From Phycisphaerales bacterium (GTDB taxonomy: Bacteria; Planctomycetota; Phycisphaerae; Phycisphaerales; UBA1924): a DNA stretch of 64,000 bases. Every line of letters begins with the position of its first letter. The stretch's first letter is position 1. The notes under the pieces were generated by a model. The model had not been told where the DNA came from. It did no database searches and saw nothing but the letters and a program-made list of their open reading frames with translations. This document shows, one piece after another, positions 1 through 64,000 of this stretch. The DNA is taken from assembly GCA_035627955.1 (NCBI GenBank), contig DASPKU010000012.1:246414-310413 (forward strand). Direction: 5' to 3'. A program made the position numbers and the translations under genes.

Positions 1-583
1 GGATCTGGGAGTGGGCCTCTTGGGCGTCCTGGGGCGTGGCGGTCTTGCCGGTGCCAATGGCCCAGACGGGCTCGTAAGCGATGACAAGGCGCTCGGCGAG
101 GGCCGCGGGGATTTCGGCGAGGCCGGTGCGGACCTGACGGGCGGTGACGATGTCCTGGTGGCCGGCGACACGCTCCTCGAGGGTTTCGCCGACGCAGAGG
201 ACGCCGGTGAGGCCGCTCTCGAGGACGGCGCGCAGCTTCTTGTTGACCAGCTCGTCCTTCTCGCCGATCACGTGCCGGCGCTCGGAGTGGCCGCAGAGGA
301 CCAGCTGGACGCCGCAGTCCTTCACCATGCTGACGGAGACCTCGCCGGTGAAGGCGCCGTCGGCGTTGAAAAAGACGTCTTGGGCCCCGAGCTTTACCGA
401 GGAGCCGCGGTCGCGGAGGATGGCGCGGACGGTGAGCAGGTAAGGGAAGGGCGGAAAGACCGCGGCCTCCACGCCGTCGAGGTTGAGCAGGCCGTCGGCG
501 ACCGCGCGGGTGAGGTCGGACCCGGTGGTGCGGTTGGTGTTCATCTTCCAGTTGCCGCCGACGAATGGTTTGCGCTCGGGCAT
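1..583 (-). CDS. tpiA: Triosephosphate isomerase, C-terminus cut by window edge
   Basis: Interconverts dihydroxyacetone phosphate and glyceraldehyde 3-phosphate in the cytoplasm (glycolysis/gluconeogenesis). Read on the minus strand from ATG at 583, the protein begins MPERKPFVGGNWKMN. It carries the catalytic Lys13 (NWKMN), His99 in CGHSERR and Glu171 in AYEPVWAIGTGK. About 194 residues are visible; the family is about 250 long, so the last quarter lies outside the window. The gene is divergent from the sensor kinase that starts at 848, so the 265 bp between them must hold both promoters. Identification is secure because all three catalytic residues sit in their signature motifs. Confidence 0.97.
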   Translation of the reverse strand, partial: MPERKPFVGGNWKMNTNRTTGSDLTRAVADGLLNLDGVEAAVFPPFPYLLTVRAILRDRGSSVKLGAQDVFFNADGAFTGEVSVSMVKDCGVQLVLCGHSERRHVIGEKDELVNKKLRAVLESGLTGVLCVGETLEERVAGHQDIVTARQVRTGLAEIPAALAERLVIAYEPVWAIGTGKTATPQDAQEAHSQI

Positions 584-847
584 AGGTGGGGAGGGTAGCA
601 GACGCCTGCGTGGGTGACCCGGTGGAGTGAGGTGTGCTGCGGTGTGATGGTGGTCGCGGCCGGAGTTGCGCGCGCACCGTGGTTCCACCGGTGGGAGTTC
701 ACGGACTATTCACCACCGGGTGAGGTTGGTGAAAAATCCCCTATCTGAATGAGGGCTCGTCAACGTACTGTTGAGTACGGCTGAAGGTCCCGGGTTGGGG
801 CTGAACACGGCCGAGGACCGCCGGGCCGGCAGGCCTCAGGGAGAGCT
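584..847. promoter_or_regulatory. Divergent intergenic region tpiA / sensor kinase
   Basis: Spacer of 264 bp with no coding potential. It holds an inverted repeat, TTCACCA (709-715) and TGGTGAA (727-733), about 115 bp upstream of the kinase start. This could be an operator, but that is inference from symmetry and position. I could not identify convincing -35/-10 boxes. Confidence 0.3.
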
Positions 848-3193
848 TTGGAGCAGAGCACCACGACTGTGCAGACGCATGCGACGCAGGACCAGCATCA
901 CCGGTGCCGGCTCCTGGAAGCCATCACCGCGACCACGCCGGACTTCCTGTACGTGTTCGACCGGGAGGGGCGGTTCCAGTACGCCAACCCGCGGCTGCTG
1001 GCGGTGTGGGGGCTTCCGCTGGAGAAGGTGATTGGCAAGACGTGCCGCGAGCTGGGGTACGAGCAGTGGCACCACGACATGCACATGCGCGAGATCGCGC
1101 AGGTGATCGAAACGCGGGCGCCGATCAAGGGCGAGGTGCCGTTCAAGTCGCCTCGTACGGGCATCTACGGGGTGTACGAGTACATCTTCACACCGGTGCT
1201 GGACGGCACGGGGGAGGTCGAGCTGATCGCGGGGACGACGCGCGACGTGACCGACCGTAAGCAGGCTCAGGAGCAGCACAAGGGCGACCGCGAGAAGCTG
1301 CAGGTGGCCCTTAACGCGGCCGAGCTGGGGACATGGACGTACCGGTTCGCGGACAACTACTGGGAGCTGGATGAGCGCGGGGCGGAGCTGTACAACACGG
1401 GCGGCACGGCCGTTATCCATGATGAGGCGATGATGCGCCGCATCATGCACCCGGACGACATCGCGCTGATGTGGGAGCGGGTGCAGAAGGCGTGCGACCC
1501 CAAGGGGGACGGGCGGTACCTGATCGAGTACCGCATCCGCAAGCCCGACGGGAGCTACCGCTGGCTGGTGGCATGGGCGTCGACGGAGTTCGTGGAGGAG
1601 AAGGGCGAGCGGAAGCCGGTGCGGCTGGTGGGGGCGAGCCGGGACATCACGGCGCGCAAGGAGGGTGAGGAAGCGCGGCGGCAGAGCGAGGAGCGGTTCC
1701 GCGGGATGCTCGACCAGTCCGTGGCGGGCGTTGCCGAGGTGGAGGTCAGCGGGCGGTTCACGATGGTGAACGACCGCTACGCGGCGATCGTGGGCTACTC
1801 GCGGCAGGAACTGCTGCAGAAGACGATGCAGGACCTCACTCACCCCGAGGACCTTGCCCGGAACATGGAGAAGTTCGATGCGCTCGCGGCGACCGGGCGC
1901 GCATTCGAGATCGAGAAGCGCTACATCCGCAAGGACGGGCGCGAGGTGTGGGTGCACAACAGCGTGTTCGGCCGGCGCGGGCCGGATGGCAAGGTCGACC
2001 ACATCGTGGCCGTGTGCGTGGACATGACGGAGCGCCGCCGCGCCGAGCAGGAGCTGGAGCGTCACCGCTTGCACCTGGAGGCCATGGTGGAGGAGCGGTC
2101 GCGGCAGCTGCAGGAGTCGTCCAAGCGGCTGCGGGACAGCGAGCGGCTGGCCAGCCTGGGGACGCTCACGGCGGGGCTGGGGCACGACCTGCACAACGCG
2201 CTGCTGCCGCTGCGGGTGCACCTGCAGGAGCTCTCCGAGGCTGCCAAGCGTGACCGGTCCATCGCGGACAACGTCGCGGCGGTGGAGGCCATGGCGCTGT
2301 ACCTCTCCAGCCTCTCGCGGGGCATGCAGATGCTGGCCCGCGACCCCGAGCAGTCCTCGGGCGAGGGCGTGACCGACCTCGAGGAGTGGTGCCAGAGCGC
2401 GCACCGGGTGCTCGCGTCCATCGCGGGACGGACCATCGAGTTCTCCTGCGAGGTGGAGAACGGCACGCCCGCGGCCGCGATCGCGGACCACCGGCTCACT
2501 CAGGCGGTGTTCAACCTGGTGCAGAACGCGCGGGACGCGATCCTGCAACAGCGGGGTGAGGAACGCGGCGGCGAGGTTCGAGTACGCGCAAAGACGTCGA
2601 GCGCGGGCTGGGTGGAGATCACCGTCTCGGACAACGGGCCGGGGATGGACGAGGCCACGCGCCGGCGCTGCATGGAGCCGTTCTTCACCACCAAGGTGCG
2701 CGGGGCCCTGACGGGCGACGGCGGCACGGGCATGGGCCTGGCCCTGGTCAACGGCATCGTGACGGGCGCGGGCGGGCGTGTGGAGTTGCAGACCGCGCCG
2801 GGGCGCGGGACGATGTTCCGCCTGCTGCTCCCCGCGGCGGTGCAGCCGCTGGAAATGGAGCCGCTGCGGGCGATCAAGGCGGACCTGACGATCAAGGATC
2901 GGCGGCGGGCCGCGGCCGTGCGGGCGCTGCTGAACACGTCGGGGTGGAGCGTGCGCGCCGGCACGGGCACACCAGGGGACGATGCCATGCTGTGGGTGAC
3001 AGAGCCTGAGTCGGCTTCGGCGGATCAGGTGCACCAGTTCATCGAGGGGCACCCGATGCGGCGCGTGCTGCTGATCACCGACGATGGCGTGGCGTACCGG
3101 CGCGAGCGGGTGCAGTGCTGCGACGGCGCCCGCAACTTCAGCACGCTGCGGCAGGTGATCGAGGGGCTCACGGCGGAGGTCAGCGCGAGCTGA
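848..3193 (+). CDS. PAS-domain sensor histidine kinase
   Basis: Probable soluble two-component sensor of 781 residues with no signal peptide or membrane segment. Three PAS domains lie at about 15-130, 145-275 and 280-405; each is followed by a PAC-like strand such as GTTRDVTDRKQ or GASRDITARK. A short coiled stretch leads to the H-box (GLGHDLHNALLP, phospho-accepting His near 445). The HATPase domain follows, with N-box NLVQNARDAI, G1 VSDNGPGMDEA, F-box EPFFTTK and G2 GTGMGLALVNG. The last 90 residues look like a degenerate receiver without a clear phospho-Asp. The start is TTG, preceded by an AGGGAGAG Shine-Dalgarno. No response regulator is adjacent, so this is an orphan kinase here. PAS sensors bind haem, flavin or small ligands; the ligand cannot be read from sequence. 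Confidence 0.93.
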   Translation: MEQSTTTVQTHATQDQHHRCRLLEAITATTPDFLYVFDREGRFQYANPRLLAVWGLPLEKVIGKTCRELGYEQWHHDMHMREIAQVIETRAPIKGEVPFKSPRTGIYGVYEYIFTPVLDGTGEVELIAGTTRDVTDRKQAQEQHKGDREKLQVALNAAELGTWTYRFADNYWELDERGAELYNTGGTAVIHDEAMMRRIMHPDDIALMWERVQKACDPKGDGRYLIEYRIRKPDGSYRWLVAWASTEFVEEKGERKPVRLVGASRDITARKEGEEARRQSEERFRGMLDQSVAGVAEVEVSGRFTMVNDRYAAIVGYSRQELLQKTMQDLTHPEDLARNMEKFDALAATGRAFEIEKRYIRKDGREVWVHNSVFGRRGPDGKVDHIVAVCVDMTERRRAEQELERHRLHLEAMVEERSRQLQESSKRLRDSERLASLGTLTAGLGHDLHNALLPLRVHLQELSEAAKRDRSIADNVAAVEAMALYLSSLSRGMQMLARDPEQSSGEGVTDLEEWCQSAHRVLASIAGRTIEFSCEVENGTPAAAIADHRLTQAVFNLVQNARDAILQQRGEERGGEVRVRAKTSSAGWVEITVSDNGPGMDEATRRRCMEPFFTTKVRGALTGDGGTGMGLALVNGIVTGAGGRVELQTAPGRGTMFRLLLPAAVQPLEMEPLRAIKADLTIKDRRRAAAVRALLNTSGWSVRAGTGTPGDDAMLWVTEPESASADQVHQFIEGHPMRRVLLITDDGVAYRRERVQCCDGARNFSTLRQVIEGLTAEVSAS

Positions 3194-3217
3194 CGCAAGA
3201 GCCGGCCGGCACCCGGT

Positions 3218-4705
3218 TCAGCCGAACATCTTCATCTGTTCGGGCTCGACGACCTCGTCGGTGATGGGGTGCTCGGGGTCGAGGCGGTAGTCGCCGCTAT
3301 AACAGGCAGTGCAGTACTTCTCGCCCGGGCGGTTCATCACCGAGAGCAGGCCCTCGAGGCTCAGGTAGTGCAGGGAGTCCACGCCGAGGTAGGCGCGGAT
3401 GTCCTCGATCGTCTTGCCCGTAGCGACCAGCTGGCTGCGCTCGGCGAAGTCGACGCCGAAGAAGCATGGGTGGCGGATGGGCGGGCAGCTGATGCGGAGG
3501 TGGATTTCCTTCGCCCCGCAGGCGCGGAGCTGGTCCATCTTCGCCTTGGTCGTGGTGCCGCGGACGATGGAGTCGTCCACGATGACGAGGCGCTTGCCGC
3601 GGACGAGCTCGTCGATGACGTTGAGCTTGAGGCGCACGGCCGCGGCGCGCTGGTCCTGGCTGGGCTTGATGAAGGTGCGGCCCACGTAGCGGTTGGGGAC
3701 GATCGCCTCGCGGTAGGGAATCCCCGAGGCACGGGCGAAACCGAGGGCCGCGGAACGACCGGAGTCGGGCATGGGGACGATGTAGTCGGCGGCGACCGGC
3801 GACTCGGCGGCGAGGCGCTCGCCCATGGTCTCGCGGGCGATCTGCACGTTCTGGCCGAAGACGTTGCTCGCGGGGTTGGCGAAGTAGACGTGCTCGAAGA
3901 CGCAGTGGGCGGTGCGCTCGGCGGGCTCGGCGAAGTGGCGGCTCTTGATGCCGTCATCGTTGATCGTGACGATCTCGCCGGGCTCGATCTCGCGGATGAC
4001 CTTGGCGCCGACGACGTCGAGCGCGACGGTCTCGCTGGCGACAACATACTGGCCGGTGGACAGCTGGCCCAGGCTCAAGGGGCGCCAGCCCCAGGGGTCA
4101 CGCGCCGCCTCGATTCGGTCGGGGAAGAGGAACAAGAGCGAGAAGGCGCCCTGGAGGTGGCGGAGCGTGGCGGCGAGTGGATCGACGGCGCGCTGCTGCT
4201 CGGGCGAAGCGAGCAGGTGGATGATGACCTCGGTGTCGCTCGTGGTGTGGAAGAGGTGGCCCGCCTGCTCGAAGGCGTGGCGGAGGACGAGGTTGTTGAT
4301 GAGGTTGCCGTTGTGAGCGACCGCGACCTGACCTCCGACGTAGCTCTCCAGCAGCGGCTGGGCGTTGCAGGCAAGCGAGCCGCCGGCGGTGGAGTAGCGG
4401 TTGTGGGCGATGGCCCCTTTCCCGCCGATGTGGTCGAGCTCTTCCAGCTCCTTGGTCTCGAAGATCTCGGGGACCAGACCCATACCGGTGTGGGCGGAGA
4501 GGACCTCCCCGTCGGAAACGGCGATGCCGGCGGACTCCTGCCCGCGGTGCTGCTGGGCGTAGAGGCCGAGGTAGGAGAGCCGGGCGGACTGGGGGTGACC
4601 CCAGACGCCGAAGACGCCGCACTTCTCCTTCTTCTCGTAGTGCTGGTAGGGGGTGGCCTGGGAGGAAAGGACGGTGAGCGGGATGCGTTTGGGCATCGGG
4701 GGCAT
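3218..4705 (-). CDS. purF: Amidophosphoribosyltransferase (glutamine PRPP amidotransferase)
   Basis: First committed step of purine synthesis: PRPP + glutamine gives 5-phosphoribosylamine. 495 residues. The N-terminal Ntn glutaminase domain has its nucleophile at Cys29 (KKEKCGVFG), so an N-terminal propeptide of 28 residues must be removed. The C-terminal phosphoribosyltransferase domain has the PRPP loop VIVDDSIVRGTT. Cysteines in CVFEHVYFANP, PPIRHPCFFG and YCTACYSG match the 4Fe-4S ligands of the Bacillus-type enzyme, so this is probably the oxygen-sensitive, cluster-bearing class. It converges with the kinase gene and is divergent from rpsD. Confidence 0.97.
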   Translation of the reverse strand: MPPMPKRIPLTVLSSQATPYQHYEKKEKCGVFGVWGHPQSARLSYLGLYAQQHRGQESAGIAVSDGEVLSAHTGMGLVPEIFETKELEELDHIGGKGAIAHNRYSTAGGSLACNAQPLLESYVGGQVAVAHNGNLINNLVLRHAFEQAGHLFHTTSDTEVIIHLLASPEQQRAVDPLAATLRHLQGAFSLLFLFPDRIEAARDPWGWRPLSLGQLSTGQYVVASETVALDVVGAKVIREIEPGEIVTINDDGIKSRHFAEPAERTAHCVFEHVYFANPASNVFGQNVQIARETMGERLAAESPVAADYIVPMPDSGRSAALGFARASGIPYREAIVPNRYVGRTFIKPSQDQRAAAVRLKLNVIDELVRGKRLVIVDDSIVRGTTTKAKMDQLRACGAKEIHLRISCPPIRHPCFFGVDFAERSQLVATGKTIEDIRAYLGVDSLHYLSLEGLLSVMNRPGEKYCTACYSGDYRLDPEHPITDEVVEPEQMKMFG

Positions 4706-4817
4706 TCCGCGTGAAGCGTAGGTGCGGGCGTGGGTGACTCTGCTGGGGGGAAGGTACCTGTTTTCGGGGAGGGGGACAAAGTGGAGGCGGGGAGAGCACA
4801 GATTGGTGCGAGAAGGT

Positions 4818-4922
4818 CCACCCCTTCGGGGTTCAGAACGCCCGCACGGTACGGCTACCCAGGGTTACGCTCGCGGACTCGCTGCACCCTGGGCTACTGC
4901 CATGCACCCGCTACGCGGGTTC
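4818..4922 (+). repeat. RAYT-associated three-hairpin repeat, copy A
   Basis: About 105 bp with three consecutive inverted repeats: CCCCTTCGGGG; CCCAGGG and CCCTGGG separated by about 23 bp; and ACCCGCTACGCGGGT. The same order and much of the same sequence recur at 40259-40361 (minus orientation) and 40862-40965 (plus), on either side of a REP-type transposase gene. This copy lies between purF and rpsD, about 35 kb from the transposase. Confidence 0.85.
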
Positions 4923-5045
4923 AAAGGCAGGGCGTTGACCGGGAGGTGGGGTGCGCCTTCAATCTGGACCCCCTCGGGAGTGCCGTGGGGAAGTGCCCGG
5001 ATCTCACCTTAGCCGGCCCGAAGACTCGGTTTACCGGCGCAGATC

Positions 5046-5096
5046 GGTCGCCTTTGCGACCACCCAGGTTTCGGAACACCGGTCAGGAGACCGGTG
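5046..5096 (+). promoter_or_regulatory. Paired hairpins in rpsD leader
   Basis: Two stem-loops lie just before rpsD: GGTCGC/GCGACC (5046-5061, CTTT loop) and CACCGGTC/GACCGGTG (5077-5096, AGGA loop). They end 30 nt before the start codon, close to the Shine-Dalgarno GGAAGGAA. S4 regulates its own translation by binding leader RNA in other bacteria. A similar role here is inference from position and structure only. Confidence 0.4.
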
Positions 5097-5126
5097 CCAC
5101 CAAAGCCAGGAGACGGAAGGAATCAG

Positions 5127-5726
5127 ATGGCTCGTTATACCGGTCCCAAGCTGAAGCTCTCGCGTCGTGTCGGCGTGCCGATTTCCGACACCCCCAAGCA
5201 CACCTCGAAGCGCGCCCTGACCTACCCGGGCATGCACGGGTACCGCGGTCGCCGCATGCGCGACTACGGCATCCGCCAGAACGAGAAGCAGAAGCTCAAG
5301 TACTACTACGGGGTGCTGGAGAAGCAGTTCCGCCTGTACCTGGCCGCGGCGGCCAAGCAGCCGGGCAACACGGGTGACGTGCTGCTCGCGGCGCTGGAGA
5401 CGCGCCTGGACAACGTGATCCGTCGTGCGGGCCTGGCCCGGACGATCTGGGGCGCCCGCCAGATGGTGGCCCACGGGCATGTCATCGTGAACGGCCGCAA
5501 GACCGACCGTCCGAGCTTCCACGTCAGCGTGGGCGACGTGATCACCCTCAAGCCCAAGGCGCAGAAGCTGGCCAAGGAGGCGATGGAGTCGCTGGCCGGC
5601 TACGAGGTCCCGGGCTGGATGGAGCTGAACCCCGCCGAGAGCACCCTGCGCATGGTGGCGGTGCCCACCAGCGATCAGATCCCCTTCGACGTCAACACCA
5701 ACCTCATCATCGAGTTCTACCGCTAA
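5127..5726 (+). CDS. rpsD: 30S ribosomal protein S4
   Basis: Primary 16S rRNA-binding protein of the small subunit, 199 residues (typical 200-209). The start at ATG 5127 gives MARYTGPKLKLSRR and is preceded by GGAAGGAA. The N-terminal region has the usual basic RNA-binding segment. The S4 RNA-binding domain spans about residues 88-150 (TRLDNVIRRAGLARTIWGAR and HGHVIVNGRK). It stands alone here, outside the rpsM-rpsK-rpoA cluster where many bacteria keep it, with its own leader hairpins and terminator. Confidence 0.98.
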   Translation: MARYTGPKLKLSRRVGVPISDTPKHTSKRALTYPGMHGYRGRRMRDYGIRQNEKQKLKYYYGVLEKQFRLYLAAAAKQPGNTGDVLLAALETRLDNVIRRAGLARTIWGARQMVAHGHVIVNGRKTDRPSFHVSVGDVITLKPKAQKLAKEAMESLAGYEVPGWMELNPAESTLRMVAVPTSDQIPFDVNTNLIIEFYR

Positions 5727-5761
5727 GATTGAGGCCCGGTGGGCCTTCCTTAGGAACTCCA

Positions 5762-5797
5762 CGGCCGACCGGCGATGCCGGTCGGCCGTTTGTGTTT
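5762..5797 (+). terminator. Intrinsic terminator after rpsD
   Basis: Perfect 12-bp stem CGGCCGACCGGC (5762-5773) / GCCGGTCGGCCG (5777-5788), loop GAT, followed by TTTGTGTTT. It sits 35 bp past the rpsD stop. Confidence 0.9.
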
Positions 5798-5870
5798 GCG
5801 GGGGGACTAGGTCGGATAGGTCTTCGAGGTCTAATGGGCCTGATGCAGGCCCTGGAGCAGTGAGCAAAGC

Positions 5871-7796
5871 ATGATCAAGTTGATGCGCAAGAACCGGAAG
5901 ATCCTGCTGGCCGTATTTGGCGCGGGGTTGATGGTGATGTTCCTGCTCAGCGGTCCGCAGTCGATCTTCCAGCCTGACCCCACGAAGGCGGTGGTCGCGA
6001 CCGTCGCGGGTCGTGAGGTGAAGGCCGGGGAGATGGGCAAGTACAACAGCGAGTACCAGGCGATGAAGCAACTCTCGGCCGAGGTGGTCGAGAGGCTGCA
6101 GATCGAGAACGGCGAGCACTGGATGCTGCTCACTGAGGAGGCCAAGCGGGCGGGGCTGGTGGGGGCCACCGGCATCGACTCGCGGATGAGCCTGTTCGAG
6201 CAGATCGCGCAGGTGCAGCTGAACCGCGCGATGCAGATGGGCATGCTGCGGATCAACTCGCAGGGTGAGTTCAACAAGGCGATCGACAACGCGGCCACCA
6301 ACCTCGAGCAGCAGATCAAGCCCCGCATCGCCGGGCAGCTGCGGATGAGCGAGGAGGAGTTCGACCGCGCTGTGGCGAAGCTGCACGGCGTGATCCGGCT
6401 GCGCGGGCAGTTCCAGGGCGCGGTGCGCGTCTCCGAGAAGCGCAGCATCGCCGAGGTGCAGAAGCAGTACGACGCGGTGGTTGCCGACGGCCTGGTGATC
6501 CCCGCGGAGAAGATCTCGGCCACAATGCCCGAGCCCACAGAGGAGCAGGTGCAGGCGCAGTTCGCGCAGTACAAGGACGTGAAGCCCGGCACCGGGGAGT
6601 TCGGCTTCGGGTACGTGCAGCCGGCGCGGGTGCGGTTCGAATACCTGGTGATTGACCGGAACAAGCTGAAGGCGCTGGTGAAGCCCGACCCGGTGCGAGT
6701 GAGCAAGGAGTACCAGAAAAACCGCGCGAAGTACACGGGGGACGAGGCGACGGAAACCCCGCGGGTGGAAGCGGACATCGTCAACACGATGGTGGACCAG
6801 CTGATTGCGGACGCCGAGCGGATCGCCGCGGCACGCCTGAAAACAGAGCTGCGGACGCTCCCGGTGGAGGGTGGCAAGCGGAAGCTGCCCACGGACTGGG
6901 ACCAGCGCGGGCTGAGGCTCTCGGGGCTGGCGGAGGCGCTGCGCGAGGGGTTCAAGGCGCAGGGCTACGAGTACACGCCCGAGGTGGTGGTGCGGAACGA
7001 GGCGTGGACGAAGGTGCGGGAGCTGATGCGCGAGCCGGGCATCGGCACGGCGTACTTTCGCACCGGCACCAGCAGCGGCGACCTGCGTCGGCTGGCGGAC
7101 TCGATGAGCGAGCTGAACGCGCAGAGCGGCGTGCCCTTCCAGGCGAAGGTGCCGTTCGAGACCCCGCTCGCGGACATGGCGAGCGGCAACCGCTACTACG
7201 TGAACGTGCTGGACTGGCGTGCGGAGTCCCCGGCGGACTCACTCGAGGAGGTCCGCGGGGACGTGGTGCGAGACCTGAAGCTGAAGGCCGCGTACGACCA
7301 GCTCGTGCGGCAGCTGGACGACCTCAAGAGCCAGGCGATCAGCAGCGGGCTGGACGCGGTCGCGGCCCAGTACCCGACGCCCGCGCCGCTGGGCGCGACG
7401 GACCCCACGCCCAAGCCGCTGCCGGTCTTCCGCTACGCGACGGTGACGCGCGACTCGGCCACCGGCGAACTGAACGCGAAAGAGGTGCGCGACGCGGTTG
7501 TGGCGAAGGCGCAGCAGCTGGGCGTCAAGATGGTGGCGACGCCGGAGAACCTGCCGGAGCGGACCGTGGCAGTGGCGGTTCCCTCGAAGCTGTCGGTGGC
7601 GGTGGTGCAGATCCTGGGTCACCGGCCGGCGACGCAGGAGCTGATGCGGACCGTGAGCCGCGGCATGGTGGACCAGTTCGCGATGCAGGAGCTGCGCGAG
7701 CACAACGAGAACGACCCGTTCTCGTTCGAGGCGCTGCGGGCGCGGTACGACTACAAGGCGGTGGATGAGAACGAGGGGAAGAAGCAGGCGTCATGA
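5871..7796 (+). CDS. Membrane-anchored SurA_N/PpiD-like periplasmic protein
   Basis: 641 residues. A short basic N-terminus (MIKLMRKNRK) is followed by a single membrane segment at about 10-27, which would anchor a large periplasmic domain. The region after it (VVATVAGREVKAGEMGKYNSEYQ) resembles the start of SurA_N/PpiD chaperone domains. I see no parvulin active-site signature, so it may be a chaperone-type relative rather than an active prolyl isomerase. The rest is helical and charged. A long spacing from rpsD and an intervening terminator make it a separate transcription unit. Family assignment is tentative. Confidence 0.65.
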   Translation: MIKLMRKNRKILLAVFGAGLMVMFLLSGPQSIFQPDPTKAVVATVAGREVKAGEMGKYNSEYQAMKQLSAEVVERLQIENGEHWMLLTEEAKRAGLVGATGIDSRMSLFEQIAQVQLNRAMQMGMLRINSQGEFNKAIDNAATNLEQQIKPRIAGQLRMSEEEFDRAVAKLHGVIRLRGQFQGAVRVSEKRSIAEVQKQYDAVVADGLVIPAEKISATMPEPTEEQVQAQFAQYKDVKPGTGEFGFGYVQPARVRFEYLVIDRNKLKALVKPDPVRVSKEYQKNRAKYTGDEATETPRVEADIVNTMVDQLIADAERIAAARLKTELRTLPVEGGKRKLPTDWDQRGLRLSGLAEALREGFKAQGYEYTPEVVVRNEAWTKVRELMREPGIGTAYFRTGTSSGDLRRLADSMSELNAQSGVPFQAKVPFETPLADMASGNRYYVNVLDWRAESPADSLEEVRGDVVRDLKLKAAYDQLVRQLDDLKSQAISSGLDAVAAQYPTPAPLGATDPTPKPLPVFRYATVTRDSATGELNAKEVRDAVVAKAQQLGVKMVATPENLPERTVAVAVPSKLSVAVVQILGHRPATQELMRTVSRGMVDQFAMQELREHNENDPFSFEALRARYDYKAVDENEGKKQAS

Positions 7797-7801
7797 GGTG
7801 C

Positions 7802-7831
7802 AAAGCCCAGGGATCATGATCCCTGGGCTTT
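7802..7831. terminator. Perfect palindromic bidirectional terminator
   Basis: A 30-bp perfect palindrome: AAAGCCCAGGGATCA (7802-7816) followed immediately by its reverse complement (7817-7831). It sits between the convergent genes ending at 7796 and 7873, giving an A/T-flanked stem in both directions. Confidence 0.88.
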
Positions 7832-7872
7832 CCCCGCGACCGACTTCCCCGCCACCGTGTTTGCTTCGCGCA

Positions 7873-9483
7873 TCAAACCCGCACGTGGGCCCAGCGGCCC
7901 TGACGCCAGCGGATCAGGAACAGCACGGCCCGGATCACGATCTCGGCGCAAAGGCCGATCCACACGCCGAACAGGCCCAGCTCCCACGGCGAAGGGTTCG
8001 CGATTACGCGCCCGAACAGGCCGATACTGACGCCGCTGAAGAGGTATGCCATGGGCAGGCGCAGGGCGTAGGTGGTGATCCACGTGAGCCACATCGCGGC
8101 CCGTACGTCGCCTGCGCCGCGGAGGGCGGTGCGGTAGACAATCGAGATCGCGAAGGGCACCTGCACGATCCCGGTGATCCATAGCAGGGGAGGCGTGAGC
8201 TCGAGGTGGATGTCCTGGGCAGTCATCAGGCCGACGATGGACGTCGGCCACGCGATGAACAGCAGTCCCATGAGGCCCATGAAGACGCTGGCGCACACGC
8301 AGCAGACGTTCACGGCGCGCCGGGCGAGCTCAGTGCTGCCGGCGCCGAGGTATTGGCCCACAAGCGTGGCCGCGGCGGAGGCGAAAGCGAAGCCGGGCAG
8401 GTAGCTGAAGGCCTCGATACGCACGGCGAGCAGGTGTGAGCCGAGGAAGCCGGCGTGCCCCTCGTCCGCGGCCATGCGGCCGACCATCAGGATGATGAGC
8501 ATGTTGCCGGCCCACATGCCGAGCGTCTCGAGGAAGTTGGGGATGCCAACGCGGACGAGGCGGCGGAGCGTGTGCCAGTGCGGGCGGAGGCGGGCGCGCC
8601 GGAGCCTGATGCCGCTGAAGCCGCGGGCGAGCAGAGCGGTCATCATGACGCAGCCCAGGATGTAAGAGATGCACGTGCCCCAGGCGATGCCCGAGACGCC
8701 CAAGTGCAGCGGCGAGAGGTTGTGCAGAACCCAGCGGGTGACGGCTTCGCCGTTCACCACCGCGGCAGACTTGAGCTCAACGCCCGAGAGCAGCCAGCTC
8801 ACAAGGCAGTTCACGAAGTTCACCAGCAGCATGACAACGAGCGGGCGGAAGGAGTCGCCGGCGCCGCGGGCGCAGGCGATACCGGCGAAGAGCACGGAGC
8901 CGAAGGGGACGCCGATGGCGTTGATTCGGAGGTAGTCGATGAACCCGGCCGCGGCGTCGGGGCTGAGGTTCATGATCGACGCGGCGGGCACGGCGATGGC
9001 GGCCATGGCGAGGCCGACCACGAGCCCCGCGCCCGCCGCGAGGAGGATGGTCTGCGCGAGGGCGGCGTTGGCGATGCCGAGCCTGTGCCCCCCCACTGCC
9101 CGCGCGATAAGGGCCGTGGCGCCCACGCCGATTGCCTGCACGACGAGCTGGACGAACCAGAGGATGGTGACCGCGCCGCCCACAGCGTCGGTGGCGGCGC
9201 CGCCGTCGTCAATCGCGGCGGCGAGGATGGTGTCGGTGAGACCGACGAACGCGTTGAGGAGCGAATCGGCAAGGATGGGCCAGGTCAGGACGAAGATGGC
9301 GCCGGTCATCGAGAGCCCGGCGAGGCGGCCGGCGGTGAGGCGGCCGTCGGAGGTGATGGTGGCGCGGCGAGCGGGCGGGGGCTGCACGTTGGCCGCGTTC
9401 TCGAGCGCCTCGGGGTCGGGGCCGAGGTCGCCTTGCGCGCGGCGGGTTGGGTGCGGATGAAGGTTGGATTGAGGGTCGGGCAA
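7873..9483 (-). CDS. MATE-family multidrug/toxin efflux transporter
   Basis: Inner-membrane exporter of 536 residues with about 12 hydrophobic segments in two six-helix halves, the MATE/NorM pattern. The first helices (AIFVLTWPILADSLLNAFVG) and the following TALIARAVGG segment are typical of the family, which uses H+ or Na+ antiport. The N-terminal 55 residues are hydrophilic and longer than usual. The start is TTG, preceded by AGGAA at suitable distance; an internal start near the first helix remains possible. The gene is divergent from the peptidase-ligase operon. Substrate unknown. Confidence 0.92.
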   Translation of the reverse strand: MPDPQSNLHPHPTRRAQGDLGPDPEALENAANVQPPPARRATITSDGRLTAGRLAGLSMTGAIFVLTWPILADSLLNAFVGLTDTILAAAIDDGGAATDAVGGAVTILWFVQLVVQAIGVGATALIARAVGGHRLGIANAALAQTILLAAGAGLVVGLAMAAIAVPAASIMNLSPDAAAGFIDYLRINAIGVPFGSVLFAGIACARGAGDSFRPLVVMLLVNFVNCLVSWLLSGVELKSAAVVNGEAVTRWVLHNLSPLHLGVSGIAWGTCISYILGCVMMTALLARGFSGIRLRRARLRPHWHTLRRLVRVGIPNFLETLGMWAGNMLIILMVGRMAADEGHAGFLGSHLLAVRIEAFSYLPGFAFASAAATLVGQYLGAGSTELARRAVNVCCVCASVFMGLMGLLFIAWPTSIVGLMTAQDIHLELTPPLLWITGIVQVPFAISIVYRTALRGAGDVRAAMWLTWITTYALRLPMAYLFSGVSIGLFGRVIANPSPWELGLFGVWIGLCAEIVIRAVLFLIRWRQGRWAHVRV

Positions 9484-9508
9484 ACGGGGTTCCTGCGTTT
9501 ACACCTTT

Positions 9509-9545
9509 GAGCACGACGGTCAGAGCACGGCCGTGGCACGGGGCA
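9509..9545 (-). repeat. CACGACCGT-type dispersed hairpin, copy 1
   Basis: Lies in the divergent gap between the MATE gene and the C39-like gene. Its complement reads GTGCCACGGCCGTGCTCTGA then CCGTCGTGCTC, an imperfect hairpin. The same sequence with a perfect 11-bp stem occurs at 61949-61976. Confidence 0.6.
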
Positions 9546-9623
9546 CTGCTGGTGACAGGTGGAACGTATACTCGTCGCCGGTGAGCGGCGGCGGAGTTGG
9601 CCCTCCCGACGGGGAGGGGAAGC

Positions 9624-10457
9624 ATGAAGACCGAGCTGAAGTTCGAGATCCAGGCGCAGCCGGATGATGAGTCGTGCGGGCCGACGTGCCTGCACTCCTT
9701 GTACTGCTACTACGGCGACAACGTGCCGCTCAAGCGTGTGGTGAAGGAGATCACGCGGGCGGATTACGGCGGGACGCTGATCGAGATCCTCGCGAACCAC
9801 GCGCTCAAGCGCGGGTACGACGCGACGGTGTACACGTTCCACGTGCAGATGTTCGACCCCACGTGGTTCGCCGAAGATGGGGAGCTGCACGACCCGGCGG
9901 GCACGATCGAGCTGCTCCAGCAGCAGGTGGAGGCGAAGAAGAACACGCCGCGCCTGGCGACGGCGACCAAGGCGTGCCAGGAGTTCCTCAAGCTGGGTGG
10001 GCATATCCGGATGGAGGACCTCACGCCGCAGCTGATCTACCGGATCATCGCGCAGGGGGTGCCGATCATCACGGGGCTGAGCTCGACGTACCTGTACCGC
10101 GAGTCGCGGATCGTGTCGGTCTCGCAGGAGGACGATGTCCGCGGCCACCCGCAGGGGCACTTCGTGATGCTCGTCGGTTACGACAGCAGCAAGCATGAGG
10201 TGACGGTCGCGGACCCGCTCGACGAGAACCCGCCGTTCCACACCAGCCGCTACCGGTTGCCGATGAGCCGGCTGATCAACGCCGTGCTGCTGGGGATTCT
10301 CACGCACGACGCGAACCTGCTGGTGATCACGCCCAAGGCGGCGGAGGATGAAGAGACGAGCGCGCCGCACCCGCGCCGCAAGAAGCCTGCGCGGAAGAAG
10401 GACGCTGGCAAAGACGGCGCTCAGAAGGACGACGGCGAGGAAGAGAAGCGAAAGTAA
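9624..10457 (+). CDS. Cytoplasmic C39-like (papain-fold) cysteine peptidase, amidoligase cluster
   Basis: 277 residues, no signal peptide. The start at ATG 9624 follows GGGGAGGGGA. The candidate nucleophile is Cys18 in PDDESCGPTCL, the catalytic His lies in QGHFVMLVGYD and a probable Asp in VADPLDEN. This Cys-His-Asp order matches bacteriocin-processing C39-type domains. The last 40 residues are a Lys/Arg-rich tail. It is 3 bp upstream of the RimK-type ligase, so the two are almost certainly co-transcribed. A papain-like peptidase beside two peptide-forming ligases suggests it trims or transfers the product; that is inference. It could also be a transglutaminase-like acyl transferase. Confidence 0.82.
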   Translation: MKTELKFEIQAQPDDESCGPTCLHSLYCYYGDNVPLKRVVKEITRADYGGTLIEILANHALKRGYDATVYTFHVQMFDPTWFAEDGELHDPAGTIELLQQQVEAKKNTPRLATATKACQEFLKLGGHIRMEDLTPQLIYRIIAQGVPIITGLSSTYLYRESRIVSVSQEDDVRGHPQGHFVMLVGYDSSKHEVTVADPLDENPPFHTSRYRLPMSRLINAVLLGILTHDANLLVITPKAAEDEETSAPHPRRKKPARKKDAGKDGAQKDDGEEEKRK

Positions 10458-10460
10458 GCC

Positions 10461-11915
10461 ATGGCGATACTCCTGGTCCTCGACAACCCCAAGGACTGGC
10501 CGCTGAACATCGAGGGGGTCGAGGTCGTCTCCGCGAGGCGGTACCTGACCGACCCGTCCTTCAGCGACCGGCACCCGCACAAGGTGTTCAACCTGTGCAA
10601 GAGCTATCGGTACCAGAGCCTGGGGTACTACGTATCGCTGCTCGCGGCCGCGCGTGGGCACAAGCCGCTGCCGGAGATCTCGACAATCCAGGACCTCAAG
10701 CTCTCGGAGATCGTGCGGGTGGCGGGGCAGGACCTGGACGAGGAGATCCAGAAGGCGCTCAAGAAGTGCGAGGGCGACAGCTTCATCCTAAGCATCTACT
10801 TCGGGCAGAACATGGAGGAGGAGTACAACCCGCTCGCGCTGGCAATCTTCAACCAGTTCCCGGCGCCGTTCCTGCGGGCGCAGTTCAGGAAAGACAAGGA
10901 CGCGTGGGTGCTGGAGGGGCTGCGGACGATTCCCTCTGATGAGATCCCCGCGGAACACTTCCTGGACGTGCTGAACTTCGCCACCCACTACTTCAACCGG
11001 CCGCACAGAAAGCCGCGCCAGCAGACCTCGCGGTACGACATGGCCCTGCTGTACACCAAGGGCGAGCCGAACGGGGCGTCGGACGAGAAGGCGATCAAGA
11101 AGTTCATCAAGGCCGGCGAATCGATGGGGATCGACGTCGAGATCATCACCAAGGACGATTACGGGCGGATCGCGGAGTTCGATGCGCTGTTCATCCGCGA
11201 CAACACGAACGTGACGACGTACCCGTTCCGGTTCGCACGCCGTGCCGCGGCGGAGGGGCTGATCGTCATCGATGACCCCGATTCGATCCTGCGGTGCAGC
11301 AACAAGGTGTATATCTCGGAGCTGTTGACCAGGCACAAGATCGCCGCGCCGCCGACGCTGACGCTGCACCGCGACAACTGGCAGAGCGGGCCGGACGTGC
11401 TGGGGCTGCCGATCATCCTGAAGCAGCCGGACAGTTCGTTCTCGCTGGGCGTCAAGAAGGTGAACACCCGCGAGGACTACGCCGCGGCGATGGAGAAGCT
11501 GTTCAAGGTCTCGGACCTCATCATCGCGCAGGCGTTCACGCCGACTTCGTTTGACTGGCGGATCGGCGTGCTGGACCGCGAGCCCTTCTACGCGTGCAAG
11601 TACTACATGGCGGGGCAGCACTGGCAGATCTACGACAACAGCAAGAAGGGCGATGATGCGTTCGGCAACTTTGAGACCTGGCCGATCGACGCCGTGCCCG
11701 GGGACGTGGTGAAGACGGCGATCCGCGTGGCGAACCTGATCGGCGACTCGCTGTACGGCGTGGACGTCAAGGAGATCAACGGCAAAGCGCACGTGATTGA
11801 GATCAACGACAACCCGAACCTGGACGCCGGGATCGAGGACCAGGTGCTGGGAGATGAGGTGTACCTGCGGGTGATGCGGGTGTTCTTGAAGCGGTTGGAG
11901 TCGAGGGGGAGATGA
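10461..11915 (+). CDS. RimK-type ATP-grasp ligase with N-terminal RLAN-like domain
   Basis: 484 residues. The first ~150 residues match the alpha-helical domain often fused ahead of RimK-like ligases (MAILLVLDNPKDWPL, then FNLCKSYRYQSLGYYVSLLA). The C-terminal ~290 residues are an ATP-grasp fold: nucleotide-binding strand LPIILKQPDSSFSLGVKK and metal site VIEINDNPNLDAG. RimK relatives join an amino acid to a carboxylate using ATP, for example glutamates on S6 or small peptides. The stop codon overlaps an ATG, and a repeat-bounded GxxExxY gene follows before the second ligase. This peptidase + RimK-like + GCS2-like arrangement is known from comparative genomics of amidoligases as a predicted peptide-making system. 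The product is unknown. Confidence 0.88.
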   Translation: MAILLVLDNPKDWPLNIEGVEVVSARRYLTDPSFSDRHPHKVFNLCKSYRYQSLGYYVSLLAAARGHKPLPEISTIQDLKLSEIVRVAGQDLDEEIQKALKKCEGDSFILSIYFGQNMEEEYNPLALAIFNQFPAPFLRAQFRKDKDAWVLEGLRTIPSDEIPAEHFLDVLNFATHYFNRPHRKPRQQTSRYDMALLYTKGEPNGASDEKAIKKFIKAGESMGIDVEIITKDDYGRIAEFDALFIRDNTNVTTYPFRFARRAAAEGLIVIDDPDSILRCSNKVYISELLTRHKIAAPPTLTLHRDNWQSGPDVLGLPIILKQPDSSFSLGVKKVNTREDYAAAMEKLFKVSDLIIAQAFTPTSFDWRIGVLDREPFYACKYYMAGQHWQIYDNSKKGDDAFGNFETWPIDAVPGDVVKTAIRVANLIGDSLYGVDVKEINGKAHVIEINDNPNLDAGIEDQVLGDEVYLRVMRVFLKRLESRGR

Positions 11916-11952
11916 ATACAAAACACGGAGGCACGGAGGACACGGAGAGGAG
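11914..11952 (+). repeat. CACGGAGG repeat arm, left arm of GxxExxY cassette
   Basis: Begins GAATACAAAACACGGAGGC and continues as short CACGGAG units. The inverted counterpart is at 12375-12413, just past the GxxExxY stop. Related arms occur at 38578-38617, 38815-38852, 47862-47880 and 47921-47946. It also contributes the GGAGAGGAG Shine-Dalgarno of the GxxExxY gene. Confidence 0.85.
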
Positions 11953-11959
11953 AAGCGGG

Positions 11960-12367
11960 ATGGACAGGGGGCTTGTCAATGTGCCTGACCTGATATCCGC
12001 AGGGCTCAATGGTCAGATCATCGGCGCTGCGATCGAGGTACACCGAGAACTCGGGCCGGGGCTGTTGGAATCGGTATACGAGCTCTGCATGGCCAAGGAA
12101 CTCGCGAAGCGCGGGCTTGCCTTTCAGACGCAGGTGCCGGTCCCGATCCGCTACAACGGCGAAGTCATTGAAGAGGCAACGCCTCTCCGCATCGACATGC
12201 TCGTCGAGGACCCTGTGGTCGTGGAACTCAAGTCTGTTGAGAGGGTCATTCCGATTCATGAGGTCAAGCTGACGACGTACTTGCGGCTGACCGGCAAACC
12301 TGTCGGTCTCATCATCAACTTCAACGTTGTGAGACTCAGGGACGGGATCACCCGTCGAGTCGTTTAG
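11960..12367 (+). CDS. GxxExxY protein (PD-(D/E)XK-like fold)
   Basis: 135 residues from ATG 11960; an earlier in-frame ATG at 11912 would add 16 residues translated from the repeat arm. I prefer 11960 because GGAGAGGAG sits at ideal spacing before it. The family motif is present as GLLESVY near residue 37 (G-x-x-E-x-x-Y). The PD-(D/E)XK-like acidic/Lys motif is IDMLVEDPVVVELKS. Proteins of this family are common in planctomycetes, cyanobacteria and Bacteroidetes and have no settled function. The gene is bounded by inverted repeat arms and interrupts the ligase operon, which suggests insertion as a cassette. Confidence 0.92.
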   Translation: MDRGLVNVPDLISAGLNGQIIGAAIEVHRELGPGLLESVYELCMAKELAKRGLAFQTQVPVPIRYNGEVIEEATPLRIDMLVEDPVVVELKSVERVIPIHEVKLTTYLRLTGKPVGLIINFNVVRLRDGITRRVV

Positions 12368-12374
12368 TCGAGTT

Positions 12375-12413
12375 CCCCCTCCGTGCTCTCCGTGCCTCCG
12401 TGTTTGGTATTCC
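12375..12413 (-). repeat. CACGGAGG repeat arm, right arm of GxxExxY cassette
   Basis: On the complement it begins GGAATACCAAACACGGAGGC, matching the left arm's boundary and core. It ends 12 bp before the GTG start of the next ligase. The pair encloses the GxxExxY gene exactly. Confidence 0.85.
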
Positions 12414-12425
12414 AAGGATTGACGC

Positions 12426-13706
12426 GTGCCATCGATTCATCTTTTCGAAGCCTTCGGCGTTGAACTCGAGTACATGGTGGTTGACCGCGACACGCTGAAG
12501 GTGCGGCCGGTTGTCGACAAGCTCCTCCAGGAAGCCGGCAAGCTGCCTGGCGCCGACGTTGAGGCCGAGGGAAACCCGGACTACCCAAACCAGGTCGAGT
12601 TCGAGGATGTGGCGTGGAGCAACGAGCTGACCCTGCATGTGCTGGAGCTCAAGACAACGTCGCCCGCGAAGAGGCTCGAGGGGCTCGATCAGCAGTTCCA
12701 TCGGCACGTTACCCGCATCAACCAGATGCTGGCCGACATGAACTGCATGCTGCTGCCCGGCGGCATGCACCCGACGATGGACCCGTACAAGGAGATGGTG
12801 CTGTGGCCGCACGACTACAGCGAGGTGTACAGCATCTTCAACTGGATCTTCGATTGTCGCGGGCACGGGTGGGCGAACCTGCAGGCCGCGCACCTGAACC
12901 TGCCGTTTGACGGCGACGATGCGCCCGACAGCGAGTTCGGGCGTTTGCACGCGGCCATCCGCTTCCTGCTGCCCATCCTGCCCGCGCTCTCGGCCTCGAC
13001 CCCGGTGATGGACGCGCGCGTGACGGGCGTGCTGGACAACCGGCTGGAGGTGTACCGCACGAACAGCCGTGCGATCCCTGCCGCGGCGGCGATGGTCATC
13101 CCCGAGCCGGTATTTACGCGGGGTGACTACGAGCGCGTGATCCTCGAAGAGATCTACAGGCAGTACGCGCCCCACGACCCCGAGGGCACGATGCGGTACG
13201 AGTGGGCCAACAGCCGCGGCGCGATTGCACGGTTCATGCGGAACACCATCGAGATCCGTGTGCTGGATGTGCAGGAGTGCCCCGCGATGGACGTGGCCAT
13301 CTGCGCGGCGATCACGTCGGTGCTCCAGGCGATCGTCGACGGGCGACTAGGGGACCTGCGCGAGCTGCGCACGTGGGAGGTGCAGCCGCTGCACGCGATC
13401 CTCCTAGAGGTGATCCGCGGGGCGGACGAGGCGGTGATTGCTGATTCGCGATATCTCGCGGCCCTTGGAATGAGCGAAGCAAAGGCGACCGCTAAGGAGG
13501 TATGGTCGCACCTTGTGTCACAGACGATCGCGCGCGAGGCGGGCTACCCGCAGTTCAAGCCGCAGCTGGACGTGCTGCTCTCGCAGGGGCCGCTGGCGCG
13601 CCGGCTGCTGCGGGCGTGCGGGCCGAGCCCCGACCGGCGGAAGATCACGGACACGTACCGGCAGCTGGCCGACTGCCTGCACGCGAACGTTCCGTTCATG
13701 GCGTGA
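12426..13706 (+). CDS. GCS2-family carboxylate-amine ligase
   Basis: 426 residues, GTG start. The glutamate-cysteine-ligase type 2 (YbdK) fold is shown by FGVELEYMVVD near the N-terminus (metal/ATP site), the His-rich middle (LPGGMHPTMDP) and RNTIEIRVLDVQECPAMD in the C-terminal half. Members form amide bonds between a carboxylate and an amino acid using ATP. It is probably the second ligase of the system begun by the C39-like and RimK-type genes. The operon is now split by the GxxExxY cassette, so its transcription may depend on read-through. Confidence 0.9.
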   Translation: MPSIHLFEAFGVELEYMVVDRDTLKVRPVVDKLLQEAGKLPGADVEAEGNPDYPNQVEFEDVAWSNELTLHVLELKTTSPAKRLEGLDQQFHRHVTRINQMLADMNCMLLPGGMHPTMDPYKEMVLWPHDYSEVYSIFNWIFDCRGHGWANLQAAHLNLPFDGDDAPDSEFGRLHAAIRFLLPILPALSASTPVMDARVTGVLDNRLEVYRTNSRAIPAAAAMVIPEPVFTRGDYERVILEEIYRQYAPHDPEGTMRYEWANSRGAIARFMRNTIEIRVLDVQECPAMDVAICAAITSVLQAIVDGRLGDLRELRTWEVQPLHAILLEVIRGADEAVIADSRYLAALGMSEAKATAKEVWSHLVSQTIAREAGYPQFKPQLDVLLSQGPLARRLLRACGPSPDRRKITDTYRQLADCLHANVPFMA

Positions 13707-13710
13707 GCCT

Positions 13711-13743
13711 GCCCGCTCACTTCGTTCGGGGCTCGTTTCGAAC
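13711..13743 (+). repeat. GCCCGCTCAC repeat, solo copy
   Basis: GCCCGCTCACTTCGTTCGGG followed by GCTCGTTTCGAAC, directly after the GCS2-like stop and before the Fur-family gene. A facing pair of the same sequence is at 62317-62342 (minus) and 62384-62410 (plus). Confidence 0.65.
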
Positions 13744-13769
13744 CTCGGCCGCGTTCCTAAAGTAGACCG

Positions 13770-14156
13770 ATGTCAACCCCGGAGCGGCAAACACGGCAGC
13801 GGCAGGCGATCCGCGACGCGATCGGCGACGCGGGCGTGCCGCTCTCGCCGCGTGAGGTGCTGGAGCATGCGCAGACGAAGGTCAGCGGGATCGGCATGGC
13901 AACGGTGTACCGCACGCTGAAGCTGCTGGTGGAGGCCGGCGTGGTGCAGGCGGTGGAGATCCCCGGCGAATCGCCGCGGTACGAGCTCGCCGGCAAGGAC
14001 CACCACCACCACTTCTACTGCAACGCGTGCGGGAAGGTGTACGAGGTCGAGGGCTGCCCGGGCGACTTTTCGGGCCTCACGCCCAAGGGCTTCAGGCTCG
14101 AGAACCACGAGCTGGTGCTCTTTGGCAAGTGCGCGGGCTGTCAGGGACGGCGGTAA
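13770..14156 (+). CDS. Fur/Zur/PerR-family metal-responsive repressor
   Basis: 128 residues. The N-terminal winged helix (RQAIRDAIGDAGVPLSPREV; recognition region GMATVYRTLKLLVEAGVV) is followed by a dimerisation/metal domain with HHHHFYCNACGKVYEVEGC. A second C-x-x-C occurs at the C-terminus (FGKCAGCQ), giving the usual structural zinc site. Cytoplasmic DNA-binding repressor; which metal or peroxide it senses cannot be told. It follows the ligase genes on the same strand by 63 bp, so it may regulate them or belong to their operon. Confidence 0.92.
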   Translation: MSTPERQTRQRQAIRDAIGDAGVPLSPREVLEHAQTKVSGIGMATVYRTLKLLVEAGVVQAVEIPGESPRYELAGKDHHHHFYCNACGKVYEVEGCPGDFSGLTPKGFRLENHELVLFGKCAGCQGRR

Positions 14157-14159
14157 GTC

Positions 14160-14579
14160 TCACATGCCCAACAGCGACACGCCTTCCCGCTTGGCCGCTT
14201 CACGGAGATCCTGGTCTAGGGAGGCCAGGGGCATTGCGCGCCGAAGCGCCAGTTCCAAGTACGCTGCGTCGTACGCCGTCAACCGATGGCTTCGGGCCAA
14301 TCGTGACGTCGCAGCAAACACCTGGTCGTGGCAACCGGCATCGATCTCCGTTGACCACCCCCGGATCGCGTCGAGCAGGTCCCGCATGTTTTCCGGTCGA
14401 AGCCGCCCCTTCCGCTCGGCCACGAGCAGAACGTTCGCCACCTCGACCGGCCAATGCGGCGGCACGAGCACGGTTGTTGTCTGTGCGAGCCGCAAGACCT
14501 CAATGACCGCGGGCGTGCGCTCGTCGTCGAAACACGAAGCAACGACAACAGAGCAATCCGCGACGAATGCGGCGATCAA
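14160..14579 (-). CDS. PIN-domain toxin (VapC-like RNase)
   Basis: 139 residues. PIN-domain acidic residues are visible: Asp in AAFVADCSVVV, Glu in PVEVANVLL and Asp in RLTAYDAAYLELAL, followed by the C-terminal LDQDLREAA. VapC-type toxins cleave tRNA or rRNA when their antitoxin is lost. The coding start overlaps the antitoxin stop by 4 bp, the usual antitoxin-first order. It ends right beside the Fur-family gene in convergent orientation. Confidence 0.9.
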   Translation of the reverse strand: MIAAFVADCSVVVASCFDDERTPAVIEVLRLAQTTTVLVPPHWPVEVANVLLVAERKGRLRPENMRDLLDAIRGWSTEIDAGCHDQVFAATSRLARSHRLTAYDAAYLELALRRAMPLASLDQDLREAAKREGVSLLGM

Positions 14580-14851
14580 CGCCGTCCCTCGCTGATGAGG
14601 TCCTTAATCCTGAGCCCGCCGAGCGTCTGACCTTTCGCGCTCTCAAGGAATCGGTCGATAGCCGCACGCCGCTCCTCGGGAGACGCGACGGGCGTTCCGA
14701 AAGGCGTCAAGGCAGGGGGGAGCACGCGGGCAACAACCTCGCCATCTTTGGTAAGCGTGACCTGTTGACCGCGCCGCACCATGTGCAGGATGTCCTCCAT
14801 CCGGGACTGAACGTCCCCCACAGGAATCGAGTTAGGCTGCTGCTGAATCAC
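14576..14851 (-). CDS. Phd/YefM-type antitoxin partner of the PIN toxin
   Basis: 91 residues. The N-terminal half (SIPVGDVQSRMEDILHMVRRGQQVTLTKDGEVVARVLP) has the beta-alpha pattern of Phd/YefM DNA-binding antitoxins. The C-terminal half is a flexible toxin-binding tail ending LISEGRR. It overlaps the toxin gene by 4 bp, so the two form a type II toxin-antitoxin operon. Such operons are autoregulated by the complex in the family. Confidence 0.85.
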   Translation of the reverse strand: MIQQQPNSIPVGDVQSRMEDILHMVRRGQQVTLTKDGEVVARVLPPALTPFGTPVASPEERRAAIDRFLESAKGQTLGGLRIKDLISEGRR

Positions 14852-14880
14852 GCCACCATCCTAGCAGAACCCCCCCGCCA

Positions 14881-17616
14881 TCACGGCGCTCCCGCCCTGA
14901 GCTTTCCCACCGCCTCCAGCCGCTGCTGGTGCACGGGCCGGTCAGGCTCCAGCGCCACGAGGGCCTTGATGTGCCGTTCGGCCGTCGCGTAGTCCTGGCG
15001 GCGAAGAGCCGTGGTGGCGGCGAACTCCCGGGTGTGGGCGTCATAGGGATTGATCTGCGTGGCCCGCTCCGCCTTCCGCGCTGCCTTCTCCAGGTCGCCG
15101 GCCGTGCTGTACTGGCGGGCGAGCTCGATGGCGTACGCCGCGGACTTCTGCTCGCGGGCGTCGAGGTACTCCAGGTGCTCGATGGCGTGCTCGGGGCCGC
15201 GCTGCAGCTCCGCGCCGCCGCCGGACAGGTAGAAGTCGGCGAGCAGCTTGTGGGGCAGCACGTCAAGCGGGCGGGCCAGCGCGTAGCGCTCCACCACTTC
15301 GACGTCTTTGGCCTGGATGCGCCCGCTCTGCTGCTGCGCGCGGCTCTTCACCACGGCCGCGAGCACGAACGGGTTGCTCGGGTGCTTCGCGAGCCACTGC
15401 TCGAGCAGCTCGGGGCTGGGCTCCCGCGGAGCGCCGGCGGGCGAGTCCTCCTCGGGGGCCGCGGCCTCTTGCTTGAGCAGCTGGTTGATGTCGGGCGTGT
15501 TCTCCGTCGGCAGCATGCCCCAGCTGATGAGCTGGTCCCGCGCGTACGCCTTGAACTGCGTGAGGAACTCCGCGCGTCCGATGCCCAGCACCTGCCGGAA
15601 CGCGGCCTCCTCGCGTACGCCCTGGGCGTAGAGGTCCATCAGCTCCAGCGGCTTGCTCGCGCCAAACCGCTCGATGATGAACTCGTACATCCATGCGCCT
15701 TGCGCGTACGCCTGCGAGCGATCGGTCGGCTTCTTGGGGCGCGCGAACATGATGTTGATCGTGTCGAAGTCAAAGAGCGAGTTCGTGCGGTAGGCGCGTG
15801 CGAGCAGCTCCACGGTGTGCGTGTCGCGGGGTGAGTCCTCCAGGTACACCGCGCCGGCCTCCGTGAACCAGTGCGGCAGGCGGTTCTTCGTGCGGCTGAG
15901 CGTCACTGTGTGCGTGTACTCGTGCTGCACAACGCGGGCCCAGTCGTACGCCCCCAGGTGCCCCGGGCCCTCGCGCGGGGCCTCCATCGCGATCACCGGC
16001 CCGGTGGCCGCGGCAATGGTGTGCAGCTGCGGGATGCCAGTAATGCGCACGCCGAACCAGCGGTGGTTGGGGTAGAGCTCGACCACGGTCTTGCCCGCGG
16101 GCTTGTGGTCGATGCCGCCCGGCTCGTTGCCGGTCACGCGCTGAAAGATCTTCTCCAGCTGCGGGAGCATCTCGTGAGCGACGACCTCGTCCACGCCGCG
16201 CTTGCAGCGGACGATGAAGTGCTCGCTCTCGATCTGGGCGTAGTTGCTGAGCTCCTTGAGCAGCTTGAAGCTGTTCTCGGCCCGCACGTTGAAACCGTCG
16301 AGCTGCGTGGCGGTGCGCAGGGCATCCAGCGCCGCCATGTTGTTGCCCGACTGCATCTCCGAGAGGCCGAGCTCGATCACAGGCTCGGGCCACTTGGGGG
16401 CACGCTTCACCGCTTCGCGCAGGTAGTTCGCCGCTTCCTCGTACTGCCGGGCCCCTGCCATCGCCTTGCCCACAGCCAGGTACGCCACCGGCGACCCCGG
16501 CGCAAGCTGGTCGAACGCGTCCAGCCGCTTCTGTGCCTCCGCGAAGTCGAACCGTCCCGCGGCCGCGGCGGCGTGCACCGCCCGTAGTTCGCGGTGATTC
16601 GGGTAGCGCGCCAGTGCGGGCGCGAGCGCCTTCTCCGCCGCCTCGCCCTCCTGCTGTCGCAGCTGCACCAGTGCACGCACGATGGCCGCATACGGCGAGG
16701 GCTCGGGGCTCGAGAGCTCGTCCAGGCGCAGCGCGGTGGTCTCGGCGCGAGGGAAGTCCATGCCGTTAACGGCCGCGCGTCCGGCGAGGTACCACGCCTC
16801 GGCACTGCGCGGGTTGTGAGAGAGGGCCTGCAACAGGGCCGCGCCCATGTCGGGGTAGTTGTTCTTGTCCTCGAGCAGCACGGCCTCGGCGAGCGGGGCG
16901 CGCCACGAGAGCCGGTCGAGGTCGTCGCGGGCGTGGGTCAGCAGCGTGTTCATCTGCTGGAACTCGGCGCCCGAGCGGCTCGCGCCGATGATGCGGGCCA
17001 GCAGCATGCGGGCACGCACGCCCTCCACGAGCTCGTCGACGTCGGTGACCTTTGACAGGTCCTTCGTGATCGCCTCGGCGGCGGTCGCGGCGTCGGCGGG
17101 CCGGCCAAGGTCGTACAACGCCTCAGCGCTCAATCGCGCGGCCCGGATCGTCTTTGCGCCCTTGAGCAGCTCCAGCGCCGCTTCCGGCTCGCCGCGGCGC
17201 CAGCGGGCTTCGGCGCGGTCCTCGACCGGCACGCTGGCGTCATCGAAGACCGAATCCATGAAGTTGCCGCGGGTGAGCGCGGCCTTGGCGCGGAGCGCGG
17301 GGGTGGTGAGGTCCGACTCCTCCCACAGGCCGTGCTTGATGCGGAGCGCGGCGCGCTCGGCCTCGGAGAGGTACGCCTGATCGAGCAGCGTGGTCACCGC
17401 CTCAGCCAGCGGGGGCGGCTCCATGGGTTTGAGCGCTGGCTCGGGCTGATCAGGGCGAACCTCCGGCTGCTCGCCTTTCGTCTGCTCCGTGGGCTCGGGG
17501 TCAGGTGCAACCTCAACCGGCTCACGCTTGGGCTCGGGTTGGGCGAGTGCGGGCACGCCGGCCGCGAGGCCGGCGACCACCACGAGCAGGCTGGTGAGCC
17601 CGCGTCCATTCAACAT
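14881..17616 (-). CDS. Exported TPR protein with gluzincin (peptidase MA-like) domain
   Basis: 911 residues from ATG 17616, chosen because it gives a signal peptide (MLNGRGLTSLLVVVAGLAAG, cleavage after PALAQ). A longer in-frame reading exists upstream but lacks one. A Pro/Glu-rich stretch is followed by TPR-like helices over most of the N-terminal 500 residues. A zinc-peptidase core then appears near residue 563 (HEYTH, with the third ligand Glu in LPHWFTEAGAVYLE). More TPRs close the protein. It is probably periplasmic or on the cell surface. Substrate unknown. The LolA-like gene lies 91 bp upstream on the same strand. Confidence 0.82.
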   Translation of the reverse strand: MLNGRGLTSLLVVVAGLAAGVPALAQPEPKREPVEVAPDPEPTEQTKGEQPEVRPDQPEPALKPMEPPPLAEAVTTLLDQAYLSEAERAALRIKHGLWEESDLTTPALRAKAALTRGNFMDSVFDDASVPVEDRAEARWRRGEPEAALELLKGAKTIRAARLSAEALYDLGRPADAATAAEAITKDLSKVTDVDELVEGVRARMLLARIIGASRSGAEFQQMNTLLTHARDDLDRLSWRAPLAEAVLLEDKNNYPDMGAALLQALSHNPRSAEAWYLAGRAAVNGMDFPRAETTALRLDELSSPEPSPYAAIVRALVQLRQQEGEAAEKALAPALARYPNHRELRAVHAAAAAGRFDFAEAQKRLDAFDQLAPGSPVAYLAVGKAMAGARQYEEAANYLREAVKRAPKWPEPVIELGLSEMQSGNNMAALDALRTATQLDGFNVRAENSFKLLKELSNYAQIESEHFIVRCKRGVDEVVAHEMLPQLEKIFQRVTGNEPGGIDHKPAGKTVVELYPNHRWFGVRITGIPQLHTIAAATGPVIAMEAPREGPGHLGAYDWARVVQHEYTHTVTLSRTKNRLPHWFTEAGAVYLEDSPRDTHTVELLARAYRTNSLFDFDTINIMFARPKKPTDRSQAYAQGAWMYEFIIERFGASKPLELMDLYAQGVREEAAFRQVLGIGRAEFLTQFKAYARDQLISWGMLPTENTPDINQLLKQEAAAPEEDSPAGAPREPSPELLEQWLAKHPSNPFVLAAVVKSRAQQQSGRIQAKDVEVVERYALARPLDVLPHKLLADFYLSGGGAELQRGPEHAIEHLEYLDAREQKSAAYAIELARQYSTAGDLEKAARKAERATQINPYDAHTREFAATTALRRQDYATAERHIKALVALEPDRPVHQQRLEAVGKLRAGAP

Positions 17617-17707
17617 CCAGCTGCGTGCGGGCAACGGCGGCCTCCGTGCACTCTGCCTGTGATCACTCCGTGCGGGTCCCCGCACACCTTCTGTGTACGC
17701 CCAGCGC

Positions 17708-18682
17708 TTATCGGCGGTTTTCCGGCACCGCTTGTTCGGGTGTCGTGGGACGCGGCGAGTTGGTAGCGGGTGCTGTGGGCTGAGCGGGCGCGGGTGCCTG
17801 AATCGGCAGCGGCTGCACGTCCTCTTTCCAGCCCTGCGGCGTCCGGGTGTCGAGCACATCGGACGCAACCGGCTGGTTCACCTTTACGTTCACCAGCTGC
17901 ACCAGCGAGACGTCGCCCTGCGGGGTCACTGTGCGGGCCAGACGCGGCAGCAGGCGCTTGAGCTTCGGATCCTCTCGGTACCACAGCCGGATCTCCGAGA
18001 GCTCCGCATTGGGGTCGTGCTGACGCGGCGTCAGCTTGATCTGGTGCGTGCCCTCCACGAACTTATCCAGTTGCTTCTGCATCGCCGGGGTGTTCGCCAC
18101 CAGCCCCTCGGTGGGCTTGAGCAGCACGGCGTCGAAGCGGCTGAGGATGTCCTGGCGTTTCTGGCCGATGGGCAGCGGGAATGGCCCCTCCCCCACTTTC
18201 AGCGGGTCAAAGCCCTGCCCCGCGCGGGTGATCTGCCGCTTCACAATCTGCTTCTCGCCCGCCTGCTTCTCCACTAGCCATTCGCCGTCGAAGATCATCA
18301 GGTGGTCCTGCCGCATGGGCTCCTGACGCCCGAGCTTCAGCCACTGGACATGGATCGCGAACTTCCGCGACCCCGCGCCCGGCTTGCCGTCGGGCGTGCG
18401 CGCCTTCGTGTCCACGTAGTACAGCTTGCCGCGCCGCTCCTGCACGTCGCCCTCAAGGCCGAATACACGCTCGTAGAGGATGTCGGCGTCGAGCGACTTG
18501 AGGTCCTCATCCGCGCTCTCGAGCTGGTCGAGCAGGTCGGCCGCGGTGCGGATCCCGCCCGCGGGTTGGTCCGGGCGCACCGGCCCCGCCGGGTTGGGCT
18601 GGGCGAGGTGGGTGTTGGGTTGCTCCTGGGCAAGTGAGGGGGCCGCGAGAAAGCCGGCCAGCATGATTCCAAACCAGTTCAT
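17708..18682 (-). CDS. Exported LolA-like protein
   Basis: 324 residues with a signal peptide (MNWFGIMLAGFLAAPSLAQ) and a Pro/Asn-rich linker. The domain that follows has the alternating beta pattern of LolA/LolB-fold lipoprotein carriers (LKSLDADILYERVFG, RRGKLYYVDTK, LMIFDGEWLVEK, LRLARTVTP-like strands). A Pro-rich tail closes it. Planctomycetes carry many LolA-fold proteins that are not true LolA, so a lipid- or lipoprotein-handling role is only plausible. It probably shares an operon with the TPR/gluzincin gene downstream. Confidence 0.65.
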   Translation of the reverse strand: MNWFGIMLAGFLAAPSLAQEQPNTHLAQPNPAGPVRPDQPAGGIRTAADLLDQLESADEDLKSLDADILYERVFGLEGDVQERRGKLYYVDTKARTPDGKPGAGSRKFAIHVQWLKLGRQEPMRQDHLMIFDGEWLVEKQAGEKQIVKRQITRAGQGFDPLKVGEGPFPLPIGQKRQDILSRFDAVLLKPTEGLVANTPAMQKQLDKFVEGTHQIKLTPRQHDPNAELSEIRLWYREDPKLKRLLPRLARTVTPQGDVSLVQLVNVKVNQPVASDVLDTRTPQGWKEDVQPLPIQAPAPAQPTAPATNSPRPTTPEQAVPENRR

Positions 18683-18798
18683 CCGGACTCCCTTCCTATG
18701 CCCCGGGTGCCGGGGCGGGGGGCTCTACCCTGAAAGCTGAACGCGTCACCGGCGTTCCCATTCCAGCGACCCCCAGCCACCCATTGTGAGGCCCAGCC

Positions 18799-19134
18799 AT
18801 GAGAATGTTCGCCCGCCTGTTCGTCCTCGTCCTTGTAGCGGGCATCCTGGTGCCCACGTTCATGCTATGGGATGCCACGGGCCGCAAAGGCTTCACCGCC
18901 CTACCGAACCCTAACTTCGAGCAGATGCAGAAGTCGGATGGGTCACTCTCAGGGTTGTTTGGGGAGGAGGCCGCGCCGGCTCAGGCTCCGATCGACAACT
19001 CCTTCCGCTTCGGACTGCTGCCTGCGGGTGTGGGGCCGGAGGCCATGTCCGTCGCGATGGTGGGTGGCCCTGCAATCCTGCTGGGGCTGATGGCGTTCTG
19101 CCGCGGCAAGAAGGTTTGCCCAAAGAAGGGCTGA
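18799..19134 (+). CDS. Small two-helix membrane protein of unknown function
   Basis: 111 residues. Membrane segments lie at about 5-24 (LFVLVLVAGILVPTFMLW) and 80-95 (MVGGPAILLGLMAFC). A short Pro/Ala-rich loop lies between them and a basic tail (RGKKVCPKKG) follows. I do not recognise a family. It is divergent from the LolA-like gene and upstream of the YceI gene on the same strand. Confidence 0.6.
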   Translation: MRMFARLFVLVLVAGILVPTFMLWDATGRKGFTALPNPNFEQMQKSDGSLSGLFGEEAAPAQAPIDNSFRFGLLPAGVGPEAMSVAMVGGPAILLGLMAFCRGKKVCPKKG

Positions 19135-19212
19135 GGCGACCCCCTGCTTGTGTTACCGGACCCGGGTGGCCGGCTGGATACCCTTTCGCCTCACCCACAG
19201 GAGTCTCACCCG

Positions 19213-20046
19213 ATGAAGTCTCTCGCCCTTGTCGTTTCCGCCCTCGCCCTCTTCTCCGCGGCCGGTCTCGCCATCGCCCAGCCTGCCGAGAAAGGCCAGG
19301 AACGCCGGCAGGAGCGGTCGCGCCAGTCCTCCGCCCCCACGCAGGAGTTCCCCAAGTCTCTGCCCGTCCCCGCTGAAACAGCGAAGAAGGGCACCGTCTA
19401 CTACTGCATCACCGCCAAGGAGCGGCAGATCACTTTGCACTCGGACGCGCCGGTCGAGCAGATCGACGGCTACTCGATCAACGTGGTCGGCTACGCCGTC
19501 GCCGGCCCCAAGGACAGCCCCGCCAAGCTCCAGGCCGGCGAGTGGCACCTGCCCGTGGCCAGCATCGATACCGGCAACCGCATGCGCAACAAGCACCTCA
19601 CCGAGGCCGGGTGGCTGGATGCAGCGAAGTTCCCCAACATCATCTTCAAGCTCTCCGAGGTGAAGGACATCGGCGAGGCGAAGACCGACGAGACGACCGG
19701 CGCCACCAGCTACGAGTGCACCCTCGTCGGTGACATGACCCTCCACGGCATCACCAAGCAGATGACCATCCCCGGGGCCAAGATCGCCTTCCGCAAGGGC
19801 GACGAGACCACCGCCAGGGAGGCGGCCGGCGACCTCATGCTCGTGAGCTGTAAGTTCAAGATCAAGCTCAGCGACTTCGGCGTGTCCAACAAGGTCGTCG
19901 GCCAGAAGGTCGCTGAGGACATCGAACTCACCACCAAGCTGGTCCACACCACCGTGGAGCCCAGCAAGGGCGAGGAGAAGCCCAAGGACGCCGCCAAGCC
20001 CGATGAGAAGAAGGACGAGAAGAAGCCGGTGCAGAGCGGGAGCTGA
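19213..20046 (+). CDS. YceI-family exported protein
   Basis: 277 residues from ATG 19213, which gives a signal peptide ending AIAQ. The body is a lipocalin-like YceI barrel, with segments such as SIDTGNRMRNKHLTEAGWLD, FPNIIFKLSEV and GDMTLHGITKQMTIP. Characterised YceI proteins bind polyisoprenoid lipids in the periplasm. Unusual parts are a Gln/Arg-rich linker after the signal peptide and a Lys/Glu-rich tail of about 30 residues. A strong terminator follows. Confidence 0.88.
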   Translation: MKSLALVVSALALFSAAGLAIAQPAEKGQERRQERSRQSSAPTQEFPKSLPVPAETAKKGTVYYCITAKERQITLHSDAPVEQIDGYSINVVGYAVAGPKDSPAKLQAGEWHLPVASIDTGNRMRNKHLTEAGWLDAAKFPNIIFKLSEVKDIGEAKTDETTGATSYECTLVGDMTLHGITKQMTIPGAKIAFRKGDETTAREAAGDLMLVSCKFKIKLSDFGVSNKVVGQKVAEDIELTTKLVHTTVEPSKGEEKPKDAAKPDEKKDEKKPVQSGS

Positions 20047-20100
20047 TCGGCCCACAACCGACAGCAAACGACAGCCTTTGAACAACGCAGGACTTGCGCC

Positions 20101-20129
20101 ACGGCCCGCTCCACGCGGGCCGTTTTCGT
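20101..20129 (+). terminator. Intrinsic terminator after YceI gene
   Basis: Perfect 9-bp stem ACGGCCCGC (20101-20109) / GCGGGCCGT (20115-20123) with a TCCAC loop and TTTTCGTT tail. Confidence 0.88.
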
Positions 20130-20180
20130 TGGCTGGCGCTTGCGGGTGGGGGCGTCGATAGCCCGTATGCTCCGCCCCCT

Positions 20181-21152
20181 ATGGCCACTACCGTCACCGC
20201 TGCGATGAACCCCCACGCCAGCAACCCCGAAATCAAGCCTGTTTTCACCCGTGTCGCGGCCGAGGCGCCGTGGGTCGACGTCATGGACGGGGCCCAGCGG
20301 ATCGAGACCAAGGTGCTCGACCACGGCTTCGTGGCTCTCATCGACGCCATGCCGCGCCTGGTGCCGCAGGGCAAGACCGCCGACAGCGCGATCGTGCAGG
20401 CGGCGCGGGTGTCCTACGGCCAGGGCACCAAGCAGGTAAACGAGGACCGCGGCCTCATCCGCTACCTCCTGCGCCACCGCCACACCACGCCATTTGAGAT
20501 GGTGGAGTTCAAGTTCCACATCGCGATGCCCATCTTCATCGCCCGCCAGTGGATCCGCCACCGCACGGCCAACGTGAACGAGTACTCCGCGCGGTACTCG
20601 ATCGTGCCCGACCGGTTCTATAAGCCCACGATCGACGCCGTGCGGAAGCAGTCGGCAAGCAACCGCCAGGGCGGTGAGGAGACCTTCAAGGTCGACGCCA
20701 CGGACCTGGGCGAGGTGCAGACGGCGCAGGAGTTCCTCGCGTTCCTCAGCGAGTGCGAGCGGCAGTACAGCAAGTACATCGAGCTGACGGAGAAGGGCGT
20801 GTCGCGCGAGCTGGCCCGCATGGGGCTGCCGGTGAACGTGTACACCGAGTGGTACTGGAAGTGCGACCTGCACAACATCCTGCGGTTCCTCTCGCTGCGG
20901 ATGGACGCGCACGCGCAGCTGGAGATCCGCGAGTACGCCAAGGCGATGTACGACCTGATGGCGCCAATCCTGCCCATCACCATGGAGGCGTGGCGCGACT
21001 ACGAGCTCGAGTCGATGCGGCTGACCAAGCTCGAGGTCGAGGCCATCCGCGCGGCGGGCGGCGGCGCGGCCCCGGACATCGCCACCACGAACAAGCGCGA
21101 GCAGGCGGAGTGGGCGGCCAAGCGCGCGGCGCTGGGGCTTGACCCTCGGTAA
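20181..21152 (+). CDS. thyX: Flavin-dependent thymidylate synthase
   Basis: Makes dTMP from dUMP using FAD and methylenetetrahydrofolate. 323 residues from ATG 20181; a second ATG at 20205 is also possible. The ThyX motif is present as RHRTANVNEYSARYS near residues 125-139. Supporting segments are TPFEMVEFKFHIAMPIF and NVYTEWYWKCDLHNILRFL. It is longer than many ThyX proteins, with an extra N-terminal ~35 residues and an Ala-rich end. Own terminator, so probably monocistronic. Confidence 0.96.
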   Translation: MATTVTAAMNPHASNPEIKPVFTRVAAEAPWVDVMDGAQRIETKVLDHGFVALIDAMPRLVPQGKTADSAIVQAARVSYGQGTKQVNEDRGLIRYLLRHRHTTPFEMVEFKFHIAMPIFIARQWIRHRTANVNEYSARYSIVPDRFYKPTIDAVRKQSASNRQGGEETFKVDATDLGEVQTAQEFLAFLSECERQYSKYIELTEKGVSRELARMGLPVNVYTEWYWKCDLHNILRFLSLRMDAHAQLEIREYAKAMYDLMAPILPITMEAWRDYELESMRLTKLEVEAIRAAGGGAAPDIATTNKREQAEWAAKRAALGLDPR

Positions 21153-21182
21153 ACCTGCTTCTGCACCACTGCGATCGACGCG

Positions 21183-21208
21183 AACGGCCGGGGCGACCCG
21201 GCCGTTTT
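21183..21208 (+). terminator. Intrinsic terminator after thyX
   Basis: Perfect 10-bp stem AACGGCCGGG (21183-21192) / CCCGGCCGTT (21197-21206), GCGA loop, then T residues. Confidence 0.88.
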
Positions 21209-21573
21209 CCTGCGCTGGCTTCGACTGGCGTGGAATCGCGTTCTGCGCAAGAACTGCGGGAAAACCGGACCTCCGCGTACGGTACGAACCAACCCCTAAA
21301 ACAACGTTCTGCACACCCGCGCGTGCGAAAAATTTCGAGGTTGCTGCAAGGCGTTGCACAACCTTCACGGGCGGCGTTTCCGGGGGCCCCTAACGGAGGG
21401 AAGGAACGCGCGTAGGCCGCTGTTTTTCAGGCCTCTACGCACGTTTCAGCACTGCTGTGGCAGGCGTGTAGGCGGGGGGTGTTTCCACTGTCTACCCGTG
21501 GCTGAAAGAAAAGTTGCACTTTGGGTGGCAAAAACGGCTTGCGGTGCCAGACGGGGTCGGTATCCTCTACGCC
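21209..21573. other. Non-coding spacer before the paralogue array
   Basis: 365 bp between the thyX terminator and the first exported paralogue. It is less GC-rich than the surroundings, with CTGTTTTTCAGG and GAAAGAAAAG stretches. I see no gene or repeat; it probably holds the promoter of the array. Confidence 0.5.
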
Positions 21574-21598
21574 GGGTCAAGAACGAGTCGTTCGTTCA
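21574..21598 (+). promoter_or_regulatory. Shared upstream motif, copy 1
   Basis: Core GAACGAGTCGTTCGTTCA at 21581-21598, preceded by GGGTCAA. Its first 13 bp are an inverted repeat (GAACGA/TCGTTC around one G). It lies about 80 bp before the start of the first paralogue. The same 25 bp with one change stands upstream of the fourth at 24452-24476. Promoter element, operator or leader are all possible. Confidence 0.55.
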
Positions 21599-21660
21599 AA
21601 CAGCGTGTTCGGGGTACTTCAACCAGTTCAGTCCGTTCTTTTCTTAGTGAGGAGATTGTC

Positions 21661-22554
21661 ATGAAGAGTGTGATCGCGTCCCTCGTCGCCGTCGCCGGCA
21701 TGTCCGTCGCGGCTTCCGCCAACATCGTCAACACCCAGGTCAGCTTCCTGGCCTCGGTCAACGGCGGCCCCTTCACCAGCGACCTGAACATCCTGGCCGG
21801 CCAGGGCGTCAAGCGGGTCGAGGTGGTTGCCCGCTTCACCTACATCGGGCCCGGTACCGCGCTCGGCTTCGCCTCCGCGGTCTTCCAGCCCACGGTGTCC
21901 GGCCTGGTCGCCTCTGACGCGGCCGTCGGCTACGTCAACGGCGGCCTGGGCTCCAACGTCTCCTCGCCCTCCGGCGTGGTGGCCGACGCCCCCGGCCAGT
22001 ACGGCCGCATCAGCCCCTACGGCCGCACCGCTCTCTCGAGCACCGGCCAGGCCATCTTCAACCACATCCACAACGGCAACCTCGGCGCTCCGGCCGGCCG
22101 CACGCTCCGCATCGCGCAGCGCTCCGCGACCGCCTGGGTCGGCGGCACGGGCAACACCACCGGCGGCCAGGGCGTGAACGTCGCTCAGCTCTCCAACGTC
22201 GGCCGCACCGCCTCTGACCCGGCCTTCGCTCCGGGCAGCAGCGTGAACGTGTTCCGCTGGGGCATGGACATCGACACCGGCGCGACGCTGGATGCCGCCT
22301 TCGTCCGCACCCTCACCGTTGACGCTCCGCTGAACGGCTTCGGCAACCGCGTCACCGCGACCAGCGCCCAGTTCCCCGGCTCCGCCATCGGCGACCGCGA
22401 GGTTTACTGGTGGGGCGACATGAACGCCTCCACGGGTGACCTCCGCGGCCTCGCGCAGGTGGCTCAGGGCTTCATCAACATCGTCGTCCCCAGCCCGGCC
22501 TCGCTGGCGCTCATGGGCCTCGGCGGCCTCTGCGTCGCCCGTCGCCGCCGCTAA
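21661..22554 (+). CDS. Exported PEP-CTERM-like protein, paralogue 1
   Basis: 297 residues from ATG 21661, preceded by GAGGAGA. The signal peptide is MKSVIASLVAVAGMSVAASA. The body has no family I recognise but is shared by all five members: YIGPGTALGFASAVFQP, QYGRISPYGRTAL, RIAQRSATAWVGGTGNTTGG and DREVYWWGDMNASTGDLRG. The C-terminus (PSPASLALMGLGGL then RRRR) is a PEP-CTERM-like tripartite sorting signal, which exosortase/archaeosortase-type enzymes process in other bacteria. A surface or exopolysaccharide-associated location is likely. Intact and probably expressed: good Shine-Dalgarno, upstream motif and terminator. Confidence 0.85.
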   Translation: MKSVIASLVAVAGMSVAASANIVNTQVSFLASVNGGPFTSDLNILAGQGVKRVEVVARFTYIGPGTALGFASAVFQPTVSGLVASDAAVGYVNGGLGSNVSSPSGVVADAPGQYGRISPYGRTALSSTGQAIFNHIHNGNLGAPAGRTLRIAQRSATAWVGGTGNTTGGQGVNVAQLSNVGRTASDPAFAPGSSVNVFRWGMDIDTGATLDAAFVRTLTVDAPLNGFGNRVTATSAQFPGSAIGDREVYWWGDMNASTGDLRGLAQVAQGFINIVVPSPASLALMGLGGLCVARRRR

Positions 22555-22592
22555 TCACGGCTGACGGTCAGACCTTCTGACGCACACACTCA

Positions 22593-22623
22593 CCCCTCCC
22601 CGCTCACACGGGGAGGGGTTTTT
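22593..22623 (+). terminator. Terminator of paralogue 1
   Basis: Perfect 10-bp stem CCCCTCCCCG (22593-22602) / CGGGGAGGGG (22609-22618), then TTTTTCGTTTT. The TTTTTCGTTTT tail recurs after paralogue 4. Confidence 0.9.
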
Positions 22624-22661
22624 CGTTTTGGTAGAGGGGCCCTGTTCCCAGGAAGAAGCTA

Positions 22662-23573
22662 ATGAAGACGCCGCTTGTGGCATTGATTGGAGTCGCTGGG
22701 TCGGCATCGGCCGCGCTGGGTGTGGTCAACACCCGCGTCGAGTTCCTTTTATCAATGGACGGCGGTCCTTATGTCAGTCACCTGTACATCCCATCAAACA
22801 CGGGTGTGCGGACGGTCGACGTTGTCGTAAGGATGACCTATATCGGGCCGGGTACCGCCGCTGGGTTCGCCTCCGCCGTGTTCCAACCGGTCGTGATGGG
22901 CTGGCAGCCGGGCGATGTCGCCTTTGGGTATGTGAATGGCGGCCTTGGCTCAAATGTCTCATCGCCTGCGGGAGTGGTGCCCGATTCGTTCGGTCAGTAC
23001 GGCCGCATCAGCCCATTCGGGCGCACGGCGCTGAGCAACACGTCGCAGGCGCTCTTTAATCACGTGCACACTGGTAACGCGGGGGCTCCACCGGGAGGCT
23101 CGCTCCGGATCGCACAACGCTCAGCCACGAGTTGGATAGGCTCAACAGGAAACACCACAGGAGGCCAAGGTGTGCCGGTCGCGCAGCTCGCGAACGTCGG
23201 TCGCACTGCGACCGACCCGGCGTTCAATCCAAGCACAACAGTAAGTGTCTTCCGGTGGGGGATGCTGCTTGATTCTGGCACTTTGGACGGCAGTTCGAGC
23301 CGCGCACTCATTATTGACGCTCCATTGAGTGGCTTCGGGAACCGCGTCACCACCCTCAGCCCCCAGTTCCCCGGCTCCGCCATTGGCGACCGCGAGGTTT
23401 ACTGGTGGGGCGACATGAACGCCTCTACGGGTGATCTCCGCGGCCAAGCGGTGGTATCGCAGGCAGTCATTCAATTCAATGCCATCCCGACTCCAGCAAG
23501 CCTGGGCGCGTTGGTACTAGGGGCACTCGTAACTGTCAGACGACAGCGCAGTTCACCGACGGGAATCCGATGA
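22662..23573 (+). CDS. Exported paralogue 2, decaying sorting tail
   Basis: 303 residues with a signal peptide (MKTPLVALIGVAGSASAALG). The body aligns along its length with paralogue 1 (YIGPGTAAGFASAVFQP, QYGRISPFGRTAL, DREVYWWGDMNASTGDLRG). The C-terminal signal is altered: the hydrophobic part is interrupted and the Arg cluster has become VRRQRSSPTGIR, so sorting may be lost. Codon use is less GC-rich than in paralogue 1, consistent with relaxed selection. It has no separate promoter motif and its stop overlaps the start of the pseudogene. Confidence 0.75.
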   Translation: MKTPLVALIGVAGSASAALGVVNTRVEFLLSMDGGPYVSHLYIPSNTGVRTVDVVVRMTYIGPGTAAGFASAVFQPVVMGWQPGDVAFGYVNGGLGSNVSSPAGVVPDSFGQYGRISPFGRTALSNTSQALFNHVHTGNAGAPPGGSLRIAQRSATSWIGSTGNTTGGQGVPVAQLANVGRTATDPAFNPSTTVSVFRWGMLLDSGTLDGSSSRALIIDAPLSGFGNRVTTLSPQFPGSAIGDREVYWWGDMNASTGDLRGQAVVSQAVIQFNAIPTPASLGALVLGALVTVRRQRSSPTGIR

Positions 23574-24192
23574 CGAGTTTGATTGCGGGCGTCGCAGGTT
23601 TGGCTGCTCGTTCAAACTGCCGCGGGGGCCGTCAACACGCGCGTGGAGTTCCTTGCGTCAGTCGACGCAGTACGGGCGCATCGGCCCCTTCGGGCGTACG
23701 GCGCTGACCGTCACCAGCCAGGCCATCTTCAACCACATCCATGATGGCACCAACGGCGCGCCCGCCGGTCGCACGCTCCGCATCGCGCAGCGTTCCGCGA
23801 CCAGTTGGGTCGGGGCCATGGGGAACACCACCGGGGGTCAGGGGATTCCAGTCGCTCAGCTCGCCAACGTTGGGCGAACCGCGTCGGACCCCGCGTTCAA
23901 CCCCAGCACCAGCGTGAACGTGTTCCGCTGGGCCATGGACCTCGATACGAGTGTCAGCCTTGGCTGGGCTCGCCGGCTTGAAATCGACGCGCCGCTGAGT
24001 GGCTTCGGCAACCGCAATATCGCGACCGGGGACCGCGAGGTCTACTGGTGGGGTGATCTGAACGCCTCAACCGGCGACCTCCGGGGCACGGCCATGGTCA
24101 CGCAGGGGTTCATCTCCTTCGTGCCCACGCCCGCGTCCCTCGCACTTATCGGTGCGGGGGGGATGCTGGCCTGCCGCCGCCGGCGGAACTGA
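23570..24192 (+). pseudogene. Degenerate paralogue 3 (two frameshifts and a deletion)
   Basis: The family signal peptide start is recognisable (MTSLIAGVAGLAA), then the frame shifts before the conserved VNTRVEFL segment. About 75 codons between VEFLASVD and QYGRIGPFGRTAL are missing, and the deletion shifts the frame again. From 23653 the remaining 179 codons are open and end with a good PEP-CTERM-like tail (PTPASLALIGAGGM then CRRRRN). The C-terminal part is therefore well preserved while the N-terminus is broken. Secretion in this form is unlikely. Confidence 0.82.
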
Positions 24193-24451
24193 GGCCCCGG
24201 TCCCACTCCAGAGCCGCGCAATGGCGGCCGCCATCTTCATAGATGGAGCGTCGTCCCATCCACGAGGCCCCGAGAGGGCTCACGCCTGCAGCTGCTTGCA
24301 CCCCAGCCCCCGAAGACAGGGGGTGGTTATCGGTCCGGCATGCCGAACTCAATCCGAACCAGCACAAGCTAACCCTAGAGCTGGTGAGGTTTCGGCAGAA
24401 TTCACTCACCAGTTTTCTGGCACCTCCTCAGACCTGTGGCAGTGTCCACGT
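24193..24451. other. Spacer between pseudogene and paralogue 4
   Basis: No gene or clear repeat seen. It should contain the promoter of paralogue 4, since the shared motif follows directly. Confidence 0.4.
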
Positions 24452-24476
24452 GGGTCATGAACGAGTCGTTCGTTCA
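24452..24476 (+). promoter_or_regulatory. Shared upstream motif, copy 2
   Basis: GGGTCAT followed by GAACGAGTCGTTCGTTCA, about 65 bp before the start of paralogue 4. It differs from copy 1 at one position in 25 although the intervening leaders are dissimilar, so the motif itself appears conserved. Confidence 0.55.
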
Positions 24477-24525
24477 GAAAAGCGTTTGTGGGTCTATCCC
24501 CTAGTCGTCCTGTGAGGAGATTGTC

Positions 24526-25356
24526 ATGAAGAATGTGATCGCGTCCCTCGTCGCCGTCGCCGGCCTGTCCGTCGCGGCCTCCGCCGCCTCGACTCTGACG
24601 ATGCTCGTGTCCACCAACGGCGTGGACTTCAGCAACAACGTCAACCTGATCCCCAACTCGGGCATCCAGCGCGTCGAGATCCTGACCACCGTGTCCAACA
24701 CCGGCACGGCCGCCATCGGCTTGGGCTCCATGCAGTTCCAGCCCACCGTGTCCAACTGGCGCGCGACTGACGCCCTGGTCCCCTTCACCTCGTCCTTCGG
24801 TGGCAACACCACGGTGCCCTCGGGCGCCGTCGCTGACGCCCCCGGCGTGTACGGCCGCATCAGCCCCTGGGCTGCCGCCGCGAACGTGAGCAGCTCCCGC
24901 CTCTTCGGCCACGTCCACAACAACCCGGACGGCAGCGGCCAGACCTACCTCCGCATCGCCCAGGCTCAGATCACGAGCTGGTTCGGCGGCACGGGCAACA
25001 CGACCGCTGGCTCGGGCGTGAACATCAGTCAGCGCTCCAACGTTCAGCGCACCACCAGCGACCCGGCCTTCAACCCCAGCCTGACCAACGTCCGCGTCTT
25101 CCGCTTCGCGGTTGACGTCGACACCAACGCCGGCGAGCGCGTCCTCGCCGTCGAGGCCCCGATGGCCGGCATCGGCAACCGCCAGTCGGACAACAGCCGC
25201 ATGCTGTACTGGTACGCGGACATGACCGAGAGCGCGGGTTCGATCCGCGAGGTCCCGACCATCAACAACGCGACGATCACGGTCATCCCGACGCCCGCGA
25301 CCATGGCGCTCCTCGGCCTCGGCGGTCTCGCCGTCAGCCGTCGCCGCCGGGCCTAA
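24526..25356 (+). CDS. Exported PEP-CTERM-like protein, paralogue 4
   Basis: 276 residues. The Shine-Dalgarno, start and signal-peptide DNA are nearly identical to paralogue 1 (MKNVIASLVAVAGLSVAASA), yet the mature part has diverged. It shares QPTVSNWRATDAL, VYGRISPWAA and RIAQAQITSWFGGTGNTTAG with paralogue 5 and only the scaffold with paralogues 1-3. The C-terminal sorting signal is intact (PTPATMALLGLGGLAVS then RRRRA). A terminator follows. The family has no function I can name. Confidence 0.85.
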   Translation: MKNVIASLVAVAGLSVAASAASTLTMLVSTNGVDFSNNVNLIPNSGIQRVEILTTVSNTGTAAIGLGSMQFQPTVSNWRATDALVPFTSSFGGNTTVPSGAVADAPGVYGRISPWAAAANVSSSRLFGHVHNNPDGSGQTYLRIAQAQITSWFGGTGNTTAGSGVNISQRSNVQRTTSDPAFNPSLTNVRVFRFAVDVDTNAGERVLAVEAPMAGIGNRQSDNSRMLYWYADMTESAGSIREVPTINNATITVIPTPATMALLGLGGLAVSRRRRA

Positions 25357-25398
25357 GTTCTGAATCGGGGATAGCCCCGCTCATCTGAACGTGACTCG

Positions 25399-25436
25399 CC
25401 CCTCCCTGGGAAGCCAGGGAGGGGTTTTTCGTTTTT
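25399..25436 (+). terminator. Terminator of paralogue 4
   Basis: Perfect 11-bp stem CCCCTCCCTGG (25399-25409) / CCAGGGAGGGG (25414-25424), GAAG loop, then TTTTTCGTTTTT, matching the tail seen after paralogue 1. Confidence 0.9.
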
Positions 25437-25719
25437 GGGTGCGCGGTGCGGGGGTTGGTGGTGCGGGGGGATTCCGTCGCCGTGTCCGAACAGAAGCGCA
25501 GCGCGAGCGGCGGCCGCGAGTTCGTGGAAAGCAGGGGATCGCGGTGCTGGTGGCAGCGGCGGGATGACGCCCATTCGGCGCGGTGACAGTCCGGCGTCAG
25601 GCTTCCCCGGTAAGCGAGTTGCCCTTCCCACTCTCGGCTGAACTGTTATGCTCGGACCAGGGGAGCCTCCGGCAACCCTGAGCAGGACGCCGCGCGGAAG
25701 CGTGGCAGAGGAGAGAGAC

Positions 25720-26562
25720 ATGTCGAAGACGATCGCGTTTCTAGCGTGCGCGGCGGGTCTGTCAGTAGGCGCTTCGGCGGCGAGTTCCCTGAGCCTCCTG
25801 GTTTCGACCGACGGCGTGAACTTCAGCTCCAACGTGTTTCTGGCGCCGAACTCCGGCAAGCGGACGGTCGAGGTGCTTGCGACGGTGTCGTACACGGGGA
25901 CGGGCGCGATCGGTCTCAACAGCCTGATTATCCAGCCGACGCTGTCCAACTGGCGCGCGACGGACGAGCTTCTTCCTTTCGCGGTGCCGTTCGGCGGTAA
26001 CACGACGACACCGCCCGCAGCGGTGGCCGACGCCCCGGGTGCTTACGGGCGCATATCGCCATGGGCCGCCTCGTCGGACGTGTTCTCGCGCCGGCTGTTC
26101 GGTCATGTGCACCTGAGCAGCGGCGGGGTGAATCAGCCGCCGGCGGGCTCGCACCTGCGGATCGCACAGGCACAGGTGACGAGCTGGTACGGCGGGTTCG
26201 GCAACACCACTGGCGGATCGGGCGTGAACCTCAGCCAGCGGAGCAATGTCGGGCGGGTGGCGAGCGACCCGGCGTTCAACTCGAACCTGACGAATGTTCG
26301 CGTGTTCCGATTCGGGGTGCTGATCGATACCGCCTCGTACCCGCGGGTGCTGGATGTGACGGTCCCGCACCAGGGGCTGGGCAATCTCAACTTCACCACT
26401 GGCGAGCGTCAGATCTACTGGTACGCGTCGATGCAAGAGCCTGTGGGGAGCATCCGCGAAACCCCGACGATCTTCGGGGCGCAGATCTGGGTGGTGCCTG
26501 CGCCGGGGGCGTTGGGGGTGATCGGGGTTGGGCTGGTTGCCTGTGCACGCAGGCGGAGGTGA
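25720..26562 (+). CDS. Exported PEP-CTERM-like protein, paralogue 5
   Basis: 280 residues from ATG 25720, with GAGGAGAGAGA just before it. The signal peptide is MSKTIAFLACAAGLSVGASA. The body is closest to paralogue 4 (QPTLSNWRATDELLPFAVP, YGRISPWAAS, RIAQAQVTSWYGGFGNTTGG). The sorting tail is less canonical: PAPGALGVIGVGLVACARRRR. The 290 bp upstream contain neither the shared motif nor a recognisable repeat, so it may be regulated differently from paralogues 1 and 4. Confidence 0.83.
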   Translation: MSKTIAFLACAAGLSVGASAASSLSLLVSTDGVNFSSNVFLAPNSGKRTVEVLATVSYTGTGAIGLNSLIIQPTLSNWRATDELLPFAVPFGGNTTTPPAAVADAPGAYGRISPWAASSDVFSRRLFGHVHLSSGGVNQPPAGSHLRIAQAQVTSWYGGFGNTTGGSGVNLSQRSNVGRVASDPAFNSNLTNVRVFRFGVLIDTASYPRVLDVTVPHQGLGNLNFTTGERQIYWYASMQEPVGSIRETPTIFGAQIWVVPAPGALGVIGVGLVACARRRR

Positions 26563-26567
26563 GCTTC

Positions 26568-26628
26568 GCGCGGGTGAATCGCCGCCAATCCGGGACTTCG
26601 CCCCGAGCGGCTCAGTCCCGGCGTCGTA
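26568..26628 (+). repeat. CGGGACT/AGTCCCG REP-like hairpin, copy 1
   Basis: Arms CGGGACT (26591-26597) and AGTCCCG (26614-26620), followed by GCGTCGT, sit between the convergent ends of paralogue 5 and apt. Two other copies at 33545-33573 and 36398-36427 share the arms, the inner ACTTCGC and CTCAGTCCCGGC segments and the same orientation. Confidence 0.75.
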
Positions 26629-26634
26629 TGCGGC

Positions 26635-27165
26635 TCAGTACTTGAGCACCGAGTGCACCTGGCCGAACTCGGTGACGCGGTCGCGGCCTTTGAGGGCGAC
26701 GAGCTCCATGAGGACGGTGATGCCCAGGATGCGGGCGCCCGCGCCGGAGAGGAGCTCGCAGCAGGCCTTGAGGGTGCCGCCGGTGGCGAGGAGGTCGTCG
26801 ACGACGAGGACCTTGTGGCCGGTGGTGATGGCGTCGGCGTGGATTTCGACGCGGTCGGTGCCGTACTCGAGGGCGTAATCGACGCCGCGGACGGCGCGCG
26901 GGAGCTTCGATTTCTTGCGGATGGGGACGAAGCCGGCGGAGAGGGACTGGGCGATGGCGGTGCCGAAAATGAAGCCGCGGGATTCGGCGCCGACGACGAG
27001 GTCGATGCCGAGGCCGCGGTACGGGTTGGCCATGAGCTCGACGGCGAGGGCGAGGCCGCGGGGGTCGGCGAGGAGGGGCGTGAAGTCCTTGAAGACGATG
27101 CCCGGCTTGGGGAAGTCGGGGACATCGGCGATGAGGGCGCGGAGCTGGTGGAGGGGGTCAGTCAT
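26635..27165 (-). CDS. apt: Adenine phosphoribosyltransferase
   Basis: Purine salvage: adenine + PRPP gives AMP. 176 residues from ATG 27165 (MTDPLHQLRALIADVPDFPK). The PRPP-binding loop is VLVVDDLLATGGTLKA, and the base-binding/flexible region includes LVVGAESRGFIFG. Length and motifs fit the family (about 170-180). It lies next to purT, so purine salvage and synthesis genes sit together, although each has its own upstream region. Confidence 0.96.
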   Translation of the reverse strand: MTDPLHQLRALIADVPDFPKPGIVFKDFTPLLADPRGLALAVELMANPYRGLGIDLVVGAESRGFIFGTAIAQSLSAGFVPIRKKSKLPRAVRGVDYALEYGTDRVEIHADAITTGHKVLVVDDLLATGGTLKACCELLSGAGARILGITVLMELVALKGRDRVTEFGQVHSVLKY

Positions 27166-27170
27166 AGTGG

Positions 27171-27209
27171 AAAGCTCAAAGCTCAAATAGCAAATGGCAA
27201 ATGAAAGGC
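27171..27209. repeat. CAAATGGCAAATG-type low-complexity repeat
   Basis: Short A-rich repeated units (AGCTCAAAGCTCAAATAG, then CAAATGGCAAATG) in the gap between apt and purT. It resembles the GGCAAA-type arms at 60622-60657 and 60690-60714. Confidence 0.45.
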
Positions 27210-27229
27210 AGGCGGCCGATGGTACCCGG

Positions 27230-28438
27230 TCAGGTCTCGACCTTGACGAGACTCGCGGCTTTGGTGGCGAGTTTGCGGGCCTTCTTTGCCGTTTTGGCGA
27301 CGGCGAGGGCGACGCCCATGCGGCGGTACTCGCGGGTGGTGGGCTTGCCGAAGATGCGGACGTCGACGCCGGGGATGGCGAGGGCGTTGGGGAGGCCGGG
27401 GTAGGACGGGGGTGTGGCTGACTCTTTGGTGGCGAGGATGACGGCGCTGGCCGCGGCTTTTTCGTAGCGGATCTCGGGGATAGGTAGGCCGAGGATGGCC
27501 CGTGCGTGGAGGTCGAACTCGCTGAGGTCCTGGGAGATGAGCGTGACCATGCCGGTGTCGTGCGGACGGGGGGAGAGCTCGCTGAAGATGACCTCGTCGT
27601 CCTTCACGAAGAACTCGACGCCGAAGATGCCGGCGCCGTGCTCGCCGGCGATCTCGTCGGTAACGGCCTTTGCCATCTTCTGGGCCTTGCGCACGGCGGC
27701 GGGCTCCATGTCGCAGGGCATCCAGGATTCCATGTAGTCGCCGCGTTCCTGGCGGTGGCCGATGGGGCGGACGAAGAGCGTGCGGTCCTTGGGGGCGAGC
27801 TTCTTGCCGGCGACCATGGGTCGCTGCCTGATGGTGAGCAGGGTGATCTCGTAGTCGAAGTCGATGAACTCTTCGACGATGACGCGTTTGGTGTCGCCGC
27901 GCATGCCGGCGACGGCGTAGTCCCAGGAGGCGGCGATGTCGGCCTTCTTGCGGACGACGGACTGTCCCTTGCCGCTGGAGGACATGACGGGCTTGACGAC
28001 GCAGGGGAGGCCGATGCCCTTCTTGCTGGTGATGGCGGCGTCGAGTTGCTCCGCGGACTCGGCGTAGGCGAAACGGGCGGTGCGGAGTTTGAGCTTATTG
28101 GCGGCGACGTCGCGGATGGCGTCGCGGTTCATGGTGAGGTAGGCCGCGCGGGCGGAAGGGACGACGGAGAAGCCGGCCTTCTCGAGGTCGATGAGGCGCT
28201 CGGTGCGGATGGCCTCGATCTCGGGCACGATGTGGTCGGGCTTGTGCTTGCGGACGATCTGCTCGAGGGCGTCGCCGTCGAGCATGTTGAGGACTTCGCA
28301 GTCATCGGCCACCTGCATGGCGGGTGCGTTGGCGTAGCTGTCGCAGGCGATGACGCGGCAGCCGAGGCGCTTGGCGGAGATGGTGAACTCCTTGCCGAGT
28401 TCGCCGGAGCCGAGGAGGAGGAGGGTGGGTGGGGGCAT
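27230..28438 (-). CDS. purT: Formate-dependent GAR transformylase
   Basis: Formylates glycinamide ribonucleotide with formate and ATP (purine synthesis). 402 residues from ATG 28438; an upstream in-frame extension consists of translated 7-bp repeats and is rejected. ATP-grasp features: [12 protein letters not shown] at the N-terminus, [16 protein letters not shown] (nucleotide-binding loop), [20 protein letters not shown] (metal ligands) and HDTGMVT. Length is normal (about 390-400). Confidence 0.96.
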
Positions 28439-28445
28439 GGGGAAT

Positions 28446-28522
28446 GTCGGATGTCGGAAGTCGGAAGTCGGAAGTCGGAAGTCGGAAGTCGGAAGTCGGA
28501 AGTCGGAAGTCGGAAGTCGGAA
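28446..28522. repeat. 7-bp tandem array in the purT/groES-like divergent region
   Basis: Ten exact copies of GTCGGAA (28453-28522) preceded by one variant unit (GTCGGAT). The array starts 8 bp before the purT start codon and ends 73 bp before the GroES-like start, so it occupies the 5' leader or promoter of purT. Confidence 0.95.
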
Positions 28523-28547
28523 GCGGGGATGGTAACGAAAGGGGGCA

Positions 28548-28567
28548 CACCGGGCGGTAGCCCGGTG
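28548..28567. repeat. Short perfect hairpin between purT and groES-like gene
   Basis: CACCGGGC / GCCCGGTG with GGTA loop, 28 bp before the GroES-like start. No T-run follows, so it is probably not a terminator. Confidence 0.6.
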
Positions 28568-28595
28568 CCACGTGCCACGGCCTAACCTTGTCGTA

Positions 28596-28946
28596 ATGGG
28601 GACTGAGCCACGCAGCACACGGACGGGCAAGGGGCTGGAGGTCGTTGAGCCGATCGGCAAGCGGGTGCTGATCCGCAAGGACGAGGACAAGAAGCAGACC
28701 AAGAGCGGCATCCACCTGCCGGACAAGATCGAGATCCCGACGCTGACCGGGCGGGTGGTGACGATCTCGGCGCAGGTGGAGCGGGACCCGGACTACCCGA
28801 TCGCGCAGTACGACCGGGTGCTGTTCAACCCCAAGCACGCGATCCCCGTGGACTTTGAGGGGGACAACCGGCTGTTCGTGGTGCCGGTGGAGGACATCGT
28901 GGCGGTGTTCCGGCGTGAGGGCGGGGCGAAGGCGGAGGGGGCCTGA
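28596..28946 (+). CDS. GroES-like co-chaperonin
   Basis: 116 residues from ATG 28596; a GTG at 28572 would add 8 residues. The GroES fold is visible in [38 protein letters not shown] and [12 protein letters not shown]. It is longer than classical GroES (about 95), with an extra N-terminal stretch and a Gly/Ala-rich tail. No groEL is nearby, and planctomycetes often have several groES-type genes, so I call it GroES-like. It is divergent from purT and followed by aroA. Confidence 0.82.
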
Positions 28947-28987
28947 GGCGCGTCTGGCTGGGCGTGTTGGTTGTCACTGGGGGGTGA

Positions 28988-30343
28988 GTGGCGGTCACGT
29001 TTCCCACGATGCTGAGTGAACTGCCTGAGGTGCTGGCCCTGCCGCGGCCGGCGCGGGTGTTTGATATCGCCGTGACGCCGCCGGGGTCCAAGAGCCTGAC
29101 GAACCGGGCGATGCTGCTGGCCGGGCTTGCTAACGGTGAGTCGGTGCTGCGGAACGCGCTGATCGCGGGCGAGGACGCGGAGGTGATGCGGGCGGGGCTG
29201 GTGGCGCTGGGGGCGTCGATCGAGGAGCGCGAGGGTGAGGTGCGGGTGCGGGGCGTCGGGGGGCGTTGGCCTGCCGCGGGCGTGACGCTGACGTTGGGGA
29301 ACTCGGGGACGAGCGTGCGGTTTCTGAGCGCGGCGGCGATGCTGGCGGAGGGGCCGGTGACGATCGACGGGACCGCGCGGATGCGCGAGCGGCCGATCGG
29401 GGAACTGGGGGAGCTGCTGACGCGGCTGGGTGCGGGGGTGGAGTACCTGGACGCCGCGGGGTTCCCGCCGGTGCGGGTGACGCCGCCGGCGGGCGGGGCG
29501 GGCGTGAGCACGCTGGAGGTGGCGAGCTTCCAGTCCAGCCAGTTCATCTCGGCGCTGCTGCTGATCGGGGCGTGGTTGCCGAAGGGGCTGACGCTGCGGC
29601 TGACCGGGCCGGTGACGAGCGCGGCGTACATCCAGATGACGCTGGGGCTGCTGGCGAGGGTGGGCGCCAGCGTGCGGGTGTCGGAGGACCTGCACGTGAT
29701 CCGCATCGGGGGCGGCGGGCTGCCGGGGTTTGAGTACATGGTGGAGCCCGACGCGACGGGGGCGACGTACTTCTGGGCGGGGGCCGCGATGGTGCCGGGG
29801 GCGCGGTGCGCGGTGCGCGGGCTGGACTCGGGGTCCTTGCAGGGCGACTCGCTGTTCCCGGAGGTGCTGGGGCGGATGGGGGCAAGGGTACAGCGGGGGC
29901 CGGGGGTGATCGAGGTTGCGGGGGTCCGGCAGTTGCAGCCGATTCTGGCGGACATGAGCGACATGCCGGACGCGGCGATGACGCTGGCGAGCGTGGCGTG
30001 CTTCGCGAACGGCACGAGCATCCTGAGGGGGCTGAAGACGCTGCACATCAAGGAGTGCGACCGGATCGCCGCGGTGCGGACGGAGCTGACCAAGCTGGGC
30101 GTGAGCGTGCAGACGCCCGTGCAGGGGGACGCGGACGCGATGACGATCACGCCGCCGGCGGGCGGTATCGACTGCTCCCCCACTGCCGCGGCGGTGGAGT
30201 TCGAGACGTACGACGACCACCGCATGGCGATGTCGCTGGCGCTCATCGGGCTGCGGCGGCCGAACGTGCGGGTGCGGGGGCCAAAGTGCGTGGGGAAGAC
30301 GTACCCGGGGTTCTGGGGGGACTTTGCAAAGTTCTACACTTAG
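28988..30343 (+). CDS. aroA: 3-phosphoshikimate 1-carboxyvinyltransferase (EPSP synthase)
   Basis: Shikimate pathway: shikimate 3-phosphate + PEP gives EPSP. 451 residues, GTG start. Motifs: PPGSKSLTNRAMLLAG (substrate Lys/Ser), LGNSGTSVRFLSAA (PEP-binding), RMRERPIGEL, KECDRIAAV and YDDHRMAMS. The NSGTS form in place of the common NAGTA/NCGTS is a natural variation at the PEP site. Follows the GroES-like gene by 41 bp on the same strand. Confidence 0.97.
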   Translation: MAVTFPTMLSELPEVLALPRPARVFDIAVTPPGSKSLTNRAMLLAGLANGESVLRNALIAGEDAEVMRAGLVALGASIEEREGEVRVRGVGGRWPAAGVTLTLGNSGTSVRFLSAAAMLAEGPVTIDGTARMRERPIGELGELLTRLGAGVEYLDAAGFPPVRVTPPAGGAGVSTLEVASFQSSQFISALLLIGAWLPKGLTLRLTGPVTSAAYIQMTLGLLARVGASVRVSEDLHVIRIGGGGLPGFEYMVEPDATGATYFWAGAAMVPGARCAVRGLDSGSLQGDSLFPEVLGRMGARVQRGPGVIEVAGVRQLQPILADMSDMPDAAMTLASVACFANGTSILRGLKTLHIKECDRIAAVRTELTKLGVSVQTPVQGDADAMTITPPAGGIDCSPTAAAVEFETYDDHRMAMSLALIGLRRPNVRVRGPKCVGKTYPGFWGDFAKFYT

Positions 30344-30361
30344 CGACCCAGGAGTCGAAGG

Positions 30362-30385
30362 CACGATCATGAAAAAATGATCGTG
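30362..30385. repeat. CACGATCAT hairpin after aroA
   Basis: Perfect 9-bp stem CACGATCAT (30362-30370) / ATGATCGTG (30377-30385), loop GAAAAA. Between aroA and the asparaginase-like gene; no T-run, so dispersed hairpin rather than terminator. Confidence 0.65.
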
Positions 30386-30393
30386 GCACATGC

Positions 30394-30909
30394 ATGCGGT
30401 ACATCACACTCATCACCACCGGCGGGACGATCGAGAAGACCTATGACGAGGGCACGGGGACGCTGGAGAACCGGCGGTCGATCGTGCGGCGGATGCTGCG
30501 GCGGCTGCGGCTGGAGGACACGCACGTCTCGTGCCAGGAGCTGATGAGCAAGGACAGCCTGTTCATGACCGATGAGGACCGCGCATGCATCGTCACGGCG
30601 GTGCGGAACGCGATCGCGGCGAGCGCGAAGCCCACGGGCGTGGTGATCCTGCACGGGACCGACACGCTGGCGGTGACGGGCGAACGGCTGGCGGCGGAGC
30701 TGTCGCCGTGCCCGGCGCCGGTGGTGCTGACGGGGGCGATGCGGCCGTTCGAGATGACGCGGAGTGATGCGCTGCAGAACCTGACGGAGGCGGTGTTCGC
30801 GGCGGGGGTGCTGCCGCCGGGGGTGTACTGCGTGGCCCACGGGCGGGCGATGGCGTTCCCGGGGGTGGTGAAGGACCGGGCGCGGCACACGTTCGTGAAG
30901 GTGGACTAG
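30394..30909 (+). CDS. Asparaginase-domain protein (N-terminal domain only)
   Basis: 171 residues, about half a type I/II L-asparaginase (about 330). Both catalytic threonine motifs are present: ITTGGTIEK near the N-terminus and VVILHGTDTLAVTG near residue 90, plus LTGAMRPFEM. The C-terminal domain is absent without sign of truncation; the protein ends cleanly in HTFVKVD. Stand-alone proteins of this size form a recognised group. The amidohydrolase substrate is unknown, and asparagine cleavage should not be assumed. Confidence 0.88.
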   Translation: MRYITLITTGGTIEKTYDEGTGTLENRRSIVRRMLRRLRLEDTHVSCQELMSKDSLFMTDEDRACIVTAVRNAIAASAKPTGVVILHGTDTLAVTGERLAAELSPCPAPVVLTGAMRPFEMTRSDALQNLTEAVFAAGVLPPGVYCVAHGRAMAFPGVVKDRARHTFVKVD

Positions 30910-30915
30910 GCATTT

Positions 30916-31028
30916 CTCTCGCGGAGGACGCGGGGGCGCGGGGAAAGACAGGAAGACCAGAAGGCAGGAAGGCAGGACGAAAGAAATGCGACTGTTGCTT
31001 TCTTTGCGCCTTTGCGTCTCTGCGTGAG
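30916..31028. repeat. CGCGGAG inverted-arm element, copy 1
   Basis: Left arm CTCTCGCGGAGGACGCGGGG onward (30916-30948) and right arm TCTTTGCGCCTTTGCGTCTC onward (31001-31028) are imperfect inverted repeats around a purine-rich core (GGAAGACCAGAAGGCAGGAA). A related element is at 50041-50160. Confidence 0.65.
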
Positions 31029-31182
31029 TCATCCGAGCAAAACGGGGACGGAATAGGCCGCACAGCCGGCTTGCGTGATCTTGCGCGGGTGTTCAGGCGC
31101 GGGTTTGAGTGGCCGATGTTGTCTCGTGGACCGCTGGACGCAGCGTCCGAGAACGTTGGCACTTCAGACGGGAAGGTGACGC

Positions 31183-31965
31183 GTGGATATCGCCAGCCTG
31201 CTGGGCATCCTGATCGGCTTCGGCGCCATGGGCTTCGTGTTCTACGAGGTGTCCCACGGGCACTTCATGATGTTCTTCTCGCTCGAAGGCGTCCTGATGG
31301 TGGGCGTGGGGTCGGTGTCGGTGACGTTCATGGCCATGCCCATGGACAAGGTGAAGCAGATCCCCGCGTACATCCGGCGGTTCATGTTCCACAAGGCCGA
31401 GTCGACGGTGGAGACCATCAAGCTGCTGTCGGGGCTGGCGGAGAAGGCGCGGCGTGACGGCATCCTGGCGCTCGAGAGCGAGATGCCCAAGCTGAAGGAC
31501 CCGTTCCTAGCCGCGGGGCTGAAGATGGCGATCGACGGCGTCGAGCCGCACATCATCGAGGCGACCAGCCGCATGGAGCTGATGGCCATGCAGGACCGGC
31601 ACAAAGCCGGTAAGAAGTTCTTCGACCTGCTCAAGCTGTACGGCCCGGGGTACGGGCTGGTGGGGACGCTGATCGGTCAGGTGGGCATGTTCGGGCAGCT
31701 GGCGAGCGCGGACATCGGGAAGCTGGGCGGGGCGCTGGCTGTGGCCGTGGTGGCGACGCTGTACGGCGCGATCCTGGCGAACGCGATCGCGGGGCCGATG
31801 GGCGACAAGCTGGCGGGCCGCAGCCAGGAGGAGATGCTGGCGCGGGAGATGATGCTGCAGGCGATCCTGAGCATCCAGGCGGGCGACAACCCGCGGGTGA
31901 CCAGCGACAAGATGCTGGCGTTCATCCCGAGCGCGACGCGGAGCAAGATGAAGCTGGCGGCCTGA
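31183..31965 (+). CDS. motA: Flagellar motor stator protein MotA
   Basis: Inner-membrane half of the proton/ion-driven stator, 260 residues, GTG start. Four membrane segments: about 1-20, 30-50 and the pair in GPGYGLVGTLIGQVGMFGQL and LAVAVVATLYGAILANAIAG. The cytoplasmic loop between the pairs carries charged residues (DKVKQIPAYIRRF, SEMPKLKDP). Followed by motB after 37 bp. No other flagellar genes are in the window. Confidence 0.93.
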   Translation: MDIASLLGILIGFGAMGFVFYEVSHGHFMMFFSLEGVLMVGVGSVSVTFMAMPMDKVKQIPAYIRRFMFHKAESTVETIKLLSGLAEKARRDGILALESEMPKLKDPFLAAGLKMAIDGVEPHIIEATSRMELMAMQDRHKAGKKFFDLLKLYGPGYGLVGTLIGQVGMFGQLASADIGKLGGALAVAVVATLYGAILANAIAGPMGDKLAGRSQEEMLAREMMLQAILSIQAGDNPRVTSDKMLAFIPSATRSKMKLAA

Positions 31966-32002
31966 GGCACGCCCTGACACGGCCCCACGAGGGAGAACGC
32001 TC

Positions 32003-32869
32003 ATGGCGGAAGAGGCGCATAGCGAAGAGAAACACGGGTCGGGCTCGCACGGGGGCGGCGGGCACGGCGGGGGCGGCCATGGCGGCGGCGGCGGGCACGA
32101 GGAGGGGCACGAGGGTGCGCCCGAGTGGCTGATTTCATTCGCCGACAACGTGGCCCTGCTGATGGGCTTTTTCGTGATCCTGCTGGCGATGAACATGGGG
32201 CCCAAGAGCACGCCGGTGCAGGGCGGCGTGCCGGATTCGAATGGCGGCGGCGGGCCGGACATGGCGATGGAGACGATCATCTCCATCCGCGAAGCGTTCA
32301 AGAACGCGCACTGGGACCCGACGGACCCCAACGACGCCAAGATCATCAAGTACATCACGGACAAGAAGAAGCGCGGGGAGGCCGTGGAGGATGGGCTGCC
32401 CGGCAAGCACGCGAACGTGGCGAACATCAAGCCGGGCGAGTGGAAGCGCGAGGCGGTGTCGGTCTCGTTCGACGACCGCTCGGCGGCGCTGAACGCGACG
32501 GAGCGGGAGAAGATCGCGGCGATCGCGGAGAAGCTGCGCGATACGCGATGGATCATCGAGGTGCGCGGGCACGTGAGCCCCTTCGAGGAGATGCGCGACA
32601 GCGTGAAGGGCTGGAAGCTCTCGCATGAGCGGGCTGAGGTGGTGGCTTTGGCGCTGATCGAGGCGGGGCTCAAGCGGGAGAACCTGCGGCTGGTGCTGTG
32701 CGGGAGCGCGGACCGGGTCGTGGGCCGCACCAGCGATCCGCAGCTGGACCGCAACAACCAGCGGGTGGAGGTCATCGCGACCAACGAGACGGTGGCCGGG
32801 GACTACTATGCGGCTCCGGCTTCGCACGAGGGCGCGGCCGCGGGTGTGGGCGAGGAGCACGGTGAGTGA
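32003..32869 (+). CDS. motB: Flagellar motor stator protein MotB with His/Gly-rich N-terminus
   Basis: 288 residues. The single membrane helix starts at about 45, and Asp48 in ISFADNVALLMGFFVILLAM is the expected ion-binding residue. The periplasmic OmpA-like peptidoglycan-binding domain covers about 150-275 (IIEVRGHVSPFEE, LSHERAEVVALALIEAG, NNQRVEVIA). Unusual is the cytoplasmic N-terminus: residues 5-37 hold ten histidines among glycines and glutamates, resembling a metal-binding tail. The stop overlaps the start of the next gene. Confidence 0.92.
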   Translation: MAEEAHSEEKHGSGSHGGGGHGGGGHGGGGGHEEGHEGAPEWLISFADNVALLMGFFVILLAMNMGPKSTPVQGGVPDSNGGGGPDMAMETIISIREAFKNAHWDPTDPNDAKIIKYITDKKKRGEAVEDGLPGKHANVANIKPGEWKREAVSVSFDDRSAALNATEREKIAAIAEKLRDTRWIIEVRGHVSPFEEMRDSVKGWKLSHERAEVVALALIEAGLKRENLRLVLCGSADRVVGRTSDPQLDRNNQRVEVIATNETVAGDYYAAPASHEGAAAGVGEEHGE

Positions 32870-33494
32870 CGCGGCGCCCAACCAAGTGCACAACGAGGTG
32901 AGGCCGGTCGCGCCGGTGCTGACGCCGGAGCAGCTGCGGGAGCTGGACGAGGCCCGCAGGCGGTGGCGAAAGGTGGCGCGGGCGGGGCGGGTGGCGATGG
33001 TGGATGGCTGCTTCCTGGCCTCGGGGGCGGCGTTCAGCCTGCTGTTGGGGCTTTGGAGCGTGGAGTCGGCGGTCGCGGGCGTGATGCTCGCGGGGCTGGC
33101 GGCGGTGGAGTTCATGGGGCGGGCGCGGCTGAAGCGCGCCGAGCCGCAAGCGGCGCTGCTGCTGGGGTGGAACCAGCTGCTGATCCTGGGACTCATTGGG
33201 GGGGCCTGCTTCTATCAGATCTTCTTCAATGCACCGCCACCGGCAGCACCGTCTCCGTACCTGACGGACCCTGCGGTGAAGGACCTGCTGGAGGCCAACG
33301 GGTACGGCGGGCTGCTGGAGGCGGCGCAGGACCAGCGGCCGCTCCGCACGCTGGTGTACTGCGGGGTGGCGGTGTCGGCGCTGCTGACGCAGGGGGTGCT
33401 GGCGCTGTACTACTTCTCGCGCCACAAAGTTGTCGAGGCGTACCTGCGGGCGACTCCGGCGTGGGTGGTGGAGGTGCAGCGGCGGGGGGCGTGA
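32862..33494 (+). CDS. Membrane protein of unknown function coupled to motB
   Basis: 210 residues from GTG 32862, which overlaps the motB stop by 8 bp and is preceded by GAGGAG. About four hydrophobic segments (VDGCFLASGAAFSLLLGLW, VAGVMLAGLAAVEFMG, QLLILGLIGGACFYQIFF, LVYCGVAVSALLTQGVLALY). A charged cytoplasmic N-terminus (LRELDEARRRWRKVARAG) precedes them. No family recognised. Overlap with motB suggests co-translation and perhaps a motor-related role; that is inference. Confidence 0.65.
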   Translation: MSDAAPNQVHNEVRPVAPVLTPEQLRELDEARRRWRKVARAGRVAMVDGCFLASGAAFSLLLGLWSVESAVAGVMLAGLAAVEFMGRARLKRAEPQAALLLGWNQLLILGLIGGACFYQIFFNAPPPAAPSPYLTDPAVKDLLEANGYGGLLEAAQDQRPLRTLVYCGVAVSALLTQGVLALYYFSRHKVVEAYLRATPAWVVEVQRRGA

Positions 33495-33544
33495 GTCGCT
33501 GACGCGATCGCTTCGGATTCACCCGCGCGGCTGGATTTCGAACC

Positions 33545-33608
33545 CGGGACTTCGCCGCGGCGGCTCAGTCCCGGCATCGGGAGAGCGGCTCAGTCGCGGC
33601 GTCGTGGA
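33545..33608 (+). repeat. CGGGACT/AGTCCCG REP-like hairpin, copy 2
   Basis: Arms at 33545-33551 and 33567-33573. A second partial unit (GCGGCTCAGTCGCGGCGTCG) follows at 33585-33604, so the element is partly duplicated. It lies upstream of the ABC permease gene. Confidence 0.72.
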
Positions 33609-33645
33609 ATTGCGATGGTAAAGACCTAGGCTTGCATGGTCCTTT

Positions 33646-34776
33646 ATGGTCCACGTCGCCCTGCGCATGCTGTTTGGAGACCGGGCCAAGTACCTGACGC
33701 TGGTGCTTGGGCTGGCGTTCGCCGCGCTGCTGATGAACCAGCAGGGCGCGATCTTCATGGGGCTGCTGAACCAGGCGACGGGGCCGCTGCAGAACGTGAC
33801 GCAGCCGGACCTGTGGGTGACGGACCCGGGCACGAAGTGGGTGGCCGAGTACCGCTCGCTGAGCGACCAGAAGGTCGGGCGGGTGCGGAGCGTGCCGGGG
33901 GTCGAGTGGGCGGAGCCGTTCTTCAACGCGTGGGCGGTGGTTGAGCTCAAGAACGGGGACTTCAAGCGCGTGCAACTGATGGGCGTGCCGCGGACCACGC
34001 TGGTGGGGCGGCCGGCGGTCGTCACGCGCGGGCGGATCGAGGATCTGTGGATCCCCGACGCGATCATGGTGGACGAGAACTCGGCGCCGATGCTGGGGAA
34101 CCCGGAGATCGGCGATGTGCTGAAGATGAACGACCGGCGGGCGCTGGTGGTGGGCTTCTGCAAGGCCAAGCGCGGCTTTGAGAGCAACGCGATCGTGTAC
34201 ACGACGTTCGACCGGGCGCAGGAGTACTCGCCGGTGGGGCGGAAGCGGACGAGCTACATCCTGGTGAAGGTGAAGCCGGATGCGGACGTGGCGACGGTGC
34301 AGGCGGAGATCAACCGGATTGCGGACGTGGCCGCGTTCACACCGCAGGAGTTCAGGAAGCGGAGCATCGAGTTCATTGTGACGGCGACGGGGATCGGCGT
34401 GAACTTCGGGATCACGATCACGCTGGGGTTTGTGGTGGGCGTGCTGCTGTCGGCGTCGGTGTTCTACCAGTTCACGCTGGAGAACCTGCGGCACTTCGCG
34501 GTGCTGCGGGCGATGGGCACGCAGACGCGGGCGCTGGTGGGGATGGTGCTGGTGCAGGCGCTGGTGGTCGCGGTGGTGGGCTACGGCATCGGCGCGGGCG
34601 TGGCGGGGGCGTTCGCGATCATGTCGCAGAAGATCGAGAGCGACCTGGCGACGTACTTCCCGTGGCAGCTGCTGGTGGGGAGCTTCTTCGCGACGCTGTT
34701 CACGATCGGGGTGGGGAGCCTGCTGAGTTTGCGGCGGGTGCTGCGGATCAATGTCGGGACTGTTTTCGGAGCCTAG
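33646..34776 (+). CDS. FtsX-like ABC transporter permease (DevC/MacB type)
   Basis: 376 residues. One N-terminal helix (YLTLVLGLAFAALLMN), a large periplasmic domain (about 40-240) and three C-terminal helices with the FtsX-type segment (LGFVVGVLLSASVFYQFT, LRAMGTQTRALVGMVLVQAL, FFATLFTIGVGSLLSL). This is the topology of permeases working with a periplasmic adaptor and an outer-membrane channel (DevBCA, MacAB). The adaptor gene follows after 3 bp. No ATPase gene is found here, so it must be encoded elsewhere. Confidence 0.88.
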   Translation: MVHVALRMLFGDRAKYLTLVLGLAFAALLMNQQGAIFMGLLNQATGPLQNVTQPDLWVTDPGTKWVAEYRSLSDQKVGRVRSVPGVEWAEPFFNAWAVVELKNGDFKRVQLMGVPRTTLVGRPAVVTRGRIEDLWIPDAIMVDENSAPMLGNPEIGDVLKMNDRRALVVGFCKAKRGFESNAIVYTTFDRAQEYSPVGRKRTSYILVKVKPDADVATVQAEINRIADVAAFTPQEFRKRSIEFIVTATGIGVNFGITITLGFVVGVLLSASVFYQFTLENLRHFAVLRAMGTQTRALVGMVLVQALVVAVVGYGIGAGVAGAFAIMSQKIESDLATYFPWQLLVGSFFATLFTIGVGSLLSLRRVLRINVGTVFGA

Positions 34777-34779
34777 CGC

Positions 34780-35889
34780 ATGGCGAAGTACATCACGTTC
34801 ATCCTCTCGGCGGTCGGGCTCGCGGTGGGCGTGTGGGCGGTGTCCACGGCCAAGCAGGAGCCGCCAGTCGTGCCGCTCGCACGCGAGGCGTCGGTGAACC
34901 CGTTCAGCAACGGGGTGGCGGCGCTGGGGCTGGTGGAGCCCGCCGGGCGCGAAGTTGAGGTTCTCCCGCCGGAGCCGGGGATGGTGATGGAAGTATTCGT
35001 GCAGGTGGGCGATCGCGTGGAGGCGGGTGCGCCGCTGTTCCGGCTTGATACGCGTCGGCTGGAGGCTGACCTGATGCGGGCGCAGGCGGCGGTGGCCACG
35101 GGCAAGGCCGAGATCGCGCGGTGGGAGGCGCTGCCGCGGGCGGAGGACCTGCCGCCGCTGGAGGCGGCGGTCACGCGCGCGGAGGCGATCGTGCGCGACC
35201 GGCAGGACACGCTCCAGCGGACGCAGGAGGCGCTCCAGCGGAACGCCCTCAGCGAGCGGGACCTCTCGGCCGCACGCTTCGCGCTCGAGGCGGCACAGGC
35301 GGAGCTTGTCACAGCGCAGGCGAACCTGGCTCGAGCAAAGGCGGGCGGCTGGCAGCCGGACCTGGTGGTGGCGCAGGCGGCGCTGGGCGTGCAGGAGCAG
35401 GAGGTCGCGGCACTGAAGCTGCTGATCGATCGGCTGACGGTGCGGGCGCCGCGGGCGGGCATGGTGCTGCGGCGGGAGGTGGAGCCGGGCGAGTTCATCA
35501 CGAACGAGACGCTGCGCCCGGCGATGATCCTTGGAGATCTTTCGAAGCTGCACATCCGGGCGCAGGTGGACGAGGAGGACATCGCGCTGGTGGGTGGATC
35601 GCCGCGGGCGGTGGCGCGGACGCGCGGCGCGGCCCCGGTGCAGGTGCCGCTCACGCTGCTGCGGGTGGAGCCCTATGCCCGCCCGAAGACCGACCTGCTG
35701 GGCATCAACACCGAGCGTGTGGACACGCGGGTGATCGACGTGGTGTTCGAGGCGGGCGCGCCGGAGGGCGCGGTGTACCCGGGCATGGGGGTGGACGTGT
35801 TTATCGAGGCTGTCGCGCGGCCGGCGGGCGGCGCCCCTCCCGCTCCTTCGGCCGGTGCGGGTCGGACGTCAGCTCCTCGCCCTTCCTGA
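34780..35889 (+). CDS. HlyD/DevB-type periplasmic adaptor
   Basis: 369 residues. An N-terminal membrane anchor (ITFILSAVGLAVGVWAVS) is followed by a split lipoyl/barrel-sandwich domain (VLPPEPGMVMEVFVQVGDRV and VRAPRAGMVLRREVEPGEF). Between these is an alpha-helical coiled hairpin at about 95-210. The beta-barrel region follows, ending GMGVDVFIEAV. It bridges the permease and an outer-membrane exit duct in type I-like efflux. The 3' end overlaps the convergent lipoprotein gene by 89 bp. Confidence 0.9.
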   Translation: MAKYITFILSAVGLAVGVWAVSTAKQEPPVVPLAREASVNPFSNGVAALGLVEPAGREVEVLPPEPGMVMEVFVQVGDRVEAGAPLFRLDTRRLEADLMRAQAAVATGKAEIARWEALPRAEDLPPLEAAVTRAEAIVRDRQDTLQRTQEALQRNALSERDLSAARFALEAAQAELVTAQANLARAKAGGWQPDLVVAQAALGVQEQEVAALKLLIDRLTVRAPRAGMVLRREVEPGEFITNETLRPAMILGDLSKLHIRAQVDEEDIALVGGSPRAVARTRGAAPVQVPLTLLRVEPYARPKTDLLGINTERVDTRVIDVVFEAGAPEGAVYPGMGVDVFIEAVARPAGGAPPAPSAGAGRTSAPRPS

Positions 35890-36328
35890 TTCGCAGGTCG
35901 GGCGGGGGCGTCGCCTGGTTGGAGTCGGGATCGAGCAGGGCGGTGATGTGCTTGCTGAGCGCGGTGGCGTAGGGCTCATCGCCCAGCAGCCCGACGCGGA
36001 TGCTGACCATGGTGAGCATCTCGCCACGCCGCCGGATGCGGAACCAGATCTCGGCGTCGGTCTCGTCGACGGCCTTGATGTAGACGAACGCGTTGCCTTC
36101 GTCGGGGACATCGGAGATCGGCCGCAGGCCGAGCTGCGAGATGGCGGTGCGCACGGCCACGACGGTGTCGTAGAAGCGGTTGGGGTAGTAGGTCTCGAGG
36201 GCGCCGCTGTTGAAGGTGCTGGTGCCGTACTCGGCGACGGCGGCGACGCCGGTGATGACGGGGGCGGTGCAGCCGGGGAGCAGGGTGAGGATCGCGGCGG
36301 CGGCGAGGAGCGGGGCAGGTCTCGGCAT
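35801..36328 (-). CDS. Small lipoprotein (DUF3568-like)
   Basis: 175 residues. Lipoprotein signal with lipobox LLPGC (Cys20) means acylation and membrane anchoring. The mature part (YYPNRFYDTVVAVRTAISQL, AFVYIKAVDETDAEIWFRI) resembles the DUF3568 pattern. The last ~30 residues are encoded inside the adaptor gene's 3' end on the opposite strand, and are Arg/Pro-rich and probably unstructured. Function unknown. Confidence 0.78.
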   Translation of the reverse strand: MPRPAPLLAAAAILTLLPGCTAPVITGVAAVAEYGTSTFNSGALETYYPNRFYDTVVAVRTAISQLGLRPISDVPDEGNAFVYIKAVDETDAEIWFRIRRRGEMLTMVSIRVGLLGDEPYATALSKHITALLDPDSNQATPPPDLRIRKGEELTSDPHRPKEREGRRPPAARQPR

Positions 36329-36397
36329 TGGAGGTAGCGTACCGCGCCGGTAACGGGGAGGTGTGAAACGGTTGGTCGAGGTGAGTCGCCGCCAACC

Positions 36398-36434
36398 CGG
36401 GACTTCGCTCAGAGCAGCTCAGTCCCGGCGTCGT
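36398..36434 (+). repeat. CGGGACT/AGTCCCG REP-like hairpin, copy 3
   Basis: Arms at 36398-36404 and 36421-36427, preceded by CGCCGCCAAC and followed by GCGTCGTGG as in the other copies. It ends 12 bp from the acs stop. Confidence 0.72.
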
Positions 36435-36445
36435 GGTGTTTGCCG

Positions 36446-38545
36446 TTACTCCTCGTCGGCACGGAGCTTGGCGACGACGCTGAAGTCCTCGAGCGTGGTG
36501 GTGTCCTGCGTGATCTTCTCCACCCCCGCGGCCACGTCCCGCAGCAGGCGGCGCATGATCTTGCCGCTGCGGGTCTTGGGGAGGCCGTCGGTGAAGCGGA
36601 TGACATCGGGGCGGGCGAGGCCGCCGATCTCCTTCGCGACATGGGCGCCGAGCTCCTTCTTCAGCGAGTCGTCGGGCTTGCCCTCCTTGAGGAACGTGGA
36701 CTTGAGCGTGACGAAGGCGCAGATCGCCTGGCCCTTCATGTCGTGCGGCATGCCAACCACCGCGGCCTCGGCGACCGCGGGGTGCGACACGAGGGCGGAT
36801 TCCACCTCCATGGTCCCGAGGCGGTGGCCGCTGACGTTAATGACGTCATCAACCCTACCCATGACCCAGAAGTAGCCGTCCTCATCGCGACGGGCGCCGT
36901 CGGCGGAGAAGTAGTACGGCTCGCCGGTCGTTGGGTCCTTGATGCGGGACCAGTAGCCCTTGATGTAGCGGTCGCGGTCGCCGAAGACGCCACGGAGCAT
37001 GCCGGGCCAGGGCTTGCGGGTGACGAGCAGGCCACCCTGGTTGGGGCCGAGCTCCTGGCCCTGCTCGTTGACGATCGCGGCGTCGATGCCGGGGAAGGGG
37101 AGCGTGCACGAGCCGGGCTTGGTGGCGATCGCGCCGGGGAGCGGCGTGATGACGTGCCCGCCGGTCTCGGTCTGCCAGTAGGTGTCGACGACGGGGCAGC
37201 GCTCGCGCCCGATGTGCTTGTGGTACCAGATCCACGCCTCGGGGTTGATGGGCTCGCCCACGGTGCCGAGCAGGCGCAGCGAGGAGAGGTCGTGCCGGGC
37301 GGGGTGCTCGTCGCCCCACTTCATGAAGGTGCGGATTGCGGTGGGCGCGGTGTAGAGCTGCGTGACCTTGTGGCGCTCGACGATGTCCCAGAAGCGGTCG
37401 CCCCCGCCGCCGGGCAGGGCGGGGAAGTTGGGGGCGCCCTCGTACATCAGAGTTGGCACGCGGTTGGCCATGACGCCATAGAGCACGTAGGAGTGGCCGG
37501 TGACCCAGCCGACGTCGGCGGTGCACCAGAAGACCTGGCCCGCGTCGGGGATGAGGTTGAACACGAGCTTCGCGGTGTACGCGGTGTAGAGCAGGTAGCC
37601 GCCGGTGGTGTGGATGATCCCCTTGGGCTTGCCGGTGCTGCCGCTGGTGTAGAGCAGGAACAGCATGTCCTCGCTGTCCATGGGCTCGCAGGGGCAGTCG
37701 GGGGATGCTTCGCAGACGCCGGCCTCGTAATCGTGCACGTGAGCGACATTGGCCTTCAGGGTGCTGATGGTCGCGGCGTCGCGGGTGCGCGTGCGCTCCA
37801 GCACGATCACGTCGCGCACGGCGTTGCCATTGTTCTTGAGAGCGGCGCAGGCCTCGGTGACGTTCTTGAGGAGCGGGACAACCTCGCCGCGCCGGTAGCC
37901 GCCGTCGGCGGTGATGATGACCTTGCTGGAGGCGTCGGTGACGCGCTCGACGATCGCGTGGGGCGCGAAGCCGCCGAAGATCACCGAGTGCACGGCCCCG
38001 ATGCGGGCGCACGCGAGCACGGCCACGGCGAGCTCGGGCACCATGGGCATGTAGATCGTGACCACATCGCCTTTCTTGACGCCGAGCCGCTTGAGCATGC
38101 TGCCCAGGCGCGAGGTCTGCTCCTTGAGCTCGCGGTAGGTGAGCTCGCGGACCTCGGGGTCGGGGGCGTAGCGGCTATCGGGCGCAGGATGCTGCGTGCG
38201 CGGCGTGACGGGCTCGCCCTCCCAGATGAGGCCGACGTCGTCGCCGTGCCCGGCCTTCACGTGCCGGTCGACGCAGTTGTAACAGGCGTTGAGCGTGGCG
38301 CCGAGGAACCACTTCGCGTCCGGCGGGTTCCACTCCAGCACCTTCAACCAGGGGCTGAACCAGTCGAGCATCGCCGCCTGCTCGGCCCAGAAGCCCTCGG
38401 GGTCGCGGATGGAGCGGGCGTGGAGCTGCTTGTAGGCGTCAAGGCTGGGCACATGCCACTTGGAGAAGCCGTGGGAGGTGGCGGGGCCAGGCGGGAAGGT
38501 GCGGGCCTCGTTGAGGACGGAGTGGATGCCGTCGGTGGTGGTCAT
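36446..38545 (-). CDS. acs: Acetyl-CoA synthetase (AMP-forming)
   Basis: Activates acetate to acetyl-CoA via acetyl-AMP. 699 residues from ATG 38545; a longer in-frame start falls in a repeat and is rejected. Motifs: ATP loop YTSGSTGKPKGI near 298, VDTYWQTETGGHVITPLPG, and the C-terminal Lys in KTRSGKIMRRLLR near 660, the site acetylated in other bacteria. WFLGATLNACYNCVDRH near the N-terminus is typical of Acs. About 40 residues longer than the E. coli enzyme. Confidence 0.96.
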   Translation of the reverse strand: MTTTDGIHSVLNEARTFPPGPATSHGFSKWHVPSLDAYKQLHARSIRDPEGFWAEQAAMLDWFSPWLKVLEWNPPDAKWFLGATLNACYNCVDRHVKAGHGDDVGLIWEGEPVTPRTQHPAPDSRYAPDPEVRELTYRELKEQTSRLGSMLKRLGVKKGDVVTIYMPMVPELAVAVLACARIGAVHSVIFGGFAPHAIVERVTDASSKVIITADGGYRRGEVVPLLKNVTEACAALKNNGNAVRDVIVLERTRTRDAATISTLKANVAHVHDYEAGVCEASPDCPCEPMDSEDMLFLLYTSGSTGKPKGIIHTTGGYLLYTAYTAKLVFNLIPDAGQVFWCTADVGWVTGHSYVLYGVMANRVPTLMYEGAPNFPALPGGGGDRFWDIVERHKVTQLYTAPTAIRTFMKWGDEHPARHDLSSLRLLGTVGEPINPEAWIWYHKHIGRERCPVVDTYWQTETGGHVITPLPGAIATKPGSCTLPFPGIDAAIVNEQGQELGPNQGGLLVTRKPWPGMLRGVFGDRDRYIKGYWSRIKDPTTGEPYYFSADGARRDEDGYFWVMGRVDDVINVSGHRLGTMEVESALVSHPAVAEAAVVGMPHDMKGQAICAFVTLKSTFLKEGKPDDSLKKELGAHVAKEIGGLARPDVIRFTDGLPKTRSGKIMRRLLRDVAAGVEKITQDTTTLEDFSVVAKLRADEE

Positions 38546-38577
38546 GGGTGCAGTGTATGTGGCGCTGGAAAAGGCGG

Positions 38578-38617
38578 GAATACCGAACACGGAGGCACGG
38601 GGAGCACGGAGGGAGAG
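38578..38617 (+). repeat. CACGGAGG repeat arm, empty pair (left)
   Basis: Begins GAATACCGAACACGGAGGCA, nearly identical to the complement of the right arm of the GxxExxY cassette. The facing arm is at 38815-38852. Between them lies about 195 bp of Gly-rich GTGAGGAGGTGAGG-type sequence without a gene. Confidence 0.8.
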
Positions 38618-38736
38618 CAGGGAGGGGAGGATTGTTGGAGTGATCGTTGAGGGGGTGAGTGGGTGTGGGAGTGAGGAGGTGAGGAGGTGAGTGGATTGTG
38701 ACTGAGCGGACGGGATGGTTCGTTGAGGGAGGATGA

Positions 38737-40191
38737 TCAGTGATCATCTTCTTTGTTCAGGTCTTCCCGCCTTGGCTCGTGTTCCGCCTTCGCGTCCTTG
38801 TTCTCCTCGCCTTTCCCCTCTCCGTCCCTCCGTGTCTCCGTGTTTGGTACCCGCTTCTTCGGCTCGCGGCGGAGGGTGCTGGGCGTCATCTCGTCGGTGA
38901 AGAAGAACGCGTCGCACTGCTTGGTCCAGTTGGCGGTGCAGGGGGCGTAGCCCAGCGGGCGGGCGGTGAGCGGCTCCTTGAGCCAGGCGCCGCCCGCCTT
39001 GCCACTCGCCGTTTTGAGATCGAGGTAGGCGAAGCCCAAGCCCGCCTCGTGGAGCATGGCATCAAGCGTGTCGGCGGGCGCCTTCTGGATCGGGTTGGAG
39101 CCGGACCAGGGGCGGCCGATTTTGCCGTGGTGGGCGAGGAACATGACGCTGTACATCGCGTCGCCCAGCTGTTTGCGGGCGGTGTGGCCCATGGTGATGG
39201 TCTTGTCGTAGAACTCGGCGTTGCCATTCAGCGCGGCCTTTGGGGCGTCGTAGATGTTGTGGTAGCTCGCGGCCCACACGATGACCTTGCGGCCCTTGTA
39301 ATAGTCGTCGGCGAGCCAGGCAAGGTTCTCGCCCATGGCGGCGTCGCGGATGTTGCCCGCATCGCGCGAGCGGACGCGCTGGATGCGCAGCTGCTCGGTG
39401 AAGGCGAGCTGGTTCTTGAGGCAGCGGCGCATGAAGTCGATGTCGCGGGGGGCGTGCACGCGGGTCAGGATCTCTCGCTTCTCGTCCAAGGTCTTGATCA
39501 CGCCCTCGACCGCCTTCATCTGCTCGGTAGGGCGCGAGGTGGGGCCCTCGTCGTACTCGGCGAGCCACTTGCTGAGGTTCTTCACCGCGTCGCGCTGCTC
39601 GGTGGGCAGGATGTCGGGTCCCGCCTTGCGGAAGAACACCTCGACCGCGCGGGGGAAGTCGTCGCGGGCGTTGTGCGAAGAGAACTGGCTGTCGAAGCCG
39701 GCGAGCTCGACCGGACGCTCGGTGCGGTTGCTGTCGCGCACGTACTCGAGCAGCTCGCGGCACTGCTCCGACGCGGCCCAGATGCCGAACAGGCCGCGCT
39801 GGTGGGCCTCCGAGAGCGGGGCGTTGTTGCGCATGCCCTCGTCGACCCATGCCATGTCGAACATGCCCGACTCGAACGCGAGCACGTCAAAGCCCATCTT
39901 CTGGTGGAGGAACTTGATGAGGCGCGACTTGGCGAGGAAGCACGCGCCGTCGCCGTGGGTTTGCTCGCCGAGCAGCACGACGCGGGCGTTGCCGATGAGC
40001 GGGATGAGCGGCTCGAGGTCGGCGAAGTCCTCGTCGGCGGGTTCGATGGTGCGGATGGGGACTGCGGCCTCTTTGAGGAACGCGACCTTGGCATCTCGCG
40101 CCGTAGGTGCGGCGGTGTCCTGGGCGAAGGCGGGCGGGGCGAGAAGCAGGGCCAGGACAGGGATCAGCACGGCAAGGAGGGTGCGGCGCAT
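38737..40191 (-). CDS. Exported erythromycin-esterase-like protein
   Basis: 484 residues from ATG 40191. Signal peptide MRRTLLAVLIPVLALLLAPP with cleavage after FAQ. The Ere-family core shows VVLLGEQTHGDGACF near residue 73, FESGMFDMAW, GLFGIWAASEQCRELLEYV and VIVWAASYHNI. Characterised Ere enzymes open macrolide rings, but many homologues act on other substrates, so resistance should not be assumed. The C-terminal ~35 residues (VPNTETRRDGEGKGEE onward) are translated from a CACGGAGG repeat arm and following sequence, an apparent late addition. Confidence 0.85.
   Translation of the reverse strand: MRRTLLAVLIPVLALLLAPPAFAQDTAAPTARDAKVAFLKEAAVPIRTIEPADEDFADLEPLIPLIGNARVVLLGEQTHGDGACFLAKSRLIKFLHQKMGFDVLAFESGMFDMAWVDEGMRNNAPLSEAHQRGLFGIWAASEQCRELLEYVRDSNRTERPVELAGFDSQFSSHNARDDFPRAVEVFFRKAGPDILPTEQRDAVKNLSKWLAEYDEGPTSRPTEQMKAVEGVIKTLDEKREILTRVHAPRDIDFMRRCLKNQLAFTEQLRIQRVRSRDAGNIRDAAMGENLAWLADDYYKGRKVIVWAASYHNIYDAPKAALNGNAEFYDKTITMGHTARKQLGDAMYSVMFLAHHGKIGRPWSGSNPIQKAPADTLDAMLHEAGLGFAYLDLKTASGKAGGAWLKEPLTARPLGYAPCTANWTKQCDAFFFTDEMTPSTLRREPKKRVPNTETRRDGEGKGEENKDAKAEHEPRREDLNKEDDH
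38815..38852 (-). repeat. CACGGAGG repeat arm, empty pair (right, inside gene)
   Basis: The complement reads GGTACCAAACACGGAGACAC onward. It lies in frame within the 3' end of the esterase-like gene and encodes the NTETRR segment of its tail. Confidence 0.78.
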
Positions 40192-40258
40192 GCATCCGGT
40201 ATAGCGAGTCGGGGCGGGGTTGTCGATGGTGAACTGGCGCAGGTTGCCACGGTCTCCG

Positions 40259-40361
40259 GAACCCGCGGAGCGGGTGGCTTGCAATAGCCCAGGGTGGAGC
40301 GAGTCCTCGAGCGGAACCCTGGGTTCCGGAGCGCAGCAGCCGAGCCCCGGAGGGGCGGCCC
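40259..40361 (-). repeat. RAYT-associated three-hairpin repeat, copy B
   Basis: Complement of copies A and C with the same three stems. It ends 42 bp before the transposase start and overlaps the promoter side of the esterase-like gene. Confidence 0.88.
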
Positions 40362-40402
40362 TTCACTATGTTGGCGCTCATGCGGTGATGTATCCTCCGC
40401 GA

Positions 40403-40861
40403 ATGGGGCACACGTTCTCCTCATTGCTCTCGCACCTCGTCTTTTCGACGAAGAACCGCGATCCATGGATCCAACCCGAAATGGAGCAGCGCCTGTTCTC
40501 CTACTGCGCAACAGTGGCGCAGTCAGAAGGCGGGCGGATCCTCTGCATGAACGGCATGCCCGATCACGTGCACCTGCTGCTATCCCTCAAACCGACGGTG
40601 GCGCCATCGAACTCCGTGCGGGCCATCAAGGCGAACTCGTCGAGGTTCATTCACGAGACGTTCGCGGATCACCGGCGGTTCGCGTGGCAGGGTGGTTACG
40701 CGATCTTCTCCGTGAGCGAATCCGTCTCGCCAAAGGTGCGGGGGTACATCGATGACCAGAAATCGCGCCACGGGGCGATGCGCTTCGAGGACGAGTACGT
40801 ACAGCTGTTGGACCTGCACAACCTGCCGTATGAGACGCAATACCTGTTCGATGATGAATGA
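40403..40861 (+). CDS. REP-associated tyrosine transposase (RAYT, IS200/IS605-like)
   Basis: 152 residues from ATG 40403. The Y1 HUH nuclease fold is shown by the metal-binding His pair in NGMPDHVHLLL near residue 55 and the catalytic Tyr in VRGYIDDQK near 115. RAYTs are domesticated, single-copy relatives of IS200/IS605 TnpA that recognise REP hairpins. Here the gene lies between inverted copies B and C of a three-hairpin repeat, with the stop codon immediately followed by copy C. Intact and probably functional. Confidence 0.93.
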   Translation: MGHTFSSLLSHLVFSTKNRDPWIQPEMEQRLFSYCATVAQSEGGRILCMNGMPDHVHLLLSLKPTVAPSNSVRAIKANSSRFIHETFADHRRFAWQGGYAIFSVSESVSPKVRGYIDDQKSRHGAMRFEDEYVQLLDLHNLPYETQYLFDDE

Positions 40862-40965
40862 GGGCCGCCCCTGCGGGGCTCCACTTTGGCCGCCTGCACA
40901 CCCAGGGTTCCGCTCGAAGACTCGCTCCACCCTGGGCTACTACAAGGCACCCGCTATGCGGGTTC
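40862..40965 (+). repeat. RAYT-associated three-hairpin repeat, copy C
   Basis: Starts directly after the transposase stop. Stems: GCCCCTGCGGGGC; CCCAGGG/CCCTGGG (40901-40907 and 40930-40936); ACCCGCTATGCGGGT. Its far end forms the last codons of the convergent membrane protein ending at 40954. Confidence 0.88.
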
Positions 40966-42060
40966 GGAGCCGGGAGGAAGTGTGGTTCTGACGCCTCGAA
41001 GAGGCAGTAGGGCTGACACTCCACCTTGCGGCGGCTCGTACATTCCGAACCGCCTCACGAGCGCGTGGGTCAGAGCGGCGGGGGGCGCGTCGAAGTTGCG
41101 CTCGTGGAACAAAAGCGAGATGGCCGCCCAGCGTCCGTACCGGAGGTGAACCGTCGCGGTCCCGTGCTGCAGATCGGCGGTCAGCGGGTGCGAGTAGCTG
41201 ATGCCCGCGATCCGCTCCGCGGGGATCAGACGCGTCCTCCACCGCCGCTGGAGGCGGAGGCCGTCGGGTGCGATCGCGATGGCGCGGAGTTCGCCGCCAC
41301 GGAGGAGGTCGAAGGTCTTCAGGAGCCCGACGGCAAACGCGATGCACATGAGCAGCGGGACGAACGTCATTGCAAGCTGGAACGAAGGGCCGTCCCAGCG
41401 AAGGTCGGGGTCCGTGAGCATCGCGATCAGAGGCGCCACGGAGATCAGCACGGCCGATGTAGCGGCCACGCATGCCCACTCGAGGCAGACGAGGGGGCGT
41501 GATTTTGGTATCGCAGGGAAGAGCGCGACGTGAGTCCGTGCGTCGAAGGGCGCGCTCGCCGATTGCACGGCCTCATCGAACGCTCGAATGCCGGGGATGG
41601 GCCCGAAGAGCCGCTCGAGGGTGCCTGTGAACGCCTGGTCTCGCGTCCACTCCGGCGGTGCGAACCACGAGGTCAGCCCCTGCGCTTGAAGGACGTACAG
41701 GTGAGAGATGCGGGGCTTGCCCCTAACCTTGCTGCGGCTGAAGCGAATCCCGAGCACCTCCGCACGCGCCAACCGGCGGGGGCGCCCCACCCACGTGCGA
41801 ATGACCAGTTCATGCGCCGTCGCTGCGACGTACCGGGCCGTCAACGCAATGGCGCCCGCAAGCAGCAGACCGATCGTGCAGAAAGGAAACAGGACAGCGA
41901 AGAGAAGGCCCGGGGCCGCATCGGCGCCCGCGGGCCGGTCACGCTCGATCCCTAACGCGAACATCGCGCTGAACCCCCCCACCACGAGCAGGCACGGCCA
42001 CACCATCGGCCATAGCCGCCCCGACCACTCCACGCGTTCGCCGCCGGGCTGGTCCCCCAT
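40954..42060 (-). CDS. Membrane protein of unknown function
   Basis: 368 residues. Two pairs of hydrophobic segments (MVWPCLLVVGGFSAMFALGI and GLLFAVLFPFCTIGLLLAGA; then ECACVAATSAVL-like and FQLAMTFVPLLMCIAFAVGL). Each is followed by a soluble beta-rich domain (ELVIRTWVGRPRRLARAEV and LRAIAIAPDGLRLQRRWR), reminiscent of bacterial PH-like domains. The C-terminal few residues and stop come from the RAYT repeat. Overlap between repeat and gene suggests the original end was replaced. Separated from uvrC by 18 bp on the same strand. Confidence 0.6.
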   Translation of the reverse strand: MGDQPGGERVEWSGRLWPMVWPCLLVVGGFSAMFALGIERDRPAGADAAPGLLFAVLFPFCTIGLLLAGAIALTARYVAATAHELVIRTWVGRPRRLARAEVLGIRFSRSKVRGKPRISHLYVLQAQGLTSWFAPPEWTRDQAFTGTLERLFGPIPGIRAFDEAVQSASAPFDARTHVALFPAIPKSRPLVCLEWACVAATSAVLISVAPLIAMLTDPDLRWDGPSFQLAMTFVPLLMCIAFAVGLLKTFDLLRGGELRAIAIAPDGLRLQRRWRTRLIPAERIAGISYSHPLTADLQHGTATVHLRYGRWAAISLLFHERNFDAPPAALTHALVRRFGMYEPPQGGVSALLPLRGVRTTLPPGSEPA

Positions 42061-42078
42061 GGCTGAATCCCCGCCGCG

Positions 42079-43497
42079 TCAGTCCTCTTCCAGCGTCTTC
42101 TTCCGCCGCAGCACGTGATGGTAGTGCTGCGCAAACCTGTGCGCCTCGTCGCGGAGGGCCTGGCAGAGGCGCAGGCCGGGGTTGTCGCGCCCCAGGCGGA
42201 TGGGCTCGGTCTTCTGCTGCACGAAGATGAGCTCTTCCTTCTTCGCGAGCGAGATCACCATGGGCGGCTTGACGTCAAGGTGGTCGAAGACCTCGAGCGC
42301 GGCGTGCAGCTGGCCCAGGCCGCCGTCGATGATGATGAGGTCGGGGTAGAGCTCCTGGCCGCTGCCGGCCTCGCCGTAGCGGCGGCTCACGACCTCGCGG
42401 ATGCTGGCGTAATCGTCGTTGCCGCCCTCGACGCTCTTGATGCGGTAGCGGCGGTACTCGCCCTTGAAGGGGCGGCCGTCGATGAAGCAGACCTTGCTGC
42501 CCACGGTCTCGCCGCCGCGGAGGTGGGCGATGTCGATGCACTCAATCACGCGCGGGGCGACCTCCATCCCGAGCGTGCGCTGCAGGCTCTTCACGGCCTT
42601 GTCGGGCTCCAGGATCAGGTTCTCCGTCTCGGGCTGCCAGTTGTCATCGCGGTCGGCGCGCTCCTCGAGCTTCTCGATGGCGCGGATCTGGTCGCGGATA
42701 GCCGCGGCCTTCTCGTACTCCATGCGCTCGCTGGCCGCCTGCATCTCGGCCCGCATCTCGCGGAGCATGACGCTGCGCTTGCTTTCCAGGAAGCGGCAAA
42801 AGCGGTCCACGTCGGCGCGGTAGGCGTCCTTGGTGATCTTGTCGGCGCAGGGCGCGGTGCACTGGTTGATGTTGTAGAGCAGGCAGGGGCGGAAGAACTT
42901 GTTGCGGGGGTCGCCGTCGACAATGTCGAGCTTGCAGGTGCGGAACTTGAAGCCGCGCTGGAGGTACTGGATGGCCTCGCGGAGCGCTCCGGCGTTGGTG
43001 AAGGGTCCGTAGATGCGTGCACCCCGGATCTCGGGGTCCGAGGGGTTGCGCGTCACGAACACGCGGGGGAAGTCCTCGCGGGTGGTCACCGCGAGGTAGG
43101 GAAAAGTCTTGTCATCCACCAGCCGCACGTTGAAGCGCGGGTGGATGTCCTTGATGAGGCGGTTCTCGGTGAGCAGCGCTTCCCACTCGGTCTCGCACTG
43201 GAGGTACTCAAAGTCCCACACCAGTTCGCGCAGCTGGCTCTTGACGTGCCCCAGGTCTGCGGACGGGACCCAGTACGACGACACACGGTCGGGCAGGCGG
43301 CCGGCCTTGCCGACGTAGAGCACCACGCCCTTGTGGTCCTTCATGAGGTACACGCCCGGGTGCGGCGGCAGGTTGCGGGCCTTCTTCAGCAGGCGGGCCA
43401 GGCGCGCGTCGGTGCTCTCGGTCCCCCACGGCGGGGGCGTGTCGGCGGGCAGGAAGCCCTCGGCATCCGGGGTTGGGAGGGACGGGTCGTCGGGCAC
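42079..43497 (-). CDS. uvrC: Excinuclease ABC subunit C lacking the C-terminal HhH region
   Basis: Makes both incisions in nucleotide excision repair. 472 residues against about 600 usual. Present are the GIY-YIG nuclease (HPGVYLMKDHKGVVLYVGKA), the Cys cluster CLLYNINQCTAPC, the UvrB-interacting UVR segment (ERMEYEKAAAIRDQIRAIEK) and the RNase H-like nuclease (ECIDIAHLRGGETVGSKVCF, LIIIDGGLGQL). It ends at EAHRFAQHYHHVLRRKKTLEED, just where tandem helix-hairpin-helix motifs normally follow. I see no frameshift that would restore them. The N-terminus carries an extra ~30 residues rich in Pro/Asp. Confidence 0.93.
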   Translation of the reverse strand: MPDDPSLPTPDAEGFLPADTPPPWGTESTDARLARLLKKARNLPPHPGVYLMKDHKGVVLYVGKAGRLPDRVSSYWVPSADLGHVKSQLRELVWDFEYLQCETEWEALLTENRLIKDIHPRFNVRLVDDKTFPYLAVTTREDFPRVFVTRNPSDPEIRGARIYGPFTNAGALREAIQYLQRGFKFRTCKLDIVDGDPRNKFFRPCLLYNINQCTAPCADKITKDAYRADVDRFCRFLESKRSVMLREMRAEMQAASERMEYEKAAAIRDQIRAIEKLEERADRDDNWQPETENLILEPDKAVKSLQRTLGMEVAPRVIECIDIAHLRGGETVGSKVCFIDGRPFKGEYRRYRIKSVEGGNDDYASIREVVSRRYGEAGSGQELYPDLIIIDGGLGQLHAALEVFDHLDVKPPMVISLAKKEELIFVQQKTEPIRLGRDNPGLRLCQALRDEAHRFAQHYHHVLRRKKTLEED

Positions 43498-43560
43498 GGT
43501 GAACTGTAAGAACGAGATTCGCCAGTGCCCGGAAAGGCAGTTTCATCCATGTGGCACAAA

Positions 43561-43887
43561 CTAGGGTGGTGCCGGCTTCAGCGGGGGAGGTTTCGCTTCG
43601 AAGTATCTCGCCATCTCGGTCAGCAGCGTGTCGCCTTGAAGTCGGAGGGAAACGATCCTGAGCCCCAACCAGTGGTCCCAGAAGAGCTCGAACTTGTTGG
43701 AGCCACAGTTAAATTGTTGGGCCGCCATATCACCGAGGACGTCCTCCCAAGGCCTGCCAAACTGTGCTTCGAAGCACGCCTCCAGGACAGCTTTCACTGC
43801 TGCAATGTCTACATCTTGACGGGGATAATCCCGGTCCAGATCGAGCGTGAGGTGGCCTGAGGCGTCGCGGTAAAGACGTTCGCGCAT
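43561..43887 (-). CDS. Small hypothetical protein coupled to the coiled-coil membrane protein
   Basis: 108 residues from ATG 43887, whose A overlaps the upstream gene's TAA (TAATG), a sign of translational coupling. The protein (RLYRDASGHLTLDLDRDYPR, then FEAQFGRPWEDVLGDMAAQQ) has no membrane segment and looks like a small alpha/beta domain ending in Pro-rich KPPPLKPAPP. No family recognised. A longer in-frame reading upstream is a shadow of the neighbouring gene. Confidence 0.65.
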   Translation of the reverse strand: MRERLYRDASGHLTLDLDRDYPRQDVDIAAVKAVLEACFEAQFGRPWEDVLGDMAAQQFNCGSNKFELFWDHWLGLRIVSLRLQGDTLLTEMARYFEAKPPPLKPAPP

Positions 43888-45671
43888 TACTTCTTCGAAG
43901 CGGCATCCGTCGCCGGCGGAGCAGGTTGTGCGGCCTTCACCTTCGCTTCCAGGCGGCCGAAGTACTGCTTGACCACATCCTGCATCTCGCGGGGGATCTG
44001 CTGGGTTTCCATGGCCTCGGCGGTCTCCTGGGCGCCCGCGGCGACGGCGGCGGAGAACTCGGCGACCGACTCGCCCTTCACCTGCGGGCCGTTGACCAGG
44101 CGCGTGCCGATGATCGGGCCCGAGGTGGTGTTGACCTTGGCCTTCTTCTTTTCGAGGGTGAAGTCCGCGGCCTCGGCATCGGGGCTGAAGCCGCCCTGGC
44201 TGTTGCCGGGGCCGCCCGAGCCGCTGCCCTGCTTGTTGGTGTTGCCGGCGCGCCACTTGCCCTGGCCGCCGTTCTCGCACTCGCTCTCGCCCTCGCACTG
44301 GCCGAGCGACTCGCCGAGCTCCTTGAGCTGGTTCTTGCACTCGCCGAGCGCGGCCGAGAGGTTCTCCATGTCCTCCGAGAGCATCTCGGCCTCGGAGAGC
44401 TCCTGCGCGAGCGCCTCCATGCCCTCCAGGCCCTCCTGCGAGAGACCTTCCTGCGACATGCCCTGCGCGGCCTGGCTCATGGCCTGCGCCATGTTCTGGC
44501 ACTGGCCCTGGCACTGGCTCATGGCCTTGGCCATCTCCATCAGCTTCTTCTTCTGCGCTTCGCTGAGGTTCTTGGCCTGCTCGAGGGCCTTCTGCATGGC
44601 CTCTGGGCTGTTGGCCGCGGCCTTGGCGAGCTCGCTGGCGGACTTCTTGTCCAGGCCCTGCTGCTCGAGCTTCTTCTCGATGTCCTTCTGCTGCTGGGCG
44701 ATCTGCTCCATCTGCTTGGCGAGGTTCTCAAGCTGCTGCTTGGTGAGCTCGGCCTTGTCCTTGTCCATGCCGCCCTCGTTCATCTGCTTGGTGAGCTCGG
44801 CGAGCTGCTCCTGGGCCTTGTTGAAGTCGCCGCGGGCGAGGGCCTTGCTGAACTCATCCAGCGGCCCGGGGCCGGGCTGCTTGAGCTGCTTCATGGCCTC
44901 TTTGATGGCGTCGGCCTGAGCGCCCTTCTCGCCGCTCTTCTGTGCCTCGAGCTTGTTGCTGAGGTCGGTGAGCTTCTTCACCGCGGCGCGCTTGATCGCC
45001 TCGGGGTCGTTGAGCTCGGGCTTCTTTTCGGGGGCCATCAGGTCGGTCTTGTCCTCGACGAAGCCGACCTTGGCCTTGGCGAGCATGTCCTTCAGGACCT
45101 TGTCCTTGTTCTCGATCTCGGCTTTCACGAGCGTGACCTGCTCGCGCTTCTTCTCCTCGGCCGCGGCCTTCTTGTCGTGGCCGAGCAGGTCGAAGCTGGG
45201 GAGGAAGAACCACACGAGGAGGGCCGCGGCGGCGGTGGCGATGGGCACGGGCCACAGCGGCGGGGTGTGGAACGGGATCGCCCGCTTCACGTCAACGCGC
45301 TTGGCGTTGTCCTCCGCGGTGTCGACCACGGCGCGGGACCAGGGGTCGTCGTTCTTCTGGATCGTCAGGGCGGTGCTGAGGGACTCGCGCAGGCCTGCCC
45401 GCTCATCGAGCTCGACCGCGACCTTCAGCGCCTTGCGGCGGCGGATCGCCGCCCACGTGAACGCGCCGACGATCGCGAACGCGCCCGCGCCGATGAATCC
45501 CCACTTCCACCACGGGGCGAACTGCTGCGACAGGCCGAAGACCTGCTGCGTCGCGCGGGCCAGCAGGATGGCCGTGACCGAGATGGTCGTGGTGACGGCC
45601 AGCGTCTGGAACACGTCCTGGAGCCACAGCCTCCAGGCGGCACGGCGGACAACGCGGCGGACCTCGTTCAT
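43887..45671 (-). CDS. Membrane protein with long Lys/Glu/Met/Gln-rich coiled coil
   Basis: 594 residues. Membrane segments lie at about 22-40 (TLAVTTTISVTAILLARAT), 55-73 (WKWGFIGAGAFAIVGAFTW) and 145-160 (VPIATAAAALLVWFFLPS). From 165 to about 470 the protein is a charged helical region (KAEIENKDKVLKDMLAKAKV; ELTKQQLENLAKQMEQIAQQ; MAKAMSQCQGQCQNMAQAMS), with Cys spaced along it. A Gly/Ser-rich linker and a short C-terminal domain follow. It resembles DUF4175-type proteins of Gram-negatives in layout. Probably the first gene of a two-gene operon. Confidence 0.6.
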   Translation of the reverse strand: MNEVRRVVRRAAWRLWLQDVFQTLAVTTTISVTAILLARATQQVFGLSQQFAPWWKWGFIGAGAFAIVGAFTWAAIRRRKALKVAVELDERAGLRESLSTALTIQKNDDPWSRAVVDTAEDNAKRVDVKRAIPFHTPPLWPVPIATAAAALLVWFFLPSFDLLGHDKKAAAEEKKREQVTLVKAEIENKDKVLKDMLAKAKVGFVEDKTDLMAPEKKPELNDPEAIKRAAVKKLTDLSNKLEAQKSGEKGAQADAIKEAMKQLKQPGPGPLDEFSKALARGDFNKAQEQLAELTKQMNEGGMDKDKAELTKQQLENLAKQMEQIAQQQKDIEKKLEQQGLDKKSASELAKAAANSPEAMQKALEQAKNLSEAQKKKLMEMAKAMSQCQGQCQNMAQAMSQAAQGMSQEGLSQEGLEGMEALAQELSEAEMLSEDMENLSAALGECKNQLKELGESLGQCEGESECENGGQGKWRAGNTNKQGSGSGGPGNSQGGFSPDAEAADFTLEKKKAKVNTTSGPIIGTRLVNGPQVKGESVAEFSAAVAAGAQETAEAMETQQIPREMQDVVKQYFGRLEAKVKAAQPAPPATDAASKK

Positions 45672-45873
45672 GACTGGCTCCTGCGGACCCCGGGGACCTT
45701 CATAGGGTACCGCCCCGGGCCGGTTTCGGTGCGGCCTCTCTATAGATCGGACACCGCCGACCCCGAATCAGACGCTCTGAAGGGGGGAATGGTTCGGGCG
45801 GGTGGCCTGGGTTGCGCAGGGGTTGCAGGCCACTCGGGTTGCGGTCGGGGTCGCCCGGGTGGATGATGGGACC

Positions 45874-47244
45874 ATGGATCCGCAGGCCCCCAGCCCTAAT
45901 GCAGCCCCCCCGGGTGACACGAGACGTCCAGGGGTCGCTGTCGGGGATGAAAGGGTCGAGGCCGCCTTCGACCGGATGGAGTCCCACCCGCGGTCCCTGC
46001 GGTTCGCCTGGGCTTACGTGCTCGCTGGGGCGGTGTGGGCGGCGGGGAGCGTGGGTCCGATCTCGGTAGTGGAACTGGCCGGGGTGCCGCTGGCGATCGC
46101 CTTCCTCACCAGCCTGGACGTCGTCTGGCCGGTCCTGCGGTGGTGGGTGCGACAGCGGCTGGTCTGGCTGCTCGCGGCCTGGGCGGCTTGGGTGGGGCTG
46201 AGCCTGCTGTGGTCCCTCAAGCCGGAAAAGGGCGTGTGGGAACTGGCGAGCCTGCGGTTCGCGTACCCGCTGCTCGCGGCGTGGCCGCTGCTGCGGCACC
46301 GGCGGGCGGTGATCTATGCGTTGTGCATGGGGTTCCTGGCGACGAACGCGTCGCAGTTAGCGCTGTGGCTGGGGCACACGCTGGACCTCAAGTGGCTGAT
46401 GTTCAAGGAGTGGCACCCGCGGAATGCGGGCTGGTGGGGGCACGCGACGGTGTGCGGGTACCTGTTCGTGGCCGCGTTGGGGCTGCATCTGCCCGCGGCC
46501 ATGATGGGGCGGGGCTGGGCGCGATGGGCAGGGCTGGCGGGCGGTCTCGTGACGGTCGCGGGGATGATCGCGACGGGGGCGCGGGGAGCCTGGATCGCGG
46601 GCGCGGCGTTGATCGTGCTGGTCGCGGGGGTGGCGCTGGTGACGCGCCGGTGGTCGTTGCGGACGGCGGCGATCGCGGGGGTGGTGCTGGCGGTGGCCGT
46701 CGCGGGCGGGTGGCTGGTCGCGGGCGAGTCGATCGCGAGGCGCGGGCGCGAGGGTGTGCAGGAGGTGCGGGCGGCCCTCACGCAGGAGCAGTACGAGACG
46801 GACACCGGCGCCCGCATCAAGTTCGCGAAGTGGGCGGTGGAGATGGGAGTTGAGAAGCCGCTGCTGGGGCACGGCGCGGGCAGCTACTGGACGTGGGTGC
46901 AGCGGCGGCTGAGCGAGCAGGGCGTTGATCCCGCGAGCGTGCGCACCGCGCCGCAGGCGCACAACCTGTGGCTGCACGCGTGGGCGACGCTGGGGGTGGT
47001 GGGCGTGGTGCTGGCCGCGGCCATCGCGTGGATGGCGACGCGCGGGGCCTTCGCGGGTTTGACGCGCGAGCAGCTGGGGACCTACGACGCGGGGCCGGCG
47101 TTTGCGCTGGTGGGCATGCTGCTGGTGACGCCGTTCGATGTGGCGTACGTGAACTCGCCGCCGTCGGCGCTGCTGGCGGTGCTGTTCGCGTTGTCCTTGT
47201 GGCCGCGGCCTTTGCGTGAGCCGCTGGGGGGGCGGTACGCATGA
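45874..47244 (+). CDS. O-antigen ligase / Wzy-like membrane protein
   Basis: 456 residues from ATG 45874. About 10-12 membrane segments and a large periplasmic loop near residues 280-370 (RIKFAKWAVEMGVEKPLLGH, GSYWTWVQRRLSEQG, APQAHNLWLHAWATLGVVGV). The H-N-x-W/L-x-x-x-W pattern in this loop is typical of the O-antigen ligase/polymerase (PF04932-like) fold. It would join or polymerise undecaprenyl-linked glycans. No other glycan genes are next to it. The stop overlaps the next gene by 4 bp. Confidence 0.82.
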   Translation: MDPQAPSPNAAPPGDTRRPGVAVGDERVEAAFDRMESHPRSLRFAWAYVLAGAVWAAGSVGPISVVELAGVPLAIAFLTSLDVVWPVLRWWVRQRLVWLLAAWAAWVGLSLLWSLKPEKGVWELASLRFAYPLLAAWPLLRHRRAVIYALCMGFLATNASQLALWLGHTLDLKWLMFKEWHPRNAGWWGHATVCGYLFVAALGLHLPAAMMGRGWARWAGLAGGLVTVAGMIATGARGAWIAGAALIVLVAGVALVTRRWSLRTAAIAGVVLAVAVAGGWLVAGESIARRGREGVQEVRAALTQEQYETDTGARIKFAKWAVEMGVEKPLLGHGAGSYWTWVQRRLSEQGVDPASVRTAPQAHNLWLHAWATLGVVGVVLAAAIAWMATRGAFAGLTREQLGTYDAGPAFALVGMLLVTPFDVAYVNSPPSALLAVLFALSLWPRPLREPLGGRYA

Positions 47245-47885
47245 GCCCTGTACCTGCCGACATAGCCGTGCACCGGCTGGCGCTGGGCCTCCTTGCGGCC
47301 ACGCTCGCGCTGCTCGTGTGGTCGGGGATCCGGCCGCACGACTACCCCACGTGGGCACTCGAGGTCTCGCCCGCGGTGATCGGCCTCATCGTGCTCGCGA
47401 TCACCTACCGCCGCTTCCGGCTGACGCCCCTGTGCTACTGGCTGATCGCCGCGCACATGGCCATCCTGATTGTCGGGGGCCACTACACCTACGCGGAGGT
47501 CCCGGTCGGGAACTGGGCCCGTGACACGTTCGGCCTCTCGCGCAACCACTACGACCGCGTTGGGCACTTCGTGCAGGGCTTCACGCCGGCAATCATCGCC
47601 CGCGAGGTGTTGGTGCGCAACCGCGTCGTCGCGCGACGTGGGTGGCTGGGCTTCCTGGTGGTCTCGATCTGCACGGCCATCAGCGGCGTGTATGAGCTGG
47701 TCGAATGGGCCGTGGCGGAGATTGACCAGGCAGGGTCGGCCGCGTTCCTGGGAACGCAGGGCGACATATGGGACACGCAGAAGGACATTGCGCTGTGCCT
47801 CATTGGCGCGACGGTGTCGGTGCTGACGTTGTCGAGGTTGCACCAGCGGCAGATCGAAAAGGCAGAACACGGAGCGAGGAACTGA
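47241..47885 (+). CDS. DUF2238 (YjdF-like) membrane protein
   Basis: 214 residues with about six membrane helices. The conserved segments HYTYAEVPVGNW, NHYDRVGHFVQGFTPAIIAR, YELVEWAVAEI and GTQGDIWDTQKDIALCLIGA are diagnostic of this family, whose function is unknown. It overlaps the ligase-like gene (ATGA), so the two are co-expressed. The last residues (EKAEHGARN) and stop are encoded by a CACGGAGG repeat arm. Confidence 0.88.
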   Translation: MSPVPADIAVHRLALGLLAATLALLVWSGIRPHDYPTWALEVSPAVIGLIVLAITYRRFRLTPLCYWLIAAHMAILIVGGHYTYAEVPVGNWARDTFGLSRNHYDRVGHFVQGFTPAIIAREVLVRNRVVARRGWLGFLVVSICTAISGVYELVEWAVAEIDQAGSAAFLGTQGDIWDTQKDIALCLIGATVSVLTLSRLHQRQIEKAEHGARN

Positions 47886-47946
47886 GAATCCGAGGGATCG
47901 ATCTCGATCCCTCCTCCGATCCTCTCCGTGAACTCCGTGTTCGGCC
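47862..47946. repeat. CACGGAGG short inverted-arm element (no cargo)
   Basis: Arms GCAGAACACGGAGCGAGGA (47862-47880) and CTCTCCGTGAACTCCGTGTT (47922-47941) enclose a perfect inner hairpin, GAGGGATCG (47892-47900) / CGATCCCTC (47905-47913). The whole element is about 85 bp and ends the DUF2238 gene. Confidence 0.75.
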
Positions 47947-47964
47947 TTCCGTCTTGTCGTCAGT

Positions 47965-48648
47965 TCAGCAGGCCGACCCGCCCAGCACGCGGAAGAAGCT
48001 CTCGATGTCGGCGTCGGTGCCGTAATCGCCGTCGGCATTGAAGTCGCTGCTCCCGCATGTGGAGCAGCAGTTGCCCGCGAGGCAGGCGAAGAACGCCTCG
48101 ATGTCTGCGTCGGTGCCGGAGTCGCCGTCGCCGTTGAAGTCCTGGCTGCCGCAGCCGGGGACCGTGCCCACGTACACGCTCGCGTCGTCGAGGTTGATCC
48201 AGCCGATGTTCTCGCCCCACGCGTAGCCGCGGAGGCGGCGGTCGAAGAAGTCGATGCGCGCGGGCTGCGGCGGGTCGGCCAGGGCGCCGCCGCCGAAGTT
48301 GATCCACCCGGCGTTCTCGCTCCAGGCAAAGCCGCTGAGGTGGCCGGTGGCGTTGTCGACATTGACGCCGTGGTCAAGGCCTGAGGTGTTGGCGTACTGG
48401 CCGGCGCTGCCCGGCCCATCACCCAGGGTGATCCAGCCGAGGTTCTCCGCCCACAGATGCCCCGCGAGGTACGAAGGCGCGATGGTCACGCTCGCCGACG
48501 ACGAAGAGCCCCAGTTGATCCAGCCCGCGTTCTCGCCCCAGCAGAAGGTGTGCGCTGGGTCGATGGTGGCTTGAGCCCGCGCGTCGAACGCAATGGCTGC
48601 AAGACCTAGGGCTGCTGCGAGCACGGGTGCGGTGCGGATGGCGTTCAT
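47965..48648 (-). CDS. Exported WxENxGW-repeat protein with GC-type dockerin-like tail
   Basis: 227 residues from ATG 48648. Signal peptide ends DARAQ. Four copies of a W-x-E-N-x-G-W-I motif are spread through the body (WGENAGWINWG, WAENLGWITLG, WSENAGWINFG, WGENIGWINLD), each probably a beta-hairpin. The C-terminal ~60 residues are a double EF-hand-like module: DFNGDGDSGTDADIEAFF, CLAGNCC, DFNADGDYGTDADIESFF, RVLGGSAC. Calcium-binding loops and six Cys are visible. Probably a surface protein; the tail may anchor it. It follows the Tat-type Cys-rich gene by 16 bp on the same strand. Confidence 0.8.
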   Translation of the reverse strand: MNAIRTAPVLAAALGLAAIAFDARAQATIDPAHTFCWGENAGWINWGSSSSASVTIAPSYLAGHLWAENLGWITLGDGPGSAGQYANTSGLDHGVNVDNATGHLSGFAWSENAGWINFGGGALADPPQPARIDFFDRRLRGYAWGENIGWINLDDASVYVGTVPGCGSQDFNGDGDSGTDADIEAFFACLAGNCCSTCGSSDFNADGDYGTDADIESFFRVLGGSAC

Positions 48649-48664
48649 GGCGAGCCTCCGCAAC

Positions 48665-49879
48665 TCAGGACACCAGGTTCGACCACGGGTTGCTCGAGCC
48701 ATTGGCTGGGCGGATGTCGCCGGGGGGGCACATCGTGATGGGCCCGAAGGAGCTGCTGCCGAAGTCGAACGGCGGTGAGGCCGCGTCGTAGCCCTGGGCG
48801 CAGTTGCAGGTGCAGAGGCAGCGCGTCACGCTCGAGTCGACCACGACCGCCATGCTGACCGAGCCGCTGCCCCCACCGCCGCCCGCGAACTGGTTGCCGT
48901 CGATCAGGCAGCCGTCTGCGCCGGGCGCGACGTGGATGCCGATCGGGCAGTTGGAGAAGCTGTTCTCTTCGATGCAGCAGCGCCCGCCCGTGATCGTCAG
49001 GGCCGCGCTGCTCACCGGGCTGGGCACCGTGTTGGAGAACACGCAGTACCCGACGTTGCACTGCATCTGGCAGGTGGAGCCATGGCTGAGCACGCTCTTG
49101 CACTCGTCGAGGCAGCACTGGCTGCCGCAGGTGAACGCGGGACCCTGGTGGCTCAGCACATCGCAGCAGGTGATGCACGAGCCGTCGCCGCAGCGGATCG
49201 CGCCGCCGCTGCCGCCCACCACGGCACACTCCTCCACGCAGCTGCCCGAACCAACGCTGCACGCCTCACCTTCGCACTGCCGCCACTCGCAGTCGTAGAC
49301 CTCGCTCCCCGGCCCGCAACGGGCGACCGAGTAGCCGGCGGGGCAGGTGCAGCGGCGGAACGTGCAGTCGCTCACGAAGGAACTGGGGCAGGTGCCCAGG
49401 TCAACGCACGCGGCCCCCGTCCAGCCGGTGAAGCACGCGTCATAGATCTCGATGTTCTGCCGCTCGGTGGCGGTGATGCAGGCCTGCGTGCCCTGCATGC
49501 CGCGGAAGTTGAAGCCCTGGCAGTCGAGGTCGACGTCGTCGCAGTCGATGCGGATGCAGCAGCGGCCCGGCTGGCCGGTGACGTCGCCGGTGAGGCAGTA
49601 GGCGCCGGGTTCGGTGATCACGAACATCGCGTCGGCGGAGGAGGGGCAGCTCTCAACGTTGCGCCGCGGCTCGGCGCAGCCGTTGGGCGTGCGCGTCACC
49701 TTGCGGTCGGTCAGCGAGAGCTGGCTGAAGATCTCCTGCGTGGTCTTGCCGGTGGACGTGATCGGCCCGGGGGGCGGGTCGAGCGGCCCGGCCTTCGCGG
49801 CGCGCGAGAGCATCGCGGCGCCCGCAAGACCAAGCCCGGCCAGGAGCAGACGACGGTCGGTACCAGATTCAGAATCCAT
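48665..49879 (-). CDS. Tat-exported Cys-rich probable beta-helix protein
   Basis: 404 residues. The N-terminus TDRRLLLAGLGLAGAAML has a twin-arginine motif, so a folded, perhaps cofactor- or disulfide-containing form is exported. The mature region is exceptionally Cys-rich (about 40), with short alternating segments (CCIRIDCDDVDLDCQG, VSDCTFRRCTCPAGY, CCDVLSHQGPAFTC, CCIEENSFSNCPIGIHV) typical of right-handed parallel beta-helices. No catalytic motif or known family is recognised. Likely first gene of an operon with the WxENxGW protein. Confidence 0.72.
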   Translation of the reverse strand: MDSESGTDRRLLLAGLGLAGAAMLSRAAKAGPLDPPPGPITSTGKTTQEIFSQLSLTDRKVTRTPNGCAEPRRNVESCPSSADAMFVITEPGAYCLTGDVTGQPGRCCIRIDCDDVDLDCQGFNFRGMQGTQACITATERQNIEIYDACFTGWTGAACVDLGTCPSSFVSDCTFRRCTCPAGYSVARCGPGSEVYDCEWRQCEGEACSVGSGSCVEECAVVGGSGGAIRCGDGSCITCCDVLSHQGPAFTCGSQCCLDECKSVLSHGSTCQMQCNVGYCVFSNTVPSPVSSAALTITGGRCCIEENSFSNCPIGIHVAPGADGCLIDGNQFAGGGGGSGSVSMAVVVDSSVTRCLCTCNCAQGYDAASPPFDFGSSSFGPITMCPPGDIRPANGSSNPWSNLVS

Positions 49880-50040
49880 TATTTGAACCCCTCTCGGGTG
49901 GACACGCTAGCAGAAACGCCGCAGGGGTCCAGCGATTTCGCGGACCGGCGTCGTTCTGACTTCCCGCGAGGGGCCGGTTTCTTGCAGCGGCACGACCACA
50001 ATTCCAGAGTTTCCGAACTCCAGAGAATCAGGATTCAAAG

Positions 50041-50160
50041 GCAGGTCTCTCGCGGAGATCGCGGGGGCGCGGAGGAAGACAGGGGACCGGTTTGCAAGGC
50101 CCCTCAAAGTCTCAGGCTCTGTTCCGTTCTCCGCGCCCCCGCGCCCCTCGCGAGACCTGC
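50041..50160. repeat. CGCGGAG inverted-arm element, copy 2
   Basis: Outer ends GCAGGTCTCTCGCG (50041-50054) and CGCGAGACCTGC (50149-50160) are inverted repeats, continued inside by GGAGATCGCGGGGGCGCGGA and TTCTCCGCGCCCCCGCGCCC. The core is about 45 bp without coding potential. It lies in the 365-bp gap between exported-protein genes. Confidence 0.8.
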
Positions 50161-50244
50161 CTTGACAAAGACCTGCCCTGAAACGAAACGGGGCCCGGCG
50201 AACCGGTGCCCCGTTCTCTTCTCGTTGTTCGTGTTCCGTTCTTG

Positions 50245-51177
50245 TCAGCAGTTCCCGCCGCCAAGGACCCGGAAGAAGGCTTCGATGTCCTGGTCCGTCG
50301 CGGCGTCGCCGTCGCTGTTGAAGTCGGCGCCGCCCACCCAGCAGGTCGGGCAGCAGTTGCCGCCGATGCATGCGAAGAACGCCTCGATGTCCTGGTCAGT
50401 GCCGGCGTCGCCGTCGCCGTTGAAGTCGCTGCTGCTGCACACGTGGGCAGTTGTCAGGGACGTCGAGGTGATCGCGTCCCAGCCCGTGTCCGAACTCGCC
50501 CCGCTGAACCCCGCGGCCTCGGTCCGTGCCCGGCAGGTGTAGTACACGGAGATGGTGTACTGCTTGTTGGGAAGCAGCAGGTTGCCCGGAAGCGTGAAGG
50601 CGCCGGCGTTGGGGGTGCTGTCCCCCTCGGCCACGATCTCGTCACCGTCGAATACAGCGATGAAGGTGTGACCGGTCACGCCGGTAGGCATGCTGAAGTT
50701 GCTGAGCGGAATGTCAAGGTCGTTGCGGATATCAACGTTCCGCAGGCCCGCGATGTTGGTAAACGCGGGCGGCAGGAGCGGGAACTGGTTGTTGCTCGAG
50801 TACTGGCGGAAGGCGTTCAGCGCTCCCATCGTGCCGCCCGAGACCTGGAACGCGTAGGTGCCGGTGGGGAACGCGGCGTTGCGGGCCGCGGCGGTGGTGT
50901 AGGTCGGCGAGGTGTACGAGAACTCCGAGCCCCGGTCCGTCATCGCCATTGGGGGCGTGATGCCGGTGGTGTGGACCGCGCTGGCGTTGGTGAAGTCGGC
51001 GGGGTTGCTGCTGACGATGCGGGTGTAGAAAGTGAAGGCGTACGCGGGCGTCGGGGTGGTGCCGTACTGCCAGTGGTAGTTGCTCGCGAACAGGTCGTAG
51101 CTGGTGATCGCCGCGCCGGCCTGGGTGGCGAGCGTGGCGGCAACGGCCGCGAGCAGGAAAGCTGAAGACTTCTTCAT
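50245..51177 (-). CDS. Exported protein with GC-type dockerin-like tail
   Basis: 310 residues from ATG 51177. Signal peptide MKKSSAFLLAAVAATLATQA. The body is beta-rich and unknown (ITSYDLFASNYHWQYGT, TYAFQVSGGTMGALN, GHTFIAVFDGDEIVAEG, NKQYTISVYYTCRARTEAAG). The C-terminal ~65 residues are the same double EF-hand module as in the genes ending at 47965 and 51456 (DFNGDGDAGTDQDIEAFF, DFNSDGDAATDQDIEAFF, ending GGGNC). Function unknown; surface location inferred. Confidence 0.8.
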   Translation of the reverse strand: MKKSSAFLLAAVAATLATQAGAAITSYDLFASNYHWQYGTTPTPAYAFTFYTRIVSSNPADFTNASAVHTTGITPPMAMTDRGSEFSYTSPTYTTAAARNAAFPTGTYAFQVSGGTMGALNAFRQYSSNNQFPLLPPAFTNIAGLRNVDIRNDLDIPLSNFSMPTGVTGHTFIAVFDGDEIVAEGDSTPNAGAFTLPGNLLLPNKQYTISVYYTCRARTEAAGFSGASSDTGWDAITSTSLTTAHVCSSSDFNGDGDAGTDQDIEAFFACIGGNCCPTCWVGGADFNSDGDAATDQDIEAFFRVLGGGNC

Positions 51178-51455
51178 CGGACCTCCGTGACTTGGGCACG
51201 CATGGTCGTGGCCGAGGCTCACTTCCAGCGGTGCAGCCCAAGTTACGGGGTGGATGCTGGCCGGTTGATGGGGTATCTCCCCCCAATCAGAGCCCGGGCG
51301 TGCTCCTGAGAGCGTGAGAGCCGTTGAGCGGCCGCTAACGTGGCGCTCATCCTTGGGCCGGAGCCGCACACCTTGGGGAGTGCTCGAGACTGGCGCCGCA
51401 GAACATCAAGATGAGGACATCTCGATGGCACGCCGCAGTTGAGCTCGGCACTACC

Positions 51456-52913
51456 TCAGCACGGCCCCCCGCCCAGCACGCGGAAGAAGCTCTCGATGTC
51501 CTGGTCAGTCCCCGCGTCGCCGTCGGCGTTGAAGTCGCTGCCGCCCTCGAAGCAGGTCGCGCAGCAGCTCCCGCCCAGGCAGGCGAAGAAGGCCTCGATG
51601 TCCTGGTCGGTGCCAATGTCGCCGTCGCCGTTGTAGTCCGCCGTGCCGCAGGCGGGCGGGCGGTCGGTGCGGAGGGCGAAGATGTTGGTCCCCACGCCCG
51701 CGACCACCAGCGTGCCGCCCTCGCCCAGCGCGGGGGCGCCGATGTTGATGTTGGGCACGGGGATCGACCAGCGCTGCGTCAGGTCGGCATTGAACGAGTA
51801 CAGCCGCCCGTTGCTGAAGGCGCCGTTGGAGAAGTACACCCGCCCATCGCGGTCCACCGCAAGACGGGGGGCGGCGAAGTCGGCGGGGATGCGGGCCTCA
51901 GTCTGGCTGATGAGCGCCCCGTCCGCGGCGGCGCGGCGCTCAATGAAGGCCGCGTTCTGCACCACCGGCCCCCACATGTATACGCTGCCGTCATTGCCCA
52001 CGGCGAACTCGCTGCTGGTGGAGTACCCCGCGGGCGCCGACCAGCGGATGCTCATCTGCGAGCCGTTGTCGTTGATGGCGTAGAAGTAGTCCACCCCCGC
52101 GTTGTTCTGCACCCGCGAGAGGTAGATCGTGCCGTCGGGCGAGACCATCGGCGTGTTCTGAATGGTGAAACCCGCCATCACCGGGCTCTGGTACAGGAAC
52201 GCGCCGGTGACCAGGTCGAACTTCTTGATCGCGTGCCCCCCCACCACCGCATCGGCCACGTACACGGCGCCGTTGTGGATGGCCCCGCCGCAGTTGCCGC
52301 TCACCGAGCCCACCCGCGCGGCCGTCCACACCGTCGTGCCGTCCTCGGCATTGATGCGCTTGATGGTGCGGAAGCTCGCGACCACCGGGTCGCCGTCATC
52401 GGCGAAGACCACGCCGTCGTACGGACCGGCGTCGATGAGGTCCTGGCTGCCGGTCGGCCACAGGTGGTTGCCGCTCGCCGCGTCAAGGGCCCACAGCTTG
52501 GCGCTCACCGTCGCGCCGTTGCCGCTGCGGGAGACGAACACGCGCCCGTGGCTGACGCCGGCGAGCCACGTGGTCCAGTCACCCTGATTGGCGGGGATGG
52601 TCTTGAACCACACCTCGTGGCCGTCATCAAGGTCCATGCACACCACGGGCGACCCCGTCTGCTCTGGCATGAACTGCGACTGCCGCACGACGAACACCCG
52701 GCGGCCCGCGATCACCGGCTGCCAGGCGATCATCGAGCTCCGCCCTCCCGTCCACAGCACGTCCGTTGCGCTATCCGGCCCCAGCTCGCTCGACAGGCCG
52801 TTGCGTCCCTGGTTGCCGCCCGCGTTGGTCCAGTCCCCGCCGCTAACGCTGAGCGCCAGCCCGGGGATGGTGGTGACAAGGGCGAGAAGGAACGCGCCGC
52901 GGGGTGTACGCAT
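51456..52913 (-). CDS. Exported PQQ-like beta-propeller protein with GC-type dockerin-like tail
   Basis: 485 residues from ATG 52913, signal peptide MRTPRGAFLLALVTTIPGLA. The body has repeated blade-like strands typical of outer-membrane/PQQ-type propellers (VVCMDLDDGHEVWFKTIP, LWALDAASGNHLW, IKRINAEDGTTVWTAA, IKKFDLVTGAFLYQSP, LYSFNADLTQRWSIPVP). No PQQ-binding residues can be assigned. The C-terminal double EF-hand module ends RVLGGGPC. It may bind or scaffold other proteins on the surface. Confidence 0.83.
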   Translation of the reverse strand: MRTPRGAFLLALVTTIPGLALSVSGGDWTNAGGNQGRNGLSSELGPDSATDVLWTGGRSSMIAWQPVIAGRRVFVVRQSQFMPEQTGSPVVCMDLDDGHEVWFKTIPANQGDWTTWLAGVSHGRVFVSRSGNGATVSAKLWALDAASGNHLWPTGSQDLIDAGPYDGVVFADDGDPVVASFRTIKRINAEDGTTVWTAARVGSVSGNCGGAIHNGAVYVADAVVGGHAIKKFDLVTGAFLYQSPVMAGFTIQNTPMVSPDGTIYLSRVQNNAGVDYFYAINDNGSQMSIRWSAPAGYSTSSEFAVGNDGSVYMWGPVVQNAAFIERRAAADGALISQTEARIPADFAAPRLAVDRDGRVYFSNGAFSNGRLYSFNADLTQRWSIPVPNINIGAPALGEGGTLVVAGVGTNIFALRTDRPPACGTADYNGDGDIGTDQDIEAFFACLGGSCCATCFEGGSDFNADGDAGTDQDIESFFRVLGGGPC

Positions 52914-53320
52914 GGGGGCCTCCGTCGCGCCAGTGTACAGGCGTGTCAAGTAACCCTCTGGGTACCCCGTCCCGCCGAGACGGGCACGTCCTGTCGGCCT
53001 GCCCGCGGCACTCCCGTGGGCGCTCGAGGGACGGCGTGGCAACGCCGGACCTTGTGCGTTCCAGGACCTGACTGATTTGCAGCGCTCACCCGACCCCGAG
53101 CACCGCACGCCCCAGTCGGTTCTCCGATTGGCACATAAATCTGACATGGGCCGCACGAACGCAATCGCGGCTCAGCCGGGGGCGCTCGCGCATGGTCCGG
53201 GCTGATCACCGGCTCACGGCGATCACGCCCGCGCACAGCGGTCATCTGTCCCGCACCTTTGGCCCTGCACCGCCTTCGTGATTCCCCCGGCGGGGCTTGT
53301 TCATCCAAGGAGCTCGGACG
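52914..53320. other. Divergent intergenic region
   Basis: 407 bp between the beta-propeller gene and the PEP-CTERM-like gene. I see no repeat of the other families and no gene; it must hold two promoters. Confidence 0.45.
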
Positions 53321-53950
53321 ATGAGAAACATTGCTGTACTGGCCGCACTGGCCCTGGCCGCGCCCGCGCTGGCGCAGCCGGTCACCCTTTCCTTCAGCCG
53401 CATCAACGGCAACGCCCCGGTGGACGTGGCCAGCCAGTTCACCGCCGTGGTGGACGACGGCCCGGGCGACACCGTGACCTTCCGCTTCACCAACAATGCC
53501 ACGATCGCCAGCAGCATCATGTCGATCTACTTCGATGATCGCGCCGACCTGCTGGCCTTCGACTCGTTCGTGACACAGACGGGCACCAACTTCACCAGCG
53601 GTGGCGTGACCCCCCCCAATCTTCCCGGCGGGCAGAACCTCACCCCGCCCTTCCAGGCCGATGCCACCCTGAGCGTGGGCGCCTCGGGCAACCCGAACAA
53701 CGGCATCAACGCCGCGGGTGATGTGCTGGTGGTGTCCTATGACCTGCTGGGCGGCAACAACTTCGCGGACGTGCTCGCGGCCCTCAACAGCGGGGCCCTG
53801 CGCATCGGCTTCCACGTGCAGTCCATCGGGGCCACGGGGGACAGCGACGCCTTCGTCAACAACCCGCCCAACGGCGTGATCCCGCTGCCCACCACCGCCG
53901 CCCTCGCGGCCGCGGGCCTGTGCGGGCTGGCGGTGCGGCGCCGCCGCTGA
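53321..53950 (+). CDS. Exported PEP-CTERM-like protein, unrelated to the 21.6-26.6 kb family
   Basis: 209 residues from ATG 53321 with AAGGAG upstream. Signal peptide MRNIAVLAALALAAPALAQ. A beta-rich domain (GDTVTFRFTNNATIASSIMS, IYFDDRADLLAF, AGDVLVVSYDLLGGNNFADV, LRIGFHVQSIG) suggests a cohesin-like or Ig-like fold. The C-terminus (IPLPTTAALAAAGLCGLAV then RRRR) is a PEP-CTERM-like sorting signal. Followed by a strong terminator. Function unknown. Confidence 0.82.
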   Translation: MRNIAVLAALALAAPALAQPVTLSFSRINGNAPVDVASQFTAVVDDGPGDTVTFRFTNNATIASSIMSIYFDDRADLLAFDSFVTQTGTNFTSGGVTPPNLPGGQNLTPPFQADATLSVGASGNPNNGINAAGDVLVVSYDLLGGNNFADVLAALNSGALRIGFHVQSIGATGDSDAFVNNPPNGVIPLPTTAALAAAGLCGLAVRRRR

Positions 53951-54000
53951 GCGGCCACACCATGATGGCGCACTCGCGCTGTCACGAGTCGGACATACAA

Positions 54001-54033
54001 GGGCCCGCGCGATCATCAGCGCGCGGGCCCTTT
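54001..54033. terminator. Bidirectional terminator
   Basis: 10-bp stem GGGCCCGCGC (54001-54010) / GCGCGGGCCC (54021-54030) followed by TTT, between convergent genes. Confidence 0.82.
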
Positions 54034-54070
54034 CCGTTGCTTTGCTGCTCAACCCACGCGGCGTTCTGGG

Positions 54071-55771
54071 TCAGCGGAGCTTCTGCAGCGTCACGTGCGC
54101 TTCCTGATCGATGTACACGACGATCTCTGGCTTGGACTGCGAGCGGATCCTGACGCGGAGCGAGTGCTGCCCGGATGACGGCAGCAGGTCACCGGGCCTG
54201 AGCACGCACATGCGGGTCTCGCGCGAGTCCACGTTGGAGGTGACCTCGCCACGCTTCTCGGAAACGTTCACGCCGGTTGTTGATTCGATCTGGTAGGCGC
54301 CATCAACGATGGCCTTGACAGCCCCCGCCGAGGTGTACGTGCCGCCTCGCTCCGCAAAGAGCTTGGCCACCTCCGGCGGCTGCTCCGCCTTCCACGACGC
54401 CTGCACTCCCAGCGGCCCAGCGGGAAGTGCCATCCGCACATGCTCGATCGCGGTGAGGAGCCCGGCCGCCTTTCCGTCGAACTCCACCTTCGGCGACGTG
54501 AGCGAGAAACGCGCCCGCGACTTCAGACCCTTCATCGCCGCCAACTCCTGCTCCCAGGCGGCCCGCTTCGACTCCGGAATACCCGCCTTGTCGCCGACGA
54601 ACTCCGCAGAGAGCACCGACAGGTCACAGGCAGCCCACCCCCCGCTCACCTCCGCAACCGAAAGCGTGAACCGCAGCGCTACCTCCGGCTCCAGCGGCAC
54701 CGGGTCCTGCTTGTCGGCGAACGCTTTCCGCTCGCCCTGCTTCAAGCGCAGCTCGTACTCGCCGATCTCGCCGATCTTCGGGCGTGGCGTCAGGTCGGCA
54801 CGCGGCTCGATGCCCGCATCGATCACCTTCAGCGTGGGCTCGGGCGGCGCCTTCGACTCGCCCGCTGGCGGCTGCTCGCGCCGGACCTCGCTCACGATCA
54901 CGGTCCACGCCTGCGTCTCCGTGCTGGAGACCGGCCGCCCTTCGACCATCTCCACGGAGGTGATCTCCCGCTGCACGCGCCCAGCGGTGGGCAGCAGCGT
55001 CTTCGGGTTCACGCGAACGAGGCTTGAGTACGACACCCTGGGGCTGTTCATCAGCCTCCCCACTGCCACGCCGCCCATCACCTCTGGGAACGCCCCCTGC
55101 TGTCGCGAGCGCCGCACTTCAAGCTCGTCGCCGCGGGACGTGAGCTCGAAGGTTTCGATGTCGTCCGCCGGGGGCTCCTCGAGCGTACGGTCGCCGAAGT
55201 ACAGCGCCGGCGCCGACCAACGCGCTCCCGTTCCAACCGGCTCCGCGGGGTAGGGCCCGAACAACGCCGCGATGGGGAGCAGGATGTGCTCCACGCTGGT
55301 GCCGTGGGCCTCATCCTTCAGCCGCAGCCCCGTCGGGAGCGCATGGTCAGGCAGCAGGAACTCGCCCTGGGAACCCTTGAACCCCGCCTCGATCATGCGG
55401 CTGAGGGCGTCCGTCGCCCGCTTGCCGTCGGCGGTCAGGAACGCAAGGTCCTGCACTTTTACGAACACGCGGTAACCGCCCGGCTCCTTGCCCGCGACTG
55501 TGAGCTGGACCTCGAAGCGCTCCCTCTTGAGCACGTTCGTGCTCTTCTTCCCGTCGGCTTCGCCCTTCGTGCTGCTGATCTTGACGTCAACCTCGCACTG
55601 CAGCCTGGTGCCGTCGGGGATGGCGTAGGCCAGCACGCGGGCTGCCTCACCCGCGCCGGGCTTCATGAGCTTGACCGCCGGCGTGCCCCCGCCCTGCTTC
55701 TCACGCGACAGCTGCCCCGCGGCGGCCGAAACCAACAGCCCGAGCACCAGCCCAGCAACGAAGATTCGCAT
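54071..55771 (-). CDS. Exported protein of unknown function
   Basis: 566 residues from ATG 55771. Signal peptide MRIFVAGLVLGLLVSAAAGQ. The body consists of beta-rich stretches (RLQCEVDVKISSTKGEADGK, GYRVFVKVQDLAFLTADGK, GEYELRLKQGERKAFADK, ALRFTLSVAEVSGGWAACDL) separated by Pro/Ala linkers. It has the look of a two- or three-domain periplasmic protein. No catalytic motif or family recognised. It ends close to a convergent terminator and lies downstream of the HATPase/STAS genes on the same strand. Confidence 0.6.
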   Translation of the reverse strand: MRIFVAGLVLGLLVSAAAGQLSREKQGGGTPAVKLMKPGAGEAARVLAYAIPDGTRLQCEVDVKISSTKGEADGKKSTNVLKRERFEVQLTVAGKEPGGYRVFVKVQDLAFLTADGKRATDALSRMIEAGFKGSQGEFLLPDHALPTGLRLKDEAHGTSVEHILLPIAALFGPYPAEPVGTGARWSAPALYFGDRTLEEPPADDIETFELTSRGDELEVRRSRQQGAFPEVMGGVAVGRLMNSPRVSYSSLVRVNPKTLLPTAGRVQREITSVEMVEGRPVSSTETQAWTVIVSEVRREQPPAGESKAPPEPTLKVIDAGIEPRADLTPRPKIGEIGEYELRLKQGERKAFADKQDPVPLEPEVALRFTLSVAEVSGGWAACDLSVLSAEFVGDKAGIPESKRAAWEQELAAMKGLKSRARFSLTSPKVEFDGKAAGLLTAIEHVRMALPAGPLGVQASWKAEQPPEVAKLFAERGGTYTSAGAVKAIVDGAYQIESTTGVNVSEKRGEVTSNVDSRETRMCVLRPGDLLPSSGQHSLRVRIRSQSKPEIVVYIDQEAHVTLQKLR

Positions 55772-55813
55772 GTGTGTTCCTGATAGAAAAGAATCACCCA
55801 CCATGAACAGAGA

Positions 55814-56233
55814 TCATGGCCGCTGGTACACCATCCGCAGCACGTTCCCGCTGGCGCTGTACTCTGCGATGCTCATGTAGGCGCGGATGAGCAGCAGGCC
55901 GCGCCCGCAGCCGCGTTCGAGGTTTTCATCGAGCGTGGGGTCGGGGATGCTGGCGGGGTCGAAGCCGGGCCCGCGGTCCTCGATCTCAATCTCCGCGTGG
56001 TCGTCGGCGACGGTGTACTCGAAGCGCACGGGCTGGTCGGGCAGGTTCTTGTGGCCGTGGACGAAGGCGTTGGTGAGGGCCTCGTGGACGGCGAGCCGCA
56101 CGGCAAAGAGCGAGGCCTTGGGGTAGCCGCGCTTCTCGAGCTCGGCGACCAGGTCGTTCTGTGCGCTGTCGATGGCGGCCCGCTCGTTGATGAGCTCGAG
56201 TCGGAGGTGCGAGGGTGGGAGCGCGGCGGCCAT
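55814..56233 (-). CDS. Anti-sigma-factor-type serine kinase (RsbW-like HATPase)
   Basis: 139 residues from ATG 56233. A single GHKL ATPase domain: N-box VRLAVHEALTNAFVHGHK, G1 IEDRGPGFDPASIP, G2 GCGRGLLLIRAYMS. Members phosphorylate STAS anti-anti-sigma proteins and can hold a sigma factor, a partner-switching system. The STAS partner lies 48 bp upstream on the same strand. No sigma factor or PP2C phosphatase is nearby, so the regulated target is elsewhere. Confidence 0.88.
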   Translation of the reverse strand: MAAALPPSHLRLELINERAAIDSAQNDLVAELEKRGYPKASLFAVRLAVHEALTNAFVHGHKNLPDQPVRFEYTVADDHAEIEIEDRGPGFDPASIPDPTLDENLERGCGRGLLLIRAYMSIAEYSASGNVLRMVYQRP

Positions 56234-56281
56234 CACGCGTGCATCGTGGTTCGGTGGGCGCGGGGGCGCGCCGGTTGGCTG

Positions 56282-56638
56282 TCAGGCCAGGCTCTTGATC
56301 GCCTCTTCCGCGGTGGGGTGGATGCTGAAGAGCTTGTTGAGGCGGGTGATGGTGAAGACCTCGTAGATCTGCGGGTCGATGTTGCTGAGCCGCAGCTGGC
56401 CCTGCCGCTGCTTCACGCGGTTGTTGATGGTGATCAGCGTGCCCAGGGCCGCGGAGGAGAGGTGCTCGACGTTGGCGAAGGAGAGCAGCAGCTTGGGGTT
56501 GGGCGTGGCGTCGACGAGGGCGGCGATCTCGTCGCCGATGACCTGGATGTTGCCCTCGTCCAGGATGTTGCGGTCGAGGAACTCCACCTGCGTGACGTCG
56601 TTGATGCGCTTGACCCGGATGCGTGACTCGGGGGGCAT
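56282..56638 (-). CDS. STAS-domain anti-anti-sigma factor
   Basis: 118 residues. STAS fold with the phosphorylatable Ser region LSFANVEHLSSAALGTLITI, the expected position for the kinase's target, plus the flanking strands VEFLDRNILDEGNIQVIG and QGQLRLSNIDPQIYEVFTIT. It likely competes with a sigma factor for the kinase encoded just downstream. First gene of the two-gene operon. Confidence 0.9.
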   Translation of the reverse strand: MPPESRIRVKRINDVTQVEFLDRNILDEGNIQVIGDEIAALVDATPNPKLLLSFANVEHLSSAALGTLITINNRVKQRQGQLRLSNIDPQIYEVFTITRLNKLFSIHPTAEEAIKSLA

Positions 56639-56705
56639 GGAGGCTCTCCTGTGGCCGCGATTCTAGCGGGTTCTGGGCGTTGGTGGGTCCTGCCGCTGGA
56701 ACGAA

Positions 56706-56735
56706 AAAGGCCCGGGCAGGAGCGCCCGGGCCTTT
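56706..56735 (-). terminator. Intrinsic terminator after the secretin gene
   Basis: Perfect 12-bp stem AAAGGCCCGGGC (56706-56717) / GCCCGGGCCTTT (56724-56735). On the minus strand it is followed by TTTTTCG. It separates the secretin gene from the STAS operon. Confidence 0.88.
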
Positions 56736-56756
56736 GGGTTTGACAGCAGGATCAAC

Positions 56757-59700
56757 TCAGGGGGTCGTGTAGTAGCGGAACGCCTCGGAGTTGCCGGGGA
56801 ACGCGCGCTCCTCCTCCTCGTTCTGGATGAGGATGGTGGGCTTGAGCAGGATGAGCAGGGTCTGCTCTTCCTTGCTGGTGATGCGGTTGCTGAAGAAGCG
56901 GTTGAGCACCGGCACCTTGCTCAGCACCGGCACGCCCGTCTCCACCTCCTGCTCGGTGACCAGGCGCTGGCCGCCGAGGAGGATGGTGCCCTGGTCGGGC
57001 ACGGTCACCGTCGTCTGCACGCGGGTGACGGTCACGGTGGGACGCTGGATGAAGCTCTGCGTCGCCGCGGAGTTCACCAGCTGGCCGCCGGCGACGGCGG
57101 AGATCGGGGTGTTCTGGAACCCCTCGACCTTGGCCACCGCGGCGTCGATGTTCAGCGTCACATAGCGGCGGTCGGCCGAGACGGTGCCCTCCACCAGCAT
57201 GCGGACGCCCTCGGTCACGGCGTCGACCGTGGGGTCGAAGCCGACCGCCGACTCGCTGACCACCGGCTGGAGGTCAGACACGAAGGCGATCTGCGTGGCG
57301 ACGTAGATGTTGGACGTCTGGCCGTTGGTGAAGGTCAGGCGCGGGGCGGTCAGGGCGACCGTGCGGCGGTCGGCCTGCGTGGCCTTGATCAGGAAGTCGA
57401 CCTGGATGTCGTCCAGGAACTGGCCCGCGATGCCCATCGCGGGGGCCGAGCCCAGCACGCTGTTAGCGAAGGAGCCGGAGGACAGGCCCTCAGTCAGGCC
57501 CAGGCTGTTCTGCCCCACGCCGATGGGCGAGAGGTGGCTGGGGCGCTGGCCGTAGAAGTTGCCGGCGGCCTCGTTGCCGGTGATGGTGCCGTCGGCGTTG
57601 AGGTCGACGTCGGGCCTGCTGTAGACGCCGCCCTGGTACCCGCCCTGGGTGAAGTCGAAGAAGTCGGACGCCTGAGCGTCGCGGCGCTGGCCGCGGGCGG
57701 CGCGGACCTGGTTGTTGTTGGCGTTGAAGTACACGTCGATGTCGAAGCCGACCTGCTCGAAGAAGTCCTGGCTGACGAGCAGGAAGCGGGTCTCGACGTT
57801 GATCTGCATGCTGCGCACATCGCGGAGCTTGCGGAGCAGGCCCTGCACGGCACGGTGGTTGGCGGGCGTGTTGGTGATGATCAGGCTGCCCTGCAGCTCC
57901 TGGATCGCGCCGACATCGCCGCCGTTGGCCTGCCAACCCGTGGTGTCCACGTTGGTCGTGATGATGTCAACGATGTCCTGCGTGCGCTCCTGGAGCGTGC
58001 GCCGGGGCGGGGGCTGCTGGTTGTTGTCGCGGAAGGGCGACTGGCCGCCACCGCCGCCGCCGCGACCGCCCTGGTTCTGCAGCACGGTCTGCAGGTCGAA
58101 CTCGGGGGCGTTGGCGTAGTCGGGCACCTCGATGAGCAGGTCGCGGATGTCGTAGATCGACAGGACCTTGTTCTTGTTGATCTGCTCGCGGCTGCTGATC
58201 GTGAGCACGCCGTTCTGGATCGCCCAGGCGGCGCCGCTGGTGGGGTCCTGGCTGACCTTCTCCACGATGCGGTCGAGCACGGTCTCGATGCTGACGTTGG
58301 TGAGCTTGAGCGTCACCGGCGTCTCGGCGTCAATGCCCTTGGTCTCCAGCTGCGGCCAGTCGACGTCCATGTTGACGTTGGCGACCTGCTCGATGTAGGT
58401 GAAGACCGCCGAGAGGGGGTTCTCGGTGAAGTTCGCGGGGATGCGCTTGGTCTGCAGGGTCGCCAGCACGCGCCGGTTCTCCTCAGCGTCGGCGAAAGCG
58501 GCGGGCTCGCCGCGGCTGTAGGTGATCTTGGGCCAGTCGCTGGGGTAATCGAGGATGTTCAGCGGCGCGATGAGCGCGTCCTGGTTATCCAGGCTCTGGT
58601 TGGCGTAGGAGTAGCGCTTGGTGCGCTGGGTGTCGTAGTAGATCGTGTACATCTTCGCGTCGGTCAGCACGTCGCGAAGGATCAGGCCGGTGGGATTGAT
58701 GGGGTCCAGGAACAGGATCTGGTCCACGACCTGCAGGGCCTCGTCGTACTTCATCTCGCGCTGCAGGGCGCGGACGCGGGCGAGGGACTCGTTGATCTTG
58801 GCCTCGCGCTCGAGGATGGCGACGCGGCGGGCCTCCTCGGCCTGCACCCGCAGCTCGGTCTCGGTGATCTGAATGCGGACGCGGTCGGCCTCCAGGCGGG
58901 CCGTGTCGATCTCCGTCCGCAGGGCGTTGGCCTCGGCCATCCGCTGGTCGTACTCGCTCTGCGAGAAGTACTGGGCGCTGCTGTTGATCTCCAGGCGAGC
59001 GGCGGCGACGAGGTCGACGGCGGTGTTGAAGTCGCCGGTCTGCAGGGCGCGCCGGGCCCGCTCCATGTTGTTGATGAAGCCGGCCACCGCGTTGTCGTGG
59101 CGCAGCTTGTTGCGGGCGGCGATGTCGATCAGGTCGGTGGGGTTGCCCTCGTGCAGGCGGGTGCGGGCCTCGGCCATGCGGTTGCGGGCCATGTTCGACT
59201 CTTCGCCCGTGAGCCACTGGCCGTACTCGGTCAGGGCGCGGTTGTACTTGGCGGCGGCGTTGTTGTACTGGGCGGCGTCGAAGTGCTGGTTCGCCTCGGC
59301 GAGGATGGCCTGCGCCTCAAGGCGGCGGGCGCGGTTAATCGGGTCGCTCTCGGGCTGCACGGGCGCCGGCGCGGGCTCCGTCAGGGGCGTGGTGGCCGGG
59401 GCGGGTGCGGGGGCCGCGGGCTGGTCCGGGACCGGATCAACCGGCTGCGCGGGGGCCGGGGCTGGGTTGGACGGGGCGGGCTCGGACGGGGGCGTTGCGG
59501 GCGGGGTCTCGGGCTGCGCCGGCTGCGGGTCGCGCGGGCGGATCACGCCCGGCTGCATCATGCCCGCGCTCGCACGGAACAGCGAGCCCTGCTTGGTCTC
59601 GAGGTCCACGATCTTCGTCTGGTAGGAGACGATCGTGTCCTCCTGCACCTCGCTCAGTTCCGCGCCGGAGCGGTACACGGCGTCGAGGGCCGCCTTGGCG

Positions 59701-60242
59701 TCGGCGTAGCGGCCGGCATCGAAGTCGCCCTTGGCCTGGGCGATCAGGCCCGCCACGTGCGGCACCATCTCGGTGCGCTTGGCCTTCACCTGCTCCATGA
59801 GGCCCCTGGCCTCGTCGTCCTGGGCGCGGGTGGCCTTCGCGTTGGTCGCCACCGCGGCCAGCTGCCGCTCGGCCATGCGGAGGTCGCCGCGCTCCACGGC
59901 GTCGGCGGCGGTCTGCAGGCTCAGCTCCACCGGCGAGAGCGCCTTGATGCGGCGGTTGGCGTTGGTGAGGATGTTCAGGGCCCGCGTGCGCTCCTCATCG
60001 GAGAGCGTCAGCCCGCCCTCGCTGGTCAGCCCCGCCACAAGCGTCTTGGCCTGCACGAACTTGCCCGCGGCCACAAGGTCCGCCGCCTTGTCGAGCGTGG
60101 CCTTGGCCCCGCTGCTCTGCTTTGGAGCATCGGTCGTGGTGTCGGGCGTGCTCTGCGCCATCGCGTAAGGCGCGGCGTACGCCGCGACGGCCAGGCCGGC
60201 GGCGGCGAGCAGGGTGCGGACCGAGCGTGGGGAGCTGTGCAT
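56757..60242 (-). CDS. Large TPR-secretin protein (GspD/PilQ-like)
   Basis: 1161 residues from ATG 60242, which gives a signal peptide ending YAMAQ. Residues ~40-240 are TPR-like helices. A Pro/Ala linker (about 240-310) and a second helical region (about 310-540, LARVRALQREMKYDEALQVV) follow. Then comes an STN/N0-like stretch near 600-700 (FTYIEQVANVNMDVDWPQLE) and a C-terminal secretin domain (VTVPDQGTILLGGQRLVTEQ; GVPVLSKVPVLNRFFSN; LILLKPTIL). It would form an outer-membrane gated channel of type II secretion or pilus type. No other secretion genes are in the window, and the TPR extension is unusual for classical GspD. Confidence 0.88.
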   Translation of the reverse strand: MHSSPRSVRTLLAAAGLAVAAYAAPYAMAQSTPDTTTDAPKQSSGAKATLDKAADLVAAGKFVQAKTLVAGLTSEGGLTLSDEERTRALNILTNANRRIKALSPVELSLQTAADAVERGDLRMAERQLAAVATNAKATRAQDDEARGLMEQVKAKRTEMVPHVAGLIAQAKGDFDAGRYADAKAALDAVYRSGAELSEVQEDTIVSYQTKIVDLETKQGSLFRASAGMMQPGVIRPRDPQPAQPETPPATPPSEPAPSNPAPAPAQPVDPVPDQPAAPAPAPATTPLTEPAPAPVQPESDPINRARRLEAQAILAEANQHFDAAQYNNAAAKYNRALTEYGQWLTGEESNMARNRMAEARTRLHEGNPTDLIDIAARNKLRHDNAVAGFINNMERARRALQTGDFNTAVDLVAAARLEINSSAQYFSQSEYDQRMAEANALRTEIDTARLEADRVRIQITETELRVQAEEARRVAILEREAKINESLARVRALQREMKYDEALQVVDQILFLDPINPTGLILRDVLTDAKMYTIYYDTQRTKRYSYANQSLDNQDALIAPLNILDYPSDWPKITYSRGEPAAFADAEENRRVLATLQTKRIPANFTENPLSAVFTYIEQVANVNMDVDWPQLETKGIDAETPVTLKLTNVSIETVLDRIVEKVSQDPTSGAAWAIQNGVLTISSREQINKNKVLSIYDIRDLLIEVPDYANAPEFDLQTVLQNQGGRGGGGGGQSPFRDNNQQPPPRRTLQERTQDIVDIITTNVDTTGWQANGGDVGAIQELQGSLIITNTPANHRAVQGLLRKLRDVRSMQINVETRFLLVSQDFFEQVGFDIDVYFNANNNQVRAARGQRRDAQASDFFDFTQGGYQGGVYSRPDVDLNADGTITGNEAAGNFYGQRPSHLSPIGVGQNSLGLTEGLSSGSFANSVLGSAPAMGIAGQFLDDIQVDFLIKATQADRRTVALTAPRLTFTNGQTSNIYVATQIAFVSDLQPVVSESAVGFDPTVDAVTEGVRMLVEGTVSADRRYVTLNIDAAVAKVEGFQNTPISAVAGGQLVNSAATQSFIQRPTVTVTRVQTTVTVPDQGTILLGGQRLVTEQEVETGVPVLSKVPVLNRFFSNRITSKEEQTLLILLKPTILIQNEEEERAFPGNSEAFRYYTTP

Positions 60243-60728
60243 GCGTCGTCTCCAGAAACTCAACCACTGACCGCCGGAACTTCCGGCACCGGAACACCGG
60301 CCTCGCGCCGGGAGCGCCGGCCACAGAACACTGAGTCCGCTGGCCTGCATCCAGGCAGCTTCGCAGCGTCGCGCCGGTTCACGTGTTCCCCTCAGCCCAA
60401 GCCCTTCACAGGCCGCGTGCCCGGGGCTGCGTACGCGGCAGCGACACCCGGGCGGCGCATCAAGGCTGGCAGGGAACGCCCCTCCGCCGCGTCCATCCCG
60501 CGCACCAGCGCGGAGCAGTCACAGCGTTTCGGGCACGTGCAAGTCGGTATGGCTACCGACGCGCACCGGTTCCGGCCGAGTGCGGAAGATAATGACTGGC
60601 GCGGGGGGATGCAAACCGGAAGGCAAAAGGTCCAAAGGGCAAATCGGCAAAGGGCAAGTCAGAACCCCGTACCGATCCCTTCCGGCAATGCCATTTGCCC
60701 TTTGCCATTTGCCCAGTTGCTCTTTTTC
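60243..60728. other. Upstream region of the secretin gene with repeat arms
   Basis: 486 bp without a gene. It contains GGCAAA-type inverted arms at 60622-60657 and 60690-60714, described separately. The rest is unremarkable GC-rich sequence. Confidence 0.5.
60622..60714. repeat. GGCAAAGGGCAA inverted-arm element
   Basis: Left arm at 60622-60657 (GGCAAAAGGTCCAAAGGGCA onward) and right arm at 60690-60714 (GCCATTTGCCCTTTGCCATT onward) are inverted low-complexity repeats. Related units occur at 27184-27203. No gene between them. Confidence 0.6.
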
Positions 60729-61898
60729 TCACGCCAGCCACCGCGCCGAGTGCACGCCCCCACCCCCACCGCCGCCACTCTCACTTCCGCCCGTACCCCC
60801 GCGCAGACGCCGCGGGTCGTTGCCCGTAACCCTCCGCCCGACCGACGCTTGCGCCGCGTCCATCAGCTTCTGCAGCAGCTCGTCGCTCACGCGGTCCGCG
60901 GCCACGATGACCGCGTCCTCCCACGTCACCTCTTCCTCCGGGGCGTCGTTGGGGGTGGTCGGGGTCTCGGGGGCCTTGGTGGTCCCGGCCGCCTCCGCAA
61001 TAGGAGCGATAGGACTCATAGGACTCACAGGACCTTTGGCGTCCGGCGGGTCCAGGCTCACCAGTTCGTCCACGGCGTCGAAGGCGACCTCCTCGGCCTC
61101 GCGCAGGTTCGGCGCATCGACTAAGACCTCGGCGTACCGCGCCGGCTTGTGCTCGTACTCGCACCGCACGATCACCCGCCACGGCGTCACGCCCAGGTCC
61201 CGCCCCTCGTCGTCGATGTTCGTGTCCGGATCAACATTGAGCAGCAGCGACCACTCGTCCTTGAGCCGCTCCACGATCTCCTCCTGGCTCAGCAGGTCGG
61301 GCTTGTCGCTGGGCACCATCAGCACCCCGCGGTGCTCGTGGGCCGCGGCGTCGGCGCCGGCGGGCTCCTCCACCTGCTCGAGGTCGAAGGCCGCGAGGAT
61401 CTTCTCCACCTTCTCCTTGATCCCCGGCTCACACCGCAGCGTGATGATCTTGTGCTCGTCGATGAAGATGTAGAAGAACGGCTCCTCGCTCATCGCCCCG
61501 AAGCCGCACATCCCGTCCTCGAAGAGGAAGTCCCTGAACCGCCGCACCGCGTCCGTAAACCGGTCCAGCCCCACCAGGTCGTACGAGATGTAAGGATCAA
61601 TCTCGCGGTACGCGTCGTGCCCCAGCACATCCAGGATCGGGTACACCCGCCCCGGGAAGAGGCTGAACAGCATGCGGCACAAGGGCTCCACCCGCTCGGC
61701 GCTGATCACCGCGTCGTACACGTAGCGGTCGGGCCACTCCTCCCACTCGCCCGACTCGTCGTCCCCGTCCGCAGGCTCAAAGTGCACGCTGTACCCCTGC
61801 CGCGGCGTCAGCGGCTCCACCGGGTACGCCCCCAGCGGGAACTGGAAGTTCCCCGATGTGATCCGCTGGATGCTGGGGTCGGCCTTGCAGGTGATCAT
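60729..61898 (-). CDS. Protein of unknown function with Gly-rich tail
   Basis: 389 residues from ATG 61898; a longer in-frame start falls in a dispersed hairpin and is rejected. No signal peptide or membrane segment. Body: FQFPLGAYPVEPLTPRQGYS, YVYDAVISAERVEPLCRMLF, EEPFFYIFIDEHKIITLRCE and WRVIVRCEYEHKPARYAEVL. A Pro/Ser/Ala linker with SPMSPIAPI repeats and a Gly-rich C-terminus follow. I do not recognise a family. The 21-bp CACGTG array lies about 215 bp upstream of its start, which makes it the candidate gene for any regulatory effect of that array. Confidence 0.55.
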   Translation of the reverse strand: MITCKADPSIQRITSGNFQFPLGAYPVEPLTPRQGYSVHFEPADGDDESGEWEEWPDRYVYDAVISAERVEPLCRMLFSLFPGRVYPILDVLGHDAYREIDPYISYDLVGLDRFTDAVRRFRDFLFEDGMCGFGAMSEEPFFYIFIDEHKIITLRCEPGIKEKVEKILAAFDLEQVEEPAGADAAAHEHRGVLMVPSDKPDLLSQEEIVERLKDEWSLLLNVDPDTNIDDEGRDLGVTPWRVIVRCEYEHKPARYAEVLVDAPNLREAEEVAFDAVDELVSLDPPDAKGPVSPMSPIAPIAEAAGTTKAPETPTTPNDAPEEEVTWEDAVIVAADRVSDELLQKLMDAAQASVGRRVTGNDPRRLRGGTGGSESGGGGGGGVHSARWLA

Positions 61899-61927
61899 GC
61901 GAGGGGGGAGTGTAAGTCGCGTGAAGG

Positions 61928-61977
61928 TGCCACGACCGTGCCCCCCGTGCCACGACCGTGCTCTGACGGTCGTGGCC
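61928..61977 (+). repeat. CACGACCGT-type dispersed hairpin, copy 2
   Basis: Perfect 11-bp stem GCCACGACCGT (61949-61959) / ACGGTCGTGGC (61966-61976) with GCTCTG loop; the left arm is also present as an extra partial copy at 61929-61939. Matches the copy at 9509-9545. Confidence 0.68.
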
Positions 61978-62113
61978 TTCAAAGCCGGTCATCGGGAGTT
62001 CCCGGACCCTGCCCGCGCCCCCCCTCCCCAACGTGATGGTGCCAAGAACCGCGTTCACAGAGCCGCAGCGGGGCTGATTCGGGGGGCGTTGTGGTCTGAA
62101 GGTGCTCCATTCA

Positions 62114-62287
62114 CACGTGCGAATGGAGCTCACGCACGTGCCGATGCTCCTCAGCCACGTGCGTTTGCTCCTCAATCACGTGCGAATGCTCCTGAGTCAC
62201 GTGCGTTTGCTCCTCCGTCACGTGCAAACGCCCCTGGAGCACGTGCGTGAGCTCCGCCCTCACGTGCGAGCGCCGCCCCATCACGTG
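62114..62287. repeat. Nine CACGTG palindromes at exact 21-bp period
   Basis: CACGTG occurs at 62114, 62135, 62156, 62177, 62198, 62219, 62240, 62261 and 62282, every one 21 bp from the last and each followed by C. The 15 bp between them are diverged (for example CGTTTGCTCCTCAAT and CGTGAGCTCCGCCCT), so the hexamer is preserved while spacers drift. Reading frames are open on both strands across the array, with His-Val repeated every seven codons. It lies in a 586-bp region between two minus-strand genes. Confidence 0.97.
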
Positions 62288-62316
62288 CGAGGCCCGACCC
62301 CGCGGTTGCGTGTGTA

Positions 62317-62410
62317 ACGAGCCCCGAACGCAGTGAGCGGGCCCTTTGTGCCGCCCTGCGTACAGGGTTCCACCCAGCACCTGTCACTGCGTTCCGGGCT
62401 CGTTGCGAAC
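62317..62410. repeat. GCCCGCTCAC repeats, facing pair
   Basis: Minus copy at 62317-62342 (complement GCCCGCTCACTGCGTTCGGG onward) and plus copy at 62384-62410 (CACTGCGTTCCGGGCTCGTT onward) enclose about 40 bp. The same unit stands alone at 13711-13743. Confidence 0.65.
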
Positions 62411-62484
62411 GTCCCCCGCGCGCCCGCACAAAATCGGCCGACCCGCTGGTGTCGGTCAAGCGGTCCAAGCCACACGGCGACGCC

Positions 62485-63171
62485 CTACCGACACCTTCGC
62501 GGAGCGTCCCAAGTGGCCTTTGCCTCGACATCCCAGCGCCAGCCGGAATCAGTGCCGTGAAAGTCCACCGTGATGTCGCTGCGTCTCTCGATGCTGCCCC
62601 AGGTGTACACCTGCGTTCGGGTCCACACGGAGGGCGTGTGTGCCTGCTGATCCAACCACACCTCGTGCGATGCGCGGACCAGCCGTGATGCCGGGGGTGG
62701 CGCGACGTCGTACATCCATGAGTACCGGTGATGGGCAGTGCCGCGATAGATCACGGTCTCAACATCTTGGGAGTGTTCAACGATCTCCCTCATCCGGTTC
62801 GGCACGTACGCGTCCCGCACCAGCCAGGAACCGGTGACCGTTGCAAGCTGGCACGCGAGCGAAGGCGGGAGCAGCTTGCCCCACGCCCCGGCACCGCACG
62901 GATACTCAGCCGACGCCGTCGTCGCCCCCTTCTCGGCCGAGTGCGACACGATGTACTCACGCGCCACCGTGCCGTCGGAAGACCGGCCCCACATCGGCGC
63001 GGTGTCTCCAACCCGCCGCACGTCCTGGCGGAGCCGAGTTGCGGACATCAGCGCAAGCGACTCGTATTCGGGCGTGCCGTCCGTGCTCTCAACCACCCGC
63101 ACCCGGGCGAATGGGTGGCTCATGAACGTCGACATCAGTGCACGGCAGGCGGCCTTCTTGTCACTGGTCAT
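62485..63171 (-). CDS. Hypothetical protein, possibly LolA-like domain without signal peptide
   Basis: 228 residues from ATG 63171, inside the end of the upstream gene (11-bp overlap); GTG 63180 is an alternative. Strands such as PFARVRVVESTDGTPEYESL, LRQDVRRVGDTAPMW, WGKLLPPSLACQLATVTGSW and VYTWGSIERRSDITVDFHGT suggest a LolA/LolB-like half-barrel, but no signal peptide precedes it, which is odd for that fold. Unsure. Probably co-transcribed with the zinc-ribbon membrane proteins upstream. Confidence 0.5.
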   Translation of the reverse strand: MTSDKKAACRALMSTFMSHPFARVRVVESTDGTPEYESLALMSATRLRQDVRRVGDTAPMWGRSSDGTVAREYIVSHSAEKGATTASAEYPCGAGAWGKLLPPSLACQLATVTGSWLVRDAYVPNRMREIVEHSQDVETVIYRGTAHHRYSWMYDVAPPPASRLVRASHEVWLDQQAHTPSVWTRTQVYTWGSIERRSDITVDFHGTDSGWRWDVEAKATWDAPRRCR

Positions 63172-63820
63172 ACCGGCCACACTCCGAGGCGTTTGGGGGC
63201 GCGGGCTGCATCGCCCGGGTGATGCAGAGAGCTCTCACCCCCCCGCACTCCGGGCACGGCGCATCACTCGCGATCCCGCTGCGGTCGTAGCCGCACGTGA
63301 AGCAGCGGCCCTTGCGTCGACGCCTCCGCCCACGCGCGAACGCGAAAGACTCCACTACCCCCAGCAGCACGCCCGCCGCGAGGAGGGTGTTGAGGGCGAA
63401 GCCGAGGGGGAGGATCACCATCGGGAGGAACCGGCGGTCACCGGGGAGAGACGTCCAGGGGGCGGGCACGTCGATGGCGGTGCTGACGACAACCTCACCG
63501 CCCACGGTTTCCATCATGAAGTCGTGACGCAAGGACCGCAGGGGCCACCCATAGTCCGTCACGATCCGCCAGCGGACTTCGTCTTCGGTCTTCCACGGCG
63601 CGACGAAGTCCCGCACCGTGCGCCCACGGTCGGCGAACTCCCAAATTTGGTGCCACTCCGGTGCGCCCGGCGGCCGCTCCTTCGGGATGTTCGGAGTCAT
63701 TGGAGGCGGCAGCTGGTTCCGTTTCAGCCCGAACCCCCACGCCACCCCCCACGTCACCGCCGCGCCCGCGAGCAGGCACACCCCCACGCGGGCAAGCTTG
63801 ATGGCCCAGTGCTTCCTCAC
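63161..63820 (-). CDS. Membrane protein with C-terminal zinc ribbon
   Basis: 219 residues from GTG 63820, whose GTGA overlaps the preceding gene's stop; an ATG at 63844 is possible but would overlap 28 bp. Membrane segments lie near 9-28 (GVCLLAGAAVTWGVAWGF) and 133-153 (PLGFALNTLLAAGVLLGVVE). The protein then has an Arg-rich stretch (FARGRRRRRKGRC) and a zinc ribbon CFTCGYD / CPECGG. This membrane-helix + Arg + CGYDxxGI + CPECGG pattern is frequent in planctomycete membrane proteins of unknown role. A paralogue precedes it. Confidence 0.72.
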   Translation of the reverse strand: MRKHWAIKLARVGVCLLAGAAVTWGVAWGFGLKRNQLPPPMTPNIPKERPPGAPEWHQIWEFADRGRTVRDFVAPWKTEDEVRWRIVTDYGWPLRSLRHDFMMETVGGEVVVSTAIDVPAPWTSLPGDRRFLPMVILPLGFALNTLLAAGVLLGVVESFAFARGRRRRRKGRCFTCGYDRSGIASDAPCPECGGVRALCITRAMQPAPPNASECGRYDQ

Positions 63821-64000
63821 GCCTTCCCCCCGCACTCCGGGCACGCCGCGTCAACTGCGATCCCGCCGCGGTCGTAGCCGCACGAGGGGCAACGGCCTTT
63901 GTTGCGCCGCCTCCGCCGCCGCGTGAACGCGACGCCCTCGATGAGGCCCAGCGTCACGCCGGCGTAGAGGAGAGTGTTGAGGGTGAAGCCGAGGGGGAGG
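63817..64000 (-). CDS. Zinc-ribbon membrane protein, paralogue, N-terminus outside window
   Basis: Only the last 60 codons are visible: LPLGFTLNTLLYAGVTLGLI, an Arg cluster (FTRRRRRRNKGRC) and CPSCGYDRGGI / CPECGGKA-stop. They align almost residue for residue with the end of the neighbouring gene, so the two are tandem duplicates. The stop overlaps the neighbour's GTG start. Confidence 0.85.
   Translation of the reverse strand, partial: LPLGFTLNTLLYAGVTLGLIEGVAFTRRRRRRNKGRCPSCGYDRGGIAVDAACPECGGKA

Follow-up and report, generated by a model that had tools for sequence, protein, structure and literature searches.

A nine-unit CACGTG array at 21-bp pitch in a Phycisphaerales genome, tentatively read as an intergenic quasi-palindromic minisatellite

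The 64,000-nucleotide stretch of a Phycisphaerales bacterium analysed here (the window) contains, in an intergenic gap, nine CACGTG palindromes at a pitch of exactly 21 bp. Judging from the arrangement of its units, we tentatively read this array as a quasi-palindromic minisatellite that may have been made, and may be kept in register, by template-switch copying at hairpins, with CACGTG as the hinge; we place this reading somewhat short of probable.

The hexamers start at 62114, 62135, 62156, 62177, 62198, 62219, 62240, 62261 and 62282, and all eight steps between them measure 21 bp, as the first-pass annotation of this DNA had stated. Its description of the units was also borne out: columns 1–7 of the unit (CACGTGC) are invariant in 9/9 units, the other 14 columns all vary, and the mean pairwise identity of the nine spacers is 0.515 (~51%). 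For seven invariant columns placed at random, the probability that six would be contiguous is 0.0025. Across the window CACGTG occurs 37 times, compared with 29.2 expected from shuffles, and 28 occurrences remain once the nine of the array are subtracted. Self-identity of the array is slightly greater at a lag of 42 bp (0.74) than at a lag of 21 bp (0.70), indicating that a 42-bp higher-order repeat is also present; Tandem Repeats Finder reports it at 62135–62269. The array consists of constant-length tandem units outside genes, as is expected of an intergenic minisatellite. It does not resemble a CRISPR, in which near-identical repeats of 20–40 bp alternate with unrelated spacers, because only 7 bp are invariant and the spacers are interrelated.

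The gap that holds the array spans 586 bp (61899–62484, assuming that the left gene starts at ATG 61898) between two minus-strand genes, for which a Pfam search returned zero matches. Rfam yielded no family at the gathering score; an Rfam identity was rejected, the single sub-threshold match, to sraL (19.2 bits compared with 39; 61831–61979), lying outside the array. Directly upstream of the flanking gene is an inverted repeat, CACGACCGTGCTCTGACGGTCGTG (61946–61974), with a 93% identical copy at L137:6802–6830, which is possibly another dispersed hairpin or terminator. Elsewhere in the window (28441–28523) the heptamer GGAAGTC is repeated 11.7 times with 96% matches.

Table 1. Positions of the array, its parts and its neighbours in the window.
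Feature	Position	Strand	Remarks
Flanking gene, 389 aa assuming a start at ATG 61898	60729..61898	-	No Pfam match; array upstream
Two-copy segment: left part, array and REPIN-like hairpin	62044..62411	.	~370 bp; 77% identical to C13:276960-277320
Left part of the segment	62044..62113	.	Two copies found only (32/32 candidates scored, query from 62080; 40/98 in a second search)
Near-perfect palindrome of 26 bp, GCTCCATTCACACGTGCGAATGGAGC	62104..62129	.	Hinge is the first CACGTG; u0 spacer resembles inverted u1 spacer (10/15)
Nine 21-bp units, CACGTGC plus 14 variable bases	62114..62302	.
CACGTG hexamers, first to last of nine	62114..62287	.
Unit 1 with bounding hexamers	62114..62141	+	Inverted match to 62239-62266 (score 18; P=0.10 when the hexamers are kept fixed)
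Unit 7 with bounding hexamers	62239..62266	-	Matches unit 1 in inverse orientation
REPIN-like long hairpin, two inverted REP arms AACGAGCCCCGAACGMAGTGAGCGGGC	62316..62412	.	One of at least ~48 in the genome
Flanking gene, ~230 aa	62485..63180	-	No Pfam match; array downstream

The left part and the array together occur twice in the genome (4.26 Mb, 23 contigs), the second occurrence being on contig C13. No third copy of the segment was present in the genome among the 32 candidates, all of which were scored with a query from 62080. Searches with the whole segment gave any match in 5 of 121 genomes of relatives and in 3 of 163 genomes of the family, the genome itself included in both counts, and outside it the matches were short only. 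No second member of the genus was among the genomes listed by these searches or by the family count of CACGTG. The neighbourhood of the C13 copy differs from that in the window: the copy sits 3′ of a glucose/sorbosone dehydrogenase-type gene, and the order along the flanking frames is opposite, running gene, hairpin, array, gene on the minus strand in the window and gene, array, hairpin, ORF on the plus strand on C13. The C13 array likewise has nine units, but one of them measures 22 bp, so that the invariant spacing first described holds for the window array and not for its copy. Its cores are CACATG, CACGCG, four times CACGTG, CACCTG, CAGGTC and CACCTG; the hexamer is thus intact in 4/9 units and lost in 5/9. 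When the copies were aligned unit by unit, with the inserted base of the 22-bp unit excluded, differences fell on 6 of the 54 positions in hexamers and on 46 of the 135 in spacers (Fisher p=0.001). As judged from this pair of sequences, the hexamer changes more slowly than the spacers yet can be lost.

Some units of the window array stand inverted, in register. The spacer of u1 matches the inverse of u0 at 10 of 15 positions and the inverse of u7 at 11 of 15, better than its best direct match, which reaches 9 of 15; tested against a column-permuted null, the best inverse pair has P=0.0075. The inverted stretch, 62114–62141 with 62239–62266, is bounded by CACGTG. Direct duplication, by which a minisatellite would grow, does not account for the pairs u0/u1 and u1/u7; the inverted-repeat score of the window array with its hexamers held fixed, taken alone, gave P=0.10. 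Units u2–u5 are directly related, u3 and u5 being alike at 13 of 15 positions. The inverted-repeat test was applied to eight of ten arrays, the window's included, and in 7/7 of the others the score exceeded the column-permuted null (P 0.00–0.03). Reverse-complement symmetry exceeded the same null (P<0.05) in 7/10 arrays and failed in L137, L441 and L447:19167. Among periodic segments of the genome, symmetry was found in 6/10 at 21 or 42 bp compared with 1/20 at other periods; the corresponding figures are 13/23 and 1/4 in G522, an Odoribacteraceae bacterium MAG, and 3/4 and 3/7 in Amycolatopsis (G511). Loci chosen by pattern gave 64/114 compared with 6/39, and viral loci chosen by pattern 12/27 compared with 6/21, counts that are biased by the palindromic search pattern. 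In the window array, conservation centres on the dyad axis, at 0.94 within 3.5 columns of it compared with a mean of 0.76 (P=0.004), which is partly given because the invariant hexamer is itself a palindrome; such centring reached P<0.05 in 5/20 array stretches, the window among them. The array folds better as DNA than dinucleotide shuffles do (62090–62310, z −3.58), and in 5/10 arrays the folding of the plus strand reaches the 5% level of the column-permuted null. Folding of the C13 array does not exceed that of its null (z −0.4).

Copying that changes strands at palindromes would produce units of either orientation, all in register, and would keep the core. In quasipalindrome-associated template-switch mutation, strand switches at imperfect palindromes produce inverted copies and make the arms match perfectly. 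In the array, a quasi-palindrome would allow the nascent strand to fold back or to jump to the opposite strand. Copying would then restart at a matching core, so that a spacer would be rewritten, direct or inverted, by one 21-bp unit each time. The cores would stay alike as the obligatory places of strand matching, and the spacers would shuffle, invert and drift. The array resembles the mutational process in its inverted copies and differs from it in its many phased units; to our knowledge, each described case involves one event at an individual palindrome, and none is a phased array of many units. From this anatomy we infer the copying mechanism and also that the array probably has no sequence-specific reader. 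Several observations count against strand switching. It would leave the common 21-bp pitch without explanation, and its mechanism is read from anatomy. The inverted-repeat score of the window array stands at P=0.10, and the direct relation of u2–u5 is what plain tandem duplication gives. Axis-centred conservation appears in only 5/20 stretches, symmetry fails in 3/10 arrays and plus-strand folding is distinctive in 5/10. Finally, nine intact hexamers at 51% spacer identity could reflect selection of binding sites.

The pitch extends beyond this one array. A lag scan (8–45 bp) of 882 kb of the 4.26-Mb genome, partly chosen around hairpin copies, detected 57 periodic segments, of which 11 have a period of 21 bp and six of 42 bp, making 21/42 bp the commonest tandem period in the scanned DNA (17/57). 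Gene context was taken from reading of the ORFs, since an automatic label of 'ORF ≥150 codons' is too loose in GC-rich DNA. Seven weak segments among these 17 (identity 0.60–0.62) lie in likely genes. The other ten have an identity of at least 0.63: L203 and L473 are in likely genes, L450:12729 overlaps a possible gene start, and seven are intergenic (the window, L137, L441, L443, two in L447, and L486). The intergenic arrays occupy tandem, convergent and perhaps divergent gaps, a mixture that no single promoter or terminator role fits.

Most of the other intergenic arrays have cores of their own. The core of the window and C13 arrays is CACGTGC; the unit of L486, CTTCCACAACCGTTGTGGAAG, is a palindrome except for its centre base; the core of L443, CCAAGSCTTGAAC, is related to GGCCTTGAAC of L441; and that of L447 is TTYGTGGTCRAA. 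At L447:6642–6872 (contig C6, ~106.6–106.9 kb) GTGGTC and its complement GACCAC (or CACCAC) share one register, and these 231 bases fold far better than their column-permuted null (z −7.7). In other genomes the cores include CCGCGCYGCGG in G082 and ATCTCGCGCGA, ATCACTGTAGTGAT and AGCACGCGCTTTT in G522. At loci found by pattern, Tandem Repeats Finder gave 64 rows at 21 bp, five at 20 bp and two at 22 bp off the pattern, some of them adjoining the arrays found, and most of the off-pattern 21-bp rows are without CACGTG. The pitch, and not the hexamer, is thus the general feature. Differing cores mean that no single sequence-specific protein could read all the arrays.

The distribution of 21-bp arrays between genomes is patchy. 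Five other family members, sampled over 308 kb, yielded five periodic segments, none with a 21/42-bp period. A further member of the family, G082, has two 21-bp arrays in 100 kb, one being the known CACGTG array for which one of the five stretches was picked, and G120, of the same order, has one in 60 kb. The load in G522 (L416–L435) is extreme: in 184 kb, 21/42-bp arrays account for 23 of the 30 periodic segments.

Among the papers that searches of an open PMC library listed, we recognised none describing 21-bp quasi-palindromic intergenic arrays, the patchy class in which the window array is best placed. Bacterial intergenic minisatellites and VNTRs, in the part of their description consulted (Subirana and Messeguer 2019, PMC6749651), resemble the arrays in being short intergenic tandem units of locus-specific sequence and patchy occurrence; that part describes neither a 21-bp palindromic class nor units of both orientations in register.

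Plasmid iteron and centromere arrays also have a pitch of ~20–22 bp that sets their cores on one helix face; they repeat a single fixed core in direct orientation next to a Rep or Par gene. The window array shares the pitch, but its flanking genes are without Pfam match and cores vary between arrays.

A pattern search of public genomes located CACGTG triples at 21 bp in at least 118 stretches, including some from Amycolatopsis, Bacteroidota and planctomycete MAGs. In 25 genomes hand-picked from these stretches, and thus biased in their counts, there were 1–30 triples per genome, compared with none of a reversed control in 23 genomes and one and four in the other two. Spacers of separate arrays within one genome can differ considerably. 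When genomes of the phylum were drawn irrespective of the pattern, CACGTG was found in 5/392 and the reversed control in 4/392; in the family, both were found in 3/100 (the genome itself counted among the CACGTG matches). The search of relatives suggested by the first-pass annotation hence gave no support for a phylum-wide element. In viral contigs, triples at 21 bp numbered 21 stretches for CACGTG, 40 for GTGCAC and at least 120 for CAGCTG, revealing no bias towards CACGTG. Within the genome, the core triple of the window array recurs only in the C13 copy.

Taken alone, the window array has its main rival reading in an in-phase operator, in which a dimeric protein binds CACGTG(C) cooperatively on one helix face and selection keeps the hexamers and the pitch. 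An exact two-turn pitch, a palindromic invariant core, and hexamers intact in 9/9 units whose spacers are 51% alike are all as such an operator would have them, as is a divergence between the copies that is one third as fast in hexamers as in spacers; the C13 array could be a decayed copy. The loss of five of nine hexamers there speaks against it, as do the unrelated cores at the same pitch in the same genome, which would be unreadable for a single sequence-specific protein: other 21-bp arrays of the genome do not carry the core that a single regulator would need. Beyond the genome, the test of hexamer conservation is mixed. In 684 units of 122 CACGTG arrays elsewhere that had not been used for finding them, hexamer identity was 0.695 and spacer identity 0.697, and conservation of the hexamer above the spacers in CACGTG arrays at large was accordingly rejected. 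Where spacer identity fell below 0.65, 40 of 263 hexamers were perfect compared with ~5 expected, in favour of an operator; where units were least diverged, the count was 113 of 276 compared with ~161 expected. The pattern is also unenriched in the phylum. The expectation that the hexamer drifts less than the spacers is thus upheld between the window and C13 and not, overall, in the arrays elsewhere, and CACGTG as a functional word in itself finds no support. Binding of the hexamer is possible but demoted, and we consider an operator conceivable though rather unlikely.

Alternatively, slippage could have produced 21- and 42-bp duplications in an ordinary neutral minisatellite, the hexamer surviving through recent turnover of units and chance. 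The 42-bp higher-order repeat with its closely similar u3 and u5, the near-identical units of many arrays elsewhere, and family and phylum frequencies equal to those of the control would all be expected of neutral duplication. Seven contiguous invariant columns and inverse-related units in register would not, nor would palindromy that is commoner at 21/42 bp than at other periods, albeit in a small sample. We regard this explanation as unlikely.

The hairpin beside the array is of a known kind. It has two inverted REP arms around a variable middle, is dispersed through the genome, and has copies to which a RAYT (Y1) gene is linked; together with the Y1_Tnp genes it looks like a REPIN/RAYT system. 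Of 54 BLAST rows, four are second halves and two are single arms, leaving ~48 hairpins with the window's included, a lower bound because 40 of 98 first-look candidates were scored. They lie on contigs C1, C2, C3, C6, C7, C10, C11, C13, C19 and C21 and form clusters on C2, some head-to-tail 118–143 bp apart, with Y1 (RAYT) genes near some. The genome has nine Y1_Tnp matches, one of which (C2:108718–108939) lies between hairpin copies. A RAYT-type Y1_Tnp transposase is encoded in the window at 40418–40759 (E=2e-28; C12:286831–287172), and a solitary REP arm without evident partner is at 13711–13737. Two further genera of the family (G007 and G076, G550) have single REP arms. In the part of the REP/BIME/REPIN literature consulted (PMC3733652), intergenic palindromes and RAYT (Y1) genes are the likeness to this locus. 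The 21-bp arrays are unlike these elements in having no common sequence and in being present in genomes without a Y1_Tnp match (G082, G522 and G511), and CACGTGC lies outside the REP arm. A RAYT as maker of the arrays was rejected on the evidence of those three genomes and of four others (G014, G011, G048 and G075) that have 2–4 Y1_Tnp matches and no 21-bp arrays in the DNA sampled from them. In G120 a single match accompanies a single array; G055 lacks both.

Array and hairpin might instead be transcribed together, as an RNA element whose long hairpin protects or terminates an mRNA. This would suit the plus-strand folding of 5/10 arrays, the advantage of the window array over shuffles as DNA, and the REPIN hairpin, which is very stable (RNA fold of 62310–62415, −61.1 kcal/mol, z −6.1). 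Relative to the neighbouring frames, however, array and hairpin come in opposite order in the two copies, the C13 array folds like its null, and no Rfam family reaches the gathering score; an RNA role is improbable.

The first-pass annotation had weighed a small repetitive His-Val heptad peptide against an element acting as DNA. It had correctly reported such frames open on both strands of the window array; we locate them at 62102–62317 (+) and 62111–62380 (−). In favour of a peptide, 21 bp corresponds to seven codons, and the differences between the copies lean to third codon positions (14, 15, 23). The heptad frame is nevertheless not preserved. On C13 the plus frame is open throughout but out of His-Val phase from the 22-bp unit onwards, and the minus strand has stops in 3/3 frames. 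The hexamer is thus not untouchable, and the DNA does not look gene-like. Inverted units, moreover, are ones that a heptad peptide would not survive. With its frame broken in the second copy, the peptide was rejected as very improbable, and the preference for a DNA-level array stands.

A ParB/parS-type partition array, also proposed at first, is scarcely credible and was rejected: CACGTG is the centre of parS and is central in two of the genome's three parS-like sites, but the array units mismatch the parS-like site TGTTCCACGTGGAACA at 7–9 of 10 flanking positions, within the range of 4–10 for all 37 CACGTG of the window, and the parS-like sites lie elsewhere. Those sites, TGTTCCACGTGGAACA and two variants within 1 kb (C2:92100–93073), form a candidate partition cluster; since a reversed control matches four sites genome-wide at the same three-mismatch limit, their clustering and not their matching speaks for them.

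Strand switching at a CACGTG hinge would explain the units of the window array, and the step of 21 bp would need a cause of its own. Our suspicion is that two helical turns lie behind the pitch shared by unrelated arrays and genomes, which suggests that the step is set, per two turns, by a protein or by the geometry of supercoiled DNA. It is possible, though doubtful, that two-turn palindrome arrays form a cross-phylum intergenic class, with the arrays of the window, G082, Amycolatopsis and G522 as members, in which pitch and dyad symmetry are maintained and sequence is free; the cell would then measure two turns through an undescribed structure-reading protein or a machine that copies hairpins or cruciforms. 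Conservation of a hexamer within a single array does not by itself identify a binding site. If unrelated sequences in unrelated bacteria have palindromic cores at a common two-turn pitch, the object of selection or manufacture would be the pitch and the symmetry and not the sequence. Such arrays would then provide a way to test how phased hairpin DNA is made or tolerated in bacteria, and which protein or repair pathway gauges 21 bp.
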